Assembly: GCF_000702605.1 (NCBI RefSeq)
Contig: NZ_JNIR01000001.1
Location: forward strand, 1,416,501 to 1,480,500
DNA from: Exiguobacterium acetylicum DSM 20416
GTDB lineage: Bacteria > Bacillota > Bacilli > Exiguobacteriales > Exiguobacteriaceae
Direction: 5' to 3'
DNA: 64,000 bases
Shown here piece after piece: positions 1-64,000 of this stretch; within the stretch, counting starts at the first letter, position 1, and each line of letters begins with the position of its first letter. The notes below the pieces were generated by a model. It was given only the letters and a program-made list of their open reading frames with translations, was not told where the DNA came from and did no database searches. The translations under genes and the position numbers were made by a program.

Positions 1-1
1 A

Positions 2-82
2 TGTGGTGTGCTGAGTTTGCAAACAAGATGGTCCTGCGGAACCAGTTGTTCCAATATGATGGTGATCTCTCTTACCTATCAT
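2..82 (-). CDS. Partial hypothetical protein, N-terminus only
   Basis: A minus-strand reading frame starts with ATG at 82 and runs off the left edge, so only the first 27 codons are visible. The start is supported by a strong ribosome binding site, AAGGAGG at 93-99, ten bases upstream. The visible peptide begins MIGKRDHHHIGTTGSAGP and is rich in His, Gly and Thr; I do not recognise the family. If real, its 5' leader would contain the large inverted repeat at 141-258. The call rests on the ribosome binding site and an open frame only. Confidence 0.45.
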   Translation of the reverse strand, partial: MIGKRDHHHIGTTGSAGPSCLQTQHTT

Positions 83-140
83 TGAAAGTCTTCCTCCTTC
101 TTCGTTTCTACTTTTTTATACCGAAAGAAAGAGGCGAGAA

Positions 141-258
141 GCGTTTTGTTCAATCGAAATCGCTTCCTAGGGAAAAACAAGCAGGAGCGACCCTGCAACG
201 AAGTGAAGCGGCGCGATGCTTGTCCCAGGAAAACGATTCGAGATGAACAAAAAAACGC
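141..258. other. Large imperfect inverted repeat, candidate structured RNA or leader
   Basis: The two arms pair in order over about 118 bases. GCGTTTTGTTC (141-151) pairs with GAACA..ACGC (245-258) with three extra A. AATCG (152-156) pairs with CGATT (234-238). TTCCTAGGGA (164-173) pairs with TCCCAGGAA (223-231) with one bulge. ACAAGCA (177-183) pairs with TGCTTGT (217-223). A small inner hairpin GCAGG/CCTGC lies at 181-195. No convincing open frame covers 83-334. The element lies between the terminator of the DUF2187 gene and the ribosome binding site of the partial gene at the left edge. It could be a leader RNA, a 6S-like RNA or a decayed mobile repeat; none can be decided here. Confidence 0.45.
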
Positions 259-286
259 AATCTTTCTCGTTAAGAGAAAAATTACG
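249..286 (-). terminator. Intrinsic terminator after the DUF2187 gene
   Basis: On the minus strand a 13-pair stem (two G-U pairs) is formed by bases 274-286 and 256-268 around a TTAAC loop. It is followed by seven T (complement of 249-255). It lies about 50 bases after the stop codon at 335. Confidence 0.8.
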
Positions 287-334
287 CTTTGTCTTAAGTC
301 TGAGCAAACCAATTATTTGGTGTGCTTTCATGTA

Positions 335-553
335 TTATTTTGTTTTACGTTCTAACAATTCGATCTCTGACTTTAATAAGACTTGTTTTTCAAACTCTAA
401 GCCGAGTGACTCAAAGTTTTTCGTGTGGGATACATCACCGACGACCGTATTTGTCAATACAGCCGTTACTTCCGCAACCCAACCTTCTTTTGTTTTCACC
501 ATATCGCCAACGATATAATCGAATAACTCTTCTGTTTCTTCCATTTGACTCAT
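335..553 (-). CDS. DUF2187 (YkvS-like) small protein
   Basis: A 72-residue soluble protein. Residues about 15-65 contain VGDMVKTKEGWVAEVTAV followed by a TKNFESL segment. This matches the small DUF2187/YkvS family, which has the pattern GD.V..K.G..G.V..V and then MENF. The biochemical role of the family is unknown; it has the look of a small KOW/SH3-like barrel, which is inference. It stands as a single gene with its own terminator at 249-286 and a 50-base gap to the Nudix gene upstream. No signal peptide or membrane segment is seen. Confidence 0.7.
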   Translation of the reverse strand: MSQMEETEELFDYIVGDMVKTKEGWVAEVTAVLTNTVVGDVSHTKNFESLGLEFEKQVLLKSEIELLERKTK

Positions 554-604
554 CTCCTGACACGTTCAATTACAGTTAATCATATAAAATAACGACCGAA
601 AAAG

Positions 605-1216
605 CTAGTCACGCGTCAATTGAGCTAAGAACTGGCGCAAGATTTTAGCGGTTAATCCCCAAATCAGATAATCCCCGTGCTCATAAAAATGCTCCGTGAC
701 CGTATACGTACGATCCAGATATGCTTCTCGATTCGCCATTCGTTCGGTCGGCACTTCCTTGCCAGGGCGAATCCGCCACTCCATATCTCCTTTAATCGGC
801 TTCGAAGTCATCAATTCCGTTAATGACACGAGAAACACATGATCGACTTCTGCTGGTGAAGGATTAAAGTCCGTCGCATGGAGAATGCCAAGATACGGGT
901 AAATGATCGACCGGTTCGGTGTCACGAGTGGTTCAAGTGTTCCAATCACTTCGATCTCAGAAGCATTGACATTTAATTCTTCGACCGTTTCGCGAACAGC
1001 TGCTGCTTTCGGTAATTCACCCGCATCGATCCGACCACCCGGAAAAGCGATTTCACCTGGTTGCGAACGTAGTGTTTTGGCTCTCACTTGAAATAACAGG
1101 TACACTTCGCCATTCTGCTCGACTAACGGAACGAGTACGGCTGCCGCATGACGAGGTAAACGTTCTTCAGAATCTACGTATTGCTTTCGGATATCGGCTA
1201 AGTTCACCTGTTTCAT
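605..1216 (-). CDS. Nudix hydrolase, CoA pyrophosphatase-like
   Basis: A 203-residue protein with a clear Nudix box around residues 60-82: GGRIDAGELPKAAAVRETVEEL fits G-x5-E-x7-R-E-x2-E-E. A UPF0035-like segment precedes it (residues 25-50, LLFQVRAKTLRSQPGEIAFP). The combination of LRSQPGEIAFPGG with the Nudix box is typical of the CoA diphosphatase (NudL/YeaB) subgroup, which cleaves CoA to phosphopantetheine and 3',5'-ADP; the exact substrate is inferred. The ATG overlaps the stop of the small upstream gene by four bases (ATGA), so the two are probably translationally coupled. Confidence 0.85.
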   Translation of the reverse strand: MKQVNLADIRKQYVDSEERLPRHAAAVLVPLVEQNGEVYLLFQVRAKTLRSQPGEIAFPGGRIDAGELPKAAAVRETVEELNVNASEIEVIGTLEPLVTPNRSIIYPYLGILHATDFNPSPAEVDHVFLVSLTELMTSKPIKGDMEWRIRPGKEVPTERMANREAYLDRTYTVTEHFYEHGDYLIWGLTAKILRQFLAQLTRD

Positions 1217-1434
1217 CGCCCTTCTTGTGCAACGTGATGGTACGCCTCTTCCAGATGGCGCATACGGACGATGAGATCCGCATTCTTAGCAATCCGGTCC
1301 GATAAAATCGATCCTGCTACCGTCTTGTAATAGGCGTTTAACGCATGTCTTTTTGTTAAATGCGCTTCATTCTGCCGGATATATTCCTTAAAATTCGCAA
1401 TCAATCGTTCTGTCGTAAAAAGTTGTTCGTTCAC
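1213..1434 (-). CDS. Small hypothetical protein
   Basis: A helix-rich protein of about 73 residues with many charged and aromatic residues (TTERLIANFKEYIRQNEAHL), no signal peptide and no membrane span. I do not recognise the family. The in-frame ATG at 1443 sits directly against AAAGG with no spacer. A GTG at 1434, nine bases after AAAGG, is a better start; an in-frame TTG at 1470 has no visible ribosome binding site. The stop overlaps the Nudix start by four bases, suggesting a two-gene operon. It is divergent from the FAD monooxygenase. Confidence 0.55.
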   Translation of the reverse strand: MNEQLFTTERLIANFKEYIRQNEAHLTKRHALNAYYKTVAGSILSDRIAKNADLIVRMRHLEEAYHHVAQEGR

Positions 1435-1522
1435 AAGTTTCATCCTTTCACACGTCCAGCGTGTCATCAATAGTTTAATGGTACCGAGTTTTGGCTAAGA
1501 TGTAAATTAAGGGGGGTTATCC

Positions 1523-3097
1523 GTGAATAAAAAATTAGATGTCCTCATTATCGGTGCCGGACCAACCGGTTTAACACTCGCACTCGCACTCTCGCGCTAT
1601 GGATTATCCTTTCGCATCGTCGAACGTGCAAGCGGACCATCCGTCGTCTCAAAAGCAATCGGGATTCAAGCGCGTTCTCTAGAGTTGTTCGCAAGGCTTG
1701 GTGTCGCAGAAGACTTGATGGAGAATGCGATTAAAATCAATCAAGGAAACCTCTATGTCAATGGTGCATGGCAGGCAAAACTTGATTTTACTGATTTGAA
1801 TACACCCTTTCCGTTCGTCACGCTGTTACCTCAAAGTGAGACAGAACGGATTCTTGAAGCGCAACTCGCCACTTACGGTCATGCAGTGGAACGAGAGACG
1901 GAATTGACGGGGTTTGCTCAATTCCCGACTTTTGTTACTGCTTCCTTACAACATAAAGGGGAAACAGAGACGGTCGATGCTTCCTTCATCATCGGAGCAG
2001 ATGGTGCGAACAGTTTCGTTCGTCGTGAGCTCGGGCTTCCATTCAGCGGGAAGTCGTTTAAAGAATCGTGGGCGCTGGCTGACATCGAGGTCGACTGGCC
2101 GCTCTCTTCAGAAGAGGTTCATATCTTCTTCTCTGATCATGGCGTCATCGAGTCGTTTCCTCTCCAGTCGAACTTGTTCCGTATTACTGGTAATCTAACG
2201 AGCGGACCTGTTCCGACCGACCATAAAGCGATTGATGATTTTTTACAAAATCGAGCCAAAGTACCGTTTGAGCTAAAAAAAGTCCATTGGTATTCGATGT
2301 TCCGTGTCCATAACCGGATTATCGAGAAATTTGGTCACCATCGGATTTATTTGATTGGGGATGCCGCACACATCAATTCACCCGTCGGTGGTCAAGGAAT
2401 GAACACCGGAATTGCTGATGCGATGAACCTCGCTTGGAAACTATGGTGTGTCCATCAGTTCAAGGCGAGTTTTCCGTTACTTGATTCTTACAGCGTCGAA
2501 CGTCGAGAAGCGGCACAAGGTATCTTACGATCAACAAACCTTGCGACGGAACTCTTGCAAATCAACATTCCCTTTTTATTACCCTTGCAGGAAAAAGTAA
2601 TTCGGAATAGTCTCAAAATCGCACCCTTACATCATTTCGTGACAAACCGGATTGCTCAGCTCAACAGCCACTACCCAGCGAGTTCGACCTTCGTCACACA
2701 AGGACACTTTAGTCCATTGACACCAAAACCAGGTGAACCGATGCCTTACAGTGAAGTCGTCCACCCGCGGACGAAAAAGAACGAACTATTGTTACGTCGT
2801 GCCGATCGGAATTTCTTATTGCTGCTGTTCTTACCAAAAAACGCAACCGATGATCTTCTTGAGCCATTCAAGGAACTCGCCTATACCTATCCCGATCTAT
2901 TTGAGACGGTACCGATCCATCAATCCCTTAAAGAGGATGGTGTCGTCGATCAAGGCGGTGAACTTGCACGACGCTTTGGCATCAAGCAATCCGGATTATA
3001 TTTGATTCGCCCTGACGGTTATATCGCGTATCGCCAACAAGGTTTGAAAAGTAAATCATTCGCCCGGTATGTTGAACGTTTACTTTATGCGCGTTAA
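1523..3097 (+). CDS. FAD-dependent aromatic-ring monooxygenase (PheA/TfdB type)
   Basis: A 524-residue flavoprotein hydroxylase. An N-terminal Rossmann motif GAGPTGLTLALALSRYG lies at residues 11-27. The second FAD motif, LIGDAAHINSPVGGQGMNTG, lies near residue 278. The last 130 residues resemble the thioredoxin-like tail of phenol hydroxylases. Family members use NAD(P)H and O2 to hydroxylate aromatic or polyketide rings; the substrate cannot be read from the sequence. The start is GTG with AAGGGGGG seven bases upstream. It stands alone, divergent from the Nudix pair, with no ring-cleavage genes nearby, so a detoxification or pigment-related role is as likely as catabolism. Confidence 0.85.
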   Translation: MNKKLDVLIIGAGPTGLTLALALSRYGLSFRIVERASGPSVVSKAIGIQARSLELFARLGVAEDLMENAIKINQGNLYVNGAWQAKLDFTDLNTPFPFVTLLPQSETERILEAQLATYGHAVERETELTGFAQFPTFVTASLQHKGETETVDASFIIGADGANSFVRRELGLPFSGKSFKESWALADIEVDWPLSSEEVHIFFSDHGVIESFPLQSNLFRITGNLTSGPVPTDHKAIDDFLQNRAKVPFELKKVHWYSMFRVHNRIIEKFGHHRIYLIGDAAHINSPVGGQGMNTGIADAMNLAWKLWCVHQFKASFPLLDSYSVERREAAQGILRSTNLATELLQINIPFLLPLQEKVIRNSLKIAPLHHFVTNRIAQLNSHYPASSTFVTQGHFSPLTPKPGEPMPYSEVVHPRTKKNELLLRRADRNFLLLLFLPKNATDDLLEPFKELAYTYPDLFETVPIHQSLKEDGVVDQGGELARRFGIKQSGLYLIRPDGYIAYRQQGLKSKSFARYVERLLYAR

Positions 3098-3130
3098 CTC
3101 GGTATGATAGTAGGTGAGGTGAAGGTAAAG

Positions 3131-3448
3131 ATGGATATACAGCTAGTTCGAACGGTTTTAATCATTCTTTTAGTCATTGCATTTCTCGTCATCGTCAGCA
3201 GACGAACTAAGGAAAATCTTCGATGGTCACTGATCGGGGAAGCATTTGGTGAAAAAGGAGAAGATTTATTAAAGGATGCTGCTCGACTTGAAGCAGCTGA
3301 CTTAGACATTCGAGTCGAACGCGGCGTCAAGACTTCGTTTTTATTCCGGCGTTTCAGTAAAGACTTGGATGATCGCGTAGCGGTGTATGTCTTGAAAGAA
3401 GACTTGGATCAAGCTGAAGACATTCTTGCTTCTCGACCAAGACGATGA
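3131..3448 (+). CDS. Small single-span membrane protein, unknown
   Basis: About 105 residues. One N-terminal membrane segment (roughly residues 6-23, VRTVLIILLVIAFLVIV) is followed by a charged cytosolic part with an ESLR-like helical region and a C-terminal segment ending DILASRPRR. The start at 3131 is chosen because GGTGAAGG lies just upstream; an earlier ATG at 3104 has no ribosome binding site. The family is not recognised. It follows the monooxygenase by 33 bases and ends at a shared terminator, so it may be co-transcribed. Confidence 0.6.
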   Translation: MDIQLVRTVLIILLVIAFLVIVSRRTKENLRWSLIGEAFGEKGEDLLKDAARLEAADLDIRVERGVKTSFLFRRFSKDLDDRVAVYVLKEDLDQAEDILASRPRR

Positions 3449-3458
3449 ATTCAAACGA

Positions 3459-3490
3459 AAAGGCAGTGAAGCGAGCGCTTCACTGCCTTT
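3459..3490. terminator. Bidirectional terminator between convergent genes
   Basis: A 15-pair perfect stem (3459-3473 with 3476-3490), with A-run and T-run flanks, lies between the plus-strand small membrane gene and the minus-strand NERD-like gene. Confidence 0.85.
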
Positions 3491-3492
3491 GT

Positions 3493-4047
3493 TCATTCCT
3501 GCTGCTGTGCAAGATAAAATGCAACTTGTTTTCGTTCTTGCTCTAGAACAGGGGAGGATTTTTTTGAGACGATGAACGCCCGCACATCCTTGAAGCTATG
3601 CCCCGTCGGGAATTTAATTCGTTCTGTTCGCATCTGTGGTGCATTCGGAAAAAGTGTGATGCCATGAATCGGAATGATGATCCCTTGTTCTTTTAGCGTT
3701 TTTCGAACCGCTTGAACGATTTTTTTCGACTGATTGATTGGATGAGGTTCAAACACTTTTCTTCCATGCTCAGAATCCATGATATGACAAGATTCCTCCG
3801 TCATCCATTCTACGACCGCATCGTTTTGTAACACGAGGAACAATCCTTTTGGACCAATCAGTGCAAAAGGAATGACAATCGTGTCAGAAAGACGAATCCG
3901 ATCAAACAACATCCAATCAAAACGACAAACATGACGGATTTCATTACAGAGTGCATCCGTTTCACTCGTCGTCGTACTCACTTGTTTATTTGCAAAAAAA
4001 CGACGGCGCGGTGGTTCAGGAACAGAAGCAGTCATGACTTGTAACAT
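3493..4047 (-). CDS. NERD-like domain protein
   Basis: A 184-residue soluble protein. The central part has a hydrophobic strand pattern, TIVIPFALIGPKGLFLVLQN (about residues 56-75), like the start of the nuclease-related NERD fold, where a G-x-F/L-V-x-x-K/N turn is common. The catalytic Asp-Glu-x-Lys pattern is not clear, so it may be inactive or a different alpha/beta fold. It ends against a shared terminator, and a 130-base gap separates it from gpsB upstream. Function is unknown; the NERD link is weak pattern matching. Confidence 0.5.
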   Translation of the reverse strand: MLQVMTASVPEPPRRRFFANKQVSTTTSETDALCNEIRHVCRFDWMLFDRIRLSDTIVIPFALIGPKGLFLVLQNDAVVEWMTEESCHIMDSEHGRKVFEPHPINQSKKIVQAVRKTLKEQGIIIPIHGITLFPNAPQMRTERIKFPTGHSFKDVRAFIVSKKSSPVLEQERKQVAFYLAQQQE

Positions 4048-4132
4048 GGTTCATCATCCTTTGTAGTATGTATTATTAGTTATCTTAACACCGTTTTCGT
4101 TCAGATGACGATTCTTTCAAAAAGAAGGAAAT

Positions 4133-4170
4133 AAAAAAGACACTTCTGATTTGACAGAAATGTCTTTTTT
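4133..4170 (-). terminator. Terminator after gpsB
   Basis: AAAAAAGACA (4133-4142) pairs with TGTCTTTTTT (4161-4170), with inner pairing TTCTG/CAGAA. It lies just after the gpsB stop codon at 4177. Confidence 0.85.
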
Positions 4171-4176
4171 GATGCG

Positions 4177-4491
4177 TCAATCTTGGTGCGGACGTCCGAA
4201 AACGGCCTTCTCTAGATTCGAAATACGACGTAACATGTCATAGTTCGATGAACTTGATACTTGTGGCTCCGCTTGTTCGACGCGGCGTTCTTCACGTTTT
4301 ACCGGTTGTGCTGGTGCTTGTTTTAACGCCTCGTTCTCTTTCTTCAGACGTTCGATCTCACGTTCGAATCCTTCATAATCTTTAATGATTTGATCCAAGT
4401 ATCCATCGACATCCTCGATGACATAGCCACGGAGGCCGGTTTTGAATTCCTTTTTGTAAATATCGTCCGCTGTCAACAATGGCTTATACAT
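4177..4491 (-). CDS. gpsB: Cell-division regulator GpsB
   Basis: A 104-residue DivIVA-like protein. The N-terminal lipid-binding/DivIVA domain is clear: [18 protein letters not shown] then [15 protein letters not shown] coiled coil (residues 35-62) and a short C-terminal helix containing [11 protein letters not shown], which makes the trimer in GpsB, follow. In firmicutes GpsB guides the class A penicillin-binding protein (ponA product) between septum and side wall; ponA lies nearby at 8624. The start at 4491 is chosen because GGGAG sits eight bases upstream; it overlaps the ypsA stop region only if an earlier GTG is used. The gene is last in the ponA-side cluster ypsA-gpsB. Confidence 0.95.
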
Positions 4492-4496
4492 CCTCT

Positions 4497-5057
4497 TCAC
4501 TCCCACTGATCATTGTATTGTAATTCTTGTTCGAGCCAAGATAAATCATCTTGTGTAATTAAAAACAACTGATAATCGGATTGTTCCATTTCTATTCTAG
4601 CACGCTCTACTAAAAATTTCGCCGATCCTCCATGTTCTTCATCAAAAACCGACAATAATCCTTGGCTTTTTTGAATCATGAACTCGGTTTTATTGCGTAA
4701 CTGCGATGGATCCGTATACGGTTTCTGACTGATTGCTTCGACGAAGTCCGCTTGTTCAAGAATGGAGAGGTACTGCGCTTGAACTGGCTCTTTCCAGCGT
4801 GCTTCCTGTTCCAAGAACGGCAAAAGAATACCGAGACGAATATGTGGATACTCTTCCTTTAATTCAAGCACGACCTCGCATGCCCAGATTTCGCAACCCG
4901 GTGAGGCATTCGTGATAAACCACTCTGTACCTCGATCCTCAATCAAGCGAATCATCCGCTCTCGATATGCTGCCTTTAAGACCCGGATACCAGGATGTTT
5001 TTGATCAAAGATACCTAGTTCATTGGGTTTGTAACCTGTGATGGCGATAACTTTCAC
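4497..5057 (-). CDS. ypsA: YpsA, SLOG-family (DUF1273) protein
   Basis: A 186-residue Rossmann-like SLOG protein. It begins [17 protein letters not shown], the DUF1273 signature, and has [17 protein letters not shown] near residue 55. In Gram-positives YpsA is linked to cell division and is a gpsB neighbour, as here. In B. subtilis YpsA the key ligand-binding loop is SGQLGVELW; here it is [10 protein letters not shown], so the later Gly, Glu and Trp are kept but the Gly-Gln pair is replaced. The start is GTG overlapping the mrfB stop (GTGA), with GGAAG upstream, so it is coupled to mrfB. Confidence 0.9.
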
Positions 5058-6259
5058 GCGTCACACTTCCTTTTTAACCGACGTCCTCGATGATCTAGCT
5101 CTGCCAAGATTCGTTCTTTTTTAGTAATCAACCAATGATGTCGCTCGACGTGTTGTCGTGCTCGTTCCGTATAATCATAAGCAAGCACTGGATCTTTTGC
5201 AATGTGCTCTGCCCACTTCGCAAGTTCGACATACCCTAAATAACTGTTGCTCTTCAAGAAACAATCTCGAGCTAGTTCATAGTTCTTCATTTTTTTATGC
5301 AAATAACCTTGGCGCAACCATCCTTCTGCGGATAGTTCTTTGACTTGTTGAAAATGAGCGTGTGATCCTTCATGAATTCCGAGATCTGCCAGCCAAATCG
5401 CGATGTTTTCTTGAATCGGAGAAGGTGCCTCCGCTCGATGTGTGACGAGTCGGTTGCATGCATCATAGAGTCCGACAAGCGTCAAACAATCATCCAGATG
5501 ATGTTGCAAGACCCCTGTCATGATATCCGGATGCTGGTGTTCGACGTACTGGAAGTAATGCATGGGTGCCAAAAATCCAGGTAAATCCCCTTCCCGTTCG
5601 AATCCGATCCGCTCTTCCATCGCTGTCAACCGATAGGAATCATACATTCCTTTAAAGATCCGTCGCGCAACATGAAGTAAATCAAGATGACCGACTTTCG
5701 GCAAACGAGGAACACGTTCCCGAACGAAGACATGACGTGTCTTGATTTGCGGCCAATCAAAGCTTTTCCCGTTATAGGTCACAAATCGGACATCATCTCC
5801 GATATCATGCAGGAAGTGATGGTAAAAGGCAGCTTCAAAGTGCGGATGCGGTAAGAAATATTGCCGCATCAGCAATCCACCCTGCTCAAAGCGCGCGAAC
5901 CCGAGTAAAAAGATCGTCGTTCCGGTTCCTCGTAATCCTGTCGTTTCCGTATCAAAGAAAATGACTTGCTCAAGTGGAACATCCAGCGCAAGTGGCGGAT
6001 GAGGAAGCTGTAAGGACTCATACACTTCAGCAAAACTTCGATCTCCATGCCGATCTGTTAATGCATATCGCTTGTCGATCCTGACGATCCACTCTTCTTC
6101 GAACGTCAAGATATCGGCTCCACGATCAATCCAGGCTTGCTGTTCGTCAGTCCATCCGCTTGGTGTCTTCGGCGTCTCCACTCCATGTGCGGAAGACACT
6201 TGATCCTCCGGTGCGGCGTCTGATGTAGATTTCAGCATTCGTCTAAGACGATTTTTCAT
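5054..6259 (-). CDS. mrfB: MrfB (YprB), DEDDh-type exonuclease with TPR tail
   Basis: A 401-residue protein. The RNase H-fold exonuclease domain has IFFDTETTGLRGTGT (Exo I), YNGKSFDWPQIKTR (Exo II) and HHLDDCLTL (Exo III), giving the acidic metal ligands. The last 100 residues look like TPR helices. In B. subtilis MrfA and MrfB act together in repair of mitomycin C damage independent of UvrABC. The start at 6259 overlaps the mrfA stop by four bases (ATGA); upstream in-frame codons are inside mrfA and give no better start. It is translated with mrfA and followed by overlapping ypsA. Confidence 0.93.
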   Translation of the reverse strand: MKNRLRRMLKSTSDAAPEDQVSSAHGVETPKTPSGWTDEQQAWIDRGADILTFEEEWIVRIDKRYALTDRHGDRSFAEVYESLQLPHPPLALDVPLEQVIFFDTETTGLRGTGTTIFLLGFARFEQGGLLMRQYFLPHPHFEAAFYHHFLHDIGDDVRFVTYNGKSFDWPQIKTRHVFVRERVPRLPKVGHLDLLHVARRIFKGMYDSYRLTAMEERIGFEREGDLPGFLAPMHYFQYVEHQHPDIMTGVLQHHLDDCLTLVGLYDACNRLVTHRAEAPSPIQENIAIWLADLGIHEGSHAHFQQVKELSAEGWLRQGYLHKKMKNYELARDCFLKSNSYLGYVELAKWAEHIAKDPVLAYDYTERARQHVERHHWLITKKERILAELDHRGRRLKRKCDA

Positions 6260-8520
6260 GATAGTTCCTTCTCCATTTCTGCTAACAACTGAATCGTTCG
6301 TTCTTTCTCGTCTGATACGCCGACCATACCGATACAAGCAGGACAACCGTCCTGACAAGGGCATGTGACGATTGAATCACGGGCGGCACGCAACATGACA
6401 CCGCGTTGCTTATAAATCGACTGGGCGAGTCCAACACCACCCGGGTAACGGTCATACAGATAGACGGTCGGCTGTTGTGTGTGAGTCGCCTTGACTTGCG
6501 GCACGACGAAGACATCACTGGCATCACACATCAAATAAAGTGGTGCAACACGCCGTAGACTATTCGCGACCCCTTCTAACACTTGTTCGAGCTCCGTCGA
6601 AGAACGTGCATGATCAGGTAAAGTGAACCAGACACCTGTTGTGTGAATTTCTCGTTCCGGTAAGTGAATCGGACCCGACCCGATGTTCTCATGCGTACCG
6701 AATTTAATCTTCTTGAACATCGTCGCCATCCCCCGGACACTGACATCGCCGCGCGCAACACTGTACGCTCCCTCTGCATACTGTTCATCTTCTTCGAGCA
6801 CAGAAAGGTCGACTGAAAAATTAGCATCCGTATAATAATCGACGTCCACGGCACGGACGAACGCTTTTTTCTCTTCAAAATCCAAATGCTCAACTTGGTA
6901 TTGATCGGCTCCGTGAAGATAAATGGCCTCGTCATGTAACAACGTCATCGCACTAAACGTATCCATTTCACCGATGACTCGATTCGGTACCTCGGTCTGA
7001 TCGACGATGATGACGTTCTCTTGATCACTCGACCGAAGCGATATTCCATGAGCCGGAAACGCATCGTTCATCCAATAAAACCGATCGCCGCGTTCGTGCA
7101 GGACACGCTCTTCGACTAAGTATTCGAGGATATCTTCCGTCTCGAGTGTTCCAAATGATTCTCCTTTCGTAAAAGGCAGTTCAAACGCTGCACATTTGAC
7201 GTGATCGACGGCAATGATCAGATTATCCGGATCCAGTCGGGCCGCTTCTGGGGATTGATTCAAGAACAACTCAGGTCGTTCTGCGACATATTGATCGAGC
7301 ATACCGGAAGAAGCGACGAGAATGATTAACGCATCATCTTGACGGCGCCCTGCGCGCCCTGCTTGTTGCCATAGCGAAGCAATCGTTCCCGGATAACCAT
7401 TCATGATACAGACTTGCAGTTGACCGATGTCGACACCCAGTTCGAGAGCGTTCGTCGAGACGATACCGGTGATCTCTCCTTGACGTAACCGTCGTTCGAT
7501 ATCGCGACGTTCACTTGGCAAATAACCGCCCCGGTATCCTTCGATCGATCGAGGACCAAGCTCATGCGGATAAATGCTACGTAGATACGTCAGTAAGACT
7601 TCAACGCGGACGCGGGAGCGCGCAAAGACGATCGTTTGGAACTTTTTCTTGATGAAGCGCATCGCCAGTTGTTTTGTCTCAAGCGTCGCTGAACGCCGAA
7701 TGCCGAGTTGTGCGTTGACAATCGGTGGTTGATAGACGAGAAAATGTTTGCGACCAGTCGGCGCACCGTTCTCATCAATCAAACCAACTGTCTTTTCCGT
7801 CAGTCGTTCTGCCAGTTCCTTTGGATTGGCAATTGTCGCACTCGTCATGATGAAGACGGGATCACTGCCATAATACCGACAAATCCGTCGTAAGCGCCGA
7901 ATGACATTCGCGACATGACTGCCGAAGACACCCCGGTACGTGTGAAGCTCATCGATGACAATGTATTTCAAGTTCTCAAATAGTTCGATCCATTTGGTGT
8001 GGTGTGGCAAAATCCCGGAATGCAACATGTCTGGATTCGTAATGACGATGTTTCCTGCTTTTCGCACTTTTGTCCGAATCGTGGGAGATGTGTCGCCATC
8101 ATAAGTAAAACAACGGATTGGCGCTTCTAATTGATCAATCAGTTCCAGTAACTCACTATTTTGATCTTGTGCGAGAGCTTTTGTCGGGTAAAGATACAAC
8201 GCTCGCGCGTTCGGATGCTCTAGCAAATGTGATAAGACCGGTAAATTAAAACAATAGGTCTTTCCTGAAGCGGTCGGCGTGACGATGACCGTCGACTCTC
8301 CCGCTTGTACACGTTCATACGCTAGCCCTTGATGACGGTATAACTGGTTTATTCCACGTGTACGTAGCGCTTGCCGCAAACGTTCCGGTAGTTGTTCTGG
8401 AAAATCGACGTAGCGTCCAGCTGTCGCTTCCATCGTTTTCATATACGTAATCCGCTCCATGAACGAGCGGTCCTGTTTCAGTTCTTCGAGAAATGCAACG
8501 AGCGTTTGTTTCGCTTGCAT
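6256..8520 (-). CDS. mrfA: MrfA (YprA), DEAD/DEAH helicase with DUF1998
   Basis: A 754-residue superfamily 2 helicase. It has Walker A PTASGKTYCFNLP, DELH-type motif II (VIDELHTYRGVFG), motif III TSATIANP, and motif VI QQAGRAGRRQDDALI. The C-terminal DUF1998 region has a Cys cluster, CPCQDGCPACIG, that binds zinc in this family. It is a 3'-5' DNA translocase that works with MrfB in mitomycin C repair. The start at 8520 is preferred because GGAAGTGAAGG lies just upstream; an earlier in-frame GTG has no separate site. It is first of a tight mrfA-mrfB-ypsA-gpsB run. Confidence 0.93.
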   Translation of the reverse strand: MQAKQTLVAFLEELKQDRSFMERITYMKTMEATAGRYVDFPEQLPERLRQALRTRGINQLYRHQGLAYERVQAGESTVIVTPTASGKTYCFNLPVLSHLLEHPNARALYLYPTKALAQDQNSELLELIDQLEAPIRCFTYDGDTSPTIRTKVRKAGNIVITNPDMLHSGILPHHTKWIELFENLKYIVIDELHTYRGVFGSHVANVIRRLRRICRYYGSDPVFIMTSATIANPKELAERLTEKTVGLIDENGAPTGRKHFLVYQPPIVNAQLGIRRSATLETKQLAMRFIKKKFQTIVFARSRVRVEVLLTYLRSIYPHELGPRSIEGYRGGYLPSERRDIERRLRQGEITGIVSTNALELGVDIGQLQVCIMNGYPGTIASLWQQAGRAGRRQDDALIILVASSGMLDQYVAERPELFLNQSPEAARLDPDNLIIAVDHVKCAAFELPFTKGESFGTLETEDILEYLVEERVLHERGDRFYWMNDAFPAHGISLRSSDQENVIIVDQTEVPNRVIGEMDTFSAMTLLHDEAIYLHGADQYQVEHLDFEEKKAFVRAVDVDYYTDANFSVDLSVLEEDEQYAEGAYSVARGDVSVRGMATMFKKIKFGTHENIGSGPIHLPEREIHTTGVWFTLPDHARSSTELEQVLEGVANSLRRVAPLYLMCDASDVFVVPQVKATHTQQPTVYLYDRYPGGVGLAQSIYKQRGVMLRAARDSIVTCPCQDGCPACIGMVGVSDEKERTIQLLAEMEKELS

Positions 8521-8550
8521 ACCTTCACTTCCTTCCACTTCTCATTATAC

Positions 8551-8597
8551 AAAAAAAGAGGCAAGACCAAAGAACGATCTACTCGTCTTTGGTCTTG
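8551..8597 (-). terminator. Terminator after ponA
   Basis: CAAGACCAAAGAACGA (8562-8577) pairs with TCGTCTTTGGTCTTG (8583-8597) with one bulged A. A run of seven T follows on the minus strand (complement of 8551-8557). It separates ponA from mrfA. Confidence 0.85.
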
Positions 8598-8623
8598 TCT
8601 GCTTTACAGGTGATGATCTTTCA

Positions 8624-11272
8624 TTACTCTTCAGAGTCATCTCCACTATCATTCGAATTATTGTTGTTATTTCGTTCCGTCGAACCATTCGAATTGTTTT
8701 GCGCGTTTGCGCCATCATTTGAATTCGGTTCATCTGTTGCTGGTTCGTCCGTCGTCGGTTCGTCTGTTACCGGCTCATCCGTCGTCGGTTCGTCCGTTGT
8801 CGGTTCGTCCGTTGCCGGTTCGTCCGTTGTCGGCTCATCCGTCGTTGGTTCGTCCGTCGTCGGTTCGTCCGTCGTTGGCTCATCCGTCGCTGGTTCGTCC
8901 GTCGTTGGCTCATCCGTCGCTGGTTCATCCGTCGCTGGTTCGTCCGTTGTCGGTTCTTCTGCTTCAGGATCCGTGACCGTGACCGTTGTCGAGACCGGAC
9001 CTGATTCTTCTCCAGAAGCTTTTGCTACGACTTGGAACGTCGATCGTCCTGGCTTCAATCCATTGATGGCGATTCGATTCGTCGTACTCGTACCAATCGT
9101 TGATGTTTCGCCGTCAGCATCTGTCATCGTCACTTCGAACGATACATCATCATAGCCATTGGCACGAAGCGCAGCATCATTATAGTTCCAAGTCAGTTCA
9201 CCGCTCTTTGTGTCTTCATCGTAAGATGCTTGTAATCCAGTCGGAGCGGGTACTGTCTTTTTTTCAACGACAGGTTCCTTCGTCCCTTTCACGTACAATT
9301 CATTTCCGATACTAAGGACAGAACTTGGTTGTTCGAATGGTGCGGGTGTACGATCGCGCGTTTTTGTAATGAAATCTTTCCAGATTTGCTGTGCCATCGT
9401 ACTGTTATACGGACCACTGAGTCCAGATCCGTTGTTATTTCCAGATTTCGTCGTTCCTGTCCAAACACTGATTGAGACATCAGACGTATATCCTGCAAAC
9501 CAAACATCTTTATAGGCATTCGTCGTTCCGGTCTTACCGGCTGCATCAAATGACAATCCAGCACTTGGGAACGTACCGCCTGGTTTTAAGACATCACGAA
9601 GCATGTCCGTCAACATATAAGCTGTATAGTCTTCCATCGCTTTTTTCGATTTGATTGGTGATTTGATTTTCGATCCATCACTGTACTCAATCGATTTGAT
9701 GACGTGTGGTTTGATATAATCGCCACCATTACCAAGTGTGGCATAAGCTCCTGCCATCTGAGTCGTATTGAAACCGTGTTTCATCCCACCAATCGCATAC
9801 GCAGGCGAAATCGACTCATCGTCTTTCATTTTCAAGCCAGATTTTTCAGCGAACGCCTCAACTGAATCACCACCAATTTCTTGATACGTTTGGATGGCCG
9901 GTGTGTTTGCTGAGATTTTCAACCAGTGGCGAATTGTGTTCGTGCCACGGTATCCATCATAATAGTTTCCAATCTCTTTTCCGTTGACTTCTGTTGGTTT
10001 ATCCGTTAATTGTTTCGCAGTCGACCACTTATCATTTTCGATTGCTGGTCCGTAAGCGAAGAATGGTTTTGCAGACGATCCCGGTTGATGCGGTTCATTC
10101 GCAAAGTTTCGTCGCGCCGTTCCTTTACCTGGATTTTTACCATCCACGACCGCAAGGATTTCTCCTGATTGCGTATTGACTGCTGTCGCAGCCGTTTCAG
10201 CGTATTCCGGTAATTGGACGATTTGGTCTTTCTTAATGGCTTCATTCATATAGTCGTGCATCGGTTTATCAATCGATGTATAGATCTTTAACCCTTGACC
10301 ATAGATATCTTTACCTTCAAGACCAAAATCATCTTCTAACTCTTTAGACACCATGTCGAAGATGACACTATCGTAGGACTCATCCTTCGTTGACTTCGGT
10401 GCCGGATTGATTAATTTCGAAATCGGTTGTTTGACCGCTTTATCCCGTTGTGCTTCTGTAATGACGCCTGTCGTTTGCATCGCATTGAGAACTTGCGTCT
10501 GACGCCATTTCGTTAGCTTTGGATCTCCTTTGATTGGATCGTAAGCTGTCGGACGTTGCGGGAGTCCTGCAAGCATCGCGGCTTCCGCATAATTCAACTT
10601 ATCAACAGACTTGTTGAAGTAAGCCTTTGAAGCCGTCTGGATTCCAAACGAGTTTTGACCATAATAGTTTTTGTTCAAGTACATCTCTAAAATTTGATCT
10701 TTTGTATAGTCCTGCTCTAAACGAATCGCGAGCCATTGCTCCTGCACTTTCCGCGTAATCGTCTTATCAAAGCTGAGGAACGACTGTTTGACGACCTGTT
10801 GCGTGATCGTCGAAGCCCCTTCTGATCCGAATCCATCTGTCACGTTCGCGATGATGGCTCCGCCCAGACGACGGAAATCGATTCCGTTGTGCTGATAGAA
10901 ACGACGGTCCTCAATCGATATGAATGCGTCTTTAACGACTTCCGGTACTTCATCGATTGATACGTATTCTCGACTCGTTCCGCCTTTCGTAATCTCTTCC
11001 TTGTTGCTCGCATAGATTTTCAATGGCAAAGCATCTCGAAGTTCTGTCTCATCGAGCTCAGGTGCCGTAGCAATCGCGTAAGCGGCAAATCCGCCTCCGA
11101 CCAACATCATGACGATGAATAGTCCAGTAGCAATCAGCAATAACTTTTTCCAAAGTGGTCCTTTTCCACCGGAACCTCCACCTGACTTTTTCTTTTGGGG
11201 ACGTTTCGTCCGTTTCATCTTTTTCTCAGATGACTTCGTCTCTTCACGACGTGCGACACGACTTCTTTCCAT
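8624..11272 (-). CDS. ponA: Class A penicillin-binding protein 1 (bifunctional)
   Basis: An 882-residue peptidoglycan synthase. A basic cytosolic tail is followed by a membrane span (about residues 46-72). The GT51 glycosyltransferase domain has catalytic IEDRRFYQH and the STITQQ motif. The transpeptidase has PGSSAKP (Ser-x-x-Lys), SAN and GKTGTT. A fibronectin type III-like domain (about 690-775) follows, then fifteen TDEP pentapeptide repeats and an Asn/Ser/Asp-rich acidic end. It builds and cross-links glycan outside the membrane and is the expected GpsB partner. The ribosome binding site GGAGAAGGAT precedes ATG. It forms the classic recU-ponA operon and ends at a strong terminator. Confidence 0.95.
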   Translation of the reverse strand: MERSRVARREETKSSEKKMKRTKRPQKKKSGGGSGGKGPLWKKLLLIATGLFIVMMLVGGGFAAYAIATAPELDETELRDALPLKIYASNKEEITKGGTSREYVSIDEVPEVVKDAFISIEDRRFYQHNGIDFRRLGGAIIANVTDGFGSEGASTITQQVVKQSFLSFDKTITRKVQEQWLAIRLEQDYTKDQILEMYLNKNYYGQNSFGIQTASKAYFNKSVDKLNYAEAAMLAGLPQRPTAYDPIKGDPKLTKWRQTQVLNAMQTTGVITEAQRDKAVKQPISKLINPAPKSTKDESYDSVIFDMVSKELEDDFGLEGKDIYGQGLKIYTSIDKPMHDYMNEAIKKDQIVQLPEYAETAATAVNTQSGEILAVVDGKNPGKGTARRNFANEPHQPGSSAKPFFAYGPAIENDKWSTAKQLTDKPTEVNGKEIGNYYDGYRGTNTIRHWLKISANTPAIQTYQEIGGDSVEAFAEKSGLKMKDDESISPAYAIGGMKHGFNTTQMAGAYATLGNGGDYIKPHVIKSIEYSDGSKIKSPIKSKKAMEDYTAYMLTDMLRDVLKPGGTFPSAGLSFDAAGKTGTTNAYKDVWFAGYTSDVSISVWTGTTKSGNNNGSGLSGPYNSTMAQQIWKDFITKTRDRTPAPFEQPSSVLSIGNELYVKGTKEPVVEKKTVPAPTGLQASYDEDTKSGELTWNYNDAALRANGYDDVSFEVTMTDADGETSTIGTSTTNRIAINGLKPGRSTFQVVAKASGEESGPVSTTVTVTDPEAEEPTTDEPATDEPATDEPTTDEPATDEPTTDEPTTDEPTTDEPTTDEPATDEPTTDEPTTDEPVTDEPTTDEPATDEPNSNDGANAQNNSNGSTERNNNNNSNDSGDDSEE
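8726..8950 (-). repeat. Fifteen tandem 15-bp repeats encoding TDEP[A/T/V]
   Basis: In-frame 15-bp units near the 3' end of ponA encode fifteen TDEP pentapeptides, with the fifth residue Thr, Ala or once Val. Units are nearly identical at DNA level, so copy number is likely to vary by slippage without breaking the frame. The protein segment would be an acidic, extended wall-spanning linker outside the membrane. Confidence 0.9.
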
Positions 11273-11292
11273 ATGCTATCCTTCTCCTTCAA

Positions 11293-11913
11293 TCAAAAAG
11301 TGTCTGAATTGAAATATAGTTCGTCCACTGCCTTTAAATAATCGATGGCAGGGTACGCGCCAGTCTCGACTTTGATACCGTCTCGTTCAATGACCGTCAG
11401 CGGAATTGATTTTCGTCCGCTTTCTAGCTGATCCCACCAGGGGAACACGTGCTCGACTGAAAGCACATATTGCACATTATACAGACTGAAACGAATGATG
11501 ACAAAACAAATTCCTCCATGTTCGACACATTGGCGCATGTGTGCGATTTGATGGGGGTGAAAATTTTTTATCGGGAAGGACGTTTTGTTCGTCGTCTCCT
11601 TCGCTTCGAAATCAATATATTTTCCGCGATAAACACCGTTATAGTCCGTCGTCGACGGTTGCTTGAAATAGGCTTCCTTGACGACCGCTGCCGACCGTTT
11701 TGGATAATCGACTTGGACGATTTGTAACGGAGTGGGTTTCTTGTGAATGATTGCCCGATTATGGGTCAAGTAAAACGTATTACTTTCATTCAATAATTTT
11801 TCGAGCGTCATCCCTCGATTTGAAAAGGTTGAATCGGTTGATCGCGCCTTCTTGATTCGAATTCCATGCGACTCGAGTGGCTTTTGAAATTTTTTCCCAT
11901 TCGGGTAATTCAA
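11293..11913 (-). CDS. recU: Holliday junction resolvase RecU
   Basis: A 206-residue resolvase. The N-terminus [10 protein letters not shown], the segment [20 protein letters not shown], the core [20 protein letters not shown] (catalytic Asp, Asp, Glu-x-Lys) and the C-terminal [12 protein letters not shown] all match RecU. It cuts four-way DNA junctions in recombination and chromosome segregation. The start is TTG at 11913 with AGGAGGGG seven bases upstream; this gives the family's usual N-terminus, while the longer open frame upstream does not. It is followed after 20 bases by ponA, the conserved recU-ponA pair, and is divergent from yppE. Confidence 0.95.
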
Positions 11914-11937
11914 AACGATTCCCCTCCTATCGCGTTT

Positions 11938-11963
11938 ATTGTACCATGATATGTGATTGTACC
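11938..11963. repeat. Direct repeat in the recU/yppE divergent promoter region
   Basis: ATTGTACC occurs at 11938-11945 and again at 11956-11963, an 18-base period, in the 80-base gap between divergent recU and yppE. On the minus strand each copy reads as GGTACAAT, so each also contains a TACAAT -10-like element. It may mark overlapping promoters or a regulator site; no known operator is recognised. Confidence 0.4.
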
Positions 11964-11993
11964 GTATCGGCCGAGAGGAGTAGTTAAAAACCA

Positions 11994-12296
11994 ATGACAA
12001 TTGAACCGTTATTACAAGAGATTGAACGTATTTATCAAGAAGGACGTGCCGGAACCGAATATGACTTCAATCGAGACGTCGTACCGTTCGTTGAACGAGC
12101 GGATCAACTGATTGCACAGTGGCAAACGAATGCCCAAGATAGTCCTTACTTACGACCTAGCATGGTCGAAAGCGCCGTTGATCAACTGAAGCAAATTTCC
12201 GTCCAAGCATTTCAGCCGAAAACGAGTCTGAAGCGCTTCAATGAAACAATTAAATCCGTTCGATATATCGATCGCTTGATGAATGGTGAAGAATAA
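11994..12296 (+). CDS. yppE: YppE family (DUF1798) protein
   Basis: A 100-residue all-helical soluble protein. The pattern [20 protein letters not shown] near residue 16 and a C-terminal [19 protein letters not shown] match the DUF1798/YppE family, known from structural genomics as a helical bundle without assigned function. Synteny supports this, as yppE lies beside recU in B. subtilis as well. It is divergent from recU. No partner gene follows closely; the next gene starts 175 bases downstream. Confidence 0.8.
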
Positions 12297-12471
12297 CGAT
12301 TAAAAAACAGGAATTATCTTCCTTAAGTCGAACACCTAATCATACGAGGGAATGTTTCTACGGTTTCACTTATCAGGCTATAGCTTTTCAATCGCCTAGC
12401 GTGTAAAGTGGCATCAAGAGCATTTCTTTCGAAAAGACTGTGTAATTATTGTGCAACTGGAGGAGATTCAT

Positions 12472-13386
12472 TTGAACAAACGGGTACAATCGAACGTCAA
12501 AGGCGTTGACGTCAAAGGATTTCCTAAGAATTCAACCCCTGCCCCGAAGAAATACATCATGTTCGTCGACGAAACTGGGACACCGAAAGGGAATACACAA
12601 TTCAACTTAACGGGTGTCTTGATGGAATATAAATATGCCATCGATTCGGATGAGACCGGTGAACCAAGTCCGCTTCGTCAACGTTTGATGGATTTTAAGG
12701 CAAAAGTTTTTGAAGATCCACATATTCCCCTTCATTTGAAAGAGATTTTAAAAGCTGAGCATCCGTACGGTAAAGAAGATGGCATCACGATCGATATGCT
12801 ACGACATTTCTGGATCGCCTTGCCGGAATTTTTAGTTGATATCGATTGTACGATCGTCAGTGTCGAAGTCGATAAACAGAAGCTACAAGACTTCTTCTCG
12901 ACACCGAAGGATCCGTACGTCGTCGCCTTCGCCCATCTGATGAAGTCGTTTTATTCCTTCCTCGATGAGACAGAAGCAACGAGTGCGCGTGTCGTCCTTG
13001 AAAGCCGTGATGATTATCAAAACTTGCTCATTCAAAAGGCGTTCTTCGATATCTTCAATTCGGGAACGGTCCATCTCGACGTCGAAAAAAGCCGTCAAAA
13101 AATCAAAGGCTTCATCTTTGCTGAAAAAGACAGCGACCTCTACCAATCTGGTCTTGAGATTGCCGACTTGGTCTGCTTACCTTTATCTCGCGTCCGTCGT
13201 GGTGTCATCGAGGTAAAACCACGGTTTGTCCATTATGGGGACGAAAACCGGATTTTTAAAGCCATCAAAGATAAGATTTACATTCGACGCGATAGTCCGG
13301 ACCAAGATTTCCGAAACTGGGGATTCAAAAAAGTACCGATCACGAAAAAGCGTCGTGAATGGTCCGATACTCCTTGGAATGGATGA
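12472..13386 (+). CDS. DUF3800 domain protein
   Basis: A 304-residue protein. Residues about 25-40 carry KYIMFVDETGTPKGN, the DUF3800 opening with conserved Asp-Glu. The C-terminal part carries LYQSGLEIADLVCLPLSR, the conserved second motif with Asp. The family is thought to have an RNase H-like fold and is often seen in mobile or defence contexts; activity is unproven. The start is TTG at 12472 because GGAGGAG lies six bases upstream. It interrupts the yppE-nth order known from B. subtilis and ends at a strong terminator, so it looks like an accessory gene in a core block. Confidence 0.8.
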   Translation: MNKRVQSNVKGVDVKGFPKNSTPAPKKYIMFVDETGTPKGNTQFNLTGVLMEYKYAIDSDETGEPSPLRQRLMDFKAKVFEDPHIPLHLKEILKAEHPYGKEDGITIDMLRHFWIALPEFLVDIDCTIVSVEVDKQKLQDFFSTPKDPYVVAFAHLMKSFYSFLDETEATSARVVLESRDDYQNLLIQKAFFDIFNSGTVHLDVEKSRQKIKGFIFAEKDSDLYQSGLEIADLVCLPLSRVRRGVIEVKPRFVHYGDENRIFKAIKDKIYIRRDSPDQDFRNWGFKKVPITKKRREWSDTPWNG

Positions 13387-13391
13387 TATGC

Positions 13392-13427
13392 AAAAAAAGT
13401 GGATCCGGTCTCGGATCCACTTTTTTT
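13392..13427. terminator. Bidirectional terminator between DUF3800 gene and nth
   Basis: A perfect 16-pair stem (13392-13407 with 13412-13427), loop GTCT, A-run and T-run on both sides. It serves the two convergent genes. Confidence 0.92.
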
Positions 13428-14083
13428 TATAGTGTAGCTAGTCCTTTTGTCCGCTTTTTTCCCTCTCGACACATATCAAGTAACGGGCACGCTTCACAGT
13501 TCGGACGTTGTGCCTTGCAGTGATACCGTCCAAAGAAAATGAATTGGTGATGGAGCTTTGACCACCGCTCCCGTTTGAAACGACGCATGAGTGTCGCTTC
13601 GACCTGCGTGACATTATCCTTCCAGCGACAGATCCCGAGGCGTTTTGAGACACGTTCGACATGTGTATCGACCGCAAATGCCGGTACATCAAAGGCGACA
13701 GACAAGACGACGTTCGCCGTCTTACGTCCAACGCCAGGTAATGCTTCGAGCCCGGCGCGTTCCGTCGGGACTTCTCCATCGTGTTGCGTAAGGAGTTGTG
13801 CCGCAAGCGCCTTGATGTTTTTTGCTTTATTCCGGTATAATCCAAGTCGTTTGATTTTGTCCTCGATTTCCTCGACCGGTGCCGTAGCAAGCGAAGTAGG
13901 ATCCGGATACGCCGCGAATAATCCAGGCGTCACCTGATTGACGAGCACATCGGTCGCTTGTGCACTGAGTGCGACCGCGACGACAAGTTCAAACGGATTA
14001 CGGTGAATCAACTCACAAAATGCATCTGGAAACATCTCTTCTAGCGTTGCTTCAATCCGATCGATTTCTGCTTTTCGTAACAT
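13427..14083 (-). CDS. nth: Endonuclease III
   Basis: A 218-residue bifunctional DNA glycosylase/AP lyase for oxidised pyrimidines. The helix-hairpin-helix LPGVGRKTANVVLSVAF contains the catalytic Lys. The following VDTHVERVSKRLG contains the catalytic Asp. The 4Fe-4S loop is C-x6-C-x2-C-x5-C (CKAQRPNCEACPLLDMC). It follows dnaD by four bases, the same order dnaD-nth as in B. subtilis, and its stop touches a shared terminator. Confidence 0.96.
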   Translation of the reverse strand: MLRKAEIDRIEATLEEMFPDAFCELIHRNPFELVVAVALSAQATDVLVNQVTPGLFAAYPDPTSLATAPVEEIEDKIKRLGLYRNKAKNIKALAAQLLTQHDGEVPTERAGLEALPGVGRKTANVVLSVAFDVPAFAVDTHVERVSKRLGICRWKDNVTQVEATLMRRFKRERWSKLHHQFIFFGRYHCKAQRPNCEACPLLDMCREGKKRTKGLATL

Positions 14084-14087
14084 CTAC

Positions 14088-14666
14088 TCAACCTCCCCGC
14101 CCTGCGAGATCCTCGAGCGTCTTGATCCCTTCACGTTCCCACGTCCGTAAAATTTGATTGATATAAGTCATTTTACGGACATTATGATAGACCGCTTCTC
14201 GAAGTGCGGCAAGCACCAGTTCTTCCGAAATGTTCTCAATCGTCAACCACTGAATGATCTGCTCCATCTGAAACGGTGACATCATCCCGAGTTCCCGTTC
14301 AAATTGTTGGAAGACGGACGGATTGATCGTATCAAAGTTCGGTGTTTCCTGTTCCGGTGGTGCCATCAGCTTTTCGTACAGCGGAACAAGCGAATAACGT
14401 TCTGATCCGTTGACGTTTTCCATAGCCAATAATCCTTTTTGCAATAAACCGAGAGTCGTCTCGATCGTTTCCGTCTCTGATAGTCCGAGTCGATTGCTTA
14501 ACTCTTCCGGTGACGGCATCTCCATGCCTTCCGCCCGACAAGCAAACAGTTGACCAATCAACGTGAACTCGACAAAACTGATGCCTAATCGTTTTGCCTC
14601 GGTGAACAATCGTTTCGGTAAGACGACGGTCCCTTCTTCAAATAATTGCACTAAATTATGATTCAT
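14088..14666 (-). CDS. dnaD: DnaD replication initiation protein
   Basis: A 192-residue primosome protein. The N-terminal winged-helix part (SFVEFTLIGQLFACR, SNRLGLSETETIETTLGLL) is followed by a C-terminal DnaB/DnaD (DDBH2) domain (FERELGMMSPFQMEQIIQWL, ending VRKMTYINQILRTWEREGI). It acts in loading the replicative helicase at origins and stalled forks. The start at 14666 is chosen from GAGGAAA upstream. It lies between asnS and nth as in B. subtilis. Confidence 0.93.
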   Translation of the reverse strand: MNHNLVQLFEEGTVVLPKRLFTEAKRLGISFVEFTLIGQLFACRAEGMEMPSPEELSNRLGLSETETIETTLGLLQKGLLAMENVNGSERYSLVPLYEKLMAPPEQETPNFDTINPSVFQQFERELGMMSPFQMEQIIQWLTIENISEELVLAALREAVYHNVRKMTYINQILRTWEREGIKTLEDLAGRGG

Positions 14667-14699
14667 CGTATTTCCTCGATTCTCTAGTCTAAACAAGAA

Positions 14700-14726
14700 A
14701 TCGACCCGTCGAGACGATGGGTCGAT
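14700..14726 (-). terminator. Possible weak terminator between asnS and dnaD
   Basis: ATCGACCC/GGGTCGAT form an 8-pair stem with an 11-base loop. On the minus strand it is followed by TTTCTTGTTTAG. It may reduce read-through from asnS into dnaD. Confidence 0.5.
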
Positions 14727-14741
14727 GTTTTTCTTTACTGC

Positions 14742-16040
14742 TTAAGGATAGAGACGGTTCAGCAGACGTGGGAACGGAATCGTTTCCCGAACGTGCTCGA
14801 CGCCTGTGATCCAAGCGACTGTCCGCTCTAAACCAAGACCGAAACCACTGTGTGGCACAGAACCGTATTGACGTGTTTCAAGATACCATTTATAAGCACC
14901 CGTCTCGTCAAGTCCGTGTTTCTTCATCTCCGCGAGAAGTTTCTCATGATCTTCTTCACGTTGTGAACCACCGACGATTTCCCCGTATCCTTCAGGGGCA
15001 ATCAAATCATCACATAAAACGAAGTCTGGGTTTTCCGGATCTTCTTTCATGTAGAACGGTTTGATCGCTTTTGGCCAGTGCGTGATGAAGACAGGACGTG
15101 CGAAGCTGTTCGCGATCGCTGTCTCGTGTGGCGCACCAAAATCATCGCCGAATTCGATATCGTCGAATCCTTGCTCCTTGAGCATGTCAATTGCTTCCGT
15201 ATACTTGACGCGTGGGAACGGTGCGTTGATATTCTCAAGGACCGTCAAGTCACGACCAAGCAATTCGAGTTCCGCACGACAGTTTTTGAGTGCCGATTGC
15301 ACGAGGTGCGAAACGTAGTTTTCTTGGACTTCGAGGTTCATCTCGTGGTCGTGGAATGCCATCTCAGGCTCCATCATCCAGAATTCGATCAAGTGACGAC
15401 GTGTTTTTGATTTTTCAGCACGGAACGTTGGACCGAACGAGAAGACCTTTCCAAGTGCCATTGCTGCCGCTTCCATGTAGAGCTGACCAGATTGTGAAAG
15501 GTACGCATCTTCATCGAAATATTTCGTGTGGAACAATTCTGTCGTTCCTTCTGGCGCGCTACCTGTCAAGATTGGTGGATCCACTTTAATGAATCCTTCT
15601 TGGTTGAAGAATTCGTACGTCGCTCGAATCAATTCGTTCCGAACGACCATGACCGCATGTTGACGCTTTGAACGCAACCAGAGGTGACGGTTGTCCATCA
15701 AGAAATCCGTTCCGTGTGCTTTTGGAGTGATCGGATAATCGACTGCTTCATGGATGAGCTCAATCTTAGAGATTTCCATTTCATGACCGATCGCTGTCCG
15801 ACCGCCGTCTGATTTGATGACACCTGTCACCCAAAGTGACGATTCCTGCGTTAAGCCTTTTGCTTGTTTGAATAAGTCTTCGCCGACTGTTTCTTTGACG
15901 ACGACACCCTGCATGAATCCAGAGCCATCCCGAAGCTGGAGGAAGGCGATCTTACCGCTTGAGCGTTTGTTTGCTAACCAACACCCGATCGTCACTTCTT
16001 CTCCTACATATTTGTTTACATCTCGAATCATTGCTTTCAA
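14742..16040 (-). CDS. asnS: Asparaginyl-tRNA synthetase
   Basis: A 432-residue class IIb synthetase. The N-terminal OB-fold anticodon domain contains [15 protein letters not shown]. Class II motif 2 contains [19 protein letters not shown], and motif 3 contains [15 protein letters not shown]. It charges tRNA-Asn directly. The start is TTG at 16040 with AGAGAGG ten bases upstream; this aligns with the usual MK...VGxEVTIG N-terminus. An ATG three codons later is too far from the site. It follows aspB by 20 bases, the same aspB-asnS-dnaD order as in B. subtilis. Confidence 0.95.
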
Positions 16041-16060
16041 CAGTCAACATCCTCTCTCTA

Positions 16061-17242
16061 TTAAACGGCTGTATGTGCCGTGATGAATCCTTCAATCCGG
16101 TCGAGTGCTTCTAAGACACGTGCCGGGTCCGTCGCGTAAGATAGGCGGACATAGTCCGGTGCACCAAATCCTGAACCTGGAATCAAGGCGACCTTCGCTT
16201 CAGATAAAACAGCTGTACACCAGTCGTCGACATTATCGAATCCACACATCTCAGCAGCTTGCTTTGCATGTGGGAACAAATAGAATGCCCCTTCCGGCTT
16301 CAAGCACGTCAATCCTTTGATTTCATTGAGTCGTGCATAGATTTTCTCAAGTCGTTCCTCAAAGATGACACGCATCGCTTCGACCGGTGCATCGCCTTCT
16401 GCATACGCAGCAACCGATGCGGCTTGCGCAATCGATGTCGGGTTCGACGTCGAATGGCTCGCTAAGTTTGTCATCGCTGAGATGATTTCCTTCGGTCCGA
16501 TTGCATACCCAATCCGCCAGCCAGTCATCGCATGGGACTTCGAGACACCATTGATGATGACCGTCCGTTCGCGCATCTCTGGCAAGGACGCGATCGAGAT
16601 ATGTGTCGCACCGTTATAGAGCAACTTTTCATAAATCTCATCACTGATGACGAGTAGATCATGCTTGATCGCAACATCTGCTACCATCTCGAGCTCTTCT
16701 TTCGAATAGACCATTCCTGTCGGATTCGATGGTGAATTCAAGACGAGTGCTTTCGTTTTTGGAGTAATGTGTTGCTCGAGCAATTCCCGTGTCACTTTGA
16801 AGCGAGACGATTCGTCCGTTTCTAAAATGACCGGTACACCGTCACTGAGTTTAATTTGCTCCGGGTAACTGACCCAGTATGGTGCTGGGACGATGACTTC
16901 ATCGCCTGGATCAAGAATCGCTTGGAACAACGTCGAAAGTGCATGTTTTGCTCCTGAAGCGACCATGACTTCCGAACGTTCGTATGACATCCATAAGTCC
17001 CGGCGTGTTTTTTCGATGATCGCATCCTTCAAGGCAACCGTTCCGCCAGACGGCGTATACTTCGTATCGCCCGCTTCTGCTGCCTCGAATGCTGCTTGGA
17101 TGATGAATTCCGGTGTATTGAAGTCGGGCTCTCCCGCACCTAAACCGATGATGTCTTGACCTTCTTCACGTAGTGCCTTGGCTTTCGCTGTGATGGCTAG
17201 CGTTGTAGATGGTGTCAATTGTCGTACGCGTTTCGATAACAT
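16061..17242 (-). CDS. aspB: Aspartate aminotransferase (PLP)
   Basis: A 393-residue fold type I aminotransferase, subgroup I-gamma. It shows GLGAGEPDFNTPEFI, SPSNPTGMVYSKEEL, the aspartate of ISDEIYEKL, and the PLP lysine in GVSKSHAMTGWRIG. It interconverts aspartate/2-oxoglutarate and oxaloacetate/glutamate. The start at 17242 is chosen since GGGAG lies about eight bases upstream; a GTG three codons earlier overlaps that site. It lies between ypmB and asnS, so aspartate supply sits beside asparagine-tRNA charging. Confidence 0.94.
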   Translation of the reverse strand: MLSKRVRQLTPSTTLAITAKAKALREEGQDIIGLGAGEPDFNTPEFIIQAAFEAAEAGDTKYTPSGGTVALKDAIIEKTRRDLWMSYERSEVMVASGAKHALSTLFQAILDPGDEVIVPAPYWVSYPEQIKLSDGVPVILETDESSRFKVTRELLEQHITPKTKALVLNSPSNPTGMVYSKEELEMVADVAIKHDLLVISDEIYEKLLYNGATHISIASLPEMRERTVIINGVSKSHAMTGWRIGYAIGPKEIISAMTNLASHSTSNPTSIAQAASVAAYAEGDAPVEAMRVIFEERLEKIYARLNEIKGLTCLKPEGAFYLFPHAKQAAEMCGFDNVDDWCTAVLSEAKVALIPGSGFGAPDYVRLSYATDPARVLEALDRIEGFITAHTAV

Positions 17243-17256
17243 GTCGCCCACTCCCT

Positions 17257-17724
17257 TTACTTGATTCGTAATCGTTTGATGAAAGAACCTTCTTGATACG
17301 TGTAATACGAATAATCATAGCCTGTCGTCGTCTTTGAAACGATCTCGATGACGGCACGATCCTCAAAGCCGTACTTAGCAGACACGATGTCTCCGAGTTC
17401 CGGATGATCCGCGATGACCGTTTTGATGGCAATACCATCAGCAACCGGTCGTGCCTCAATCGTTCCTTTTTTCGGAACGAACGCCCGTACCGCCTGTCCG
17501 TTCTGCTTCATCGTAAAAACGACATATTGACGTTTCCCGTTAAAGACAGACTCGAACCGGACGTCCGTCGGTTTGAGTTCTTTTTTCAGACGTGCCTCTG
17601 CTTGCTCGGCGACGCTCTGTTCCCGGTCTTTTGCCTCAGCAATCGTCACCTGATAAACGGCGGTGCCAAGCACAGTCAAAAGGATGAGTGCACTCAGCAG
17701 ACCGAGCGTGATTTTCCACTTCAT
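17257..17724 (-). CDS. ypmB: YpmB/TseB-like membrane-anchored protein (DUF5590)
   Basis: A 155-residue protein with one N-terminal membrane segment (about residues 5-25, LGLLSALILLTVLGTAVYQV) and an extracytoplasmic part made of two small cystatin/PepSY-like units (DUF5590). In B. subtilis TseB (YpmB) binds penicillin-binding protein 2A and modulates cell elongation. The gene lies between ypmA, which it overlaps by four bases, and aspB, exactly as in B. subtilis. Confidence 0.85.
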   Translation of the reverse strand: MKWKITLGLLSALILLTVLGTAVYQVTIAEAKDREQSVAEQAEARLKKELKPTDVRFESVFNGKRQYVVFTMKQNGQAVRAFVPKKGTIEARPVADGIAIKTVIADHPELGDIVSAKYGFEDRAVIEIVSKTTTGYDYSYYTYQEGSFIKRLRIK

Positions 17725-17891
17725 GTGCGGTAGATGGTGAAGACCATCTGCTCCTTGTCTTTTTCATCGAGAGCAAGACCGAACATTAAATCTTCCGTTT
17801 TCAGTGTCCGATTCAACAAGTCTACGATTTTATACGTATCCTCATGGCGGTTCACTTTGACGGTCGCAAGTGTTTCAATTTTTGAATCCAT
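17721..17891 (-). CDS. ypmA: YpmA (DUF4264) small protein
   Basis: A 56-residue soluble protein: IETLATVKVNRHEDTYKIVD, then LMFGLALDEKDKEQMVF. This fits the DUF4264/YpmA family of unknown function. The start at 17891 has GGGAGGA eight bases upstream. Its stop overlaps the ypmB start by four bases (ATGA), so both are translated together. Its position between dinG and ypmB is conserved. Confidence 0.8.
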   Translation of the reverse strand: MDSKIETLATVKVNRHEDTYKIVDLLNRTLKTEDLMFGLALDEKDKEQMVFTIYRT

Positions 17892-17953
17892 CTGTATGTC
17901 CTCCCTCATTTTTCTCTATCTATTATAATGCGATAGGGTTTATCTGAATAGAC

Positions 17954-20089
17954 TCAATCGCCATCATTCAAGAACAATTCTAGTTCTGCCGTTAGTTCAT
18001 CAAGTGGTTTTGATAAAACAGGCACTTTCGGCAGACTCGTAACGAACCGTTTTCCATAACGTGTCGTCTCGATCCGTCGATCGAGTACGAAGACGACACC
18101 TCGGTCGTTCGTCGTCCGGATCAAGCGACCAAATCCTTGCTTAAAGCGAATGATGGCTTGCGGTAAACTGTATTCGAAGAATGATGATTTCCCGAGTTTT
18201 TCGATCCGTTCCGAACGTGCCTGGACAATCGGTTGGTCCGGTGGTGCAAACGGAAGCCGGACGATGACGAGACAACTGAGGTCATCTCCTGGGATATCGA
18301 CCCCTTCCCAAAAACTAGCTGTTCCGAACAAGATACAGGCGTCGAGTTGTTTGAATTGTTTCATCAGTCGTTGCCGTGAACCTTGCGTGACCCCTTGCGA
18401 GAGTAACGTAAACCGGTCAGGTAGTAACGGCTTCGTCGCTTCATGCGTCAGTCGAAGTAAATCGTTTGACGTAAATAAGACGAGCATCCGCCCTTCCGTC
18501 ACCTCTGCGATTTGTAAGATGGCTTCTGCAATCGTCTCTGCGAATTCCGGCAATGGCACATCCTGTAGGAGCGGAAGATCCGTCGGAATCATCAATCGCA
18601 CGTTATCGGCATATCCGAATGGTGACGGAACGACGAATCGACGTGTCTCAAACGCATCAAGTCCTAATCGGTTCTCAATGAATTGGAACTTGTTCGAGAC
18701 GGTCAACGTCGCAGACGTCAGGATACACGTCCGTTTCGAAAAGACATCGCGACGTAGTCGCTCTGAAATATCGATTGGTTGTGTATACACGCGTGTCAGT
18801 TTTCGATTCTTAACGGACGTTTCGATCCAAGATACCGTATCGTCGTGCGGAGCAAGCATTGTCTCGAAGATGGCGAGCTCCGCTTCTTCGATTTGAGACG
18901 TGATCGCTTTTAAATCCGCGACGAGTGAACGCTCCCGATAACTCATCTGCTCACGGTGTTCGTGGAATAGTTTATGAATCGCACGGATTGCTTGACGCAA
19001 ACGACGCAACACTAATTCAACCCGCTTGGCACTCTCTTGAACAGCACGCATCGAACGGTCGAGTCGCTTGAAGCGAATGCTGACCATCCCTTCCCGACGT
19101 GCTTTGCGGGAAGCCAGTTCGAGCCCGTACGCTTGAATGATCATCAACAGCCCGTCCGCCTCTTCGAGCAATGTCGTCAACGCCTCATCGACTGTCTCAC
19201 TATGGGCTTCGACCATCTCGGCGATGTCCCATTCTTCCGACAGATCGAGCAAGCGGTGTAACAATTTTTTGTCGGACGAATATCCGAGTTGTCGGAACAG
19301 ACGATCAAACGTATGTCCATCAAAGACGAGACCAAAGTGATGACTCGCGACTTCTTCGATCTGGTGCGCCTCATCAAGAATCAACGGACTTCCTTTCGGT
19401 AAGACCCCTGCCTCGAATTGAAGGTCACTAAACAACAAGGCGTGGTTCGTAACGATAATCGTCGCATCCTTTGCCTGGCGAATCGCGTGTTGGAAGAAGT
19501 CCCGGCTGTACCATGGGTCAAACCGTCCAAGCTGCGATTGGCTATCAGACTGGATCAACTGTTTGATGCCGATATTGCCTTGCGCAGCACCGCCTGGTAA
19601 GCTGACTTCTTCTAAATCTCCCGTTTCTGTTTCCGTCAACCAGACGAGCAGAATCGCTTTTGCGAGCGTGAAGTTATAGGCATCCTCTTGATCATTCAAG
19701 AAAAATTCGAATTTCCGTAAATCAATGTAGTTACTTCGTCCCTTAAGTAATGCAATCTGGACCGGTGCCTCGAACAGCTGACGCAAGAGCGGTAAATCAC
19801 GCGCGAACAATTGCTCCTGCAATTGAATCGTGTGCGTACTGACAACGATCGGTACTTCATGTTCGAGTGCGTAATGCGCTGCAGGCACAAGATAACCGAG
19901 CGATTTTCCTGTTCCCGTCCCTGCTTCGACGAGCAACGGTGTTTCTTGATCGAGCGATTGATAGACATGACGCATCATCTCGAGCTGCCCACGTCGCTCT
20001 TCATATCCTTCGAATAGACGAGGGAACGTGACGGCATTCAATTCATCAACGAATGGTCCAAACGGTTCAAGGACGGGTGGATGTGCCAA
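17954..20089 (-). CDS. dinG: DinG helicase part (split from its exonuclease part)
   Basis: A 711-residue XPD/DinG superfamily 2 helicase. Walker A is EAGTGTGKSLGYLVPAAHYA, motif II is DEAH (LILDEAHQIEE), and the C-terminal motifs include FWEGVDIPGDDL and FKQGFGRLIRTTNDRG. In B. subtilis DinG is one chain of about 930 residues with an N-terminal exonuclease. Here the helicase frame begins near a TTG at 20089, six bases after the exonuclease stop and in a different frame, and TTG has no good ribosome binding site. The helicase frame stays open 20-odd codons further upstream (RFEKRQTIERLA), so the two parts were probably once fused. Confidence 0.88.
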   Translation of the reverse strand: MAHPPVLEPFGPFVDELNAVTFPRLFEGYEERRGQLEMMRHVYQSLDQETPLLVEAGTGTGKSLGYLVPAAHYALEHEVPIVVSTHTIQLQEQLFARDLPLLRQLFEAPVQIALLKGRSNYIDLRKFEFFLNDQEDAYNFTLAKAILLVWLTETETGDLEEVSLPGGAAQGNIGIKQLIQSDSQSQLGRFDPWYSRDFFQHAIRQAKDATIIVTNHALLFSDLQFEAGVLPKGSPLILDEAHQIEEVASHHFGLVFDGHTFDRLFRQLGYSSDKKLLHRLLDLSEEWDIAEMVEAHSETVDEALTTLLEEADGLLMIIQAYGLELASRKARREGMVSIRFKRLDRSMRAVQESAKRVELVLRRLRQAIRAIHKLFHEHREQMSYRERSLVADLKAITSQIEEAELAIFETMLAPHDDTVSWIETSVKNRKLTRVYTQPIDISERLRRDVFSKRTCILTSATLTVSNKFQFIENRLGLDAFETRRFVVPSPFGYADNVRLMIPTDLPLLQDVPLPEFAETIAEAILQIAEVTEGRMLVLFTSNDLLRLTHEATKPLLPDRFTLLSQGVTQGSRQRLMKQFKQLDACILFGTASFWEGVDIPGDDLSCLVIVRLPFAPPDQPIVQARSERIEKLGKSSFFEYSLPQAIIRFKQGFGRLIRTTNDRGVVFVLDRRIETTRYGKRFVTSLPKVPVLSKPLDELTAELELFLNDGD

Positions 20090-20094
20090 CCGCT

Positions 20095-20769
20095 CTATCG
20101 TCTGGCGTTTTTCAAAGCGATTTTTCGAAAACGATCGAATCGCTCATCCTCTTCGATACCGACTAAACGAATCGCATGGTCGATTTCCTCTTCGATGGCA
20201 CTGAACAGGCGCGGTGATAAACGTCTTAAGTGCTTCAATGTCTCAAGCGGCAACGTATGTAGTCGTTTGAGTAGTTCAAGCAACAATTCAGCCGTCGCCG
20301 AAGCGTCACTCCCTGCCCGGTGCGCCTCTTGATGGGCAAGGTGTAATGACTCTGACAGATGCGACAGCGCGTGGCTTTCTGCTGTCGGAAGTAAGATTCG
20401 TGCGAGTTCGACCGTATCAATGACAGGACCTGTGTACGGCAAGTATCCTTCCTCTTCTAACGCATCGTTTAAGAAGTTTAAATCGAACTGCACATTATGT
20501 GCGACGAAGACACCACCATCGAGCAATGATAAGACACGCGGTGCGATGACATCGAATGTCTCGGCCTCTTTGACATCCTCATCTGTGATGCCCGTCAACT
20601 GGGAAATGAACGGAGGAATCGGTTGGGTCGGACGCACGAAGGCAGAAAATTGTTCTGTCAACTGCCCGTCTTCAATGACCGCCATGCCGATCTCAATCAT
20701 CTCATCGCCAGCCTTTATGGAATGACCTGTCGTTTCCAGGTCGACTACGACGTACTTTTTCTTCAACAC
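20095..20769 (-). CDS. DinG exonuclease part (DEDDh 3'-5' exonuclease)
   Basis: A 224-residue DnaQ-like domain. Exo I is VVDLETTGHSIKAGDEMIEI, Exo II is FVAHNVQFDLNFLNDALEE, and Exo III has HRAGSDASATAEL with the His and Asp. The length equals the N-terminal domain of B. subtilis DinG. It ends FRKIALKNARR then TAG, directly before the DinG helicase part. Adding one base in a run of A (complement of 20121-20125) would join the two frames. It could still work as a separate exonuclease. Its own terminator is not seen, so the helicase is co-transcribed. Confidence 0.88.
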   Translation of the reverse strand: MLKKKYVVVDLETTGHSIKAGDEMIEIGMAVIEDGQLTEQFSAFVRPTQPIPPFISQLTGITDEDVKEAETFDVIAPRVLSLLDGGVFVAHNVQFDLNFLNDALEEEGYLPYTGPVIDTVELARILLPTAESHALSHLSESLHLAHQEAHRAGSDASATAELLLELLKRLHTLPLETLKHLRRLSPRLFSAIEEEIDHAIRLVGIEEDERFDRFRKIALKNARR

Positions 20770-20831
20770 TGATCCTCCACCTTTTATCCATCCTCTCCAT
20801 GATCGGACGGCATCTCATTCTTCATCTTAAC

Positions 20832-20865
20832 AAAAAAAGAGACCCGCTGACATGATCGGGTCTCT
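20832..20865 (-). terminator. Terminator after panD
   Basis: AGAGACCCG (20838-20846) pairs with CGGGTCTCT (20857-20865). A T-run on the minus strand comes from 20832-20838. It ends the panBCD unit. Confidence 0.85.
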
Positions 20866-20871
20866 AAAATT

Positions 20872-21255
20872 TCATAAGATCGTGTGGGCGATTTCTTGAG
20901 ATAACATTTGTTTGATGTCGTTCTGCTCATTTAGAACAGCCACTTTTGGGACATGTGTCGCGATTTCTTCCGTCGACAATTGCGCATACGCCATGATGAT
21001 GACCTCATCCCCGACTTGGAAATGACGTGCTGCCGCACCGTTTAAACAGATGACACCTGAACCGCGCGCACCTTTGATCGCATACGTTTCAATCCGCGCA
21101 CCGTTCTGGTTGTTCGTCACTTGGACTTTTTCATTTTCAAGAATTCCGACAGCATCGAGTAAATCTTCATCAATCGTAATCGAACCAACATAGTGTAAGT
21201 TTGCCTCGGTGACCCGGGCCTTGTGTAGTTTAGCGTGCATGAATGTGCGTAACAT
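20872..21255 (-). CDS. panD: Aspartate 1-decarboxylase
   Basis: A 127-residue pyruvoyl enzyme that makes beta-alanine from aspartate for pantothenate. The self-cleavage site is Gly-Ser in [14 protein letters not shown] (about residue 24-25), where Ser becomes the pyruvoyl group. [19 protein letters not shown] is the conserved core. The start at 21255 is chosen because GAGAGGAG is eight bases upstream; an ATG two codons earlier is too close. It lies two bases after panC and ends at a terminator. Confidence 0.96.
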
Positions 21256-21257
21256 CG

Positions 21258-22088
21258 TCATGCTCCTCTCGTATATAGTAAATTATCGATCAAGCGTGCC
21301 GATGCGAACTGCACGGCGACAGCTAAGAGAATCGTAGTCGTTTGTTCAGTGACAGGTCGTAGTGATGGATAGTCGACAGCTTCGACGTAATCGATCGTGG
21401 TCCCCTCGAATTGAAGTGCTTCGCGAGTCTGCTCGAGAACCGTTTCAACCGGCACCCCTTGATCGAGTGCTTGTTTCGCTTGTTGTAACGCCTGCTGGAT
21501 TCCCGGTGCTTGCGCACGTTCTGTTTCCGATAGATAGACATTACGCGACGATTTCGCTAGACCATCTGCTTCGCGAATGATTGGGCAACGGACAATCTCA
21601 ACCGGAACAAAGTAATCAGCGACATACGCTTCGATCAATGCGAGCTGTTGTGCATCCTTCAGACCGAAATACGCACGGGTTGGACGGACGACGTTCAACA
21701 GTTTACTGACGACCGTCAAGACACCGTCAAAATGCCCTGGTCGTGATGCTCCGCATAAGACATCATCACCGGAGCGGACCGTAACACGGGCCATATCCAG
21801 CGGATACATTGTCTCGTTCGTCGGATAGAACAGATAATCGACTCCTTCTGCCTCCGCGATTTTCTGATCCCGTTCTGCGTCTCGTGGATAACGATCCAAA
21901 TCTTCGTTTGGTCCGAATTGTGTCGGGTTGACGAAAATACTCAAGACGACGACATCATTTTCTTGTCGTGCTTGTTTGAGCAAGGAAGCATGCCCTTCAT
22001 GCAAGAATCCCATCGTCGGTACAAAACCGATTGAACCGGCTCCCGCTAAATGTTCGCGTAACGTCTGGACGTCCTCGATAATCTTCAT
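21258..22088 (-). CDS. panC: Pantothenate synthetase
   Basis: A 276-residue ATP-dependent ligase joining pantoate and beta-alanine. It has [19 protein letters not shown] (HIGH-like), [29 protein letters not shown], and KSSRNVYLS (KMSKS-like). The start overlaps the panB stop by four bases (ATGA). It is the middle gene of the panB-panC-panD operon under the leader at 22925-23124. Confidence 0.96.
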
Positions 22089-22924
22089 TCCTTGTTCCCT
22101 CCATAAAGCGCACCAATCAGTTCTTCGTCCATCTGGAACGAATGTGCTAGTTCAGGGAAGGCACCGGCTTTGACGTCTTTGACGTAAGCTGCGATTGCTT
22201 CCGTTCCTGAAGTATTCCAGTCCGTGTACGCTTTAACAAACTTCGGTAAACGACCGACGCCATACGTCAAGATGTCATGATAGACAAGTACTTGACCGGC
22301 GACTTCTGCGCCGGCACCGATTCCGATGACGGGAATCGAGAGGAGCTCTTGAATCCGTTTCGCGAGCGGATGCGGCACACACTCGAGCACGAGCATCTTC
22401 GCTCCGGCACGCTCTGCTTCCAAACTGTCTGCAATCAGTTGTTCGGCTGCTTCTAGTGATTTCCCCTGGACCTTGAATCCTTCAAGAACGCCAACGGATT
22501 GTGGTGTTAATCCGAGATGCGCGACGCAAGGCATCCCAGCATCCGTCAAACGACGAATCGTCTTTAAGATTTCCCCTGCCCCTTCTAGTTTCAAGGCATC
22601 TGCCTGTGATTCTTGGAAGATGCGGGCTGCTGATTCAAGCGTGCGATCAAATGAACCATGATAGCTTGCGAACGGCATATCGACGATCATGAACGTCTGT
22701 GGTGCGCCGCGGCGAACGGCACGCGCATGATGAACCATGTCGTCGACCGTGACGGCAATCGTTGAATCATAGCCGAGGATGACGTTCCCGAGGGAATCGC
22801 CGACGAGCAACATATCAACCCCTGCTGCCTCCGATAGTTTTGCTGAAGGATAATCATACGCCGTCAACATGACAAGCTTCTCTCCAGCTTGTTGTTTTTT
22901 CAATAATGGACCCATTGTGTGCAT
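22085..22924 (-). CDS. panB: 3-methyl-2-oxobutanoate hydroxymethyltransferase
   Basis: A 279-residue TIM-barrel enzyme that makes ketopantoate from ketoisovalerate and methylene-tetrahydrofolate. Conserved [35 protein letters not shown] and [21 protein letters not shown] are present. ATG at 22924 has AAGGAGA nine bases upstream. It is the first gene of panBCD. Upstream are a structured leader with a terminator hairpin (22956-23006) and a strong promoter, which suggests attenuation control. Confidence 0.96.
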
Positions 22925-23124
22925 TGTGTTCTCTCCTTACGTGTGTAGGGAGGACAAAAGGAAAACGCCTTCTTCTCCAAAATAAATGCATGCGGAAAAG
23001 AAGGCGGAATAATTGAATATCGTCCTTCTGTCCCTGTCCGTTAAGATCAAGGCAGTTGAAACAGCTAAAACTGGCACCTGTCAATTCGGTATGGTTCCGA
23101 TGAGCGGATACCATCCGTGGCTTT
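22925..23124 (-). promoter_or_regulatory. panB leader, possible pan-type cis-regulatory RNA
   Basis: About 200 transcribed bases lie between the promoter and panB. The minus strand shows two adjacent short hairpins, CGGATGGTATCCG and TCGGAACCATACCGA. A longer one follows around GCCAGTTTTAGCTG/CAACTGCC, and the terminator hairpin lies near panB. A conserved pan RNA motif is known upstream of pantothenate genes in Firmicutes. Position and gene context fit, but I cannot verify its consensus here. It lacks the T-box AGGGTGG-type element. Confidence 0.5.
22956..23006 (-). terminator. Terminator hairpin in the panB leader (attenuator)
   Basis: On the minus strand CGCCTTCTT (from 23006) pairs with AAGAAGGCG, followed by TTTTCCTTTT. 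It lies 32 bases before the panB start and would stop transcription unless disrupted, so it is likely the expression platform of the leader. Confidence 0.75.
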
Positions 23125-23155
23125 ATTATACATGACGGGAAAAGCTCTCTGCAAA
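23125..23155 (-). promoter_or_regulatory. panBCD promoter
   Basis: On the minus strand the -10 is TATAAT (complement of 23125-23130). The -35 is TTGCAG or TTTGCA (23149-23155), 18-19 bases upstream. It overlaps the end of the 40-base gap after birA. Confidence 0.7.
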
Positions 23156-23181
23156 CCGTCTGATTCAAACCCTTATTCTTT

Positions 23182-24144
23182 TTACCAGTAAATCAGCTCT
23201 GCTGAATGGAAACGGGTCTCACCTGTTTCCGTCTTAATCCGAATCGTACCCGTCTCGTCAATACCGAGCAATGTTCCGGAAGCGGTCGCCTGACGTGTCC
23301 GTAGTGTCACTTGTTCATGTAAGCGGTCAGCGAGTGTTTCCCACTCGGAGACGAAAGATCCGAACCCTAGCTCGAGCCACTGCGTGTATAGTCGTTCAAA
23401 TCGATTCAAAAACGTCGCGACGACTTCCGCACGTCGGAAAGTTCTTCCTGATTCTCGGACAAGCGAGGTAGCACGATCTTTGATGCCTTCGGGAAACTGT
23501 TCGTGATGGACATTGATGCCGATGCCGATGATGACCGAACTAATCCGGTCCGCCTCGGTCTGCATTTCCGTCAAGATGCCTGCTACCTTACGACCGTTAA
23601 TCAAGATGTCGTTCGGCCATTTAATCGTAACCGGAACATCGAATGTCCGGAGAGACTGTGCAAGTGCAATACCTGCTACAAGTGTTAATTGACCTGCTTG
23701 ATGCATCGGTACATCTGGTCGGACGAGTAGACTCATCGCGATGCCTTCATTTTTCGCCTCATGCCACGTTCTCCCTAGCTGTCCGCGTCCATTCGTTTGG
23801 TGATCGCATACGACGAGTGTTCCTTCTGGCGCATGCTGTTGCGCTTGTTCATGTGCAATCCGTTGCGTTGTATCCAGTTCTTCGAAATGAAGGAGGTGGC
23901 GACCAAGACACGCTGTCGTTAACCATTGTTCAATGGCAATCGGCGTTAGCAAATCGCCTTCATCGACTAATTGATAACCTTGTTTTTTATTTGAGATGAT
24001 CTGGTATCCTTCTTCTTTTAAAATTTGCATATGCTTCCAAATGGCGGTACGTGAAATATTTAACGTCTCTGCTAATTCTTGTCCGGAATACCACGTCCGC
24101 TTACGAAGTGCGATCAAGATTTGTTCTCGGACTGAGTGCGCCAT
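23182..24144 (-). CDS. birA: Biotin-protein ligase and biotin operon repressor
   Basis: A 320-residue bifunctional protein. The N-terminal winged helix (ELAETLNISRTAIWKHMQIL) binds DNA. The ligase core has SLLVRPDVP, TIKWPNDILINGRKVAGIL and the biotinyl-AMP loop NGRGQLGRTW. It attaches biotin to acetyl-CoA carboxylase and, with biotinyl-AMP, represses biotin genes. The start at 24144 has GGAGGAGG seven bases upstream; it lies inside the end of cca, overlapping by 31 bases. The order cca-birA-panB is that of B. subtilis. Confidence 0.95.
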   Translation of the reverse strand: MAHSVREQILIALRKRTWYSGQELAETLNISRTAIWKHMQILKEEGYQIISNKKQGYQLVDEGDLLTPIAIEQWLTTACLGRHLLHFEELDTTQRIAHEQAQQHAPEGTLVVCDHQTNGRGQLGRTWHEAKNEGIAMSLLVRPDVPMHQAGQLTLVAGIALAQSLRTFDVPVTIKWPNDILINGRKVAGILTEMQTEADRISSVIIGIGINVHHEQFPEGIKDRATSLVRESGRTFRRAEVVATFLNRFERLYTQWLELGFGSFVSEWETLADRLHEQVTLRTRQATASGTLLGIDETGTIRIKTETGETRFHSAELIYW

Positions 24145-25247
24145 CGCTCTACCTCCTCCATTAATGCCGTTCGGTCGTTTGGACAAGATCGCATGACGAC
24201 GCTATTCTCCAAGTGCAAGAGCGCTTCCTTGATCTGTTGCTTTTGAAGACCGAGGCGGATCATATCTTTTCCGTCGACAGCGAGCTCTTTGCGACCACGA
24301 ATCGGTAAATCCGAACGATCCGGATAATGCTTTCCCGTCATTTCCCGAAGAGTCGTCAGTTCTGAGTCCGACAATTGATAACGATCCCAGTCCTGTAACG
24401 GTCGATGCAACAGGGGTGCCAAACGCGTAGCGAGCTGGACTTGATGTTTCGATCGTTTCCAGCGCGTCAATTGGTCTCGCGCAAGACCCGCATCGAGCAC
24501 GAGTGTCCAGACGGCATCTTTTGAAACACCCCGAAGCGACTGCTGCGCAAGTCCTTTGACGATTTCTGAAGTCATGCCGGGTAAATAGCGTTCGATGCCA
24601 GTGCGTAGCATCGCCTGTAACGCCCGCTGTTTTCCCGGACCAAGTAAGAGCTTCTCGAACTCGATCGCGATCCGCTCAATCGCAACGGCCGCTAAATGTG
24701 GGGCAAGTTCCGTAATTGCTTGTTCCGTCGCCTCGTCAAGCGAGAAGTCCAGTTGACTCATGAAGCGGAACGCCCGCATCATCCGAAGCGCATCTTCATT
24801 AAAACGTTCGGTCGGTTTGCCGACCGTCCGGATGATCCGCTCTTCGATGTCACGCGCTCCTCCGAATAGATCGACGCGACCCGTTGGTCTGAGTGCCATC
24901 GCGTTGATTGTAAAGTCGCGCCGGGTCAAATCCTCTTCCAAACTGACACCAAGCGTCACCGCATCCGGTCGCCGGCGATCGCTATACGTTGCTTCCGAGC
25001 GGAACGTCGTGATCTCGTACGGCACGTGGTTGAGTAAGACCGTTACGGTTCCATGCTCAAGTCCTGTCGGAATGACGACAGGGAATAAGTCGATGATTTG
25101 TTCCGGTAACATCGAGCTCGCTAAATCATAGTCTCCAGGTGTCCGGTCGAGCAACATATCACGAACGGCACCACCGACGATATAGGCTTCACCGCCCGCT
25201 TGCTCGATTGTTTTAATGATGTGATGTGCACCTTCAAGCAAGTTCAT
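24114..25247 (-). CDS. cca: CCA-adding tRNA nucleotidyltransferase
   Basis: A 377-residue class II nucleotidyltransferase that adds CCA to tRNA 3' ends without a template. The active site is EAYIVGGAVRDMLLDRTPGD followed by YDLASS, where DxD binds metals. RRRPDAVTLGVSLEEDLTRR and DFTINAMALRPTGRVDLFGG follow. The start at 25247 gives the family's usual 25-residue spacing before GGAVRD; longer in-frame extensions lie inside bshA. It overlaps bshA by 14 bases and birA by 31. Confidence 0.94.
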   Translation of the reverse strand: MNLLEGAHHIIKTIEQAGGEAYIVGGAVRDMLLDRTPGDYDLASSMLPEQIIDLFPVVIPTGLEHGTVTVLLNHVPYEITTFRSEATYSDRRRPDAVTLGVSLEEDLTRRDFTINAMALRPTGRVDLFGGARDIEERIIRTVGKPTERFNEDALRMMRAFRFMSQLDFSLDEATEQAITELAPHLAAVAIERIAIEFEKLLLGPGKQRALQAMLRTGIERYLPGMTSEIVKGLAQQSLRGVSKDAVWTLVLDAGLARDQLTRWKRSKHQVQLATRLAPLLHRPLQDWDRYQLSDSELTTLREMTGKHYPDRSDLPIRGRKELAVDGKDMIRLGLQKQQIKEALLHLENSVVMRSCPNDRTALMEEVERWRTQSENKS

Positions 25248-26376
25248 GACGCGCACACACCCGTTCATAGACTTGTTCATAACGGCGGACGATCTCGTTC
25301 GAATCAAAACGACGACGCGTATCGCGAATGCCCTCTTCTGCCATTCGCTCCCGTAACATCGAATCATCTGCGAGTTCACCGATTCGTGCCGCAGCTACTT
25401 TGACGTCGTAGGTTGGAACGATATACCCGGTTACGCCGTCTTGTATGACTTCCGGTAAGCCACCTGCTGTCGAGACAACACTCGGGACTCCAATTGCCAT
25501 CGCCTCAAGGACGACGAGTCCGAATGCTTCTTTTTCCGACAACAGAACATGAATATCACTGATGGCGAGCAACTGCGCGACGTGTTCCTGTTTACCAGCA
25601 AAGATCACTTTGTCGTAAATGCCGAGTTCCTTTGCGCGACGTCTCGTTTGTCCCATCTCTGGACCATCCCCGACAAGTAAGAGACGCATCTTCCGATCTT
25701 TCGCTGCAATGGCGAACGCTGCAAGCGTATCATCAATTCGTTTGACCGGTCGGAAGTTCGAGATATGAATGACGACGACTTCGTCCGCTTCGATGCCGTA
25801 ATGCCGCTTCAAGCGTTCATCCCGCATCGGATAATAGACACTCTCATCAATCGAGTTCGCAATGACATCGATGTCGTAGTGTGCGTTGAGCGTCGCATTC
25901 GTCTCAAGCGCTAGACTCTCTGAGACGGCCGTGACCGCGTCTGATCGTTCGATACCGTAACGAATTGCCGGTTGCATCTCTAAGTCTTGCCCGATGACGG
26001 TGATGTCCGTTCCGTGTAACGTCGTCACGACGGCGACACCTTTTTTCTTTGCCATGTTTCGTCCGAGATCTGCACAGACCGCGTGCGGAACGGCGTAATG
26101 GGCATGGATGACATCAAGATCAAATAAATCAATGATTTCTGCGACTTTTGACGCCAACGTAATGTCGTATGGTGGATATTTAAAGACGGAGTACTGGTTG
26201 ACTTCAACCAAGTGTACCGTGATGTTTGGACGATATTCTGTCAGCCGAAACGGCATGCTGGATGTAATGAAGTGAACGTCATGTCCACGATCTGCTAGTT
26301 TCATACCAAGTTCCGTTGCGACGACCCCACTCCCGCCGACGGAAGGATAACAAAGAATCCCAATTGCTTTTTTCAT
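25234..26376 (-). CDS. bshA: BshA, N-acetylglucosaminyl L-malate synthase
   Basis: A 380-residue GT4 retaining glycosyltransferase and first enzyme of bacillithiol synthesis, joining UDP-GlcNAc and L-malate. It begins IGILCYPSVGGSGVVATELG and has IHAHYAVPHAVCADLG, ISNFRPVKRIDDT, and the E-x7-E motif (SEKEAFGLVVLEAMAIGVPS). The bacillithiol disulfide reductase gene bdr lies at 49734. In B. subtilis bshB1 precedes bshA; here a YitT gene lies divergently upstream instead. Confidence 0.94.
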   Translation of the reverse strand: MKKAIGILCYPSVGGSGVVATELGMKLADRGHDVHFITSSMPFRLTEYRPNITVHLVEVNQYSVFKYPPYDITLASKVAEIIDLFDLDVIHAHYAVPHAVCADLGRNMAKKKGVAVVTTLHGTDITVIGQDLEMQPAIRYGIERSDAVTAVSESLALETNATLNAHYDIDVIANSIDESVYYPMRDERLKRHYGIEADEVVVIHISNFRPVKRIDDTLAAFAIAAKDRKMRLLLVGDGPEMGQTRRRAKELGIYDKVIFAGKQEHVAQLLAISDIHVLLSEKEAFGLVVLEAMAIGVPSVVSTAGGLPEVIQDGVTGYIVPTYDVKVAAARIGELADDSMLRERMAEEGIRDTRRRFDSNEIVRRYEQVYERVCARHELA

Positions 26377-26546
26377 GATAAGACCACACTCTCTTTATGA
26401 CTTCTATTCGTCTCTATTCTAAGCAATATCGATCGGAATGACCATACTGATCACTTTTCGACTGATTTTCATAGGAAAAGCTAGTCTTTTTCCGACCGTG
26501 CCGTTACCCTAGAGAAAGAGTCTTGATTTGAAAGGAGCATACGGAA

Positions 26547-27434
26547 ATGGCACCTCCATTCCAATTTCCGATTCGGATCCAGAACATTTTCTGGATTTTG
26601 GTCGGGTCATTCATCTTTGCTTTTGGTATTTATCATTTTAACGTTCAAAACGAGTTAGCAGAAGGCGGTTTTACTGGGATTACCTTAATCTTAAAAGGAC
26701 TGTTCGGATGGTCTCCATCGATCACGAACTTAGTGTTGAATGTCCCACTTTTTTTCGTCAGTTATAAGATTCTTGGTCGAACGACCTTCGTCTACACGTT
26801 GATCGGTACATTCAGTTTTTCCTTCTGGTATGGATTGATTGCCAAATATTCACCTCTTGTCATCGACCTGCGCGACGATATGGTGCTTGCCGCGCTCTTT
26901 GCAGGTGTATTCATCGGCGTGGGTCTTGGTATCATTTTCAACAACGGCGGTACGACAGGTGGCGTCGATATCATCGCGCGTTTGACGAAACGCTACTTCG
27001 GTTGGTCGATCGGTCGAACATTCTTAATCTTTGATTTCTTCGTCATCGTCGCATCCTTGACGTATCTCGATTACAAACAAGCGATGTATACGTTACTTGC
27101 CGTCTACGTCGGCGCCCGTGTCATCGATTGGATGCAAGAGGGCACTTATGCTGGTAAAGCAGCGATGATCATCAGTGATCACCGGACGGAGATTGCAGAC
27201 GGCATTCATGCGACAATGAATCGTGGCACGACCCGTCTGATCGCAAAAGGCGGTTACTCCGGACGAGATCTCGAAGTATTGTACGTCGTCGTCGCTCGTA
27301 ATGAAATCAATCGCTTGAAGACACTTGTAAAAAGTGTCGATCAACATGCTTTCATTACCTTACATGACGTTTATGAAGTAACGGGAGAAGGCTTCACGTT
27401 CGACGAAAACCGGGTCCCAATCAAAGAAACGTAA
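26547..27434 (+). CDS. YitT family membrane protein (DUF161 and DUF2179)
   Basis: A 295-residue protein with about six membrane spans in residues 10-180, containing FNVQNELAEGGFTGITLIL and IIFNNGGTTGGVDIIARLTK. A C-terminal cytosolic DUF2179 domain follows (ATMNRGTTRLIAKGGYSG, VYEVTGEGF). The family is widespread in firmicutes; transport function is unproven. B. subtilis has a paralogue (ypjC) in the matching place. AAGGAG lies nine bases before ATG. It is one of few plus-strand genes and ends at a bidirectional terminator. Confidence 0.85.
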   Translation: MAPPFQFPIRIQNIFWILVGSFIFAFGIYHFNVQNELAEGGFTGITLILKGLFGWSPSITNLVLNVPLFFVSYKILGRTTFVYTLIGTFSFSFWYGLIAKYSPLVIDLRDDMVLAALFAGVFIGVGLGIIFNNGGTTGGVDIIARLTKRYFGWSIGRTFLIFDFFVIVASLTYLDYKQAMYTLLAVYVGARVIDWMQEGTYAGKAAMIISDHRTEIADGIHATMNRGTTRLIAKGGYSGRDLEVLYVVVARNEINRLKTLVKSVDQHAFITLHDVYEVTGEGFTFDENRVPIKET

Positions 27435-27473
27435 AAAAACACGGATCGCTCACTTGAGCAATCCGTGTTTTTC
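27433..27473. terminator. Bidirectional terminator, YitT gene / zinc peptidase gene
   Basis: AAAAACACGGAT (27435-27446) pairs with ATCCGTGTTTTT (27461-27472); an inner GCTCA/TGAGC extends the stem. It lies between convergent stops. Confidence 0.88.
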
Positions 27474-27476
27474 TGT

Positions 27477-28157
27477 TTAATCATCACTTGATGGGTTGAA
27501 GACGAGCAGTGCAAGACGAAGAAACTCGGCGACGGCAACGAGTGTTGCTGCGACGTACGTCCAAGCCGCTGCGTTCAAGACACGACGTGAACCACGTTCT
27601 TCTTCGGCATCAATGATACCATGCTCCGTCAACTGCGCCATCGCTCGATTCGAGGCATCAAACTCAACTGGTAACGTGACGAGTTGGAAGATGACGGCAC
27701 CAAGCATCAAGACGACACCCAGCATCGCAAGACCACTGAAACCGGCAAATAGACCAATCAACAACAGTGGGAACGATAAGTTCGACGTAATCGACGCGAC
27801 AGGTGCGATCCGGTGACGGACACGCATCATATTGTAATCCGTCGCATCTTGAATGACGTGACCGATTTCGTGTGCTGCAATCGAAACGGCTGAGACCGTC
27901 GAACCGTAATAGACGTCTTCCGACAAACGAACGACTTTGTTCGTCGGGTCATAATGGTCGGACATCGTTCCACCAATCGGCTCGAGACGGACGTTCGTGA
28001 TCCCGTTCTGCTTCATGATGAAGTCGGCGACCTGCGCTCCCGTCACCCCACTCTGAATCGGAACATCTTGATATTTTTTATAGGTGCTCCGCACCCGCAT
28101 CTGAGCCCAAATCGGGACGATGATGATGATCGCGAGATAGATCAAATAGTTTGCCAC
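27477..28157 (-). CDS. Zinc metallopeptidase, YugP-like
   Basis: A 226-residue membrane metallopeptidase. The zinc motif HEIGH lies in IAAHEIGHVIQDATDYN (about residue 97), followed by RHRIAPVASITSNLSFPLLL. There are an N-terminal span (residues 2-18) and further spans around 120-165 and 195-215. The YugP family is membrane-bound with unknown substrates. No close operon partner; ypjA lies 45 bases upstream in the same direction. Confidence 0.87.
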   Translation of the reverse strand: MANYLIYLAIIIIVPIWAQMRVRSTYKKYQDVPIQSGVTGAQVADFIMKQNGITNVRLEPIGGTMSDHYDPTNKVVRLSEDVYYGSTVSAVSIAAHEIGHVIQDATDYNMMRVRHRIAPVASITSNLSFPLLLIGLFAGFSGLAMLGVVLMLGAVIFQLVTLPVEFDASNRAMAQLTEHGIIDAEEERGSRRVLNAAAWTYVAATLVAVAEFLRLALLVFNPSSDD

Positions 28158-28202
28158 GAGACATCGTTCCTTTCTTTTTTTGATTATAGGTCTATTTTAT
28201 GT

Positions 28203-28814
28203 TCAAGTGATCTTATTGTCAATTGAATCGCGTGCGACAAGCAGATATCCCATCAAAAGACATAATCCGGTCAACCAGAAGGAGCCGTATCCGATCCACT
28301 GAATGTGCTCCGCAAGCGCCGGATAGCGCGGCCATTGTCCGAGGACGTAATCGACGACATCGTTGTGGATGACCCAGATGGCGACGAGGACGAGCTCCTT
28401 GACGCGAAACGTCATCAGCGGACTGTATAACAATGCCTGGAACGCCATCGCTCCGTGCGACACCATCAACATCAGTGCCATCGCCGTTAAGGTCGCATTC
28501 TCCATTCCGAGTTGATTCAACATCAACGCATTCATGACGACTGCCCAGACGCCATATTTAATCAATGTCACGAACGCGAGCGCTTCAAACAGTCGGGAAC
28601 GTCGTCCAAAGATCCAGAGAATGACGATGATCGTAAAGAAGAGAGAGGCGGTCGGGCTATCCGGAATGAACGGATAGTAATACCACTTCGATGTCGCAAG
28701 TTGCGGTTCATACCAGATGTAGCCGTAGATCGTTCCTGCTAAGTTGATCAATCCGACGATCCAGAGTACTGCTTTATGGCGGAGTAATGTCAAAATACCT
28801 TGCAATCGTTTCAC
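28203..28814 (-). CDS. ypjA: YpjA (DUF1405) membrane protein
   Basis: A 203-residue integral membrane protein with about six hydrophobic spans. It has VGLINLAGTIYGYIWYEPQL near residue 20 and YYYPFIPDSPTASLFFTI near 45, typical of DUF1405. Function is unknown. It lies just after qcrC, as in B. subtilis (qcrABC-ypjA), so it may be co-expressed with the cytochrome bc complex. Confidence 0.85.
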   Translation of the reverse strand: MKRLQGILTLLRHKAVLWIVGLINLAGTIYGYIWYEPQLATSKWYYYPFIPDSPTASLFFTIIVILWIFGRRSRLFEALAFVTLIKYGVWAVVMNALMLNQLGMENATLTAMALMLMVSHGAMAFQALLYSPLMTFRVKELVLVAIWVIHNDVVDYVLGQWPRYPALAEHIQWIGYGSFWLTGLCLLMGYLLVARDSIDNKIT

Positions 28815-28859
28815 CTCATCATCGACAAAAGCCGGAGGATTGCTCCCCCGGCTTTTGGC

Positions 28860-29651
28860 TTATTTATTGTTTTCGCCGCCTTCACCGTATGAAGCGATGA
28901 ATTTCGCGAGTTCTTTACGATCCGCATCTGATCCTTTGTACTGACCAGCAGGCATCGAACCGATACCTTTATCTGCGATTTCATAAATCTCTTCTTCTGT
29001 CTTCTTCGTACCAACGAGTGCCGGAGCTGCTGCTCCACCCTCGAGGTTTTTACCGTGACAGTTGACACATGACTGGTTCGAATAAATTTCGTATCCTTTT
29101 GCCGATGTATCAATTTTTGGTCCTTCGTTCATCGTCAACTCACCTTGTTTATGGATTGTATCCCAGTGAGTCGTTTGAACAGATTCCCATGTCAAGAAGA
29201 CGATCGAGACGACTGCGAGGAGCATCATGCTGACTGCGATCGGACGTTTCGCAGGACGACGTTCAAGACCTTGGTCGAGCCATGGCGCGACGAGAAGTGC
29301 TGTGAACGCAAGACCTGGAAGGATGACCGTACCCATCAAGATGTATGGACCTGCAGCGAATTGATATTTCAAGAGCTGATAGAGGAATAGGAAGTACCAG
29401 TCCGGAAGTGGAATGTACGACGTATTCGTCGGATCGGCAATGTTTTGAAGTGGTGCTGCTTCTACGATTGTCAGTGTCATGAAGCCGATCAAGAAGACCG
29501 CTCCAACCATCCATTCGCGAAGTAAGAAGTTTGGCCAGAACGCTTCCGTTCGACCTGGATATTCCGAGTAGTCTTTCGACTTGTTCGGCATCCGGTTGTT
29601 GATCGACACCCGTGAATCGGTGACGAATTTCATTCCTTTACCACGATGCAT
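28860..29651 (-). CDS. qcrC: Menaquinol-cytochrome c reductase subunit C (cyt b/c)
   Basis: A 263-residue subunit that fuses a cytochrome b C-terminal part (subunit IV-like, several spans; YIPLPDWYFLFLYQLLKYQF) to a cytochrome c domain with heme motif CVNCHGKNLEGG and a later Met ligand near IGSMPAGQYKG. It passes electrons from menaquinol to cytochrome c outside the membrane. ATG at 29651 has GGGGGAG upstream. It is the last qcr gene. Confidence 0.94.
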   Translation of the reverse strand: MHRGKGMKFVTDSRVSINNRMPNKSKDYSEYPGRTEAFWPNFLLREWMVGAVFLIGFMTLTIVEAAPLQNIADPTNTSYIPLPDWYFLFLYQLLKYQFAAGPYILMGTVILPGLAFTALLVAPWLDQGLERRPAKRPIAVSMMLLAVVSIVFLTWESVQTTHWDTIHKQGELTMNEGPKIDTSAKGYEIYSNQSCVNCHGKNLEGGAAAPALVGTKKTEEEIYEIADKGIGSMPAGQYKGSDADRKELAKFIASYGEGGENNK

Positions 29652-29691
29652 CGTGTTCTCCCCCTTTTTTGTTGTCTAGATGATAGTCGGT

Positions 29692-30363
29692 TTAAAGTGG
29701 TCCAGAGATCCCTTGTTTACGGATCATCATGAAGTGGGCCCCGAGCAAGACGAACAATGCTGCAGGAAGGAAGAAGACGTGAATCGCAAAGAATCGAGCG
29801 ATTGTACTTGCGCCGACGATTTCTCCACCCGCAAGGAGGGTCTTCGCGATACCACCGATGACCGGAATACTTTCAGCAATCTGAATCGTAACTTTTGTCG
29901 CGAACAACGCTTTCATGTCCCAAGGCAATAGGTATCCTGTCAGACCGAGAGCTAAGACGACGAAGAACAAGAGAACTCCGACGACCCAGTTCAATTCACG
30001 TGGTTTTTTGTATGAACCAGTGAAGAAGACACGTAATGTATGTAGGAACAACATTACGATAACGACCGACGCACCCCAGTGGTGCATACCACGAACGATT
30101 TGTCCGTGTGCGACTTCATTTTGAAGATAGTAGACGGACGCGTGTGCGTTGATGATGTCCGGTACATAATACATCGTCAAGAACATCCCCGAAAGAATCT
30201 GGATGACGATCGTAAAGAACGTCAATCCGCCAAAACAATAAACGAAAGCTGAAAAGTTATGTGCCGGGTTGACGTGCTCCGGTACTTCATGGTCGGCGAT
30301 ATCTCGCCAGAGCGGCGTAATGTCAACGCGCTCATCGATCCAATCATAGATTTTTTGCATCAT
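29692..30363 (-). CDS. qcrB: Menaquinol-cytochrome c reductase cytochrome b
   Basis: A 223-residue b6-type cytochrome with four membrane spans. Heme ligand histidines appear in RGMHHWGASVVIVMLFLHTL and in RFFAIHVFFLPAALFVLLGAH. The quinol site includes GYLLPWDMKALFAT. It takes electrons from menaquinol and works with QcrA and QcrC. It lies three bases after qcrA. Confidence 0.95.
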   Translation of the reverse strand: MMQKIYDWIDERVDITPLWRDIADHEVPEHVNPAHNFSAFVYCFGGLTFFTIVIQILSGMFLTMYYVPDIINAHASVYYLQNEVAHGQIVRGMHHWGASVVIVMLFLHTLRVFFTGSYKKPRELNWVVGVLLFFVVLALGLTGYLLPWDMKALFATKVTIQIAESIPVIGGIAKTLLAGGEIVGASTIARFFAIHVFFLPAALFVLLGAHFMMIRKQGISGPL

Positions 30364-30366
30364 CGC

Positions 30367-30873
30367 TTACGCACCTCTTTCGACTGGTTTACCAAGGTAG
30401 AGGAAACCATCTTTCTGCTGCATTTCATAACCATCGAGTGGTTTCGTCGGAGGCGTTCCTGGAACGTTGACGCCATCCTTCGTGTACCGACCGAAGTGAC
30501 ATGGGCAATAGAATTGCTCCGGGTGCGTCGGATCTGAACCGAAGCTGACTTGGCAACCTAAGTGTTTACAAATTGGTGAGAGGGCTAGAATTTCTCCCTT
30601 ATCATCTTTGAACACCCAAGCTGACAACGTTTCTTCGAACTCATACCATGCATCTTGCGTTTGTTTCTTGAAGTCGACCCGTTTTGGTTCTGTCGTGATA
30701 TCCGACAACTTCATTACTTTTACTTTATCGCCTGCTCCTGATTTCTTCAGGACTGGATCAACTGCGAAGTTGACCATCGGCATGACCATCGTCGCCGCCA
30801 TGAAACCGCCGACGCCTGTCAATGTATACGTCAAGAACTGACGACGTGTTACGTTAGACCCGTTTTGAGCCAT
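30367..30873 (-). CDS. qcrA: Rieske iron-sulfur subunit
   Basis: A 168-residue Rieske protein. Cluster motifs are CKHLGCQVSFG and FYCPCHFGRYTKDG, giving two Cys and two His ligands. The N-terminus TRRQFLTYTLTGVGGFMAAT is a Tat-type signal anchor. The start at 30873 has AAGGGGGG six bases upstream; upstream in-frame codons lack a site. It is the first gene of qcrABC, with a good promoter at 30944-30972. Confidence 0.95.
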   Translation of the reverse strand: MAQNGSNVTRRQFLTYTLTGVGGFMAATMVMPMVNFAVDPVLKKSGAGDKVKVMKLSDITTEPKRVDFKKQTQDAWYEFEETLSAWVFKDDKGEILALSPICKHLGCQVSFGSDPTHPEQFYCPCHFGRYTKDGVNVPGTPPTKPLDGYEMQQKDGFLYLGKPVERGA

Positions 30874-30943
30874 CTCGATCCCCCCTTGTGATGTACGCTG
30901 TGCCCCAAGACGACAGTACTTCACACAAATTTCTCACATGGTA

Positions 30944-30972
30944 ATAGTATCTTAATAAAATCATTGCGTCAA
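30944..30972 (-). promoter_or_regulatory. qcrABC promoter
   Basis: On the minus strand TTGACG (-35, 30967-30972), 17 bases, TACTAT (-10, 30944-30949). It is about 70 bases before the qcrA start. Confidence 0.8.
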
Positions 30973-30977
30973 CCGCT

Positions 30978-31418
30978 TCATAGCGCGGTCCAACGGTTTC
31001 CTAACTGTTCGAGAACTTGTCCAACAAAATTCCCGACCATCTGACCTTGTTGGTCACGACTCATCGTCTCAAGAGCTAGACGTGGCACGTAGATAATCTC
31101 TTCAGCAGCAGTCTCCTTCCACCTTAAATCAGCGGTGATGAAGGTGATGAAACGGAATTGCCCGGAAGCAGCCGCTTGACGCCATCCTTCCAACTGTTCG
31201 ATCGACGGTGCATCGATGTAGGTCAGAGCAGGAACGAGCAACGCCCGTCCGGATAGCTGGCGTTCAACTTCGGACGCCACCGTCAATGTCATGTCTGCGC
31301 ATTCCGCGTAAGCATGCATCGCCTCATCGAAACCGACCGGAAGCAAAGGCACGATCAGCGTATCGATGTACGCTTGCTCGCTTCGTGTCCGCTGTACGTC
31401 GGATGGTTTGAAACGCAA
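30978..31418 (-). CDS. ypiF: YpiF (DUF2487) protein
   Basis: A 146-residue soluble protein. It begins MRFKPSDVQRTRSEQAYIDT and has FRFITFITADLRWKETA, fitting DUF2487/YpiF, of unknown function. The start is TTG at 31418 with AAAGGGGG upstream. The place between ypiB and qcrA is conserved in B. subtilis. The qcr promoter lies just after its stop, so qcr can be expressed separately. Confidence 0.82.
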   Translation of the reverse strand: MRFKPSDVQRTRSEQAYIDTLIVPLLPVGFDEAMHAYAECADMTLTVASEVERQLSGRALLVPALTYIDAPSIEQLEGWRQAAASGQFRFITFITADLRWKETAAEEIIYVPRLALETMSRDQQGQMVGNFVGQVLEQLGNRWTAL

Positions 31419-31557
31419 GTCATTTCCCCCTTTCTTCGTACTTACAATTCGTCACATTTAATGTATCATATCCGCATTTCCTCCTACTCTCTTAATGTGA
31501 ACGTTTTATGAAATTCCACTCTATTTTTCTTCATATTTTGCACAAATCTTCACATAC

Positions 31558-31596
31558 GAAAGGACCCTATCGCCTGCACTGGGCAATAGAGTCCTT
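31558..31596 (-). terminator. Hairpin after ypiB, weak terminator
   Basis: AAGGACCCTATCGCC (31560-31574) pairs imperfectly with GGCAATAGAGTCCTT (31582-31596). The T-run afterwards is short (TTTC), so its strength is doubtful. Confidence 0.45.
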
Positions 31597-31599
31597 CTG

Positions 31600-32130
31600 T
31601 TAAGGAAGTTGACTTCGAACGAGCCGTAACTGTTCGGAAAGGGAGTGGAACCGATGTTGATCGCGTGCATCTAGCGCTTCATCAATCAAGCGGACTAACC
31701 GTTCTTCTTCCTGCCGATTGACCGTGACCGCGATGAAATGTGTCGCTTCATCCGCTAAACGCGGTTCAACAGCAACTTCTGGGCGAAACGGATTTTCTTC
31801 TAGTAAAGACAAATACTCGTCATCCATCATCATACCTTGGAAGTTCAACTCGATATAGATATCTTCCGAGGTCAGGCGGATGTCATGATACGCTTTTTCT
31901 GGATCTAACGTCGTGACATCCCCTTTTTTGAAGAGAAACGGTTCTGCATCGAATCCGTATGTCGTCATGATGATTGCCTTCGGTGCGAAGGTCGCATTTT
32001 GGACGAAGTGTACTTGCTCGAGTTTTGCCTCATTACGCAGCCAATAATCGATGATCCATTTCGCTTCCCGTCGCTTTAACGTGTAATAGGTCAAGATGCG
32101 GCGTAAGAATCGCTGCTTTCTCTCTATCAT
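31600..32130 (-). CDS. ypiB: YpiB (UPF0302) protein
   Basis: A 176-residue protein. YYTLKRREAKWIIDYWLRNE, then VHFVQNATFAPKAIIMTT and IYIELNFQG, match the UPF0302/YpiB family, whose role is unknown. The C-terminal IDEALDARDQHRFHSLSEQL is the usual IDEAL motif. The start at 32130 has AGG six bases upstream; an earlier ATG lies in the ypiA end. It forms a pair with ypiA. Confidence 0.87.
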   Translation of the reverse strand: MIERKQRFLRRILTYYTLKRREAKWIIDYWLRNEAKLEQVHFVQNATFAPKAIIMTTYGFDAEPFLFKKGDVTTLDPEKAYHDIRLTSEDIYIELNFQGMMMDDEYLSLLEENPFRPEVAVEPRLADEATHFIAVTVNRQEEERLVRLIDEALDARDQHRFHSLSEQLRLVRSQLP

Positions 32131-32158
32131 CTCAATCCTACTCCCTTCTCCCGTGAAG

Positions 32159-33421
32159 TCATCCATCCATTCGTTCAACATAGTCGACGAGTTCGTTATC
32201 TTCTGGTGTCAACTGGGCAGCGCGACGGAGGAGACGTTGCCCCTCTTCACGCCGTCCTTCCTCGACGAGTGCAAATCCATACTCTTTCAAGAAGAGCGCA
32301 TCTTCCGTGAATGCACCTTCGACTATCGCATAATTCTCCATCGCTTGTGTGTATTCCTCTAAGGCATACAAAGCGCGTGCCCGGTACCATGTCAGAATCG
32401 GAGCCGTGACGTGTTCTTCGATGGCAGAGATCGTCTCGATCATCGCTTCGTGGTCCTCGTCTTCAGCTAGTAACGAAAGCAAACGTTCCGCTGCGACGAT
32501 TGATTCCGGATTCAAGGCAAGTGCTTCACGCAACGCTTGGACGCTTCCTGCGCGATCACCGAGTTTTAGAAGGAACAAGGCTTCCATCGTCCGCAACTCA
32601 TCATTATAATCGTCGCGCTCCATTCCTTGTTTGATGACGTTCAGCGCTTCTTTCGTCAAACCAAGTTCGGCTTGGCTTTCCGCATATGGTACGTACGCCG
32701 ACGTATAGTCTGGATCCTGTGCAATCAATTGCTGGAATGTCTCGACCGCTTTTTGATGTTGACCAACACGGTGAGCCGTCATCGCAAGACCAAACAGCGT
32801 ATGCAGGTCGGAGCGTTCTGCGACAGCACGTTCGTACAGTGGAATCGCATCTTCAAATTGTCCTGTCATCGCGAGCGATTCCGCATAAAGGGCATCGAGA
32901 GGCAATTCAGCACGTAACTCTGGACGCTCCGCAATTTCAGCGAATAACGGTACCGCCTGATCAAACGCGCCGAGCGTCATGTAGAGCTCAGCCAAACCGT
33001 ATGCAAGTAACGGTTCGTCCGGCGCAAGATTACGTGCTTCCTTCAGCTTCGCTAACGCTACTTCGTCAAGACCTTGCGACTGATAAAGGTCCGCAAGTAA
33101 AACAAGAGACCGGGGACCATATTCCATGTCCGACGTATCAACCTGCTCGAGGACCGAGATCGCTTCTTCTTCGCGATCCAAATCGATATAACATTCTGCA
33201 AGTAACAAGGCAACTCCCGCGTTACCCGCATATTCAACGTAAAGTGGTGCCAAGAGATCGACCGCCCGGTCAGACAATCCGAGTTCGATATAGAGATCGG
33301 CAACGGCGAGGCGGTCCTCATCCGTCCCTGTCTTTTCGAGTTTTTCTAATGCTGCTAACGCTTCTGAGGTGTGACCATGTTCTAATTCTTCGATGATGCC
33401 ATTCAATAGTTGTTCATTCAA
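32159..33421 (-). CDS. ypiA: YpiA, TPR repeat protein
   Basis: About 420 residues of tandem TPR helices (LAVADLYIELGLSDRAVDLL, YGLAELYMTLGAFDQAVPLF, LFGLAMTAHRVGQHQKAVET and others). It is a protein-binding scaffold; in B. subtilis YpiA is linked to essential cell functions but poorly known. An ATG at 33445 directly abuts AGGCGG; a TTG at 33421 with GTGGGG eight bases upstream is preferred. It lies between aroA and ypiB, as in B. subtilis. Confidence 0.85.
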   Translation of the reverse strand: MNEQLLNGIIEELEHGHTSEALAALEKLEKTGTDEDRLAVADLYIELGLSDRAVDLLAPLYVEYAGNAGVALLLAECYIDLDREEEAISVLEQVDTSDMEYGPRSLVLLADLYQSQGLDEVALAKLKEARNLAPDEPLLAYGLAELYMTLGAFDQAVPLFAEIAERPELRAELPLDALYAESLAMTGQFEDAIPLYERAVAERSDLHTLFGLAMTAHRVGQHQKAVETFQQLIAQDPDYTSAYVPYAESQAELGLTKEALNVIKQGMERDDYNDELRTMEALFLLKLGDRAGSVQALREALALNPESIVAAERLLSLLAEDEDHEAMIETISAIEEHVTAPILTWYRARALYALEEYTQAMENYAIVEGAFTEDALFLKEYGFALVEEGRREEGQRLLRRAAQLTPEDNELVDYVERMDG

Positions 33422-33456
33422 GGCAAACGCCCCACTTTCTGTCATCCGCCTATTGC

Positions 33457-34713
33457 TTACTCAGATTGGTCGGATTGAAGTTTCTTTAAATCATCATAGA
33501 ACGTTGGATAGCTGACTTCAACTACTTCGCGTCCATGAACCATAATTTCCGGATTGATCGTCGCTGCGATCGTTAACATCATCGCGAGCCGGTGATCACC
33601 TGCACTGTCGACTTCCGCTGCTTGCAAAGATGTCGGTCCTTCGATGATCATGCCGTCATCCGTCGCCTCGATGTTCGCCCCAAGACGCTGTAATGCCGTC
33701 ACGACCGTCTCGATCCGGTCCGTTTCCTTGACACGAAGCTCTTCCGCATCGCGAATGATCGTTCGTCCTTCCGCTTGCGTCGCAAGTAAAGCGAGTAACG
33801 GGATCTCATCAATCAAGGATGGAATCTGATCCCCTTCGACGGTGATTGCTTGTAACGATGTCGTCTCGACGGTCACATCTGCCGTCTCCTCTCCACCGTC
33901 TTCTGAGCGATGATTGATTTCGACACTTGCACCCATCTGTCGTAACGTCTGTAAAAAACCGATCCGTGTCGGATTCATCAAGACGTGGGTCGTCGTGATG
34001 CGACTATCCTGACCGATTGCTGCTGCCGTCCACCAAAACGCTGCTGACGATGGATCCCCTGGAATGTCCAGTGACGTCGCGTGTAAGCGTACAGGACCCT
34101 GTACACGAATGTGCCGACCATCCTCGCGTTCATCGATTGTTACGTCAACGCCGAACTGTGGCAGCATCCGTTCTGTATGATCGCGTGACAGGACCGGCTC
34201 AATGACAGTCGTCTCACCCGTCGCATGCAGACCTGCGAGCAACATGGCACTTTTCACTTGCGCACTTGCAACTGGCAATGTATACGTCGTTCCGACAAGC
34301 GGCGTTCCTGTGATATGAAGTGGTGCCGTCTCACCTGTGATGTTCGCTCCAAATAAGGCAAGCGGTTCCGTGATCCGTTTCATCGGACGTCTTCGCAAGG
34401 AAGCATCGCCATCGAGCGCATAAGCCGCTTGACCGCCTGCTAGGATACCGCTCAAGAGACGAATCGTCGTCCCCGAGTTTCCGCAATCGATCGTCGCTTC
34501 TTGGAACGTATCCGTTCCGGTGATCCGAATTTCCTCTGGTGTTCGATCGATCTGCGCACCAAGCGCCTGCATCGCTTCTAGTGAAGCGAGACAATCAGCT
34601 CCTTCAAGCGCATTTCCGACACGTGTTGTTCCCTCGGCAATTCCACCGAACAGGAAAGCACGGTGCGTCATTGATTTATCGCCTGGTACTTGTACAGTTC
34701 CTCTTAAGCCCAT
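33457..34713 (-). CDS. aroA: EPSP synthase (3-phosphoshikimate 1-carboxyvinyltransferase)
   Basis: A 418-residue two-domain enzyme of the shikimate pathway. It has [57 protein letters not shown] and HDRAMM-like [24 protein letters not shown] binds phosphoenolpyruvate. The start at 34713 has GAGGTG upstream and overlaps the aroB end. In B. subtilis tyrA, hisC and trp genes lie between aroB and aroA; here they are adjacent. Confidence 0.95.
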
Positions 34714-35765
34714 TCTAAACACCTCACTGTTTGATTGAATGCTTGGCGCAATCGTTCTTCGCTCATCGCTTCTAAAATGAAGCGTCCTTCTTTTTCAAGG
34801 ACGAATCGAATCGTTGCTTGGTGGTTCTTCTTGTCGCGACGCATCAGTTCGAGATAGGTCTCAAACGATTGTCGATCTGGCAATTCCGTTCCGAGACGGT
34901 GGAGCAATTGCCCGAGCTGCTTCGCCTGTCCGTCATTTCCTTCCAAGAACTTGACGAAGACGAGTCCGATCCCTACGGCCTCGCCATGCGACAGACCCAG
35001 ACTCGCATATTCAACGGCATGACCGAATGTATGTCCATAATTCAAGAAGGCACGCATCCCTTGCTCCGTCTCATCTTGTTCGACGATATCCCGTTTCACA
35101 TTAATCCCTCGTGCGAGCCAGTCTTCTAAATCGAGTCCTTTAACAGTATCCAGCGAAACATTGAGTAACGAATCCGCAAATGATGGTCGCGAAAGGAACC
35201 CATGCTTGACTAACTCAAAGAAGCCACTTCTCCATTCCCGGTCTGGTAATGTCTGAAGGAGCGTTAAATCATACACGACACCACTCGGCTGATAAAATGC
35301 ACCGACTAAGTTTTTACCAAGGGAGAGGTTGAGACCAACCTTTCCACCAACACTTGAATCATGCGCTAACAGTGTCGTCGGAATTTGAATGAACGGGATG
35401 CCGCGCAAAAAGGTTGCCGCGACGAATCCCGCTAAATCCCCAATCATACCACCACCGAACGCAAGGATAAGGCTACGGCGTGTCATCCCATACCGAATTC
35501 CTTCTTCAAGTAGAGCGCCGTATACGGCAAGCGACTTACTGTTCTCCCCAGGCGCAACGGTGCTGATGTGAACATCGATCGATGGTGATACATCCGCTAA
35601 CGCAGCCTGCAATCGATTCATTTGCAAATGATGTACCGTTTCATCCGTGATGACCCAGATGCGGTCCGCCTTGTTTAGCGCTGAAAGATGCGATAACCGG
35701 GCTAATGCCCCATTTCCGACAAATACGGGATATGACGTTTTCAACCGGATATCAAATTCGATCAA
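34704..35765 (-). CDS. aroB: 3-dehydroquinate synthase
   Basis: A 353-residue NAD- and metal-dependent cyclase. It shows [48 protein letters not shown] and [20 protein letters not shown], which gives the zinc histidines. It is the second shikimate step. The start overlaps the aroC stop by four bases; the end overlaps the aroA start. So aroC-aroB-aroA is one translated unit. Confidence 0.95.
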
Positions 35766-36916
35766 AACGTCCGAACCTCCTCTTTATAAGCAGCGACGGC
35801 AGCCTGAAGACGATCGAGTGTCGATGTCCCGAACATTTCAAGGATAGCAACCGCAATCTCAAACGCGACGACGGCTTCTAGGACAACCGATGCGGCTGGA
35901 ACGGCACAGGCATCACTTCGCTCGATTTGAGCCGTGAATGCTTCCTTCGTCTCGATATCGACTGATTGCAGTGGACGATAGAGTGTCGGAATCGGCTTCA
36001 TCGCGATTTGGACGCGAATCGGCATGCCTGTCGACATCCCACCTTCGATTCCACCTAGATGATTCGTCCGCCGATGATATCCGGATGCATCATGAACGAT
36101 TTCATCTTGGACGGTACTTCCCTTGCGACGACCAAGTTCATACCCGTCACCAAAACCGACTGATTTCATCGCGTTGACACTGATGACAGCTTGTGCAATC
36201 CGGCTGTCGAGCTTTAGATCGTTTTGGGTGAAGGACCCGACGCCAGGCATCATGCCCGTCACGACGACTTCGATTTCACCGCCGAGTGTATCCCCTTCTT
36301 TTTTAGCCGCATCGATTTCCTCCATCATCCGTTGTCCAGCCATCTCATCTGCACAACGAACGGGTGAAGCATCAATCGTTTCCTGATGTTCGACGGGATC
36401 CTTCCACGGTGCATCGATTCCACCAATCGACCGTACGTGCGAGAACACTTCAATTCCGAGTTCATTCAGTAATTGTTTAGCGAAGGCACCGACCGCTACA
36501 CGTGCTGCTGTCTCACGAGCGGAAGAACGTTCTAGCACATCGCGTAAGTCGCGATGACCGTACTTCAATCCACCAACGAGATCCGCATGTCCGGGACGTG
36601 GACGCGTCAACGTTCGCGGGCGCTCCAACTGTTCTTCGAGCGGTTCTGCTTGCATGACTTGTGTCCAGTGCGTATGATCCTTATTCTCGATGAACAAACT
36701 GATCGGTGATCCCGTCGTGTACCCGTGACGAATCCCGCCACGTGCATCGATTTGATCTTGTTCGATTTGCATCCGTCGTCCGCGTCCGTATCCCCCTTGG
36801 CGACGTGTCATTTCACGCTGGATGGCTTCAAAATCAATCGTGAGTCCTGCCGGCATCCCATCGATGATGACGGTCAACCCTTTTCCGTGTGATTCTCCTG
36901 CTGTCATGTAACGCAT
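35762..36916 (-). CDS. aroC: Chorismate synthase
   Basis: A 384-residue FMN-dependent enzyme that makes chorismate. It has [20 protein letters not shown], the flavin/substrate motif [16 protein letters not shown] and [20 protein letters not shown]. The start at 36916 is preferred since GGAAGG lies about ten bases before it; an ATG three codons earlier abuts this site. It starts the aro unit after cheR. Confidence 0.95.
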
Positions 36917-36935
36917 TCGCTTCATCCCTTCCTGT

Positions 36936-37712
36936 TCAACCGATTTTTTCGTAAAAGAAGCTCTGTTTCATCTTTAATCCAAACCGTTCGGGTTGGAAAA
37001 TTTGTTCCGTTCCACCAACGAATAGGATTCCGCCTGGCTTTAAGGCCTCGACGAACGAACGATAGACGTGTGCTTTTGCTTCTTCTGTAAAATAAATTAG
37101 TACGTTGCGGCAGATGATTAAATCAAACCCCGTATCGTACCGGTCTCCTAACAGATTATGTTTACTGAAACGAACGAGTCGTTTGATTTCCGGAACGACT
37201 TCGAACGTTTGCTCTTGCTCGATGAAGTATTGCTTTTTACGCGCTTCGACGACTTCATTCAATGCAGAAGCTCCGTATCGACCAAGCTTGGCTTTTTCAA
37301 GGACGAGTTCATCCAAATCTGTTGCTTGAATCGTAAAGGCGGACGGATCGAGCCGTTCACTTAAAATCATCGCGAGGGAGTACGGTTCTTCTCCGGTCGA
37401 ACAAGCTGCGCTCCACGTCCGGATTCGTCCATGTGCTCGCGACTCTAGGATCGGTAAGATATCTTGTTCCAATTGTTGCCAACGAATCGGATTACGGAAA
37501 AATTCACTGACATTGATCGTCATCCGATCTAAAAATTCGTCGTATAACGATGTGTCCTTATCCATTGCCTGCATATAAGAAGCAAATGTACTGTATCCTT
37601 TTTTATCACGTAACGCCGTCAATCGCCGTTTCATCTGTGCTTCTTTATACTGACCGAGATCAATCCCTGATTTGGTCTTGAATCGTTGAATAAAAAGTTC
37701 ATAATCTTGCAA
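36936..37712 (-). CDS. cheR: CheR chemotaxis methyltransferase
   Basis: A 258-residue S-adenosylmethionine methyltransferase that methylates glutamates of chemoreceptors. It has KEAQMKRRLTALRDKKGYST (N-terminal domain), RTWSAACSTGEEPYSLAMIL (cofactor site), TGFDLIICRNVLIYFTEEAK and GGILFVGGTEQIFQPERFGL. The start is TTG at 37712 with GAGGTG six bases upstream and the usual N-terminus. The order ndk-cheR-aro is conserved with B. subtilis. Confidence 0.93.
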   Translation of the reverse strand: MQDYELFIQRFKTKSGIDLGQYKEAQMKRRLTALRDKKGYSTFASYMQAMDKDTSLYDEFLDRMTINVSEFFRNPIRWQQLEQDILPILESRAHGRIRTWSAACSTGEEPYSLAMILSERLDPSAFTIQATDLDELVLEKAKLGRYGASALNEVVEARKKQYFIEQEQTFEVVPEIKRLVRFSKHNLLGDRYDTGFDLIICRNVLIYFTEEAKAHVYRSFVEALKPGGILFVGGTEQIFQPERFGLKMKQSFFYEKIG

Positions 37713-37855
37713 TTGGCACACCTCACTCACTCTCGATATCGAATGGTCATCTCCATGACCGGTTCAACTTATTTTCTATAGTAGCATAAAGCTATAGGCA
37801 TTCCAAAAAGCAATTAGACAATTGGGTCATTCCGTTTTACAAGAACACGACAAAA

Positions 37856-37878
37856 GGGATTCGATCAAATCGAATCCC
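37856..37878 (-). terminator. Terminator after ndk
   Basis: On the minus strand GGGATTCGAT pairs with ATCGAATCCC around a TTG loop, followed by TTTTG. It lies 27 bases after the ndk stop. Confidence 0.7.
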
Positions 37879-37904
37879 CTCCCCGTTGTCTTTCCATTCA
37901 TTTA

Positions 37905-38321
37905 TTACGCGTTGACTGGCTGTCCTTGAAACCAGAGGGAAAGCTCACGCTCCGCACTCTCGACACTATCTGAACCATGGATGACGTTTTCACTCATCGT
38001 GTTCGCGAAATCACCACGAATCGTTCCAGGTGCTGCTTCAAGTGGTTTTGTTTTCCCGATCATCAAACGAGAAACAGCGACGACGTCTGCACCCTCGACA
38101 CGAAGTGCAACGACAGGACCCGATGTGAGGAAAGTGACCAACTCTCCAAAGAACGGTTTTTCCGCATGCTCTTCGTAATGTGCTTTTGCGAGCTCTTCTG
38201 TGACGTTCATCATTTTCATTTCACGAATGATGAATCCTTTGCGTTCGATCCGTCCAATGATTTCCCCAATCAATCCACGTTCTACGCCATCCGGTTTGAC
38301 CATCAAAAATGTCTGTTCCAT
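37905..38321 (-). CDS. ndk: Nucleoside diphosphate kinase
   Basis: A 138-residue kinase that balances nucleoside triphosphates. It has [20 protein letters not shown] at the start and the catalytic His in [18 protein letters not shown] at 38321 is preceded by AGGGGGAA. A cre-like box at 38350-38363 overlaps the region where a promoter should lie. It is single between terminator and hepT. Confidence 0.96.
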
Positions 38322-38349
38322 CTCTAGTTCCCCCTATGAAATGCTTTTA

Positions 38350-38363
38350 GAAAAGCGCTTACA
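38350..38363 (-). promoter_or_regulatory. Weak cre-like box before ndk
   Basis: Minus-strand TGTAAGCGCTTTTC resembles the CcpA site TGNAANCGNTNNCA with two mismatches at the end. It lies about 30 bases before the ndk start. A TATGTA -10-like element overlaps its left edge. Confidence 0.3.
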
Positions 38364-38414
38364 TAGTCAGTTTACTGGCTTTTGAGAAGAACAGCAAGAA
38401 ATTTTTGACAATCT

Positions 38415-39377
38415 TCATCCTTTTCGTTTTCCAACGTAGCGTGCGACTTCTTCAAGTGAACGCTTAGCTGAGGATTTAGGTAAGGGTTCAAGACGTTTGA
38501 TGGCACGGTGGATATAATGATCGACTGTTTGTTGCGTTCGTTCAAGAGCTCCTGAAGTTTGAAGAAACGATAATAAGGGTGCGACTTCTTCATGTGTTGG
38601 CATACTCTCAATTTTTGAAAGACGTTCATAAAAGACAGCATCTTCTGCACCATAAAAGACAGGTAACGTTTTGTGTCCATGACGCAAATCCTCTGCTACT
38701 GGCTTACCAAGTTCTGTGCGATTCGCGGTGAAATCAAGTAAATCGTCAGCAATTTGAAAAGCGAGTCCGATATCTCGTCCAAACAACCGTAACGCTTTCG
38801 TATCGGCTGCAGAACAGTTCGCAACAATTGCACCCAGGTGGCAACTCGCTTCGATGAGAATGGCGGTTTTTCGTTCAATCCGTTTGATGTAGCGCTTAAT
38901 CGACTGTTCCCAATCATATTGGTCGTAGATTTGTTCAATCTCACCTTCACAAATTTCACGCATCGTATGGACCATCACTTGGACAAGTTCCGGCTTTCCG
39001 ACTTCACCGATCAACCGAATCGCCTCTCCAAACAAATAATTCCCGGAATACAATGCTACTTCTTCATCGAAATATTGCATGACGGTCGGTTTTCCTCGTC
39101 GTAGTTCCGCATCATCAATGACATCGTCATGAACAAGTGACGCCATATGGACAAGTTCAAGACTTGCCGCCACACGAATCAGCTCATCCCGATCTGCCTC
39201 ACCGAATTTAGACGCTAACAATACGAATGCCGGTCGAATCCGTTTTCCACCAGCCTTCAACAGTTGCTTTCCAGCCGCATCGATCGTTGGTTCCTCAGAA
39301 GCGATATGACTGATCAGAAAACGATCGACTAAATTAACTTCCTTCGTGACATCACGGTATATGGAATGCAGTGACAT
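38415..39377 (-). CDS. hepT: Heptaprenyl diphosphate synthase, component II
   Basis: A 320-residue trans-prenyltransferase catalytic subunit. The first Asp-rich motif is in LVHDDVIDDAELRRGKPT and the second in LAFQIADDLLDFTANRTE. With HepS it builds the menaquinone-7 side chain from FPP and IPP. The start at 39377 lies just after the menG stop (TGA-G-ATG), so it is coupled. The run hepS-menG-hepT is conserved with B. subtilis. Confidence 0.94.
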   Translation of the reverse strand: MSLHSIYRDVTKEVNLVDRFLISHIASEEPTIDAAGKQLLKAGGKRIRPAFVLLASKFGEADRDELIRVAASLELVHMASLVHDDVIDDAELRRGKPTVMQYFDEEVALYSGNYLFGEAIRLIGEVGKPELVQVMVHTMREICEGEIEQIYDQYDWEQSIKRYIKRIERKTAILIEASCHLGAIVANCSAADTKALRLFGRDIGLAFQIADDLLDFTANRTELGKPVAEDLRHGHKTLPVFYGAEDAVFYERLSKIESMPTHEEVAPLLSFLQTSGALERTQQTVDHYIHRAIKRLEPLPKSSAKRSLEEVARYVGKRKG

Positions 39378-39378
39378 C

Positions 39379-40086
39379 TCACCACTTCTTCCCAAGGTGC
39401 ATCGCAGCAGCCCCACCCGCGAATGCTTTGACTTCCACTTGCATGAAGCCTGCCTGTTCGAAGAGTTGTTTCAGTTCGACGCGGTCGAGGAACACTTCCG
39501 TCGATTCTTGTAGCCAGTTGTATTGATCGTATGATTTCGCAAGCAATCGCCCGACCTGAGGCATGATTTTCCCGAAGTACAATGAATATGCTTCGCGGAA
39601 AAGTGGCGCAGTCGGTTGACTCGTCTCGAGACAGACGACCGTTCCACCTGGTTTTAAGACACGATGCATCTCTTTGATGACTTGTAGATAATCCGGTACG
39701 TTGCGTAGACCAAAACCAATCGTCACATAATCGAACGAGTTATCACCGAACGGTAGATCCATCGCATTTCCGTGAATCAATTCGATGTTTTTCATATCGA
39801 GCGCTTCTACCTTCTCGACGCCGACTCTCAGCATGTTTTCTGAAAAATCAAGTCCTTTGATGACCCCTGTCGGACCGGCTGCTTTCGCCAGTTGAATCGT
39901 CCAGTCCGCTGTCCCACAGCAAAGATCGAGACATTTAGCGCCTGGGAAGACTTGCATCCGGCGCATCGTCTCGCGTCTCCATAGTTTATGCAGTCGGAAG
40001 CTGATGACTGAATTCATTTGATCATAGTTCGTTGATATCGATTGAAACACTTCATATACTTTTTTTTCTTTATCTTTTGCCTGCAC
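39379..40086 (-). CDS. menG: Demethylmenaquinone methyltransferase
   Basis: A 235-residue UbiE/MenG methyltransferase, last step of menaquinone synthesis. It has [20 protein letters not shown] (cofactor site), [36 protein letters not shown] and the [14 protein letters not shown] motif. The start is GTG at 40086 with AAGGGTG upstream, giving [16 protein letters not shown], the family N-terminus. It lies 22 bases after hepS. Confidence 0.95.
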
Positions 40087-40108
40087 ACCGCTCACCCTTT
40101 CCAAGATC

Positions 40109-40687
40109 TTATGCTACCGCCATCTGCTCGAGATGCGATAACAGTAATTTCTGTGCGACCAGATCCAATTGTTCTGCCTGTTGTTGAATGATCTGTCGCC
40201 CCTGTCGTGTCAGCCATTCTCGTTTCGTGATTGCCGCGAGTCCTTGCATTAATCCGAACTCTGCTGTCAACCATAAGAGAACCCGTTCTTCCGTCGATGC
40301 ATAATTCATTTCGTGAAGGGCACACTTTGCCTCGTTGACCCGTTGAATTGTCCGTCCGAGTGAAACGAGAACCTCTTTTGGTAACCCAGCTAGCTGTTCG
40401 AAAAAGTAGCTCGAGAATAAATCCCCCGCTAATACAAGCAACTGTCGCTCCTTCGAACCGCGTAGCGTTTCATTGACACGCTCATGCAGACGTAGCGCTA
40501 CTTGTGCGAAATGTATCGCTTTGACGAGTGCTTCCGTATCCAGCGTGTCATGTTGAGCGACATCAATCAACCAACTGATCTGTTCACGATCGATGGAAGG
40601 GAAATCCACATGTCGAGCCAATCGTGTCGTTTGTTTAGTGGTGAGTGCAGTGATGATTTCATCCACGCGCAGCTCATGTTGTTCCAT
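40109..40687 (-). CDS. hepS: Heptaprenyl diphosphate synthase, component I
   Basis: A 192-residue helical subunit without catalytic Asp motifs, which sets chain length together with Hep[21 protein letters not shown] and the region [10 protein letters not shown]-like [11 protein letters not shown] match the HEPPP_synt_1 family. The start at 40687 has GGGGGG seven bases upstream. In B. subtilis mtrA-mtrB lie between hbs and hepS; here HU and its terminator directly precede hepS. Confidence 0.88.
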
Positions 40688-40784
40688 GCTTTTACCCCCC
40701 GATCTCCAGTGCCATCTCGTTGATGGACGTTCTTCTTTTTTAATATACCATAATCGGCGGGCTTTCACGCTTCTGAATGTCCAC

Positions 40785-40813
40785 AAAAAAGCCGCCCGAG
40801 AAAATCTCGGGCG
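40785..40813 (-). terminator. Terminator after hup
   Basis: CGCCCGAG (40793-40800) pairs with CTCGGGCG (40806-40813) with further GA/TC pairing. TTTTTT follows on the minus strand (40785-40790). Confidence 0.92.
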
Positions 40814-40827
40814 ACTATGTAGCCGGA

Positions 40828-41100
40828 TTACTTCACAGCATCTTTCAATGCTTTACCTGGTTTGAAGGCAGGTACTTTGCTTGCTGGAATCTCGATATCT
40901 TCTTTTGTACGTGGGTTGCGACCTTTACGGGCTGCACGCTCACGGACTTCGAAGTTACCAAATCCAATCAATTGGACTTTCTCTCCAGACTGAAGTGTCT
41001 CAGTGATCGATTCGAATGTTGATTCAACAACTTTCGTCACGTCTTTTTTTGTAAGACCTGATTTTTCGACAACTGCTTGAATGAGTTCAGTTTTGTTCAT
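40828..41100 (-). CDS. hup: DNA-binding protein HU
   Basis: A 90-residue histone-like protein. It begins [20 protein letters not shown] and has the DNA-binding arm [20 protein letters not shown] and [20 protein letters not shown]. It bends and packs DNA. The start at 41100 has GGAGGGGG upstream, and a strong promoter lies at 41137-41165. It is single with its own terminator. Confidence 0.97.
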
Positions 41101-41136
41101 TACTTTCACCCCCTCCCAATCACTTCTTCGAGGGTA

Positions 41137-41165
41137 ATCATACCCCATAAACGTTGCTATTACAA
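41137..41165 (-). promoter_or_regulatory. hup promoter
   Basis: On the minus strand TTGTAA (-35, 41160-41165), 17 bases, TATGAT (-10, 41137-41142), about 37 bases before the start codon. Confidence 0.82.
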
Positions 41166-41185
41166 CATTTTCGTGTAAATAACGT

Positions 41186-41920
41186 TCAATTTTCAGATTC
41201 TTCGCTCGATTCCTCTGAAAACACAGGTTCGCCTTTTTCGTTTATCGTGTAGCTTTGAGAATAGGCAGGAACAAAAGGTTGATCTTCATAGAGCAAATAC
41301 CGAATATCCTGACCGACTTTCGGCTTTTTCTTCGCAGTTTGAACAGCTTTCTTCAACTCAGGTAAATAGTTGATGAAGAGGCGTCCTTGACCATCGACAT
41401 AGATCGACAACTTTTCATCTGAATACGGACTTGGGACGGTCGGTTCTTTTTTGATGAATAGTTTTTTATAGTCAAGCGTAAACTGGTTTTTTCCGAACGA
41501 TCCTTTAAACGGATACTTTTCGTTCTTCTTCCGATACGCATCAATCCGGACTTGGAGCTTCTGTAACTCTTCTGCAACAAGTAAGTCCATCAACTTAACA
41601 GTCGGTTTCGTATCGACATCAACTAACAAGTAGATGAATGTTCCGCCACCTTCAAAACTGTTTGATGGTGGATCACTCATATAACGCGGAATGAGCCGCC
41701 CTAATTCGATTTGATAACGCTCCATGAGCGGAGTATCTGCTTCCATCGTCTTGATTGGCAAAACACCCGTGTCTTTTTGATACGCATCGACAGCATCCTG
41801 TACGGTACGTAACTGTTGCGGATACGGTACGCGGTTCGACGGTTTCTGACTGTCTGGAAACAGACAACCCGATAACAACGTCACCGGAATGAGCATGAGG
41901 ATGACGAACCACTTCTTCAT
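41186..41920 (-). CDS. YphF-like lipoprotein
   Basis: A 244-residue lipoprotein. Signal peptide [19 protein letters not shown] has lipobox LLSGC; the mature part has pseudopilin/prepeptidase-like features ([20 protein letters not shown]). It matches the place and type of B. subtilis YphF; function is unknown. The start at 41920 overlaps the yphE stop by four bases (ATGA); longer in-frame extensions lie within yphE. The C-terminal tail is Glu/Ser rich. Confidence 0.8.
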
Positions 41921-42114
41921 GCGCTTGGCCCCGCCATGACGATGAACACCATGATGATCGACGCAACGATGAAACATACGAATGCCAAAGTCGATACGAG
42001 AACCTGCCATATCCCTTTCAACTTCGTCCGACTGACTGTGACCAGCAAGACACTGATCGCAAAGAGTCCAATGCCAGCGAACGAGATCCACATTTTTATT
42101 AATCCTGGACTCAA
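41917..42114 (-). CDS. YphE-like (DUF2768) membrane protein
   Basis: About 65 residues with two membrane spans (WISFAGIGLFAISVLLVTVS and LVSTLAFVCFIVASIIMVF) and a basic loop between. This fits the small DUF2768/YphE family of firmicutes. A TTG at 42114, five bases after GGGGTGG, gives MSPGLIKMWISF; a GTG three codons earlier is the alternative. Its place between gpsA and yphF agrees with B. subtilis. Confidence 0.7.
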   Translation of the reverse strand: MSPGLIKMWISFAGIGLFAISVLLVTVSRTKLKGIWQVLVSTLAFVCFIVASIIMVFIVMAGPSA

Positions 42115-42132
42115 GGTTTCCACCCCACTCCG

Positions 42133-43158
42133 TTAATCTTTCGTCGTGAAGAGATGCTCGATCTCATTTTTCTGTGGTCGTTGCATCAACTTTTTGACTT
42201 CTTCTTCCGGTGTATGACCGTCAAAGAGAACATGGTAGAGGGCAGAAGTGATTGGGAGTTCACACTGTTTCGTCTCCGCCAAATCATATGCCGCTTGGGT
42301 TGCACGAACACCTTCGACGACCATTCCCATGTTTTCTAGCACCGTCTCTAACTTTTCACCGCGACCGATGGCATTCCCCGCACGCCAATTTCGACTATGA
42401 ACCGATGTACAAGTAACAATCAAGTCACCCATTCCCGTCAATCCAGTGAACGTCATTGGGTTAGCTCCAAGCATCGTACCGAGACGGGCGATTTCAACCA
42501 TTCCACGCGTAATCAATGCTGCTTTGGCATTGTCCCCGTAACCGAGACCATCCGTCATACCTGCGGCAAGCGCAATGATATTTTTGAGCGCCCCACCAAG
42601 TTCGGCTCCAATGATATCCGCATTTAGATAGACGCGGAAGTTTTCATTCGTAAACAGCTCCTGTACACGACCAGCCTCTTCTAAATCATCCGATGCAATG
42701 GTCACTGTCGTTGGTTTACGTAACGCGACCTCTTCGGCATGCGAAGGACCCGTCAAGACACAAACCGCCTTGCGTTTCGCAGGATCGACCTCTTCTTCGA
42801 TTAATTCTGACAACCGAAGATGGGTCTTTGGCTCAATTCCTTTTGATGCATGAATCAGAACGACTGGTTCCGTCAACAAGTCATTCAATTGTCGGGAAAC
42901 CGAACGAATCGCAGAGGACGGTGTGACAATCAAGATATGTGTTGCACCTTCAACCGCCACTTTAAGATCCGTCGTCGCCTTCAATGATTGTGGTAACATA
43001 ACCCCCGGCAAAAATTGCGCATTTTCATGATGTTCATTGATGCGGTCGACGTTTGTTTGTTCACGACCGTAAAGCATGACTTCCTGATCATTATCGGCTA
43101 GAACGAGCGAGAGCGCTGTTCCCCAGCTTCCCGCTCCGATGACAGCGATTTTGGTCAT
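42133..43158 (-). CDS. gpsA: Glycerol-3-phosphate dehydrogenase [NAD(P)+]
   Basis: A 341-residue enzyme that makes glycerol-3-phosphate for phospholipids. The cofactor motif is VIGAGSWGTALSLVLADN. The catalytic lysine is in ELGGALKNIIALAAGMTDGL, and TGLTGMGDLIVTCTSVHSRN is the conserved substrate region. ATG follows GAGGTG. It lies 15 bases after der, as in B. subtilis (der-gpsA). Confidence 0.96.
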   Translation of the reverse strand: MTKIAVIGAGSWGTALSLVLADNDQEVMLYGREQTNVDRINEHHENAQFLPGVMLPQSLKATTDLKVAVEGATHILIVTPSSAIRSVSRQLNDLLTEPVVLIHASKGIEPKTHLRLSELIEEEVDPAKRKAVCVLTGPSHAEEVALRKPTTVTIASDDLEEAGRVQELFTNENFRVYLNADIIGAELGGALKNIIALAAGMTDGLGYGDNAKAALITRGMVEIARLGTMLGANPMTFTGLTGMGDLIVTCTSVHSRNWRAGNAIGRGEKLETVLENMGMVVEGVRATQAAYDLAETKQCELPITSALYHVLFDGHTPEEEVKKLMQRPQKNEIEHLFTTKD

Positions 43159-43172
43159 ACTGACTCACCTCA

Positions 43173-44483
43173 TTATTGTTTTTGACGAGCTAAAATCCGG
43201 ATTGGTGTACCTGTAAAATCAAATGCTTCCCGAATCCGATTCTCAAGATATCGTTTATAAGAGAAGTGCAGCAATTCTGGATCATTGACGAACAAGACGA
43301 ACGTTGGCGGACGTGACGCGACTTGAGTCGCATAGTTGATCCGAAGACGAACCCCTTTATCCGTCGGCGCCGGGTTCATCGCAACAGCGTCAACGATGAC
43401 ATCGTTCAAGACGCTTGTCTGAATCCGTTGCGCATGACTGTGCGCTGCTTGTTGAATGACTGGTAACAACGTCTGCAAACGACGTTTAGTTTTCGCTGAG
43501 ACGAAGACGATTGGTGCGTAGTCAAGGAAACGGAATTCTTCCCGAATCTCTTCTTGCATCTTTTTCATCGTCTTATCATCTTTTTCGACAGCATCCCATT
43601 TATTGACGACAATGATGACCGCGCGACCTGCTTCGTGCGCATATCCCGCCACTTTTTTATCTTGCTCGATGATGCCTTCTTCGCCATCAAGCACGACACA
43701 GACGACGTCTGCCCGTTCGATTGCTTTTTGAGCACGCATGACGCTGAAACGTTCTGTTGATTCATAGACTTTCCCGCGTTTTCGCATCCCTGCCGTATCG
43801 ATGATGACGTATTCTTGCTCATCTCGCGTAAACGGTGTATCGATTGCATCGCGTGTCGTACCGGCGATGTTTGAGACGATGACGCGTTCTTCACCGAGAA
43901 TCGAGTTCGTCATACTTGATTTCCCGACGTTCGGACGACCAATCAAGGCAAACTTGATCGTGCTTTCGTCATATTCTAATTCTTCTTTATCTGGTGCCAG
44001 TTCAAGGACACGGTCGAGTAAGTCACCTAGACCAAGACCATGCGTACCAGAAATCGGGAACAAGTCTCCGAATCCAAGGGAGTAAAATTCATACATTAAA
44101 TCACGCATTTCAAAGTTATCGACTTTGTTGACAGCTACGACGACTGGTTTGTTCGAACGGAACAACATGTTCGCGACTTCCTCATCCGCTGCTGTGATTC
44201 CTTCGCGTCCGTTCACCATGAAAATGATGACATCCGCTTCATCAATGGCGAGCTCCGCCTGATGACGCATCATTTGAAGTAGGGGCTCATCCCCGACTTC
44301 GATTCCACCTGTATCAATCAAATGAAAATGACGATTCAGCCATTCTCCAGTTCCGTAAATACGGTCGCGGGTAACGCCTGGCTTGTCTTCTACGATTGAA
44401 ACCCGATCTCCAATCACCCGGTTAAAAATCGTCGACTTTCCGATATTTGGGCGACCTACGATCGCCACGACTGGAATTGCCAT
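43173..44483 (-). CDS. der: Ribosome assembly GTPase Der (EngA)
   Basis: A 436-residue protein with two tandem G domains. The first P-loop is [18 protein letters not shown] and the second is [18 protein letters not shown]. Both have DTGG/DTAG and NKVD/NKWD motifs, and a C-terminal KH-like domain follows. It is essential for 50S subunit maturation. AGAAGG lies before ATG. It starts a der-gpsA-yphE-yphF run after the S1 gene terminator. Confidence 0.97.
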
Positions 44484-44565
44484 CCCAACACCTTCTTTCT
44501 CTTCTCTCGCTTCATAGCCGTTCTATTGTATCAAATCAAACTGTCATATACCATAACAAACCGCA

Positions 44566-44596
44566 TATAAAAAGCGGACACGCTTGTGTCCGCTTT
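44566..44596 (-). terminator. Terminator after the S1-domain gene
   Basis: An 11-pair perfect stem (44571-44581 with 44586-44596), loop GCTT, followed by TTTTTAT on the minus strand. Confidence 0.9.
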
Positions 44597-44606
44597 GTGT
44601 CATTGC

Positions 44607-45740
44607 TTATTCTTTCTGATCAGAATCGTCCTCAGTCAAGTCAGCGACCGAGAATCCTTCTGATTGATTCGTATAATCCGAGTAATCGTCAGCGGATGAT
44701 TCTTCCTCTTCAAGAACACGTGTTGATAGCGAAATCTTATGCTCGTCAAGACGCACTTCTAGTACTTTCGCCTCGATTTCCTGTCCTTCTTCGAGTACTT
44801 CCGAAGGTGAACCGATATGACGGTTCGCGATTTGCGAAATGTGCAAAAGTCCTTCTACTTGCGGCGCAAGTTCGATGAAGGCCCCGAACTGGACGAGACG
44901 ACGCACACGCCCTTTGACGATATCGCCAGCTTCGATCTTCCCTTCCATCTGTTGCCATGGACCAGGTTGTGTTTCCTTGATCGATAACTTGACTTTTTCC
45001 GTATCACGGTCGACACCAAGTACTTTGACTTCGACTTTTTGACCTTCCGTGACGATATCCGAAGGACGTTCGACACGGTGGTGTGCCATCTCCGAGATAT
45101 GAACGAGACCGTCGACGCCACCGATATCAACGAAAGCACCAAAGTCCGTTAAACGTTGGACTGTACCTTCGAGGATTTGACCTACTTCTAAATTTTCGAG
45201 TGTCTCTTTTTTCTTCGCGTTCAATTCGCCTTCAACGACAGCTTTGTGCGAGAGAATGACACGGTTCTTCTCTTGATCGAGTTCAACGACCTTGACTTCG
45301 ATCGAACGACCGATATAATCCGAGAAATCTTCGACATAATGCCGTTCGACGAGTGACGCCGGAATGAATCCGCGGACACCGATATCAACGACGAGTCCAC
45401 CTTTGACGATGTCCTTGACGACAACTTCAAAGATCTCACCTGATTTATACTTTTCTTCTACTTGCTCCCACGCTTTGAGCGCGTCGATTTCTCGTTTCGA
45501 GACGACGACCTCTTCATCCGTGATTTTCTTGACCTTCACTTGTAGTTCATCTCCGACGTTCAGCACGCCACGAATATCATCGAGATGAAGACTCGATACT
45601 TCGCTGATCGGTAAGATGGCTTCTGTTTTATATCCGATATCAATGAGTGCTTGCTTGTCTTCAATTTTCACGACCATTCCGGTAACTACCTGGTCCCGAT
45701 GAATTTCAAAATCAGGCATATCTTTCATTTCTTCGACCAT
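44607..45740 (-). CDS. ypfD: S1 RNA-binding domain protein (YpfD, RpsA-like)
   Basis: A 377-residue protein with four S1 domains: VVTGMVVKIEDKQALIDIGY, FEVVVKDIVKGGLVVDIGVR, ILEGTVQRLTDFGAFVDIGG and IVKGRVRRLVQFGAFIELAP. Each shows the OB-fold pattern. The tail is acidic. In firmicutes it is a ribosome-associated homologue of protein S1, not the full six-domain form. GAGGAGG lies ten bases before ATG. A hairpin at 45772-45798 lies in its upstream region. Confidence 0.93.
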   Translation of the reverse strand: MVEEMKDMPDFEIHRDQVVTGMVVKIEDKQALIDIGYKTEAILPISEVSSLHLDDIRGVLNVGDELQVKVKKITDEEVVVSKREIDALKAWEQVEEKYKSGEIFEVVVKDIVKGGLVVDIGVRGFIPASLVERHYVEDFSDYIGRSIEVKVVELDQEKNRVILSHKAVVEGELNAKKKETLENLEVGQILEGTVQRLTDFGAFVDIGGVDGLVHISEMAHHRVERPSDIVTEGQKVEVKVLGVDRDTEKVKLSIKETQPGPWQQMEGKIEAGDIVKGRVRRLVQFGAFIELAPQVEGLLHISQIANRHIGSPSEVLEEGQEIEAKVLEVRLDEHKISLSTRVLEEEESSADDYSDYTNQSEGFSVADLTEDDSDQKE

Positions 45741-45771
45741 TCCAAAACAACCTCCTCACGATGAGTACAAG

Positions 45772-45798
45772 AAACGCCTGACACATGTCAATGCGTTT
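45772..45798 (-). promoter_or_regulatory. Hairpin/TTGACA region upstream of ypfD
   Basis: Minus-strand AAACGC..TGACA-TG-TGTCA..GCGTTT forms a two-part stem. It contains TTGACA, followed after 16 bases by TGTACT (a possible promoter). It may be either a terminator for plsC or a promoter with an internal operator; the two cannot be told apart here. Confidence 0.35.
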
Positions 45799-45842
45799 AT
45801 CCTGCTTCTAACTTCTTACAATTCTGACTATTTGTCAAGGTA

Positions 45843-46442
45843 TTAAGCGTGATTGAAGTAGACGGATTTGATTTCGTCCATGATTCGGTCAGAAATCGCT
45901 TTCGCTGCCCCCCGCTGGTCACGTAAATCCGAAATATCAACCGGTTTTCCGACCGCGACGTGCATCCGTTTGAACGGACGATAAGATCCGATGATGGCAA
46001 TCGGTAAAATCTGAGCATTCGATCGTAACGCAAAGAACCCAACTCCTGGTTGTGCTGCTGTAAATTCACCTGGTTCGGAACGTGTTCCTTCTGGGAAAAT
46101 ACCGACCGTCTCATCTGAATTCAATAGTTCAATCGTCCGTTTTAAAGCTTGACGATCTCCTTGACCGCGACCGACAGGATATGTTCCTGCTGCAATCATT
46201 AATTGTTTCAAGGCAGGAACTTTGAACAGTTCTTCTTTTGCCATGTAACGAACCGCACGTTTTGGCGGAATCGCGCTGACGAGGAAAACCGGGTCCCAGT
46301 TCGAGCTGTGATTGGCACAGACGAGTAAGGAACCGTCTTTCGGAATATTTTCTTGCCCTGTCACTTTCAATCGGAAGACAGTTTTCGCAATGACCCAGAC
46401 GACAAACCGCGCAATCCGGTAAACGGTATCTTGACGTTTCAT
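45843..46442 (-). CDS. plsC: 1-acyl-sn-glycerol-3-phosphate acyltransferase (PlsC type)
   Basis: A 199-residue membrane acyltransferase making phosphatidic acid. The catalytic motif H-x4-D is in LVCANHSSNWDPVFLVSAI. The second motif is VGIFPEGTRSEPGEF. N-terminal hydrophobic residues (RIARFVVWVIAKTVF) anchor it. The start overlaps the cmk stop by four bases, so it is coupled to cmk, the same order as in B. subtilis (cmk-plsC-ypfD). Confidence 0.93.
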   Translation of the reverse strand: MKRQDTVYRIARFVVWVIAKTVFRLKVTGQENIPKDGSLLVCANHSSNWDPVFLVSAIPPKRAVRYMAKEELFKVPALKQLMIAAGTYPVGRGQGDRQALKRTIELLNSDETVGIFPEGTRSEPGEFTAAQPGVGFFALRSNAQILPIAIIGSYRPFKRMHVAVGKPVDISDLRDQRGAAKAISDRIMDEIKSVYFNHA

Positions 46443-47110
46443 TTTAGGACACCCTCTGCTAGTTCCATCAAGCGGACAACGACTTCATCGATCGTCATCT
46501 CTGTCGTATCGAGATATAGCGCATCGTCAGCTTGACGCAATGGCGAGACTTCACGCTCACTGTCGCGCTTATCGCGTAGTGCGATCTCTTCTTGAAGAAC
46601 CGTGATGTCACTGTCCATCCCACGCGCGATGTTTTCGCGGTGTCTTCGAGCAGCACGTTCTTCCACAGTTGCCGTCAAAAAGACTTTTAATTCTGCATCC
46701 GGCAATACGACTGTGCCGATATCACGCCCATCCATGACGATCCCACCGCGTTCAGCTAATTTCCGCTGTGCTGTGACGAGTGCAGCCCGGACTTCTTTTT
46801 GACGAGCGACGAACGAGACATTATTCGTGATTTCGATGGAACGAATCGCATCCGTCACTTCGCGATCACCAATAAAGACACGTTGCCCGTTTTCACCTGG
46901 TGTTAAACGAATATCAAGCGATTTCATTAATTCTCCGAGCACTTCACCATCGTTGAGGTCAAGCGATTGTTCAAGTGCTGCCAGCGTCACAGCTCGGTAC
47001 ATGGCTCCTGTATCGATGTATACATAGTCAAGGCGCGCTGCCAATTGTTTTGCGATCGTACTTTTCCCAGCACCCGCTGGTCCATCTAAAGCAATTTGAA
47101 TCTTTTTCAT
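46439..47110 (-). CDS. cmk: Cytidylate kinase
   Basis: A 223-residue nucleoside monophosphate kinase. The P-loop is IALDGPAGAGKSTIAKQLAA. VYIDTGAMYRAVTLAALEQ and IVMDGRDIGTVVLPDAELK are family motifs. It phosphorylates CMP and dCMP. The start at 47110 is preferred since AGG lies seven bases before it; an ATG one codon earlier is possible. It is followed by overlapping plsC. Confidence 0.96.
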   Translation of the reverse strand: MKKIQIALDGPAGAGKSTIAKQLAARLDYVYIDTGAMYRAVTLAALEQSLDLNDGEVLGELMKSLDIRLTPGENGQRVFIGDREVTDAIRSIEITNNVSFVARQKEVRAALVTAQRKLAERGGIVMDGRDIGTVVLPDAELKVFLTATVEERAARRHRENIARGMDSDITVLQEEIALRDKRDSEREVSPLRQADDALYLDTTEMTIDEVVVRLMELAEGVLK

Positions 47111-47189
47111 CATCCATCCTGTCCTTCCATCTTCCCTATGATTAATAGGGATTCATTCTTCCGAACGTTATCATAGCAAAAAAATGCGG

Positions 47190-47846
47190 TCAGGTGAATG
47201 GATTCATGCCCCTTCTTGAACTTTTCATTTGCATTTGATAACAGTGACGCAATACAAGCTCACGACTTCGGTCGGGAATCATCGTAAATTGGAAAGCTAA
47301 TTCGTATCGTTCTTCGCGCCGATCAATTCGGACGAGTTCAGCGACGACGTCTAGTGTACTTGATACACCCTCACCAGTAGGCAAAATGAATGTCATTTCC
47401 ACCTCTTCCTCTTTTTGAACCGGTAATTGATCCGACAAGATCATCATCCCTCCAGCCGATAGATCGAGCGTCACAGTCGTAAACGGCTCGAAATGTGTTT
47501 TATGAGGGTGTACAGCGACATCGAGTATTTGCGGTACTCGGACGAACTGACGTCGTTGGATGCGTTCGATTTGATCATCCTTCGGTCGTTTCAAAGCATA
47601 TCGTTGACCGCGAAGTGGATCATTTTGTCGTTCAACGACGACCGTATCAAATCCAAATAATTTGCCCTTCTCCTTAAAGAAATAAAAGGACACTTCTTCT
47701 TGCTCTGACAAGATGAATGTCTTCAGTGTCGCGACCTCACTCGGTGCTTCAATCCAAATCAATCGATTCGTCACGGCCGTCACCTTTGAGCGACCTTGTC
47801 GATCCTCACTATTCGAAAGCATTACCAAATCCCCAATTTCCATCAT
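47190..47846 (-). CDS. YpfA/MotI-like PilZ protein (c-di-GMP flagellar brake)
   Basis: A 218-residue protein with an N-terminal YcgR-like domain and a PilZ domain. The c-di-GMP motifs are RRQFVRVP and TLDLSAGGMMIL, matching R-x3-R and D-x-S-x2-G. In B. subtilis the homologue MotI (YpfA/DgrA) binds c-di-GMP and acts on MotA to stop flagella. The genomic place next to cmk agrees. GGAG lies before ATG. Confidence 0.88.
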   Translation of the reverse strand: MMEIGDLVMLSNSEDRQGRSKVTAVTNRLIWIEAPSEVATLKTFILSEQEEVSFYFFKEKGKLFGFDTVVVERQNDPLRGQRYALKRPKDDQIERIQRRQFVRVPQILDVAVHPHKTHFEPFTTVTLDLSAGGMMILSDQLPVQKEEEVEMTFILPTGEGVSSTLDVVAELVRIDRREERYELAFQFTMIPDRSRELVLRHCYQMQMKSSRRGMNPFT

Positions 47847-47865
47847 ACTACTTCGCTCCTACTCT

Positions 47866-48543
47866 CTATTCGATGCCATCTGAATGTTGTTTTTTTCGTT
47901 TGAATCGCCGATTTAAACGATTGGCACCTCGTACTTGAAATAATCCAATCGTCCATAGGATGACCATGAAGACGATTGGCAAAAAAGATATACCACCATT
48001 TTCCAATATTAACAAATTAAATAAGATATGCGCAAATACCGGAAGCGCAATCGAGAGGGACAACCAGCGATAAGGATGAGGCGAGAATTTCGCCATGCCC
48101 ATGAAGAATCCCATGATGACCGCAAACAAAGCATGACCAGATACTGGTAAGAGTGCACGGAACAGCATATGTTCGACTGTTCCATTCACCATCAGATATA
48201 AAATATTCTCAAGCGTTGCGAACCCAAGTGAACAGGCTACCGCGTAGATGATCCCGTCGTAATAATCATTAAACCGTTGATGGATATAGACCGTATAAAA
48301 GACGACAAACCATTTGGCGAATTCTTCCGTGATAGCTGTTCGAATCAACTGTACCTCTTCACGCCCACCAAACTCTGTCTGGACGATATAGTCGATGAAC
48401 ATCAAGGGAAAGACAAGTAAAATACCGAAAATGAAACTTCGAAGAATATAGCCGACTGGCTCCGATTCATGTTCGTGACGTAGATAAAAATAAGTTAGGA
48501 GTGCGATGCCTGGGGCAACTCCGGAGAAAACGATTTGAACCAC
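47866..48543 (-). CDS. prsW: PrsW intramembrane protease
   Basis: A 225-residue protein with about eight membrane spans. Conserved EE-x2-K is in RTAITEEFAKWFVVFYTVYI; histidines are in LLPVSGHALFAVIMGFFMG and FAHILFNLLILE. PrsW makes the first cut in anti-sigma factor RsiW in B. subtilis. The start is GTG at 48543 with GAGAGGA upstream, giving the usual VFSGVAPGIALLTYFYL N-terminus; the longer in-frame part has no such site. sleB-ypeB, which neighbour it in spore formers, are absent. Confidence 0.88.
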   Translation of the reverse strand: MVQIVFSGVAPGIALLTYFYLRHEHESEPVGYILRSFIFGILLVFPLMFIDYIVQTEFGGREEVQLIRTAITEEFAKWFVVFYTVYIHQRFNDYYDGIIYAVACSLGFATLENILYLMVNGTVEHMLFRALLPVSGHALFAVIMGFFMGMAKFSPHPYRWLSLSIALPVFAHILFNLLILENGGISFLPIVFMVILWTIGLFQVRGANRLNRRFKRKKQHSDGIE

Positions 48544-48611
48544 GCTTCCTCTCCCCCTTTCTTCCTCATTTATAAGAATAAAGGTTTCTTGGAAAAAAGA
48601 AAACGTCCTCG

Positions 48612-48639
48612 TTGTTTCAGGAGGGAAAAAGGTTACAAT
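48612..48639 (+). promoter_or_regulatory. Possible promoter for asparaginase
   Basis: TTGTTT (48612-48617), 16 bases, TACAAT (48634-48639). It is about 70 bases before the asparaginase start and in the gap to divergent prsW. Confidence 0.5.
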
Positions 48640-48711
48640 ATGTGAGAACGAATTGAATCCGCTATAGAAAGTAGGTGAAGGTCTTCTGTCTGTAGACAAG
48701 GACCCTTTAGC

Positions 48712-49680
48712 ATGAAATCATTATTACTCATTCATACGGGTGGAACGATTGCCATGGCACAGGATCATTCTGGTCATGTCTTACCAAATGATATCAATCC
48801 ACTCGACGCTTCACTCCCGCGAGCAACAGATATCGCCAACATCACGACGCGTCACTTTGCCAATTTGCCTTCTCCTCATATGACACCTGACATCATGTTG
48901 CGTCTAGCCCATTTCATCGAGAGTGAGCTAACAAAGGAACATTACGATGGCGTCGTCATCACCCACGGAACGGACACACTGGAAGAGACGGCTTATTTTT
49001 TGCATTTGACGCTTGGTGCACCCGTTCCAATTGTTTTGACAGGAGCCATGCGTTCTTCTAATGAGGTCGGATCCGATGGTGAGTTTAATCTGATTACGGC
49101 ACTTCGTGTCGCTGTCAGTGAAGCTGCGCGCGGAAAAGGTGTCCTCGTCGTCTTCAATGGGGAAATTCATTCGGCATTCAACGTCACAAAAACGCATACG
49201 TCATCCGTCGATACGTTCAAATCCGTTCATTTCGGAAATCTTGGGATGGTAACGAAGGATCATGTCTACTTATTCAATACACCGCTTTTAAAACAAACAC
49301 ATATGGTGACTTCGCTCTCAAAACGGGTCGCCGTTCTCAAAGTCTCTGCCGGTATGGAACCCGACTTATTACTTGCTGTGAAACAGCTCGGTTATGATGG
49401 ACTCGTCCTTGAAGTCCTTGGTCAAGGAAACGTACCACCGAGTATCGTGGATGCCATCGCTGAATTGATTACCGTCATGCCGATCGTCATCGTCAGTCGC
49501 TGTTTCAACGGAATCGTTCAAGACGTCTACGGATATACGGGTGGAGGACAACAATTAAAAGAACTCGGCGTCATTTTCTCGAATGGACTGAATTCACAAA
49601 AAGCGCGGCTTAAACTGATGGTCGAACTCGAAATCAATGCCTCACAACTAGAACTCGAAGAATCATTTCGCGTTGAATAA
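48712..49680 (+). CDS. ansA: L-asparaginase, type I
   Basis: A 322-residue asparaginase without a signal peptide, so cytosolic. The first catalytic Thr is in LLLIHTGGTIAMAQDHSG; the second motif is VVITHGTDTLEETAYFLHLT. LTGAMRSSNEVGSDGEFNL is the conserved third region. It converts asparagine to aspartate and ammonia. AAGGA lies nine bases before ATG. Single plus-strand gene with terminator. Confidence 0.93.
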   Translation: MKSLLLIHTGGTIAMAQDHSGHVLPNDINPLDASLPRATDIANITTRHFANLPSPHMTPDIMLRLAHFIESELTKEHYDGVVITHGTDTLEETAYFLHLTLGAPVPIVLTGAMRSSNEVGSDGEFNLITALRVAVSEAARGKGVLVVFNGEIHSAFNVTKTHTSSVDTFKSVHFGNLGMVTKDHVYLFNTPLLKQTHMVTSLSKRVAVLKVSAGMEPDLLLAVKQLGYDGLVLEVLGQGNVPPSIVDAIAELITVMPIVIVSRCFNGIVQDVYGYTGGGQQLKELGVIFSNGLNSQKARLKLMVELEINASQLELEESFRVE

Positions 49681-49683
49681 ATG

Positions 49684-49732
49684 AAAAAAACCTCTTGATT
49701 CGGAAATTTATTTTCCAAATCAAGAGGTTTTG
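49684..49732. terminator. Bidirectional terminator, ansA / bdr
   Basis: AACCTCTTGATT (to 49700) pairs with AATCAAGAGGTT (49718-49729), with further GGAAA/TTTCC pairing inside. Both convergent genes end here. Confidence 0.9.
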
Positions 49733-49733
49733 T

Positions 49734-50723
49734 TTAGGCTTGTATCGATGCACCACGTAACCGTTCAACGAGATGGTTTGCAATGTTCGCACCGTGAAAA
49801 CGTCCATTTTCAATGAATATTTTATTGGCGTCATATCCTGCTGCCACGACACCTGCGATATAGATGCCCGGGACATTCGATTCCATCGTCTCTTCGTCAT
49901 GACTCGGAATACCGGTCTCGCGATCAATCGTGATGCCTGTGTCAGCGAACAAACCGACGTCTGGCGTGTATCCGGTCATCGCAAATACAAAATCAGCACG
50001 GACGGTTCGTTTGTCTCCATCTATTTGATAAACGACCTCTTGTTCCGTGATTTCTTCGATCGTCGCCTCAAAAATCATCTTGACCTTTTCCGAACGAACG
50101 AGAGATTCGAAGTTCGGCAACACCCATGGTTTGATGGATGGACTATACTCCGGTCCACGGTAAAGGACGGTCACACGTGCTCCCGCTTTTTCAAGTTCAA
50201 TCGCTGCATCAACGCTCGAATTTTTCCCACCGATGACGACGACATCTTGATCAAAATACGGATGTCCTTCCGTAAAGTAGTGCGAGACATGAGGTAATTC
50301 CTCTCCAGGAACATCCATTCGGTTCGGTAAACCATAATAACCTGTCGCAAGCACGACGGAACGAGCTTCTCGGCTTCTTTTTTCCCCGGAACGCTCCGAG
50401 TGGATGATAAAATGATCCGCTTGACGTTCAATCCGCTCGACCGTCTCAAACGGACGAATCGTCAATTGTTTTCGTTTGACGACTTCTCGATAATAGACGA
50501 GCGCGTCGAGACGTCGTGGCTTTAATTCTTTATTGATGAACGGTATACCACCAATTTCTAACTTCTCACTACTTGAAAAGAACGTTTGATGCGTCGGATA
50601 ACGATAAATCGCTTCGACGATATTTCCCTTTTCGAGCACTTCGACGTCTAGTCCCCGATCTTGCATTTCGATCGCTGCCGATAACCCACATGGGCCTGCA
50701 CCGATTACGATACAATCTAACAT
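49734..50723 (-). CDS. bdr: Bacillithiol disulfide reductase (YpdA)
   Basis: A 329-residue FAD/NADPH flavoprotein. The FAD motif CIVIGAGPCGLSAAIEMQD includes Cys14, the residue proposed for bacillithiol disulfide reduction. The NADPH motif is VVVIGGKNSSVDAAIELEKA. A final FAD motif is IYIAGVVAAGYDANKIFIEN. With bshA at 25234 it indicates a bacillithiol redox system. It lies between gudB and ansA; ypdA-gudB adjacency is that of B. subtilis. Confidence 0.92.
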   Translation of the reverse strand: MLDCIVIGAGPCGLSAAIEMQDRGLDVEVLEKGNIVEAIYRYPTHQTFFSSSEKLEIGGIPFINKELKPRRLDALVYYREVVKRKQLTIRPFETVERIERQADHFIIHSERSGEKRSREARSVVLATGYYGLPNRMDVPGEELPHVSHYFTEGHPYFDQDVVVIGGKNSSVDAAIELEKAGARVTVLYRGPEYSPSIKPWVLPNFESLVRSEKVKMIFEATIEEITEQEVVYQIDGDKRTVRADFVFAMTGYTPDVGLFADTGITIDRETGIPSHDEETMESNVPGIYIAGVVAAGYDANKIFIENGRFHGANIANHLVERLRGASIQA

Positions 50724-50799
50724 TCGAATATCTCCTCTTCCGGTTGCTTTTTTTATATCTTAGCAAATCTCTACCATAGACGAAAGAAATTGCAATGCA

Positions 50800-50836
50800 A
50801 AACGCCCGCTCTTCGCAAAGAAGAAGCGGACGTTCA
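50800..50836 (-). terminator. Terminator after gudB
   Basis: On the minus strand AACGTCCGCTTCTT pairs imperfectly with GAAGAGCGGGCGTT and is followed by TTG. It lies just after the gudB stop at 50845. Confidence 0.6.
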
Positions 50837-50844
50837 TTATCATA

Positions 50845-52110
50845 TTAGACCCAACCACGGAAACGAGATGCTTCCGCCATCTTCCGGACACCTACCATAT
50901 AAGCGGCAAGTCGCATGTCGACATTACGCGTCTGCGCTGTCTGATAGACTTGGTTGAACGAGTTCACGAGTACTTTTTCAAGTTTCTCGTGTACTTCCTC
51001 TTCCGTCCAGTAATACCCTTGGTTGTTTTGGACCCATTCGAAGTAAGAAACCGTTACGCCACCACTCGAAGCAAGAACATCCGGAACGATCAGGATGTCA
51101 CGTTCAGCGAGAATTTTCGTCGCCTCGTTCGTCGTCGGACCGTTAGCCGCTTCAACGACGATCGCTGCTTTGATATCGTGCGCATTGTCTTCTGTGATTT
51201 GATTCTCGATTGCTGCCGGAACAAGAATATCACATTCAAGTTCAAGCAATTCTTTATTCGAGATCGTATTTTTGAACAATGTCGTCACGGTACCGAACGA
51301 GTCACGACGGTCGAGTAGGTATGGAATATCGAGACCGTTTGGATCATGGAGTGCCCCGTACGCATCGCTGATCGCGATGACTTTTGCACCTAAATCATAC
51401 ATGAATTTCGATAAGAAACTTCCGGCGTTGCCGAATCCTTGAACGACGACACGTGCGCCTTCGAGCGAGATACCCTTTTTAGCAGCCGCTTCCCGAATCA
51501 TGATTGCGACACCTTTCGCCGTCGCTGTCTCACGACCGTGTGAACCACCGAGGACGAGCGGTTTCCCTGTAATGAAACCAGGTGAGTTGAATTCATCGAT
51601 TCGACTGTATTCGTCCATCATCCATGCCATGATTTGCGAGTTCGTGAAGACGTCAGGTGCTGGAATATCCTTCGTCGGTCCAACGATTTGACTGATAGCA
51701 CGGACATATCCACGGCTGAGACGTTCGATTTCACGGAAGCTCATCTCACGTGGATCACAGATGATTCCGCCTTTACCGCCGCCGTATGGTAAGTCAACGA
51801 TACCAGCTTTCAGACTCATCCAGACGGATAATGCTTTGACTTCGACTTCCGTCACGTTTGGGTGGAAACGAATTCCACCTTTCGTCGGTCCAACGGCATC
51901 GTTATGTTGCGCACGATATCCTGTGAAGATTTTCGTCGAACCATCATCCATCCGTACCGGAATCCGGACTGTCAACATCCGGAGTGGTTCTTTAAGTAAT
52001 TCGTACATCTCGTCTGGATAACCAAGTTTCCCTAGTGCCTCCTTGACGATTTCTTGTGTTGCTTCCAGTACGTTCTTGCGGTGATTCGCATGTTGTTGGT
52101 CAGTGATCAT
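50845..52110 (-). CDS. gudB: Glutamate dehydrogenase (GudB/RocG type)
   Basis: A 421-residue NAD-dependent dehydrogenase interconverting glutamate and 2-oxoglutarate. It has [20 protein letters not shown] (substrate Lys), [20 protein letters not shown] and the cofactor motif [20 protein letters not shown]. The start at 52110 has GGGGAGG nine bases upstream. A cre-like box at 52212-52225 and a promoter at 52166-52194 precede it. Synteny favours gudB; the cre box is more rocG-like. Confidence 0.95.
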
Positions 52111-52165
52111 TCCAACGTTCCTCCCCATAAGTGGCATCCCCTATGCCGTTTCCTTGTTCGGATAA

Positions 52166-52194
52166 AGTATACTCTTTTCTCGAACGTAATGAAA
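52166..52194 (-). promoter_or_regulatory. gudB promoter
   Basis: On the minus strand TTTCAT (-35, 52189-52194), 17 bases, TATACT (-10, 52166-52171). The -10 is good, the -35 is weak, which fits an activator-dependent or weak promoter. Confidence 0.6.
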
Positions 52195-52211
52195 GGGGTT
52201 ACGCCTATATT

Positions 52212-52225
52212 TGTAAGCGCTTTCT
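52212..52225. promoter_or_regulatory. cre-like CcpA box upstream of gudB
   Basis: TGTAAGCGCTTTCT matches TGNAANCGNTNNCA at 13 of 14 positions. It lies in the 134-base gap between ddl and gudB, about 18 bases upstream of the proposed -35. Confidence 0.6.
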
Positions 52226-52244
52226 CACTTCTTTTCCTAGGATA

Positions 52245-53189
52245 TCATTGATTTGGTTGTTTTGTTTGACGATGTCGTTCGATCGCCAGTTCCATGAAAT
52301 ATTCGACCAATTCCGGATATTCAATTCCCACTGCTCGTGCACCGTCCGGGAATAAACTGGTCGAAGTCATACCAGGAAGTGTATTCGTCTCCAAGATGAC
52401 TGGATTTCCGGATTCCGGCACAAGGAAATCAGATCGCGAGTATCCTGCACAGCCAAGTACTTGATGCGCTTTAACAGCCCATTCTTGAAGTTTTTCTGTC
52501 GTTGCTTCATCCAGTTCAGCAGGACAAATATGCTCCGAACCTCCGATGGCATATTTGGATTCATAGTCATAAAAAGCGTTCTTCGGAATGATCTCGATGA
52601 CCGGCAGTGCTTTTTCTGCACCTTTATGTCCGACGACTGGAACTGTCACTTCACGCCCTTTAATAAACTGTTCGACAAGAACTGCATCGTCTGCTTCAAA
52701 GGCTTTCGCGATTCCTTCACGTAACATCGTCTCGTCTTGAGCAATCGTCAATCCGTTTGATGAGCCTTCTTGTGCTGGTTTGACGACACAAGGAAATTGA
52801 CCATTCCACTCTGCGATTTTTGCTTCGATATCATCTCCACGCTCTAACAGCACATCACGAGCGATCGTAATGCCTGCTTTATCAAAGTGAACTTTCGAAC
52901 GTGCCTTATCCATCGCTAGCGCTGACGCTAACACACCTGAACCTGTATATGGAATGTCTGCCAGTTCAAGCAATGCTTGTACGCGTCCATCTTCACCAAT
53001 TTTCCCGTGAAGAGCGATGACAGCCACATCTACATCCAGCTGGAAGAGTTCATGCGCTTGATCAGGGTGGAAATCAACAGCCGTGACCTCATGCCCTTTA
53101 CTGTTTAATGCTTCCATGATCGACTTTCCACTGTTTAATGAAACCTCCCGTTCTCCTGAAGTCCCACCGTATAATACTGCCACTTTCAT
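52245..53189 (-). CDS. ddl: D-alanine--D-alanine ligase
   Basis: A 314-residue ATP-grasp ligase for the cell-wall dipeptide. It has VLYGGTSGEREVSLNSGKSI, FPCVVKPAQEGSSNGLTIAQ, and the C-terminal VILETNTLPGMTSTSLFPDG. The length fits the short DdlB type (about 306 residues) rather than the 350-residue type of B. subtilis. It lies between ypbH and gudB, a place where B. subtilis has no ddl, so it may have moved here. Confidence 0.94.
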   Translation of the reverse strand: MKVAVLYGGTSGEREVSLNSGKSIMEALNSKGHEVTAVDFHPDQAHELFQLDVDVAVIALHGKIGEDGRVQALLELADIPYTGSGVLASALAMDKARSKVHFDKAGITIARDVLLERGDDIEAKIAEWNGQFPCVVKPAQEGSSNGLTIAQDETMLREGIAKAFEADDAVLVEQFIKGREVTVPVVGHKGAEKALPVIEIIPKNAFYDYESKYAIGGSEHICPAELDEATTEKLQEWAVKAHQVLGCAGYSRSDFLVPESGNPVILETNTLPGMTSTSLFPDGARAVGIEYPELVEYFMELAIERHRQTKQPNQ

Positions 53190-53282
53190 CCTACTTCACT
53201 CCTTCTTCTTACGTTCAATGATTATCATACCATCCTTCTGACGATGAAAAAATACAAAATGGTGCCACTTCCAGCAGAAGAC

Positions 53283-53323
53283 AAAAAGGTGCGGCATCCC
53301 CCCCTATGAGGGAATGGCGCACC
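53283..53323 (-). terminator. Terminator after ypbH
   Basis: GGTGCG (53288-53293) pairs with CGCACC (53318-53323), plus an inner CATCCC/GGGAATG part. TTTTT on the minus strand (53283-53287) follows. Confidence 0.85.
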
Positions 53324-53330
53324 TGATGTT

Positions 53331-53921
53331 TTACATATTAAACTGTTCAGCTATCGTTGCGACGGCATGTTCCGCCTGAATCGTTTTCCCATACTCCGCC
53401 ATGACGAGTGGACTTTTCGGGCTCGGTTCACCGTATTCAGATAAAATCGTCGTCACCGTTCGCTCGAGCGCCTCGTTCATTCGTTCTTGGAAATAGAGAT
53501 AATAGCTTCCCTCGAAGAAGTAGAGGCTACCCCCTGTCTCTGTACGAGGCATATGCCGCAATAATCCATGACTCGCTTGAATGACGTCTTCTAGCGAGTG
53601 TAGAGCATATAAGACGTGATGGACGATATCGACTGTCATGCGGATTTCGACTTGATCGAACTCCTCGTTCATCTCTTCTGGCAAATCTCCTTCACGACGT
53701 ACATCAACGAGCATCCCGTCATTCGGGAAGAATGTGACGAAAAATTCGAGTGTTCCTGCTGCCTGAAAACCATAATTCGATTCGGCTTCTTCTAATAAGT
53801 TGCGCAATAAAGCTTGTCCCTTCCCGACAGCCAACGTTTCTGGTCGGACGTCGTGAAGCGATAACTCTTGCTTTGTGATGAAGACACGAAGGTGTCCTTG
53901 TTTCATTTGTTCAAACCTCAT
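53331..53921 (-). CDS. ypbH: MecA-family adaptor (YpbH type)
   Basis: A 196-residue adaptor for the ClpCP protease. The N-terminal domain is MRFEQMKQGHLRVFITKQEL; the C-terminal domain includes FEGSYYLYFQERMNEALERT. MecA and its paralogue YpbH deliver substrates to ClpC. Place near gudB and recQ favours YpbH, though a true MecA role cannot be excluded. GGAGGAG lies six bases before ATG. Confidence 0.88.
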   Translation of the reverse strand: MRFEQMKQGHLRVFITKQELSLHDVRPETLAVGKGQALLRNLLEEAESNYGFQAAGTLEFFVTFFPNDGMLVDVRREGDLPEEMNEEFDQVEIRMTVDIVHHVLYALHSLEDVIQASHGLLRHMPRTETGGSLYFFEGSYYLYFQERMNEALERTVTTILSEYGEPSPKSPLVMAEYGKTIQAEHAVATIAEQFNM

Positions 53922-53937
53922 AATAGACTCCTCCAGT

Positions 53938-53963
53938 CAAAACCGGAAACACAGATGTCTCCG
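53938..53963 (-). terminator. Likely terminator after the MerR-cobalamin gene
   Basis: On the minus strand CGGAGACA pairs with TGTTTCCG around TCTG, followed by GTTTTG. It lies 17 bases after the stop at 53980. Confidence 0.55.
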
Positions 53964-53979
53964 TTCGTTATGAACCATA

Positions 53980-54864
53980 CTATACACCAGTTGTCGGAGT
54001 GAGTCGACTTAACCAACTTTTCCAAGATTGATCGTCTGCACCAAGTAAATGTGGACCATATCGTTCCGGGAGCTGATCGACCGCATAACCACCAAGACCA
54101 ATCTCAAGATCCGGAAAATCAGACATCAAACGTGCTAACGCTTCATCAAGTAACGGTAAATGATCCGATAACGTGCAGGAAAGAATAACGGCTTTCGGTT
54201 GCAGCTGATGCGTAACCGTCACCAAGTCCTGAACCGGTATACCGGAACCGAGGAAAATGACATCAAATCCAGATTGTCGTAAATAAAGTGTAAAGAAAAG
54301 TAGTCCGAGTTCGTGTTCTTCTTCCGGCGCACAAACACAGACGATTCGTGGTAAGAACGGATTGATCGGCATCTGTAACGACAATGTCGAAAGACGAGCT
54401 CTCAGAAATGCCGTCGCAAAATGCTCATGCGCAATCGTAATCTCACCCGACTCCCACTTCACTCCAATCTCATGCAAAAGTGGACCGACGATGTCCTGAA
54501 TGACTTTATCGAAGCTAAACATCGAAAATGCTTTATTCATAATATCATGCGCGTGACGTTCTTCGAAGTTCGTCAATGCCCGGAATAATTGATCTCGCAG
54601 TTCGACTCCGTAATCGTGCGGTACTTCAGCCCGATTGACCGGCATTTCATACAACTGGATTGCTTTAGAGACAGACAATCCCTCTTTTTGTTTATCGACG
54701 ATCCAGCGTAATTTCGCGACGTCGTTATCACTATAAATGCGATGTCCGGATTCACTTCGATCCGGATCGAGCACCTGATATCTCCGCTCCCAAGCACGAA
54801 TGGTCGTCGGGTTGAGTCCCACTAACGCAGCGACTGCTTTGATATTATATTTCCCACGATCCAT
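53980..54864 (-). CDS. MerR-family regulator with B12-binding domain (CarH/LitR-like)
   Basis: A 294-residue regulator. The N-terminal MerR winged helix is YNIKAVAALVGLNPTTIRAW, ERRYQVLDPDRSESGHRIYS. The middle B12-binding cap has W-x9-E-H (KWESGEITIAHEHFATAFL), which in CarH holds the upper face of adenosylcobalamin. The last domain has E-x-H-x2-G (CAPEEEHELGLLFF), the lower His ligand motif, and a Rossmann-like fold with LGSGIPVQDLV. These are the light-sensing residues of CarH photoreceptors. No pigment genes lie nearby. Single gene, target unknown. Confidence 0.88.
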   Translation of the reverse strand: MDRGKYNIKAVAALVGLNPTTIRAWERRYQVLDPDRSESGHRIYSDNDVAKLRWIVDKQKEGLSVSKAIQLYEMPVNRAEVPHDYGVELRDQLFRALTNFEERHAHDIMNKAFSMFSFDKVIQDIVGPLLHEIGVKWESGEITIAHEHFATAFLRARLSTLSLQMPINPFLPRIVCVCAPEEEHELGLLFFTLYLRQSGFDVIFLGSGIPVQDLVTVTHQLQPKAVILSCTLSDHLPLLDEALARLMSDFPDLEIGLGGYAVDQLPERYGPHLLGADDQSWKSWLSRLTPTTGV

Positions 54865-54935
54865 GCATCGTGCCTCCTTCCCCTTCCTTTCTAGTATACG
54901 CTGAAAGGAAAAAAATCTCCGTTCACAATGTGCCC

Positions 54936-55130
54936 TTACATCATGAAACCAATGGAGACGAAGGCGATGATGATCGTGATCATGAGCACCGTCAGCGTGA
55001 TGGCTAACGGATTTTTTCGAAATGGTTGTTTTAATCGCTCGTTTCGAACGTGTTCGATACGCGAAGAACGCGGTGGCAGTGACTGCCCCTCTTCGTTCTG
55101 ATCCAACCGTCGCTGATCTTGTTTACTCAA
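54936..55130 (-). CDS. Small membrane protein, YpbE-like N-terminal part
   Basis: A 64-residue protein. An Arg/Gln-rich cytosolic part (GQSLPPRSSRIEHVRNERLK) is followed by one C-terminal membrane span (PLAITLTVLMITIIIAFVSI). The start of B. subtilis YpbE has a similar SLP-x-R segment and span, followed by a LysM domain that is missing here. It lies between recQ and ypbH, where ypbD-ypbE lie in B. subtilis. It may be a shortened relative; this is inference. Confidence 0.55.
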   Translation of the reverse strand: MSKQDQRRLDQNEEGQSLPPRSSRIEHVRNERLKQPFRKNPLAITLTVLMITIIIAFVSIGFMM

Positions 55131-55173
55131 TGTTCATCACCTTTTCTTGAAAAATATAAGGATATTGTCTAGT

Positions 55174-56604
55174 TTACACCGAATCTGGTGATGAAAAAAA
55201 GACTTGTTCTAAACGCAATTTCCAATCTACCGGTTGATGCGTCCTTCTCTGCACTGGATTTTCCCACTCAATCGTTCCACATATATCACAACAACGTGGT
55301 TGTACGATTACCTGCTCATCAAAATGATGCAACAACATCGAACGGCGACATTCGTTCCGGTGAACGTAGTCCATCATCTGGTTGATCTCTTGTCGTTTTA
55401 ATTGTTTACGTTCCGTTTGCCACTGGATGATGCGTTCCTTCGACCACCCATTTTCGAGTTGTGATTTGAGTAACCGGTATGCCGGGTCTTCCGGGTTAAA
55501 ACGAAAACGACTTTCCATCTTGGCATAGGATTCGCCTTGATTCATCCCTTGTTGCAATTGATCGATCCACAAGACGGGTGCATATTGCGTGTCGATCAAG
55601 TACGTCTGTAATTGTTCATCTTGAGCAGCGTAGAGTAAGATTGCGGTCGCCTCTTTACCGTCACGTCCGGCACGTCCGACTTCCTGCATATAGGCTTCGA
55701 TCGTCGCAGGCATCGTATAATGAATGACCGTACGCACGTTGCCTTTATCGACACCCATTCCGAACGCACTCGTACACACGAGACAATCAATCTCATCATG
55801 AAGAAACTGTTGTTGGACAAGCTGGCGATCTTCTATCGTCAACCCAGCATGATAATAGGTCGCGCCGTCAATGATTCCAGCAATTCGTTCCGCTTCTTTA
55901 CGGGTTGTCGTATAGATGACGCATGGGCGAACGATGCGTTCCATCCACCGATCAACTGCCGCATCTTTTTCTTCTCGATCAACGCGATCGACAACATATT
56001 GGATTTCTGGTCGGTTGACAGAACGACGGATGATTTGTGGTTCGCGCATACGCAGTTGTGTTCGAATATCTTGCTCAACAGCACGCGTCGCTGTTGCCGT
56101 TAAGGCGAGACATGGTGGAAGGCCTAGTTCTTGTCGAATGTGACCAAGTCTTGCGTACTCCGGTCGAAATTCGTGTCCCCATTGGGAGATACAATGCGCC
56201 TCATCAACGACGAAGAGAGCAATATTGACCTGTTTTAGCCGAGCCCGAATCTGTGGTAGCGCGAGTTGTTCCGGCGATAAGTAAAGATATCGTAGATGTT
56301 CGAGTACAGATAAGATCTGCTCCTTCTCTTCTCGTGTCTCGACTGATGTTAATTTAGCGACAGATCGCTCTCCTCTGCGCTTGATTTGCATGACCTGATC
56401 TTCAATCAACGAGAGTAACGGAGACAAAATCAACGTCAGTCCTTCATTTTGTACATAAGACGGAAATTGATAACAGACAGATTTTCCTCCGCCTGTCGGC
56501 AAAATCGCTAATGTATCTGTTCCGTCTAGGATGGAATCGATGATTTGGCGTTGTCCAGGTCGAAATGCTTCGTATCCAAAATGACGATGCAATAACGCTT
56601 CCAT
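55174..56604 (-). CDS. recQ: ATP-dependent DNA helicase RecQ
   Basis: A 476-residue RecQ without a visible HRDC domain. It has FRPGQRQIIDSILDGTDTLA, LPTGGGKSVCYQFPSYV (Walker A), FVVDEAHCISQWGHEFR (DEAH), TATRAVEQDI and QEVGRAGRDGKEATAILLY. Zinc-binding cysteines lie near CRRSMLLHHF and CCDICG. The start at 56604 has GGGAGGG six bases upstream and shares one base with the ypbB stop (TAATG), so translation is coupled. Confidence 0.95.
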   Translation of the reverse strand: MEALLHRHFGYEAFRPGQRQIIDSILDGTDTLAILPTGGGKSVCYQFPSYVQNEGLTLILSPLLSLIEDQVMQIKRRGERSVAKLTSVETREEKEQILSVLEHLRYLYLSPEQLALPQIRARLKQVNIALFVVDEAHCISQWGHEFRPEYARLGHIRQELGLPPCLALTATATRAVEQDIRTQLRMREPQIIRRSVNRPEIQYVVDRVDREEKDAAVDRWMERIVRPCVIYTTTRKEAERIAGIIDGATYYHAGLTIEDRQLVQQQFLHDEIDCLVCTSAFGMGVDKGNVRTVIHYTMPATIEAYMQEVGRAGRDGKEATAILLYAAQDEQLQTYLIDTQYAPVLWIDQLQQGMNQGESYAKMESRFRFNPEDPAYRLLKSQLENGWSKERIIQWQTERKQLKRQEINQMMDYVHRNECRRSMLLHHFDEQVIVQPRCCDICGTIEWENPVQRRTHQPVDWKLRLEQVFFSSPDSV

Positions 56605-57626
56605 TAAATTCCCTCCCATTTACTACGTGCTAATACCAATCGAATTTGAAAATAAGATATATCGGATTGCATCTCGTTCTTGATTCGCTTCAGCGCGTAA
56701 GTTCCGAGTCGCTGTGCAATCTGTTGTACCTCTTCTTGCTGAGATGGCGTGACAAAATGATTCAGCGGAAAAGAAGGAGCATACATCGCGATCTCAACAA
56801 GATGATCTTCCATCGTACTATTTTTTAGCCGCCTTCGAATCGCAACCTCTTCAACGGTTAATCCCTGTTGCAACAACTCCCATGTCGTTTGAGCAGACTG
56901 CGTCATTTTTGATGTGTGTAGATCCATTCCTATTTGCTTGAGGAGTGGTGAGTTTTCCAAGTCATCGATGCACTTTCGCCAAGCGATCGTAAATTCGTAT
57001 TGGACAGTCTCCACATCCGTTTTCATCATTTGGGCTAATTGCGGATAAGACCATCCTGCTTGCACGCCAGACAAGCGATAACTAATCAATGTCGCATCGC
57101 GTTCTGACAAGTGCTCAAGGAGAAATATCAACTCTTGGTGCATATCATGTAACCATTCTGCTCGATTCGAGATGGTCGGAAGAACACTTTTTACCCATTC
57201 ACGGATGATGGTTTCCTGTTGCACAGGAATAAACGGCTGTTTCGCTTCCAAACAAACCATCGTTTGAACCAAAAGGCTGAGTCGTTTCCACATCATCTCA
57301 GCATAACCACGAAGTTCACCACCTAGTTGATCAATGATCGCACGATCCGTTTGCTCTACTAGTCGCGCGCCTTCGTACGTCAGTCGCAGTGTCTCTTGCC
57401 GCTCAATCCAATTCTTCTGCGCAAGTTCAGCCAAGATTGTTTCGAATCGCTGTTTACTGACTAATACAGTACCGAATACCGACTCTAAATCATAAAAATG
57501 AGCATCTTGCAGAGAAGTCGCTGATTTCTTTCCTTGAAAAACATGATAAAGACTGCGGTCAGATCGTTCATTTCGAAGGCGCTGGATCGATTCCAGAAAA
57601 ATACGCTCGAGTAAAGAAACTTCCAT
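56604..57626 (-). CDS. ypbB: YpbB, helix-turn-helix protein paired with RecQ
   Basis: A 340-residue helical protein. The C-terminal part (residues 230-300: TTWELLQQGLTVEEVAIRRR, LKNSTMEDHLVEIAMYAPSF) is the HTH_40 domain that in some RecQ helicases is fused at the C-terminus. In B. subtilis ypbB precedes recQ, as here, and overlaps it. It likely helps RecQ bind DNA or partners. GGAGGG lies ten bases before ATG. It is divergent from fer. Confidence 0.85.
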   Translation of the reverse strand: MEVSLLERIFLESIQRLRNERSDRSLYHVFQGKKSATSLQDAHFYDLESVFGTVLVSKQRFETILAELAQKNWIERQETLRLTYEGARLVEQTDRAIIDQLGGELRGYAEMMWKRLSLLVQTMVCLEAKQPFIPVQQETIIREWVKSVLPTISNRAEWLHDMHQELIFLLEHLSERDATLISYRLSGVQAGWSYPQLAQMMKTDVETVQYEFTIAWRKCIDDLENSPLLKQIGMDLHTSKMTQSAQTTWELLQQGLTVEEVAIRRRLKNSTMEDHLVEIAMYAPSFPLNHFVTPSQQEEVQQIAQRLGTYALKRIKNEMQSDISYFQIRLVLARSKWEGI

Positions 57627-57765
57627 ATGTCACGCTCCCTCCTGTTGTATGTCGTTTCCAAATCAAAGATGATATGCTATTCCTGTTTCATCGTTACGTT
57701 TTAGAGAGGCCGTTTGCGGGCATGTGATGATATATACATTTTCTGCTGTCACTTGTGCTTCGTCA

Positions 57766-57794
57766 TTGAAATGCAACGATGAGTCCGATACAAT
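57766..57794 (+). promoter_or_regulatory. fer promoter
   Basis: TTGAAA (57766-57771), 17 bases, TACAAT (57789-57794), about 60 bases before the ferredoxin start. A near-consensus sigma-A promoter. Confidence 0.85.
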
Positions 57795-57839
57795 GACATA
57801 TAGATGAGAACAGCGTGTTTCAATAATGTTTTCGTATAG

Positions 57840-58103
<264 letters not shown>

Positions 58104-58109
58104 GTGAAT

Positions 58110-58143
58110 AAAAAAAGATGTTTCCTCGCGAAGCATCTTTTTT
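58110..58143 (+). terminator. Terminator after fer
   Basis: AAAAAAGATG pairs with CATCTTTTTT, with inner TT/AA pairing; it starts ten bases after the fer stop. Confidence 0.85.
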
Positions 58144-58176
58144 ATTGGACTTTTTCTCATTCAATCTATCGATCAT

Positions 58177-59193
58177 CTAAAAAAAACGGATGTCACCAAT
58201 TGGCAACATCCGGTCTATGATTAGTAAAAATTTAGCGTTTACCTTTGATATACGGTACACCGACAGCTTTTGGTGCATCCGCACGACCAACGACACACCA
58301 GCAAGTGCTAAGATCGTCAATAAATACGGCGCAATCAACAAATACACTTGTGGAATTTGATCGAGTAACGGCAATTGCTGACCGATGATCGAAATCGCTT
58401 GAGCGAACCCGAAGAAGAGGGCTGCCCCCATGGCACCGAGTGGGTTCCATTTTCCGAAGATCATCGCCGCAATCGCGAGGAAGCCTTGACCGAGAATCGT
58501 CGTCACACTGAAGTTCAATGAAATCGACGTCGCGTAGACAGCACCAGCAAGACCGCCGAAACCACCAGAGATCATAACGCCGATGAAACGCATCTTCGTG
58601 ACGTTGATTCCCATTGTGTCCGCTGCCATCGGGTGTTCCCCGACAGAACGTAAACGAAGACCAAATGGTGTCTTGAAGATGATGTACCATGCGACGAACG
58701 CGAGAACGATCGCAATATACGATGTGTAGTAGACGTTCGCGAAGAACATCTTCAAGACTGGAATATCAGACAAGAATGGTACATTTTCTTTCGAAATCCG
58801 GTTTGGAATCGAATCTGTCTGTCCTTTACTGTAAAGTGCACGGACAAGGAAGATCGCAAGACCAACCGCAAGCAAGTTGATCGCTACTCCAAGAACCGTT
58901 TGGTCTGCTCGGAATAGGATTGCTGGAATCGCAAGGAACAGTGAGAAGACCGCTCCGACGACGATCGCGATGAGCATCGCAAGCCAAGGACTCGCAGCAC
59001 CTAAGCCCATTTTCGATAAAGTCAATGCCGTGACGACACCTGTGAAGGCACCCATGACCATTAATCCTTCTAACGCGATGTTGACGACGCCAGAACGCTC
59101 ACTGAAAATGCCGCCAAGTGCTGCAATGATTAACGGAGCCGAATAGGCGAGTGCGATTGGCACGATGATATAAAGTACTTCAAGAAAGCCCAT
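58177..59193 (-). CDS. nupQ: NupQ-like nucleoside ABC permease, C-terminus frameshifted
   Basis: The reading frame has 338 codons and about eight to ten membrane spans (SGVVNIALEGLMVMGAFTGV, LRSVGEHPMAADTMGINVTK). Up to LTILALAG it is a normal BmpB/NupQ permease. Then it continues with unrelated residues that read through the terminator hairpin to 58177. In another frame the expected end VVGRADAPKAVGVPYIKGKR and a TAA at 58232 are present. A two-base GT insertion in the repeat at 58293-58298 explains this; the repaired protein has 319 residues. It shares one base with nupP. Confidence 0.88.
   Translation of the reverse strand: MGFLEVLYIIVPIALAYSAPLIIAALGGIFSERSGVVNIALEGLMVMGAFTGVVTALTLSKMGLGAASPWLAMLIAIVVGAVFSLFLAIPAILFRADQTVLGVAINLLAVGLAIFLVRALYSKGQTDSIPNRISKENVPFLSDIPVLKMFFANVYYTSYIAIVLAFVAWYIIFKTPFGLRLRSVGEHPMAADTMGINVTKMRFIGVMISGGFGGLAGAVYATSISLNFSVTTILGQGFLAIAAMIFGKWNPLGAMGAALFFGFAQAISIIGQQLPLLDQIPQVYLLIAPYLLTILALAGVSLVVRMHQKLSVYRISKVNAKFLLIIDRMLPIGDIRFF
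58183..58216 (-). terminator. Terminator of the nup operon
   Basis: On the minus strand CGGATGTTGCCAATTGG..ACATCCG forms a stem followed by eight T. It lies inside the present nupQ reading frame but downstream of the repaired nupQ stop at 58232. Confidence 0.85.
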
Positions 59194-60263
59194 TATTGAC
59201 CGGCTCCTTTCGCTTTTTTAGATTCTTTCTTAACCGTGAACTTCTCGATGACGAGACGAATCGCGTAACCCGAAGCCACGAAGATGATGATGAATGCGAT
59301 GATGATTTTGATCAGTTCCGGTGGAATACCAATCTGTTGCATCGACAGACCACCGATATTGAGTCCTGCAAACAGTAACGCCGCGAGAACGACACCGATC
59401 GGGTTATTCGCACCTAACAAGGCAACCGCGATTCCGTCGAATCCAACACCTGTGAAGGACGCGTTCAATGTCATGTTTTGGAACGTCCCAAGACCTTCCA
59501 TCGCTCCAGCGAGACCTGCGAACACACCTGAGATGACGAACGATAAGATGATGTTTCGGTTAACGCCCATCCCTGCATACTCTGCAGCATTTTTATTGAA
59601 TCCAACTGCTCGGAGTTCATAACCAAGCGTTGTTTTCCACAAAATGAACCAGAAGACGAGGGCAGCGATGACTGCGATGAAAATCCCGTTATGCAATCGT
59701 GAAAAATCCGTCATCTCTTGTAAGAACGGTGAAGCAAGGGATGCTGATTCCTTGACTGACTCCGTCCGCTCGTTCGTAATACCGATGACATGACGTAAAA
59801 TATCATTCGTCACATATAATGCGATATAGTTCATCATGATTGACGTGATGACTTCATGCACATGAAACTTCGCTTTTAAGATACCAGGAATCGATGCCCA
59901 AAGTGCACCTGCTAAACCTGCTCCAATTAGAGCAAGCGGTAAATGAATCGCCATCGGTAGATCAAACTCAATCCCGATCCAAACTGCGACCATCCACCCG
60001 ACGAGAACCTGACCTTCAACCCCGATGTTAAAGAGTCCAGTTCGGAAAGCAAACGCGACAGCAAGACCGGCAAAGATCAACGGAGCTGCTGCTCGCAATG
60101 TTTCACCGATGCTGTATGGTTCGCCAAAAATACCATAGAATAACTGATCAAAACCGGCAATCGGATCGTACCCGCCGATGACCATGACGATCGCCCCGAC
60201 GACCATTCCAAGGATGATGGAAAGAATCGGAATGAGGATGCCGTAAAAACGCTCTAACTTCAT
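59193..60263 (-). CDS. nupP: NupP-like nucleoside ABC permease
   Basis: A 356-residue membrane permease of the BPD_transp_2 type with about ten spans. TGLFNIGVEGQVLVGWMVAV and LRAVGFNKNAAEYAGMGVNR are typical. With NupQ it forms the channel of a nucleoside importer. The start overlaps the nupO stop by four bases (ATGA), and its stop shares one base with nupQ. A short Lys-rich tail ends the protein. Confidence 0.92.
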   Translation of the reverse strand: MKLERFYGILIPILSIILGMVVGAIVMVIGGYDPIAGFDQLFYGIFGEPYSIGETLRAAAPLIFAGLAVAFAFRTGLFNIGVEGQVLVGWMVAVWIGIEFDLPMAIHLPLALIGAGLAGALWASIPGILKAKFHVHEVITSIMMNYIALYVTNDILRHVIGITNERTESVKESASLASPFLQEMTDFSRLHNGIFIAVIAALVFWFILWKTTLGYELRAVGFNKNAAEYAGMGVNRNIILSFVISGVFAGLAGAMEGLGTFQNMTLNASFTGVGFDGIAVALLGANNPIGVVLAALLFAGLNIGGLSMQQIGIPPELIKIIIAFIIIFVASGYAIRLVIEKFTVKKESKKAKGAGQ

Positions 60264-61789
60264 GAATGACCTACCTCCTCTTTCTTACCGCCGGCCATCA
60301 AGAAGCCAAGCTCGATCTCATTCGTTTCTTTTGGATCCAAGAAGGCAACTGTTTTTCCTTCATAAAGAACGGCAATCCGATCTGATACTTGAAGAATTTC
60401 TTCGAGTTCGAATGAAATCAACAAGACAGCGCGACCTTTTTCGCGTTCAAGAACCAACTGTTCATGAATGAACTCGATTGCTCCGACATCAAGACCACGT
60501 GTCGGCTGTGCTGCAATCAATAGGTCTGGTGAACGATCGACTTCACGCGCAATGATCGCTTTTTGCTGGTTACCACCTGACAAGGCACGAGCAAACGTCT
60601 CTGGACTTGGAGTTCGGACGTCGAACTTCTCGATGAGCGTTTTTGCTTTTTCCATGACTTGTTTATAGTTCATGATGCCTGCTTTTGAATACGGTTGTTT
60701 GTAATACGTTTGTAAGACCATGTTATGTCCGATTGAATAATCGAGGACAAGTCCATGTTTATGACGGTCTTGCGGAATGTGACCGACACCTGATTCCGTC
60801 ACTTTACGTGGCTTCAAGTTTTTGATCGATTTATTGTTGAGGAAGATTTCTCCACTATCCGCTTTACGGAGACCAGTGATGGCTTCAATCAATTCCGTTT
60901 GCCCGTTCCCGTCGATTCCGGCAATTCCGACGATCTCTCCGGCACGAATGTCGAGATTTAATCCATCGACGGCTTTGATGCCGCGACTGTCCTTGACGAC
61001 TAGATCCTTGATGTCGAGAACGAGTTCTTGTGGAGTTGCCTTGGAATACTCCGCATTAAAGTTGACTTCACGACCTACCATCATTTCAGCAAGACGCGAC
61101 TGTGTCATCGTCTCATCGATATCGACCGTTCCGATATACTTACCACGGCGAATCGTCGTACAGCGATCAGCTACTTCCATGATTTCCTTCAGTTTGTGCG
61201 TGATGAGGATGATCGACTTTCCTTCTGCGATCAAGCGATTCATGATCTGAATCAATTCTTTGATCTCTTGTGGTGTCAAGACAGCAGATGGTTCATCGAA
61301 GATCAAGATGTCTGCACCACGGTACAACGTCTTTAAAATTTCAACACGCTGTTGCATTCCGACTGAGATATCCTCGATTTTTGCATCAGGATCAACAGCA
61401 AGACCATACTGTTCAGAAATCTGGCGTACCTTCTCACGTGCAGTTGCACGGTCGATCTTAATTCCGGCACGTGGCTCTGCACCTAAAATGATGTTTTCAG
61501 TAACAGTGAAATTTTGAACGAGCATGAAGTGTTGGTGCACCATACCGATTCCAAGATCGTTCGCGACGTTCGGACTCGTAATATTGGCTTTTTCACCACG
61601 TACACGAATTTCTCCAGCCTCAGGCTGATACAAACCAAATAAGACGTTCATCAGCGTCGATTTTCCGGCACCGTTTTCACCAAGTAAAGCGTGAATCTCA
61701 CCTTTCCGAAGCTGGAGCGTGATATTATCATTTGCGACGAAACTGCCAAACTCTTTTCTAATGTTCAGCATCTCAATGACGTATTCCAA
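60260..61789 (-). CDS. nupO: NupO-like nucleoside ABC ATPase
   Basis: A 509-residue ATPase with two ABC domains. The first has LLGENGAGKSTLMNVLFGLY, a Q-loop MVHQHFMLV and VGMQQRVEILKTLYRGADIL. The second has GIAGIDGNGQTELIEAITGL and LSGGNQQKAIIAREVDRSPD. It powers import through NupPQ. The start is TTG at 61789 with GGGAG about nine bases upstream. A hairpin in the bmpA gap may lower its level relative to the lipoprotein. Confidence 0.93.
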   Translation of the reverse strand: MEYVIEMLNIRKEFGSFVANDNITLQLRKGEIHALLGENGAGKSTLMNVLFGLYQPEAGEIRVRGEKANITSPNVANDLGIGMVHQHFMLVQNFTVTENIILGAEPRAGIKIDRATAREKVRQISEQYGLAVDPDAKIEDISVGMQQRVEILKTLYRGADILIFDEPSAVLTPQEIKELIQIMNRLIAEGKSIILITHKLKEIMEVADRCTTIRRGKYIGTVDIDETMTQSRLAEMMVGREVNFNAEYSKATPQELVLDIKDLVVKDSRGIKAVDGLNLDIRAGEIVGIAGIDGNGQTELIEAITGLRKADSGEIFLNNKSIKNLKPRKVTESGVGHIPQDRHKHGLVLDYSIGHNMVLQTYYKQPYSKAGIMNYKQVMEKAKTLIEKFDVRTPSPETFARALSGGNQQKAIIAREVDRSPDLLIAAQPTRGLDVGAIEFIHEQLVLEREKGRAVLLISFELEEILQVSDRIAVLYEGKTVAFLDPKETNEIELGFLMAGGKKEEVGHS

Positions 61790-61814
61790 GAAAATCCACT
61801 CCCATGTTTAGTTT

Positions 61815-61848
61815 AAAAGGGGGAGCCGCAATGCTAGCGACCCCCGCT
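61815..61848 (-). terminator. Partial terminator between bmpA and nupO
   Basis: On the minus strand GGGGGTCGC..GCGGCTCCCCC folds into a stem followed by TTTTAAAC. It lies between the lipoprotein and ATPase genes and probably lets only part of the transcripts continue. Confidence 0.7.
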
Positions 61849-61855
61849 TTCATTA

Positions 61856-62929
61856 TTATTTCAGTGACGCTTCGTATTCTTTGTACTCGTCGTCTGTCGC
61901 TGGGACTTTAACGTCGCCATCGATGATTTGTTTTTTATACTCTTCGACTTTGTCGAGCGCTTCTTTCGAAACGTTGTCTTTCGAAGGTGCGATATCAACA
62001 CCGCCATCTTTTAGACCGAACTCAACAACTTTACCTGCTGGGAAGTTGCCGTCTTTCGTATCTTTTGAGACTTGCTCAACAGCTGTATCGACACGTTTGA
62101 CCATTGACGTCAATGTGACGTTCTCTGGCATTCCTTCTTCGACTTGGTCACGGTCTACACCGATAACCCAAACATCTTCACCATTCTTCTTACGGTTTTT
62201 CGCTTCTGTGAATACCCCTTGTCCTGTACCACCAGCTGCGTGATAGATGACGTCGACTTTTTTACCGTACATACCTGAAGCGATTGCTTGTCCTTTTTCA
62301 GCAGCATTGAAGTCTTCTGCATATTGTACTTCGATGTCTGCATCAGGGTTGACTGCTTTAACACCTGCTTTGAATCCACTTTCGAACTTCTTGATCAAGT
62401 CAGAGTTAACGCCACCGACGAATCCGACTTTATCTGATTTCGTCGTCAAACCAGCAACAACACCAACGAGGAACGAGCCTTCGTTTTCTTTGAAGACGAT
62501 TGACGCGACGTTTGGCTTGTCAACGACCATATCGACGAGTGCAAAGTTGCTCTTTTTGAACTGATCCGCTACTTTACCGATATCTTCTCCCATCAAGAAC
62601 CCGATACCGAGGATCAAGTCGTATTTAGCACGAGCTAATTGTTGAAGGTTTGGTTGATAATCCGATTGTTTTGCAGATTGAAGATATTTGTAGCCAGTAC
62701 CTTCTTTTAAGTCGTTGTCTTTTCCGAACTTTTGGATACCTTCCCAAGCAGATTGGTTGAATGATTTATCATCAACACCGCCTGTATCTGTAACCATACC
62801 TACTTTAAAGCCGTCTGATTTGCTGCCGCTACCTGAATCTTTTGAATCGTCGTTGCCACCACATGCTGCAAGGACCGAACTCATTGCTAAACCTGTTGCT
62901 GCTAATGCGAGAAGTGACTTCTTTTTCAT
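61856..62929 (-). CDS. nupN: BmpA/NupN nucleoside-binding lipoprotein
   Basis: A 357-residue substrate-binding lipoprotein of the BMP family. The signal peptide LLALAATGLAMSSVLAACGG has lipobox LAAC. The mature part has VGMVTDTGGVDDKSFNQSAW and GFVGGVNSDLIKKFESGFKA, typical of purine-nucleoside-binding proteins (PnrA/BmpA). The start at 62929 has AAAGGGG about nine bases upstream. It is first in nupNOPQ. A cre-like box lies 94 bases upstream. Confidence 0.93.
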   Translation of the reverse strand: MKKKSLLALAATGLAMSSVLAACGGNDDSKDSGSGSKSDGFKVGMVTDTGGVDDKSFNQSAWEGIQKFGKDNDLKEGTGYKYLQSAKQSDYQPNLQQLARAKYDLILGIGFLMGEDIGKVADQFKKSNFALVDMVVDKPNVASIVFKENEGSFLVGVVAGLTTKSDKVGFVGGVNSDLIKKFESGFKAGVKAVNPDADIEVQYAEDFNAAEKGQAIASGMYGKKVDVIYHAAGGTGQGVFTEAKNRKKNGEDVWVIGVDRDQVEEGMPENVTLTSMVKRVDTAVEQVSKDTKDGNFPAGKVVEFGLKDGGVDIAPSKDNVSKEALDKVEEYKKQIIDGDVKVPATDDEYKEYEASLK

Positions 62930-63022
62930 CTGGAAAATCCCCTTTCGAATATGGTCATACAAAGTTCAAGACTACGTCTAGCACCCGAGGCTGGCGATGA
63001 GGAGCGTTACGTAGGTTATGAC

Positions 63023-63036
63023 GGAAAGCGCTTTCA
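63023..63036. promoter_or_regulatory. cre-like CcpA box upstream of the nup operon
   Basis: Minus-strand TGAAAGCGCTTTCC matches the CcpA consensus at 13 of 14 positions and is a near-perfect palindrome. It lies between the GntR gene and bmpA. Confidence 0.65.
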
Positions 63037-63058
63037 GTATTCATCCTAAAACAATGGC

Positions 63059-63779
63059 TCACACACGTTTACGGATGACGTGGAAATCAAACTTATCTGC
63101 TCGGAAATAGTTCGCTGAAAAAAGAACGGAACGGTCGAGCTCATCATAATGCGTTTGACGCAACGCGAGCAAAGGTTGGTCCGTATGTAATTGTTCAGCG
63201 ATTTTCGGATCAATACGTGGCTCGATGTGCGTCACGGCATGCGTGACACGTCGTCCAAGTTCTTTTTTCTAAAGCATCAAATAATGATGTCGAAGAGGTG
63301 AACTGCTCTTCATTTTTAATATAATGGCTTGGAATCTTATCGATACAATAGACGACAGGAACATCCCCTGCGAGTCGGATTCGTTCGATTCGATAAACCA
63401 ATTCATCCGGACCAAGTTGAAAACGTTCTCGGTCGCGCTCAGTCGGTTGGACCATCTCGGATGATAACACTTCTGATGTCGGAACCATACCTGCGCGCGC
63501 AATCATTTCTGTTACGCTGTACAATTCTTCGATTCCAGAAGTAAACGGTGGTCTTGCATTGATAAACGTACCGACACCGTGTTTACGGATGACGATGTTC
63601 TCATCTTCAAGAATTCGTAATGCCTCTCGAAGAGTAGCTCGACTGACGCCAAGTTGCTTTGAAAGTTCAAACTCTGAAGGGAGCTTCTCGCCTTCCTTGT
63701 AAACGCCGTCATCGATGTCAGACTTGATCTTTTCAATCACACGTAAATAAAGCAAACGATGATCTAATTTAATCGACAT
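63059..63779 (-). pseudogene. GntR/UTRA regulator, frameshifted
   Basis: A HutC-subfamily GntR regulator. The winged helix has YKEGEKLPSEFELSKQLGVS and RATLREALRILEDENIVIRK. The UTRA domain has VYRIERIRLAGDVPVVYCID. The frame from 63779 ends early at 63210 after LFDALEKRTW. In the next frame the normal end continues: KELGRRVTHAVTHIEPRID, LRQTHYDELDRSVLFSANYF, ending at 63059. One extra A in a run of six (complement of 63263-63268) breaks it; repaired length is 239 residues. It likely controlled nupNOPQ. GGAG lies seven bases before the start. Confidence 0.88.
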
Positions 63780-63817
63780 GACGCATCTCCATCCTCTATC
63801 TAGTTGTAACCAGTGCT

Positions 63818-63829
63818 CAGACTTCTGAC
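63818..63829. promoter_or_regulatory. Inverted repeat before the GntR gene, possible operator
   Basis: TCAGACTTCTGA has 5-base arms around CT, 39 bases upstream of the GntR start. Its reverse strand shares AGAAGTCTGA with the second site at 63899-63913. Confidence 0.4.
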
Positions 63830-63898
63830 GTATGAGAACTCCAGCCAAGATAAGTATATGACGCCCAACACAATCCTGCAATCATTTTGTAACAGGTT

Positions 63899-63913
63899 AG
63901 AAGTCTGACTTCT
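63899..63913. promoter_or_regulatory. Second inverted repeat before the GntR gene
   Basis: AGAAGTCTGACTTCT is a perfect 7-base inverted repeat around a central T. It lies about 80 bases further upstream than the first site and shares ten bases with it. Confidence 0.4.
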
Positions 63914-63950
63914 GGCGCTTTTGTAACCCTTTTCATAACGCAATCAATAA

Positions 63951-63995
63951 TGGAAGAAAATAGGGCATTCTACCTAAGAATGCCCCTTCTTTTTT
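63951..63995. terminator. Terminator at the right edge
   Basis: GGGCATTCT (63963-63971) pairs with AGAATGCCC (63977-63985), with T-rich sequence on both sides. It probably ends a gene outside the window. Confidence 0.75.
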
Positions 63996-64000
63996 CAACG

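Follow-up and report, generated by a model that had tools for sequence, protein, structure and literature searches.

A Predicted CarH/LitR-Type Photoregulator of Exiguobacterium and a Conserved Operator-Like Array Upstream of an Spx/MgsR-Family Gene

Introduction

In the literature, CarH is a switch of carotenoid genes, and the CarH/LitR protein of Bacillus megaterium reportedly controls carotenoid production. The operators of CarH proteins are described as tandem 11-bp repeats of the form nAnnTnnACAn or nnnnTnnACAn (PMC8156234, PMC9304148); there are three boxes in Thermus thermophilus (PMC8156234) and four in the Gram-positive B. megaterium (PMC8156234, PMC9304148). The cobalamin motif of CarH and class I LitR is given as D/ExHx2G/Px41SxT/Vx22-27GG, and an intact Wx9EH sets CarH apart from CarA (PMC9304148). 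According to the same source, an upper histidine ligand and an Arg-Asp pair are found in many, not all, CarHs. CtMerR from Chloracidobacterium thermophilum (8jbs, 8jbt) is a green-light-responsive cobalamin MerR protein without the bis-His ligand, and the SignatureFinder light signature used in that work is a mining filter rather than a family definition (PMC11796333). An orthologue of the protein considered here, Eab7_1666 from Exiguobacterium antarcticum, has been annotated as a cobalamin-binding MerR protein modelled on 5c8a, with CarH mentioned, and has also been linked to B12 synthesis (PMC6016940).

In this report, we analyze a carH-type gene from a 64,000-nucleotide stretch of the genome of Exiguobacterium acetylicum DSM 20416 (the window). 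What is new here is a CarH-type operator array before an Spx/MgsR-family gene, the E. antarcticum orthologue being already in print. No paper naming both CarH and MgsR was found in the literature searched; MgsR and a photoreceptor are mentioned together in one paper, on cell-fate technology.

Results and Discussion

Identification of the CarH/LitR-Type Protein

The minus-strand open reading frame called in the initial annotation exists as claimed, and the MerR domain, W-x9-E-H, and E-x-H-x2-G that had been read from it are all present (Table 1). The three Pfam domains are each above the cut-off, with E-values of 5.4e-15 (MerR_1), 1.6e-16 (B12-binding_2), and 5.8e-12 (B12-binding). A phmmer comparison with Thermus CarH gave E=1.4e-35, and the likeness to CarH is therefore not due to chance; among solved structures, the closest are those of Thermus CarH/LitR. 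Using an AlphaFold2 model built from 9 sequences (mean pLDDT 84.9), the top 12 Foldseek matches were all full-length Thermus CarH. Conservation is highest in the MerR domain, where 93% of positions are invariant among the 19 Exiguobacterium orthologues.

Table 1. Coordinates of the carH-type gene, its domains and motifs, and the adjacent regions
Feature	Position in the window	Strand	Remark
carH-type gene, 294 aa	53980..54864 (including stop codon)	-	ATG at 54864
MerR DNA-binding domain, residues 5-72, with R-A-W-E-R-R-Y	54649..54852	-	Pfam
Four-helix cap domain, B12-binding_2, residues 89-161	54382..54600	-	Pfam
W-x9-E-H motif, residues 137-148	54421..54456	-	Glu138 at position of Thermus upper-ligand His132
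B12-binding Rossmann domain, residues 173-277	54034..54348	-	Pfam
E-x-H-x2-G, residues 182-187	54304..54321	-	His184, predicted lower cobalt ligand
carH upstream region	54865..54935	-	TATACT-like element, without CarH box array
MecA-family (YpbH-like) gene, PF05389	53331..53921	-	directly downstream of carH; conserved-block member, no partner role claimed

The full cobalamin motif, counted on the sequence and in the alignment, is E182-x-H184-x2-G187-x41-S229-x-T231-x26-G258-G259, and the MerR domain carries the RxWERRY by which CarH and class I LitR are recognized. W137, E147, and H148 are invariant in 19/19 Exiguobacterium orthologues, and these three residues together with H184 and G187 are invariant in a nine-row alignment that includes two Nitrospirota proteins. 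Two residue features of the Thermus-type CarH are absent: the upper-ligand position after the Trp is Glu138 in all 19 orthologues, and the Arg176-Asp201 pair of Thermus aligns with Glu183 and Gly208. Three of the four motifs of the light signature (GxxW, EH, GxxH, GxxxP) are matched; the Gly of GxxH is replaced by Glu in 18 and by Asp in one of the 19 orthologues, and is kept in 6/11 sister-genus proteins examined. The score against the NCBIfam CarH equivalog model NF052513 was 169 bits, below the curated cut-off of 400. Assignment to the CarH/LitR type is borne out by motifs, fold, and phylogeny, and alignment with CarH and LitR proteins is best against Thermus CarH. We file the protein as CarH/LitR-type on the basis of its motifs; light sensing is a plausible prediction.

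Other CarH-like proteins of the Bacilli depart further from these motifs. The relatives L140, L142, and L143, from family f8, have lost the Trp, the Glu-His, and the ligand His and have kept the DNA-binding domain; the decayed copies L142 and L143 are still near MecA and Ddl. A second CarH-like group (L146-L154) has Q-E for E-H and Pro for the Gly after the ligand His, and two of its members (L152, L154) adjoin crt-like genes.

Distribution and Gene Neighborhood

An orthologue of carH is present in 19/19 Exiguobacterium genomes and in 38/38 genomes of the order, which comprises two genera in this set. A protein of E. indicum HHS 31 matches the E. acetylicum sequence at 100%. Matches with E<=1e-15 were found in 133/398 genomes of the class, including these 38. 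From Bacilli outside the order, 40 loci of other families were fetched, and in 12 of them (L115-L126, 11 families, 40-46% identity) carH resides in the same gene block as in the window. With labels assigned by similarity to the window ORFs, RecQ is upstream in 10 of these 12 loci; on the downstream side come MecA, immediately adjacent in 9, and YpdA, found in 11; GudB is present in 8. The initial annotation had implied that carH is an oddity of this block. This is not the case; the position is conserved, and because relatives occupy the same block across Bacilli families, carH is an old resident of it. A profile search of the B. subtilis control genome gave no match to PF02607, in keeping with the initial remark that the B. 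subtilis block has no such gene.

In the tree, the Exiguobacterium proteins group with the block-resident loci and the decayed f8 copies (92/97, an open fork), and the relatives found directly before crt genes (L132, L133, L141) lie apart, within a 99/99 clade. Second CarH copies occur as well: genome G128 holds, besides the block-resident gene, a distant copy (L136, G128:C46) preceded by a three-box site of its own, and another second copy is found in genome G271.

Operators of the Relatives

In a shuffle test for three tandem boxes, 16/40 upstream regions of the other-family carH genes and 5/12 of the block-resident ones reached p<=0.05; one of the 16, L140, whose cobalamin motifs are decayed, may be a chance positive. 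A box matrix was trained on 36 of the 40 loci, omitting L140, L142, L143, and L145 for their decayed cobalamin motifs. Its consensus is AAATTATACAA, and the mean score over the best 22 loci was 22.8 bits, compared with at most 11.6 bits in 20 shuffled sets and 11.1-17.8 bits at spacings of 8, 9, 10, 12, 13, and 14 (10 rounds of refinement for the real set, 6 for the shuffled sets). The family thus probably reads a CarH-type operator, in which three TnnACA boxes follow one another at 11 bp and which is often placed at the promoter of the gene itself, with Exiguobacterium as the exception.

Autoregulation in Exiguobacterium is unsupported, as 0/16 Exiguobacteriaceae upstream regions reached p<=0.05 and no box array precedes the gene itself. 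The carH upstream region is conserved in 18/19 aligned Exiguobacterium genomes, the exception being the E. flavidum-type L032. Within the 64 kb, the only site above 9 bits by the box matrix (11.6 bits) is at 12427-12459, where the ORF 12451-13386 begins.

Operator-Like Array Upstream of mgsR

A recurrent three-box site (TATACA x3 at 11 bp, <=3 mismatches; TGTACAATAGTTGTACAAAAGGTGTACA in E. acetylicum) was found in 19/19 Exiguobacterium genomes, in every case preceding the same Spx/MgsR-family gene. In E. acetylicum the array consists of the three tandem 11-bp boxes AGTTGTACAAT, AGTTGTACAAA, and AGGTGTACA within 31 bp (G000:C1:497053-497083), ~1 Mb from carH. The third box, TGTACA, is the predicted -35 element, 17 bp from TATAGT; the promoter scan at this gene is weak, with 3 promoter-like sites against 2.2 in shuffles. 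The array was also recovered with the published consensus, a search independent of the trained box matrix. AnnTnnACA x3 with <=1 mismatch gave 57 matches in the 38 genomes of the order, compared with 11 for the backward control. There were 18 exact matches, one per genome in 18/19 Exiguobacterium genomes, and the G005 site has one mismatch; no site matching better than the mgsR array was found in the 38 genomes. The action at a distance put forward in the initial annotation is supported by this array, and the genome-wide operator search that it had recommended did yield one recurrent operator-like site, at mgsR and not at pigment genes.

The predicted target passes TIGR01617 (Spx/MgsR family; 110.5 vs 75.05 bits), with CxxC present as C-T-S-C, and also the Spx subfamily model (127.5 vs 123). 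The gene is flanked by an MBL-fold hydrolase and a ComGA-like ATPase, presumably the position of yqgZ/mgsR in B. subtilis, and we call it mgsR rather than spx because of these neighbors and the gene order of B. subtilis. Coregulation of comG with mgsR is weakened by a terminator-like hairpin between mgsR and comGA in E. acetylicum.

The second-tier sites of the same genome, each with one mismatch, fall close to the beginning of a chemoreceptor-like ORF, right at that of a NUDIX-like ORF, and next to a 5S rRNA (names given by eye from the sequence); we regard these as chance or unclear. A different site, TTTACA x3 at 11 bp (L182:5816-5843; G000:C1:743816-743843), is present in 19/19 genomes and in E. 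acetylicum precedes a DeoR-family-like ORF, where it could reflect DeoR autoregulation.

In the sister genus, 8/19 genomes were examined: four were caught by the consensus pattern, and four of the other 15 were located by position. In all eight, two TnnACA boxes lie 11 bp apart before mgsR (-93 to -81 relative to its start codon); another box, TGTACA, is found 22 bp further up in six genomes and 21 bp in two. The four promoters found by position have matrix scores of 11.9-17.9, the L227 score not falling on these boxes.

Outside the order, six genomes with a block-type carH were tried; the block was read directly in G295, G390, G148, and G322, and for G271 and G224 in a same-genus genome only. 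mgsR was located in four of the six, lying outside the fetched stretches in G224 and G322, and three of these four have a three-box array at mgsR (G295, 27.0 bits; G148, 28.0 bits; G271, 32.5 bits). G390, with block-resident carH and mgsR, has no TnnACA box within 150 bp before mgsR. In 800 kb of the six genomes, 6 matrix windows exceeded 17 bits; 4 of them, at 3 places, are at mgsR, and the remaining two fall inside ORFs. At spacings of 9, 10, 12, and 13, the corresponding numbers were 3, 1, 0, and 0, the 10-bp one scoring 21.1. Of the 5 exact sites that the plain motif TnnACA x3 gave in the 800 kb, 3 are at mgsR; none of nine control spacings (7-10, 12-16) gave more than one site, and the reversed motif gave 1. 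All of the mgsR promoters compared come from carH-carrying genomes. The mgsR upstream region is shared with a divergent ORF in G295 and G271, and this ORF could also be a target.

Carotenoid Genes and Cobalamin Setting

No carotenoid genes are close to carH, as had been noted; the phytoene-synthase (crt) match of this genome is ~1.1 Mb away. Each of the 19 Exiguobacterium genomes carries a gene of the phytoene-synthase family and has its crt cluster in synteny. The earlier suggestion of pigment genes as the target is not supported, as no CarH box array was found at the E. acetylicum crt cluster and the recurrent site precedes the Spx/MgsR-family gene instead. The box matrix found no 3-box site above 8 bits in the crt region of this genome, and no box array was found in three crt upstream regions aligned across 19 genomes; crt promoters were accordingly rejected as direct targets. 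In other Bacilli, the crt genes immediately following the CarH relatives L132, L133, and L141 are homologues of the Exiguobacterium ones, and these relatives have three TnnACA boxes with 11-bp spacing upstream (3-box shuffle p 0.005-0.025). Among the 12 block-resident loci, three genomes (G128, G216, G390) have no match to PF00494. A phytoene-synthase match is also absent from G271, which rules out the pathway of that enzyme as the target in this genome, but G271 does have the second carH copy.

Where the plus-strand crt operon of E. acetylicum begins (L078:10250-10330), GTTTAC or GGTTAC-N15-GGGAAA, near-constant in 18/19 genomes, precedes a methyltransferase gene; this element resembles a sigma-B promoter. 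For E. sibiricum, RpoD, RpoE, and RpoH are listed in PMC2615787, and the sigma factors are counted in PMC3171730.

In 19/19 Exiguobacterium genomes, no protein other than the carH product exceeds the PF02310 cut-off; six of these genomes have one further match that falls short of it. The search for a cobalamin riboswitch in the 19 genomes was negative. All 19 have a PduO-type adenosyltransferase match; the one at G007:C1:2695760-2696173 is partial, with an in-frame TAA. The enzyme is also matched in 33/33 further genomes, those with decayed CarH included, and in the B. subtilis control, and as a nondiscriminating marker it was rejected as proof of AdoCbl use.

Proposed Regulation and Alternatives

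We consider it probable that the protein, a member of a block-resident Bacilli clade, is a repressor of the CarH/LitR type that depends on AdoCbl, represses mgsR in the dark, and releases it in the light. The binding of AdoCbl, the response to light, the identity of CarH as the array binder, and the direction of regulation are inferred as follows. In the dark, AdoCbl bound on H184 and capped by W137, E147, and H148 would assemble a DNA-binding oligomer, which would occupy the three 11-bp boxes reaching over the mgsR -35 element and block mgsR. Light, or a lack of AdoCbl, would release CarH and turn mgsR on. Against this circuit stand the missing array in G390, the sister-genus boxes of which only two are in strict 11-bp register, with low matrix scores at the promoters located by position, the second CarH copy of G271, the few matrix sites above 17 bits at other spacings, and the replacement of Thermus His132, Arg176-Asp201, and the GxxH Gly.

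These replacements are the starting point for a reading that we judge unlikely, namely a B12-independent (CarA-like) repressor without a light switch, or a sensor of cobalamin status rather than light. This reading is also favored by the f8 relatives, whose cobalamin motifs have decayed around a retained DNA-binding domain, and by the isolation of the protein as the sole PF02310 member over the cut-off with no cobalamin riboswitch found. However, Wx9EH is invariant in all 19 orthologues and the ligand His is constant in the alignments; by the distinction drawn in PMC9304148, an intact Wx9EH indicates CarH and not CarA. CtMerR, with Arg for the upper His, still responds to light and monomerises (PMC11796333). 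The adenosyltransferase match in 19/19 genomes points the same way, though it is present also where the motif has decayed. The classical arrangement known from Thermus and Myxococcus, with the far-off crt operons under direct dark repression by CarH, appears quite improbable. It gains from the universal crt cluster of Exiguobacterium, from the boxed relatives that head homologous crt genes, and from a database-predicted link of the E. antarcticum orthologue to phytoene synthase, as given in PMC6016940. These crt-linked relatives form a separate clade, however; the E. acetylicum cluster has no array by scan or by alignment of 19 genomes, and three of the block-resident genomes have no PF00494 match.

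The array itself could be owned by another regulator. That it belongs to a different direct-repeat regulator or to MgsR itself, with the CarH target elsewhere, is rather unlikely in our estimation. Spx-family proteins are not known to bind tandem 11-bp repeats. The mgsR gene of B. subtilis is positively autoregulated (PMC7235348), G390 has CarH with no array at mgsR, and the mgsR promoters were surveyed in carH-carrying genomes only. On the other side, the boxes match the CarH operator in both sequence and 11-bp spacing, whether compared with the published consensus or with the carH promoters of the relatives, and no better-matching site was found in the 38 genomes of the order.

For dark repression of mgsR by CarH, the prediction reduces to a single 31-bp candidate site. 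If true, this clade controls an Spx-family stress regulator, as is suggested also in G271 with no phytoene-synthase match, and light reaches the Bacilli stress response by a second, chemically unrelated receptor with AdoCbl supply as an input. It would also give a reason for the retention of carH in 38/38 genomes, though no other PF02310 protein passes the cut-off in the 19 Exiguobacterium genomes. More tentatively, and with the balance close to even, mgsR rather than carotenoid genes may be the conserved primary target of the block-resident clade across many Bacilli families, providing a B12-based light input (including green) to the general/redox stress response in parallel to YtvA-sigma B; in Exiguobacterium the operator for autoregulation would then have been lost, with mgsR remaining as the one strong site.

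Comparison with Known Systems

The protein shares with CarH/LitR of T. thermophilus (5c8d, 5c8e, 5c8f, 3whp) the domain order, W-x9-E-H, the cobalamin motif, and RxWERRY, and the predicted mgsR array has the same number of 11-bp boxes as the Thermus operator. The two proteins differ in overall sequence (~30% identity by Foldseek), in the residues at His132 (Glu) and Arg176-Asp201 (Glu/Gly), and in the predicted target, which is mgsR and not crt. The tandem 11-bp repeats of the predicted array are also a feature of the B. megaterium CarH/LitR operator. The crt-linked relatives L132, L133, and L141 have motifs and an operator type as in the block-resident clade and differ from it by their separate clade and their crt neighbors. 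CtMerR is among the Foldseek matches to the model, at 22-23% identity.

In B. subtilis, the flavin LOV protein YtvA is the blue-light input to sigma B. The YtvA-sigma B route also feeds light into the general stress response, for which blue light is named as a stimulus in PMC7235348, whereas the Exiguobacterium protein would act via the transcription of mgsR.
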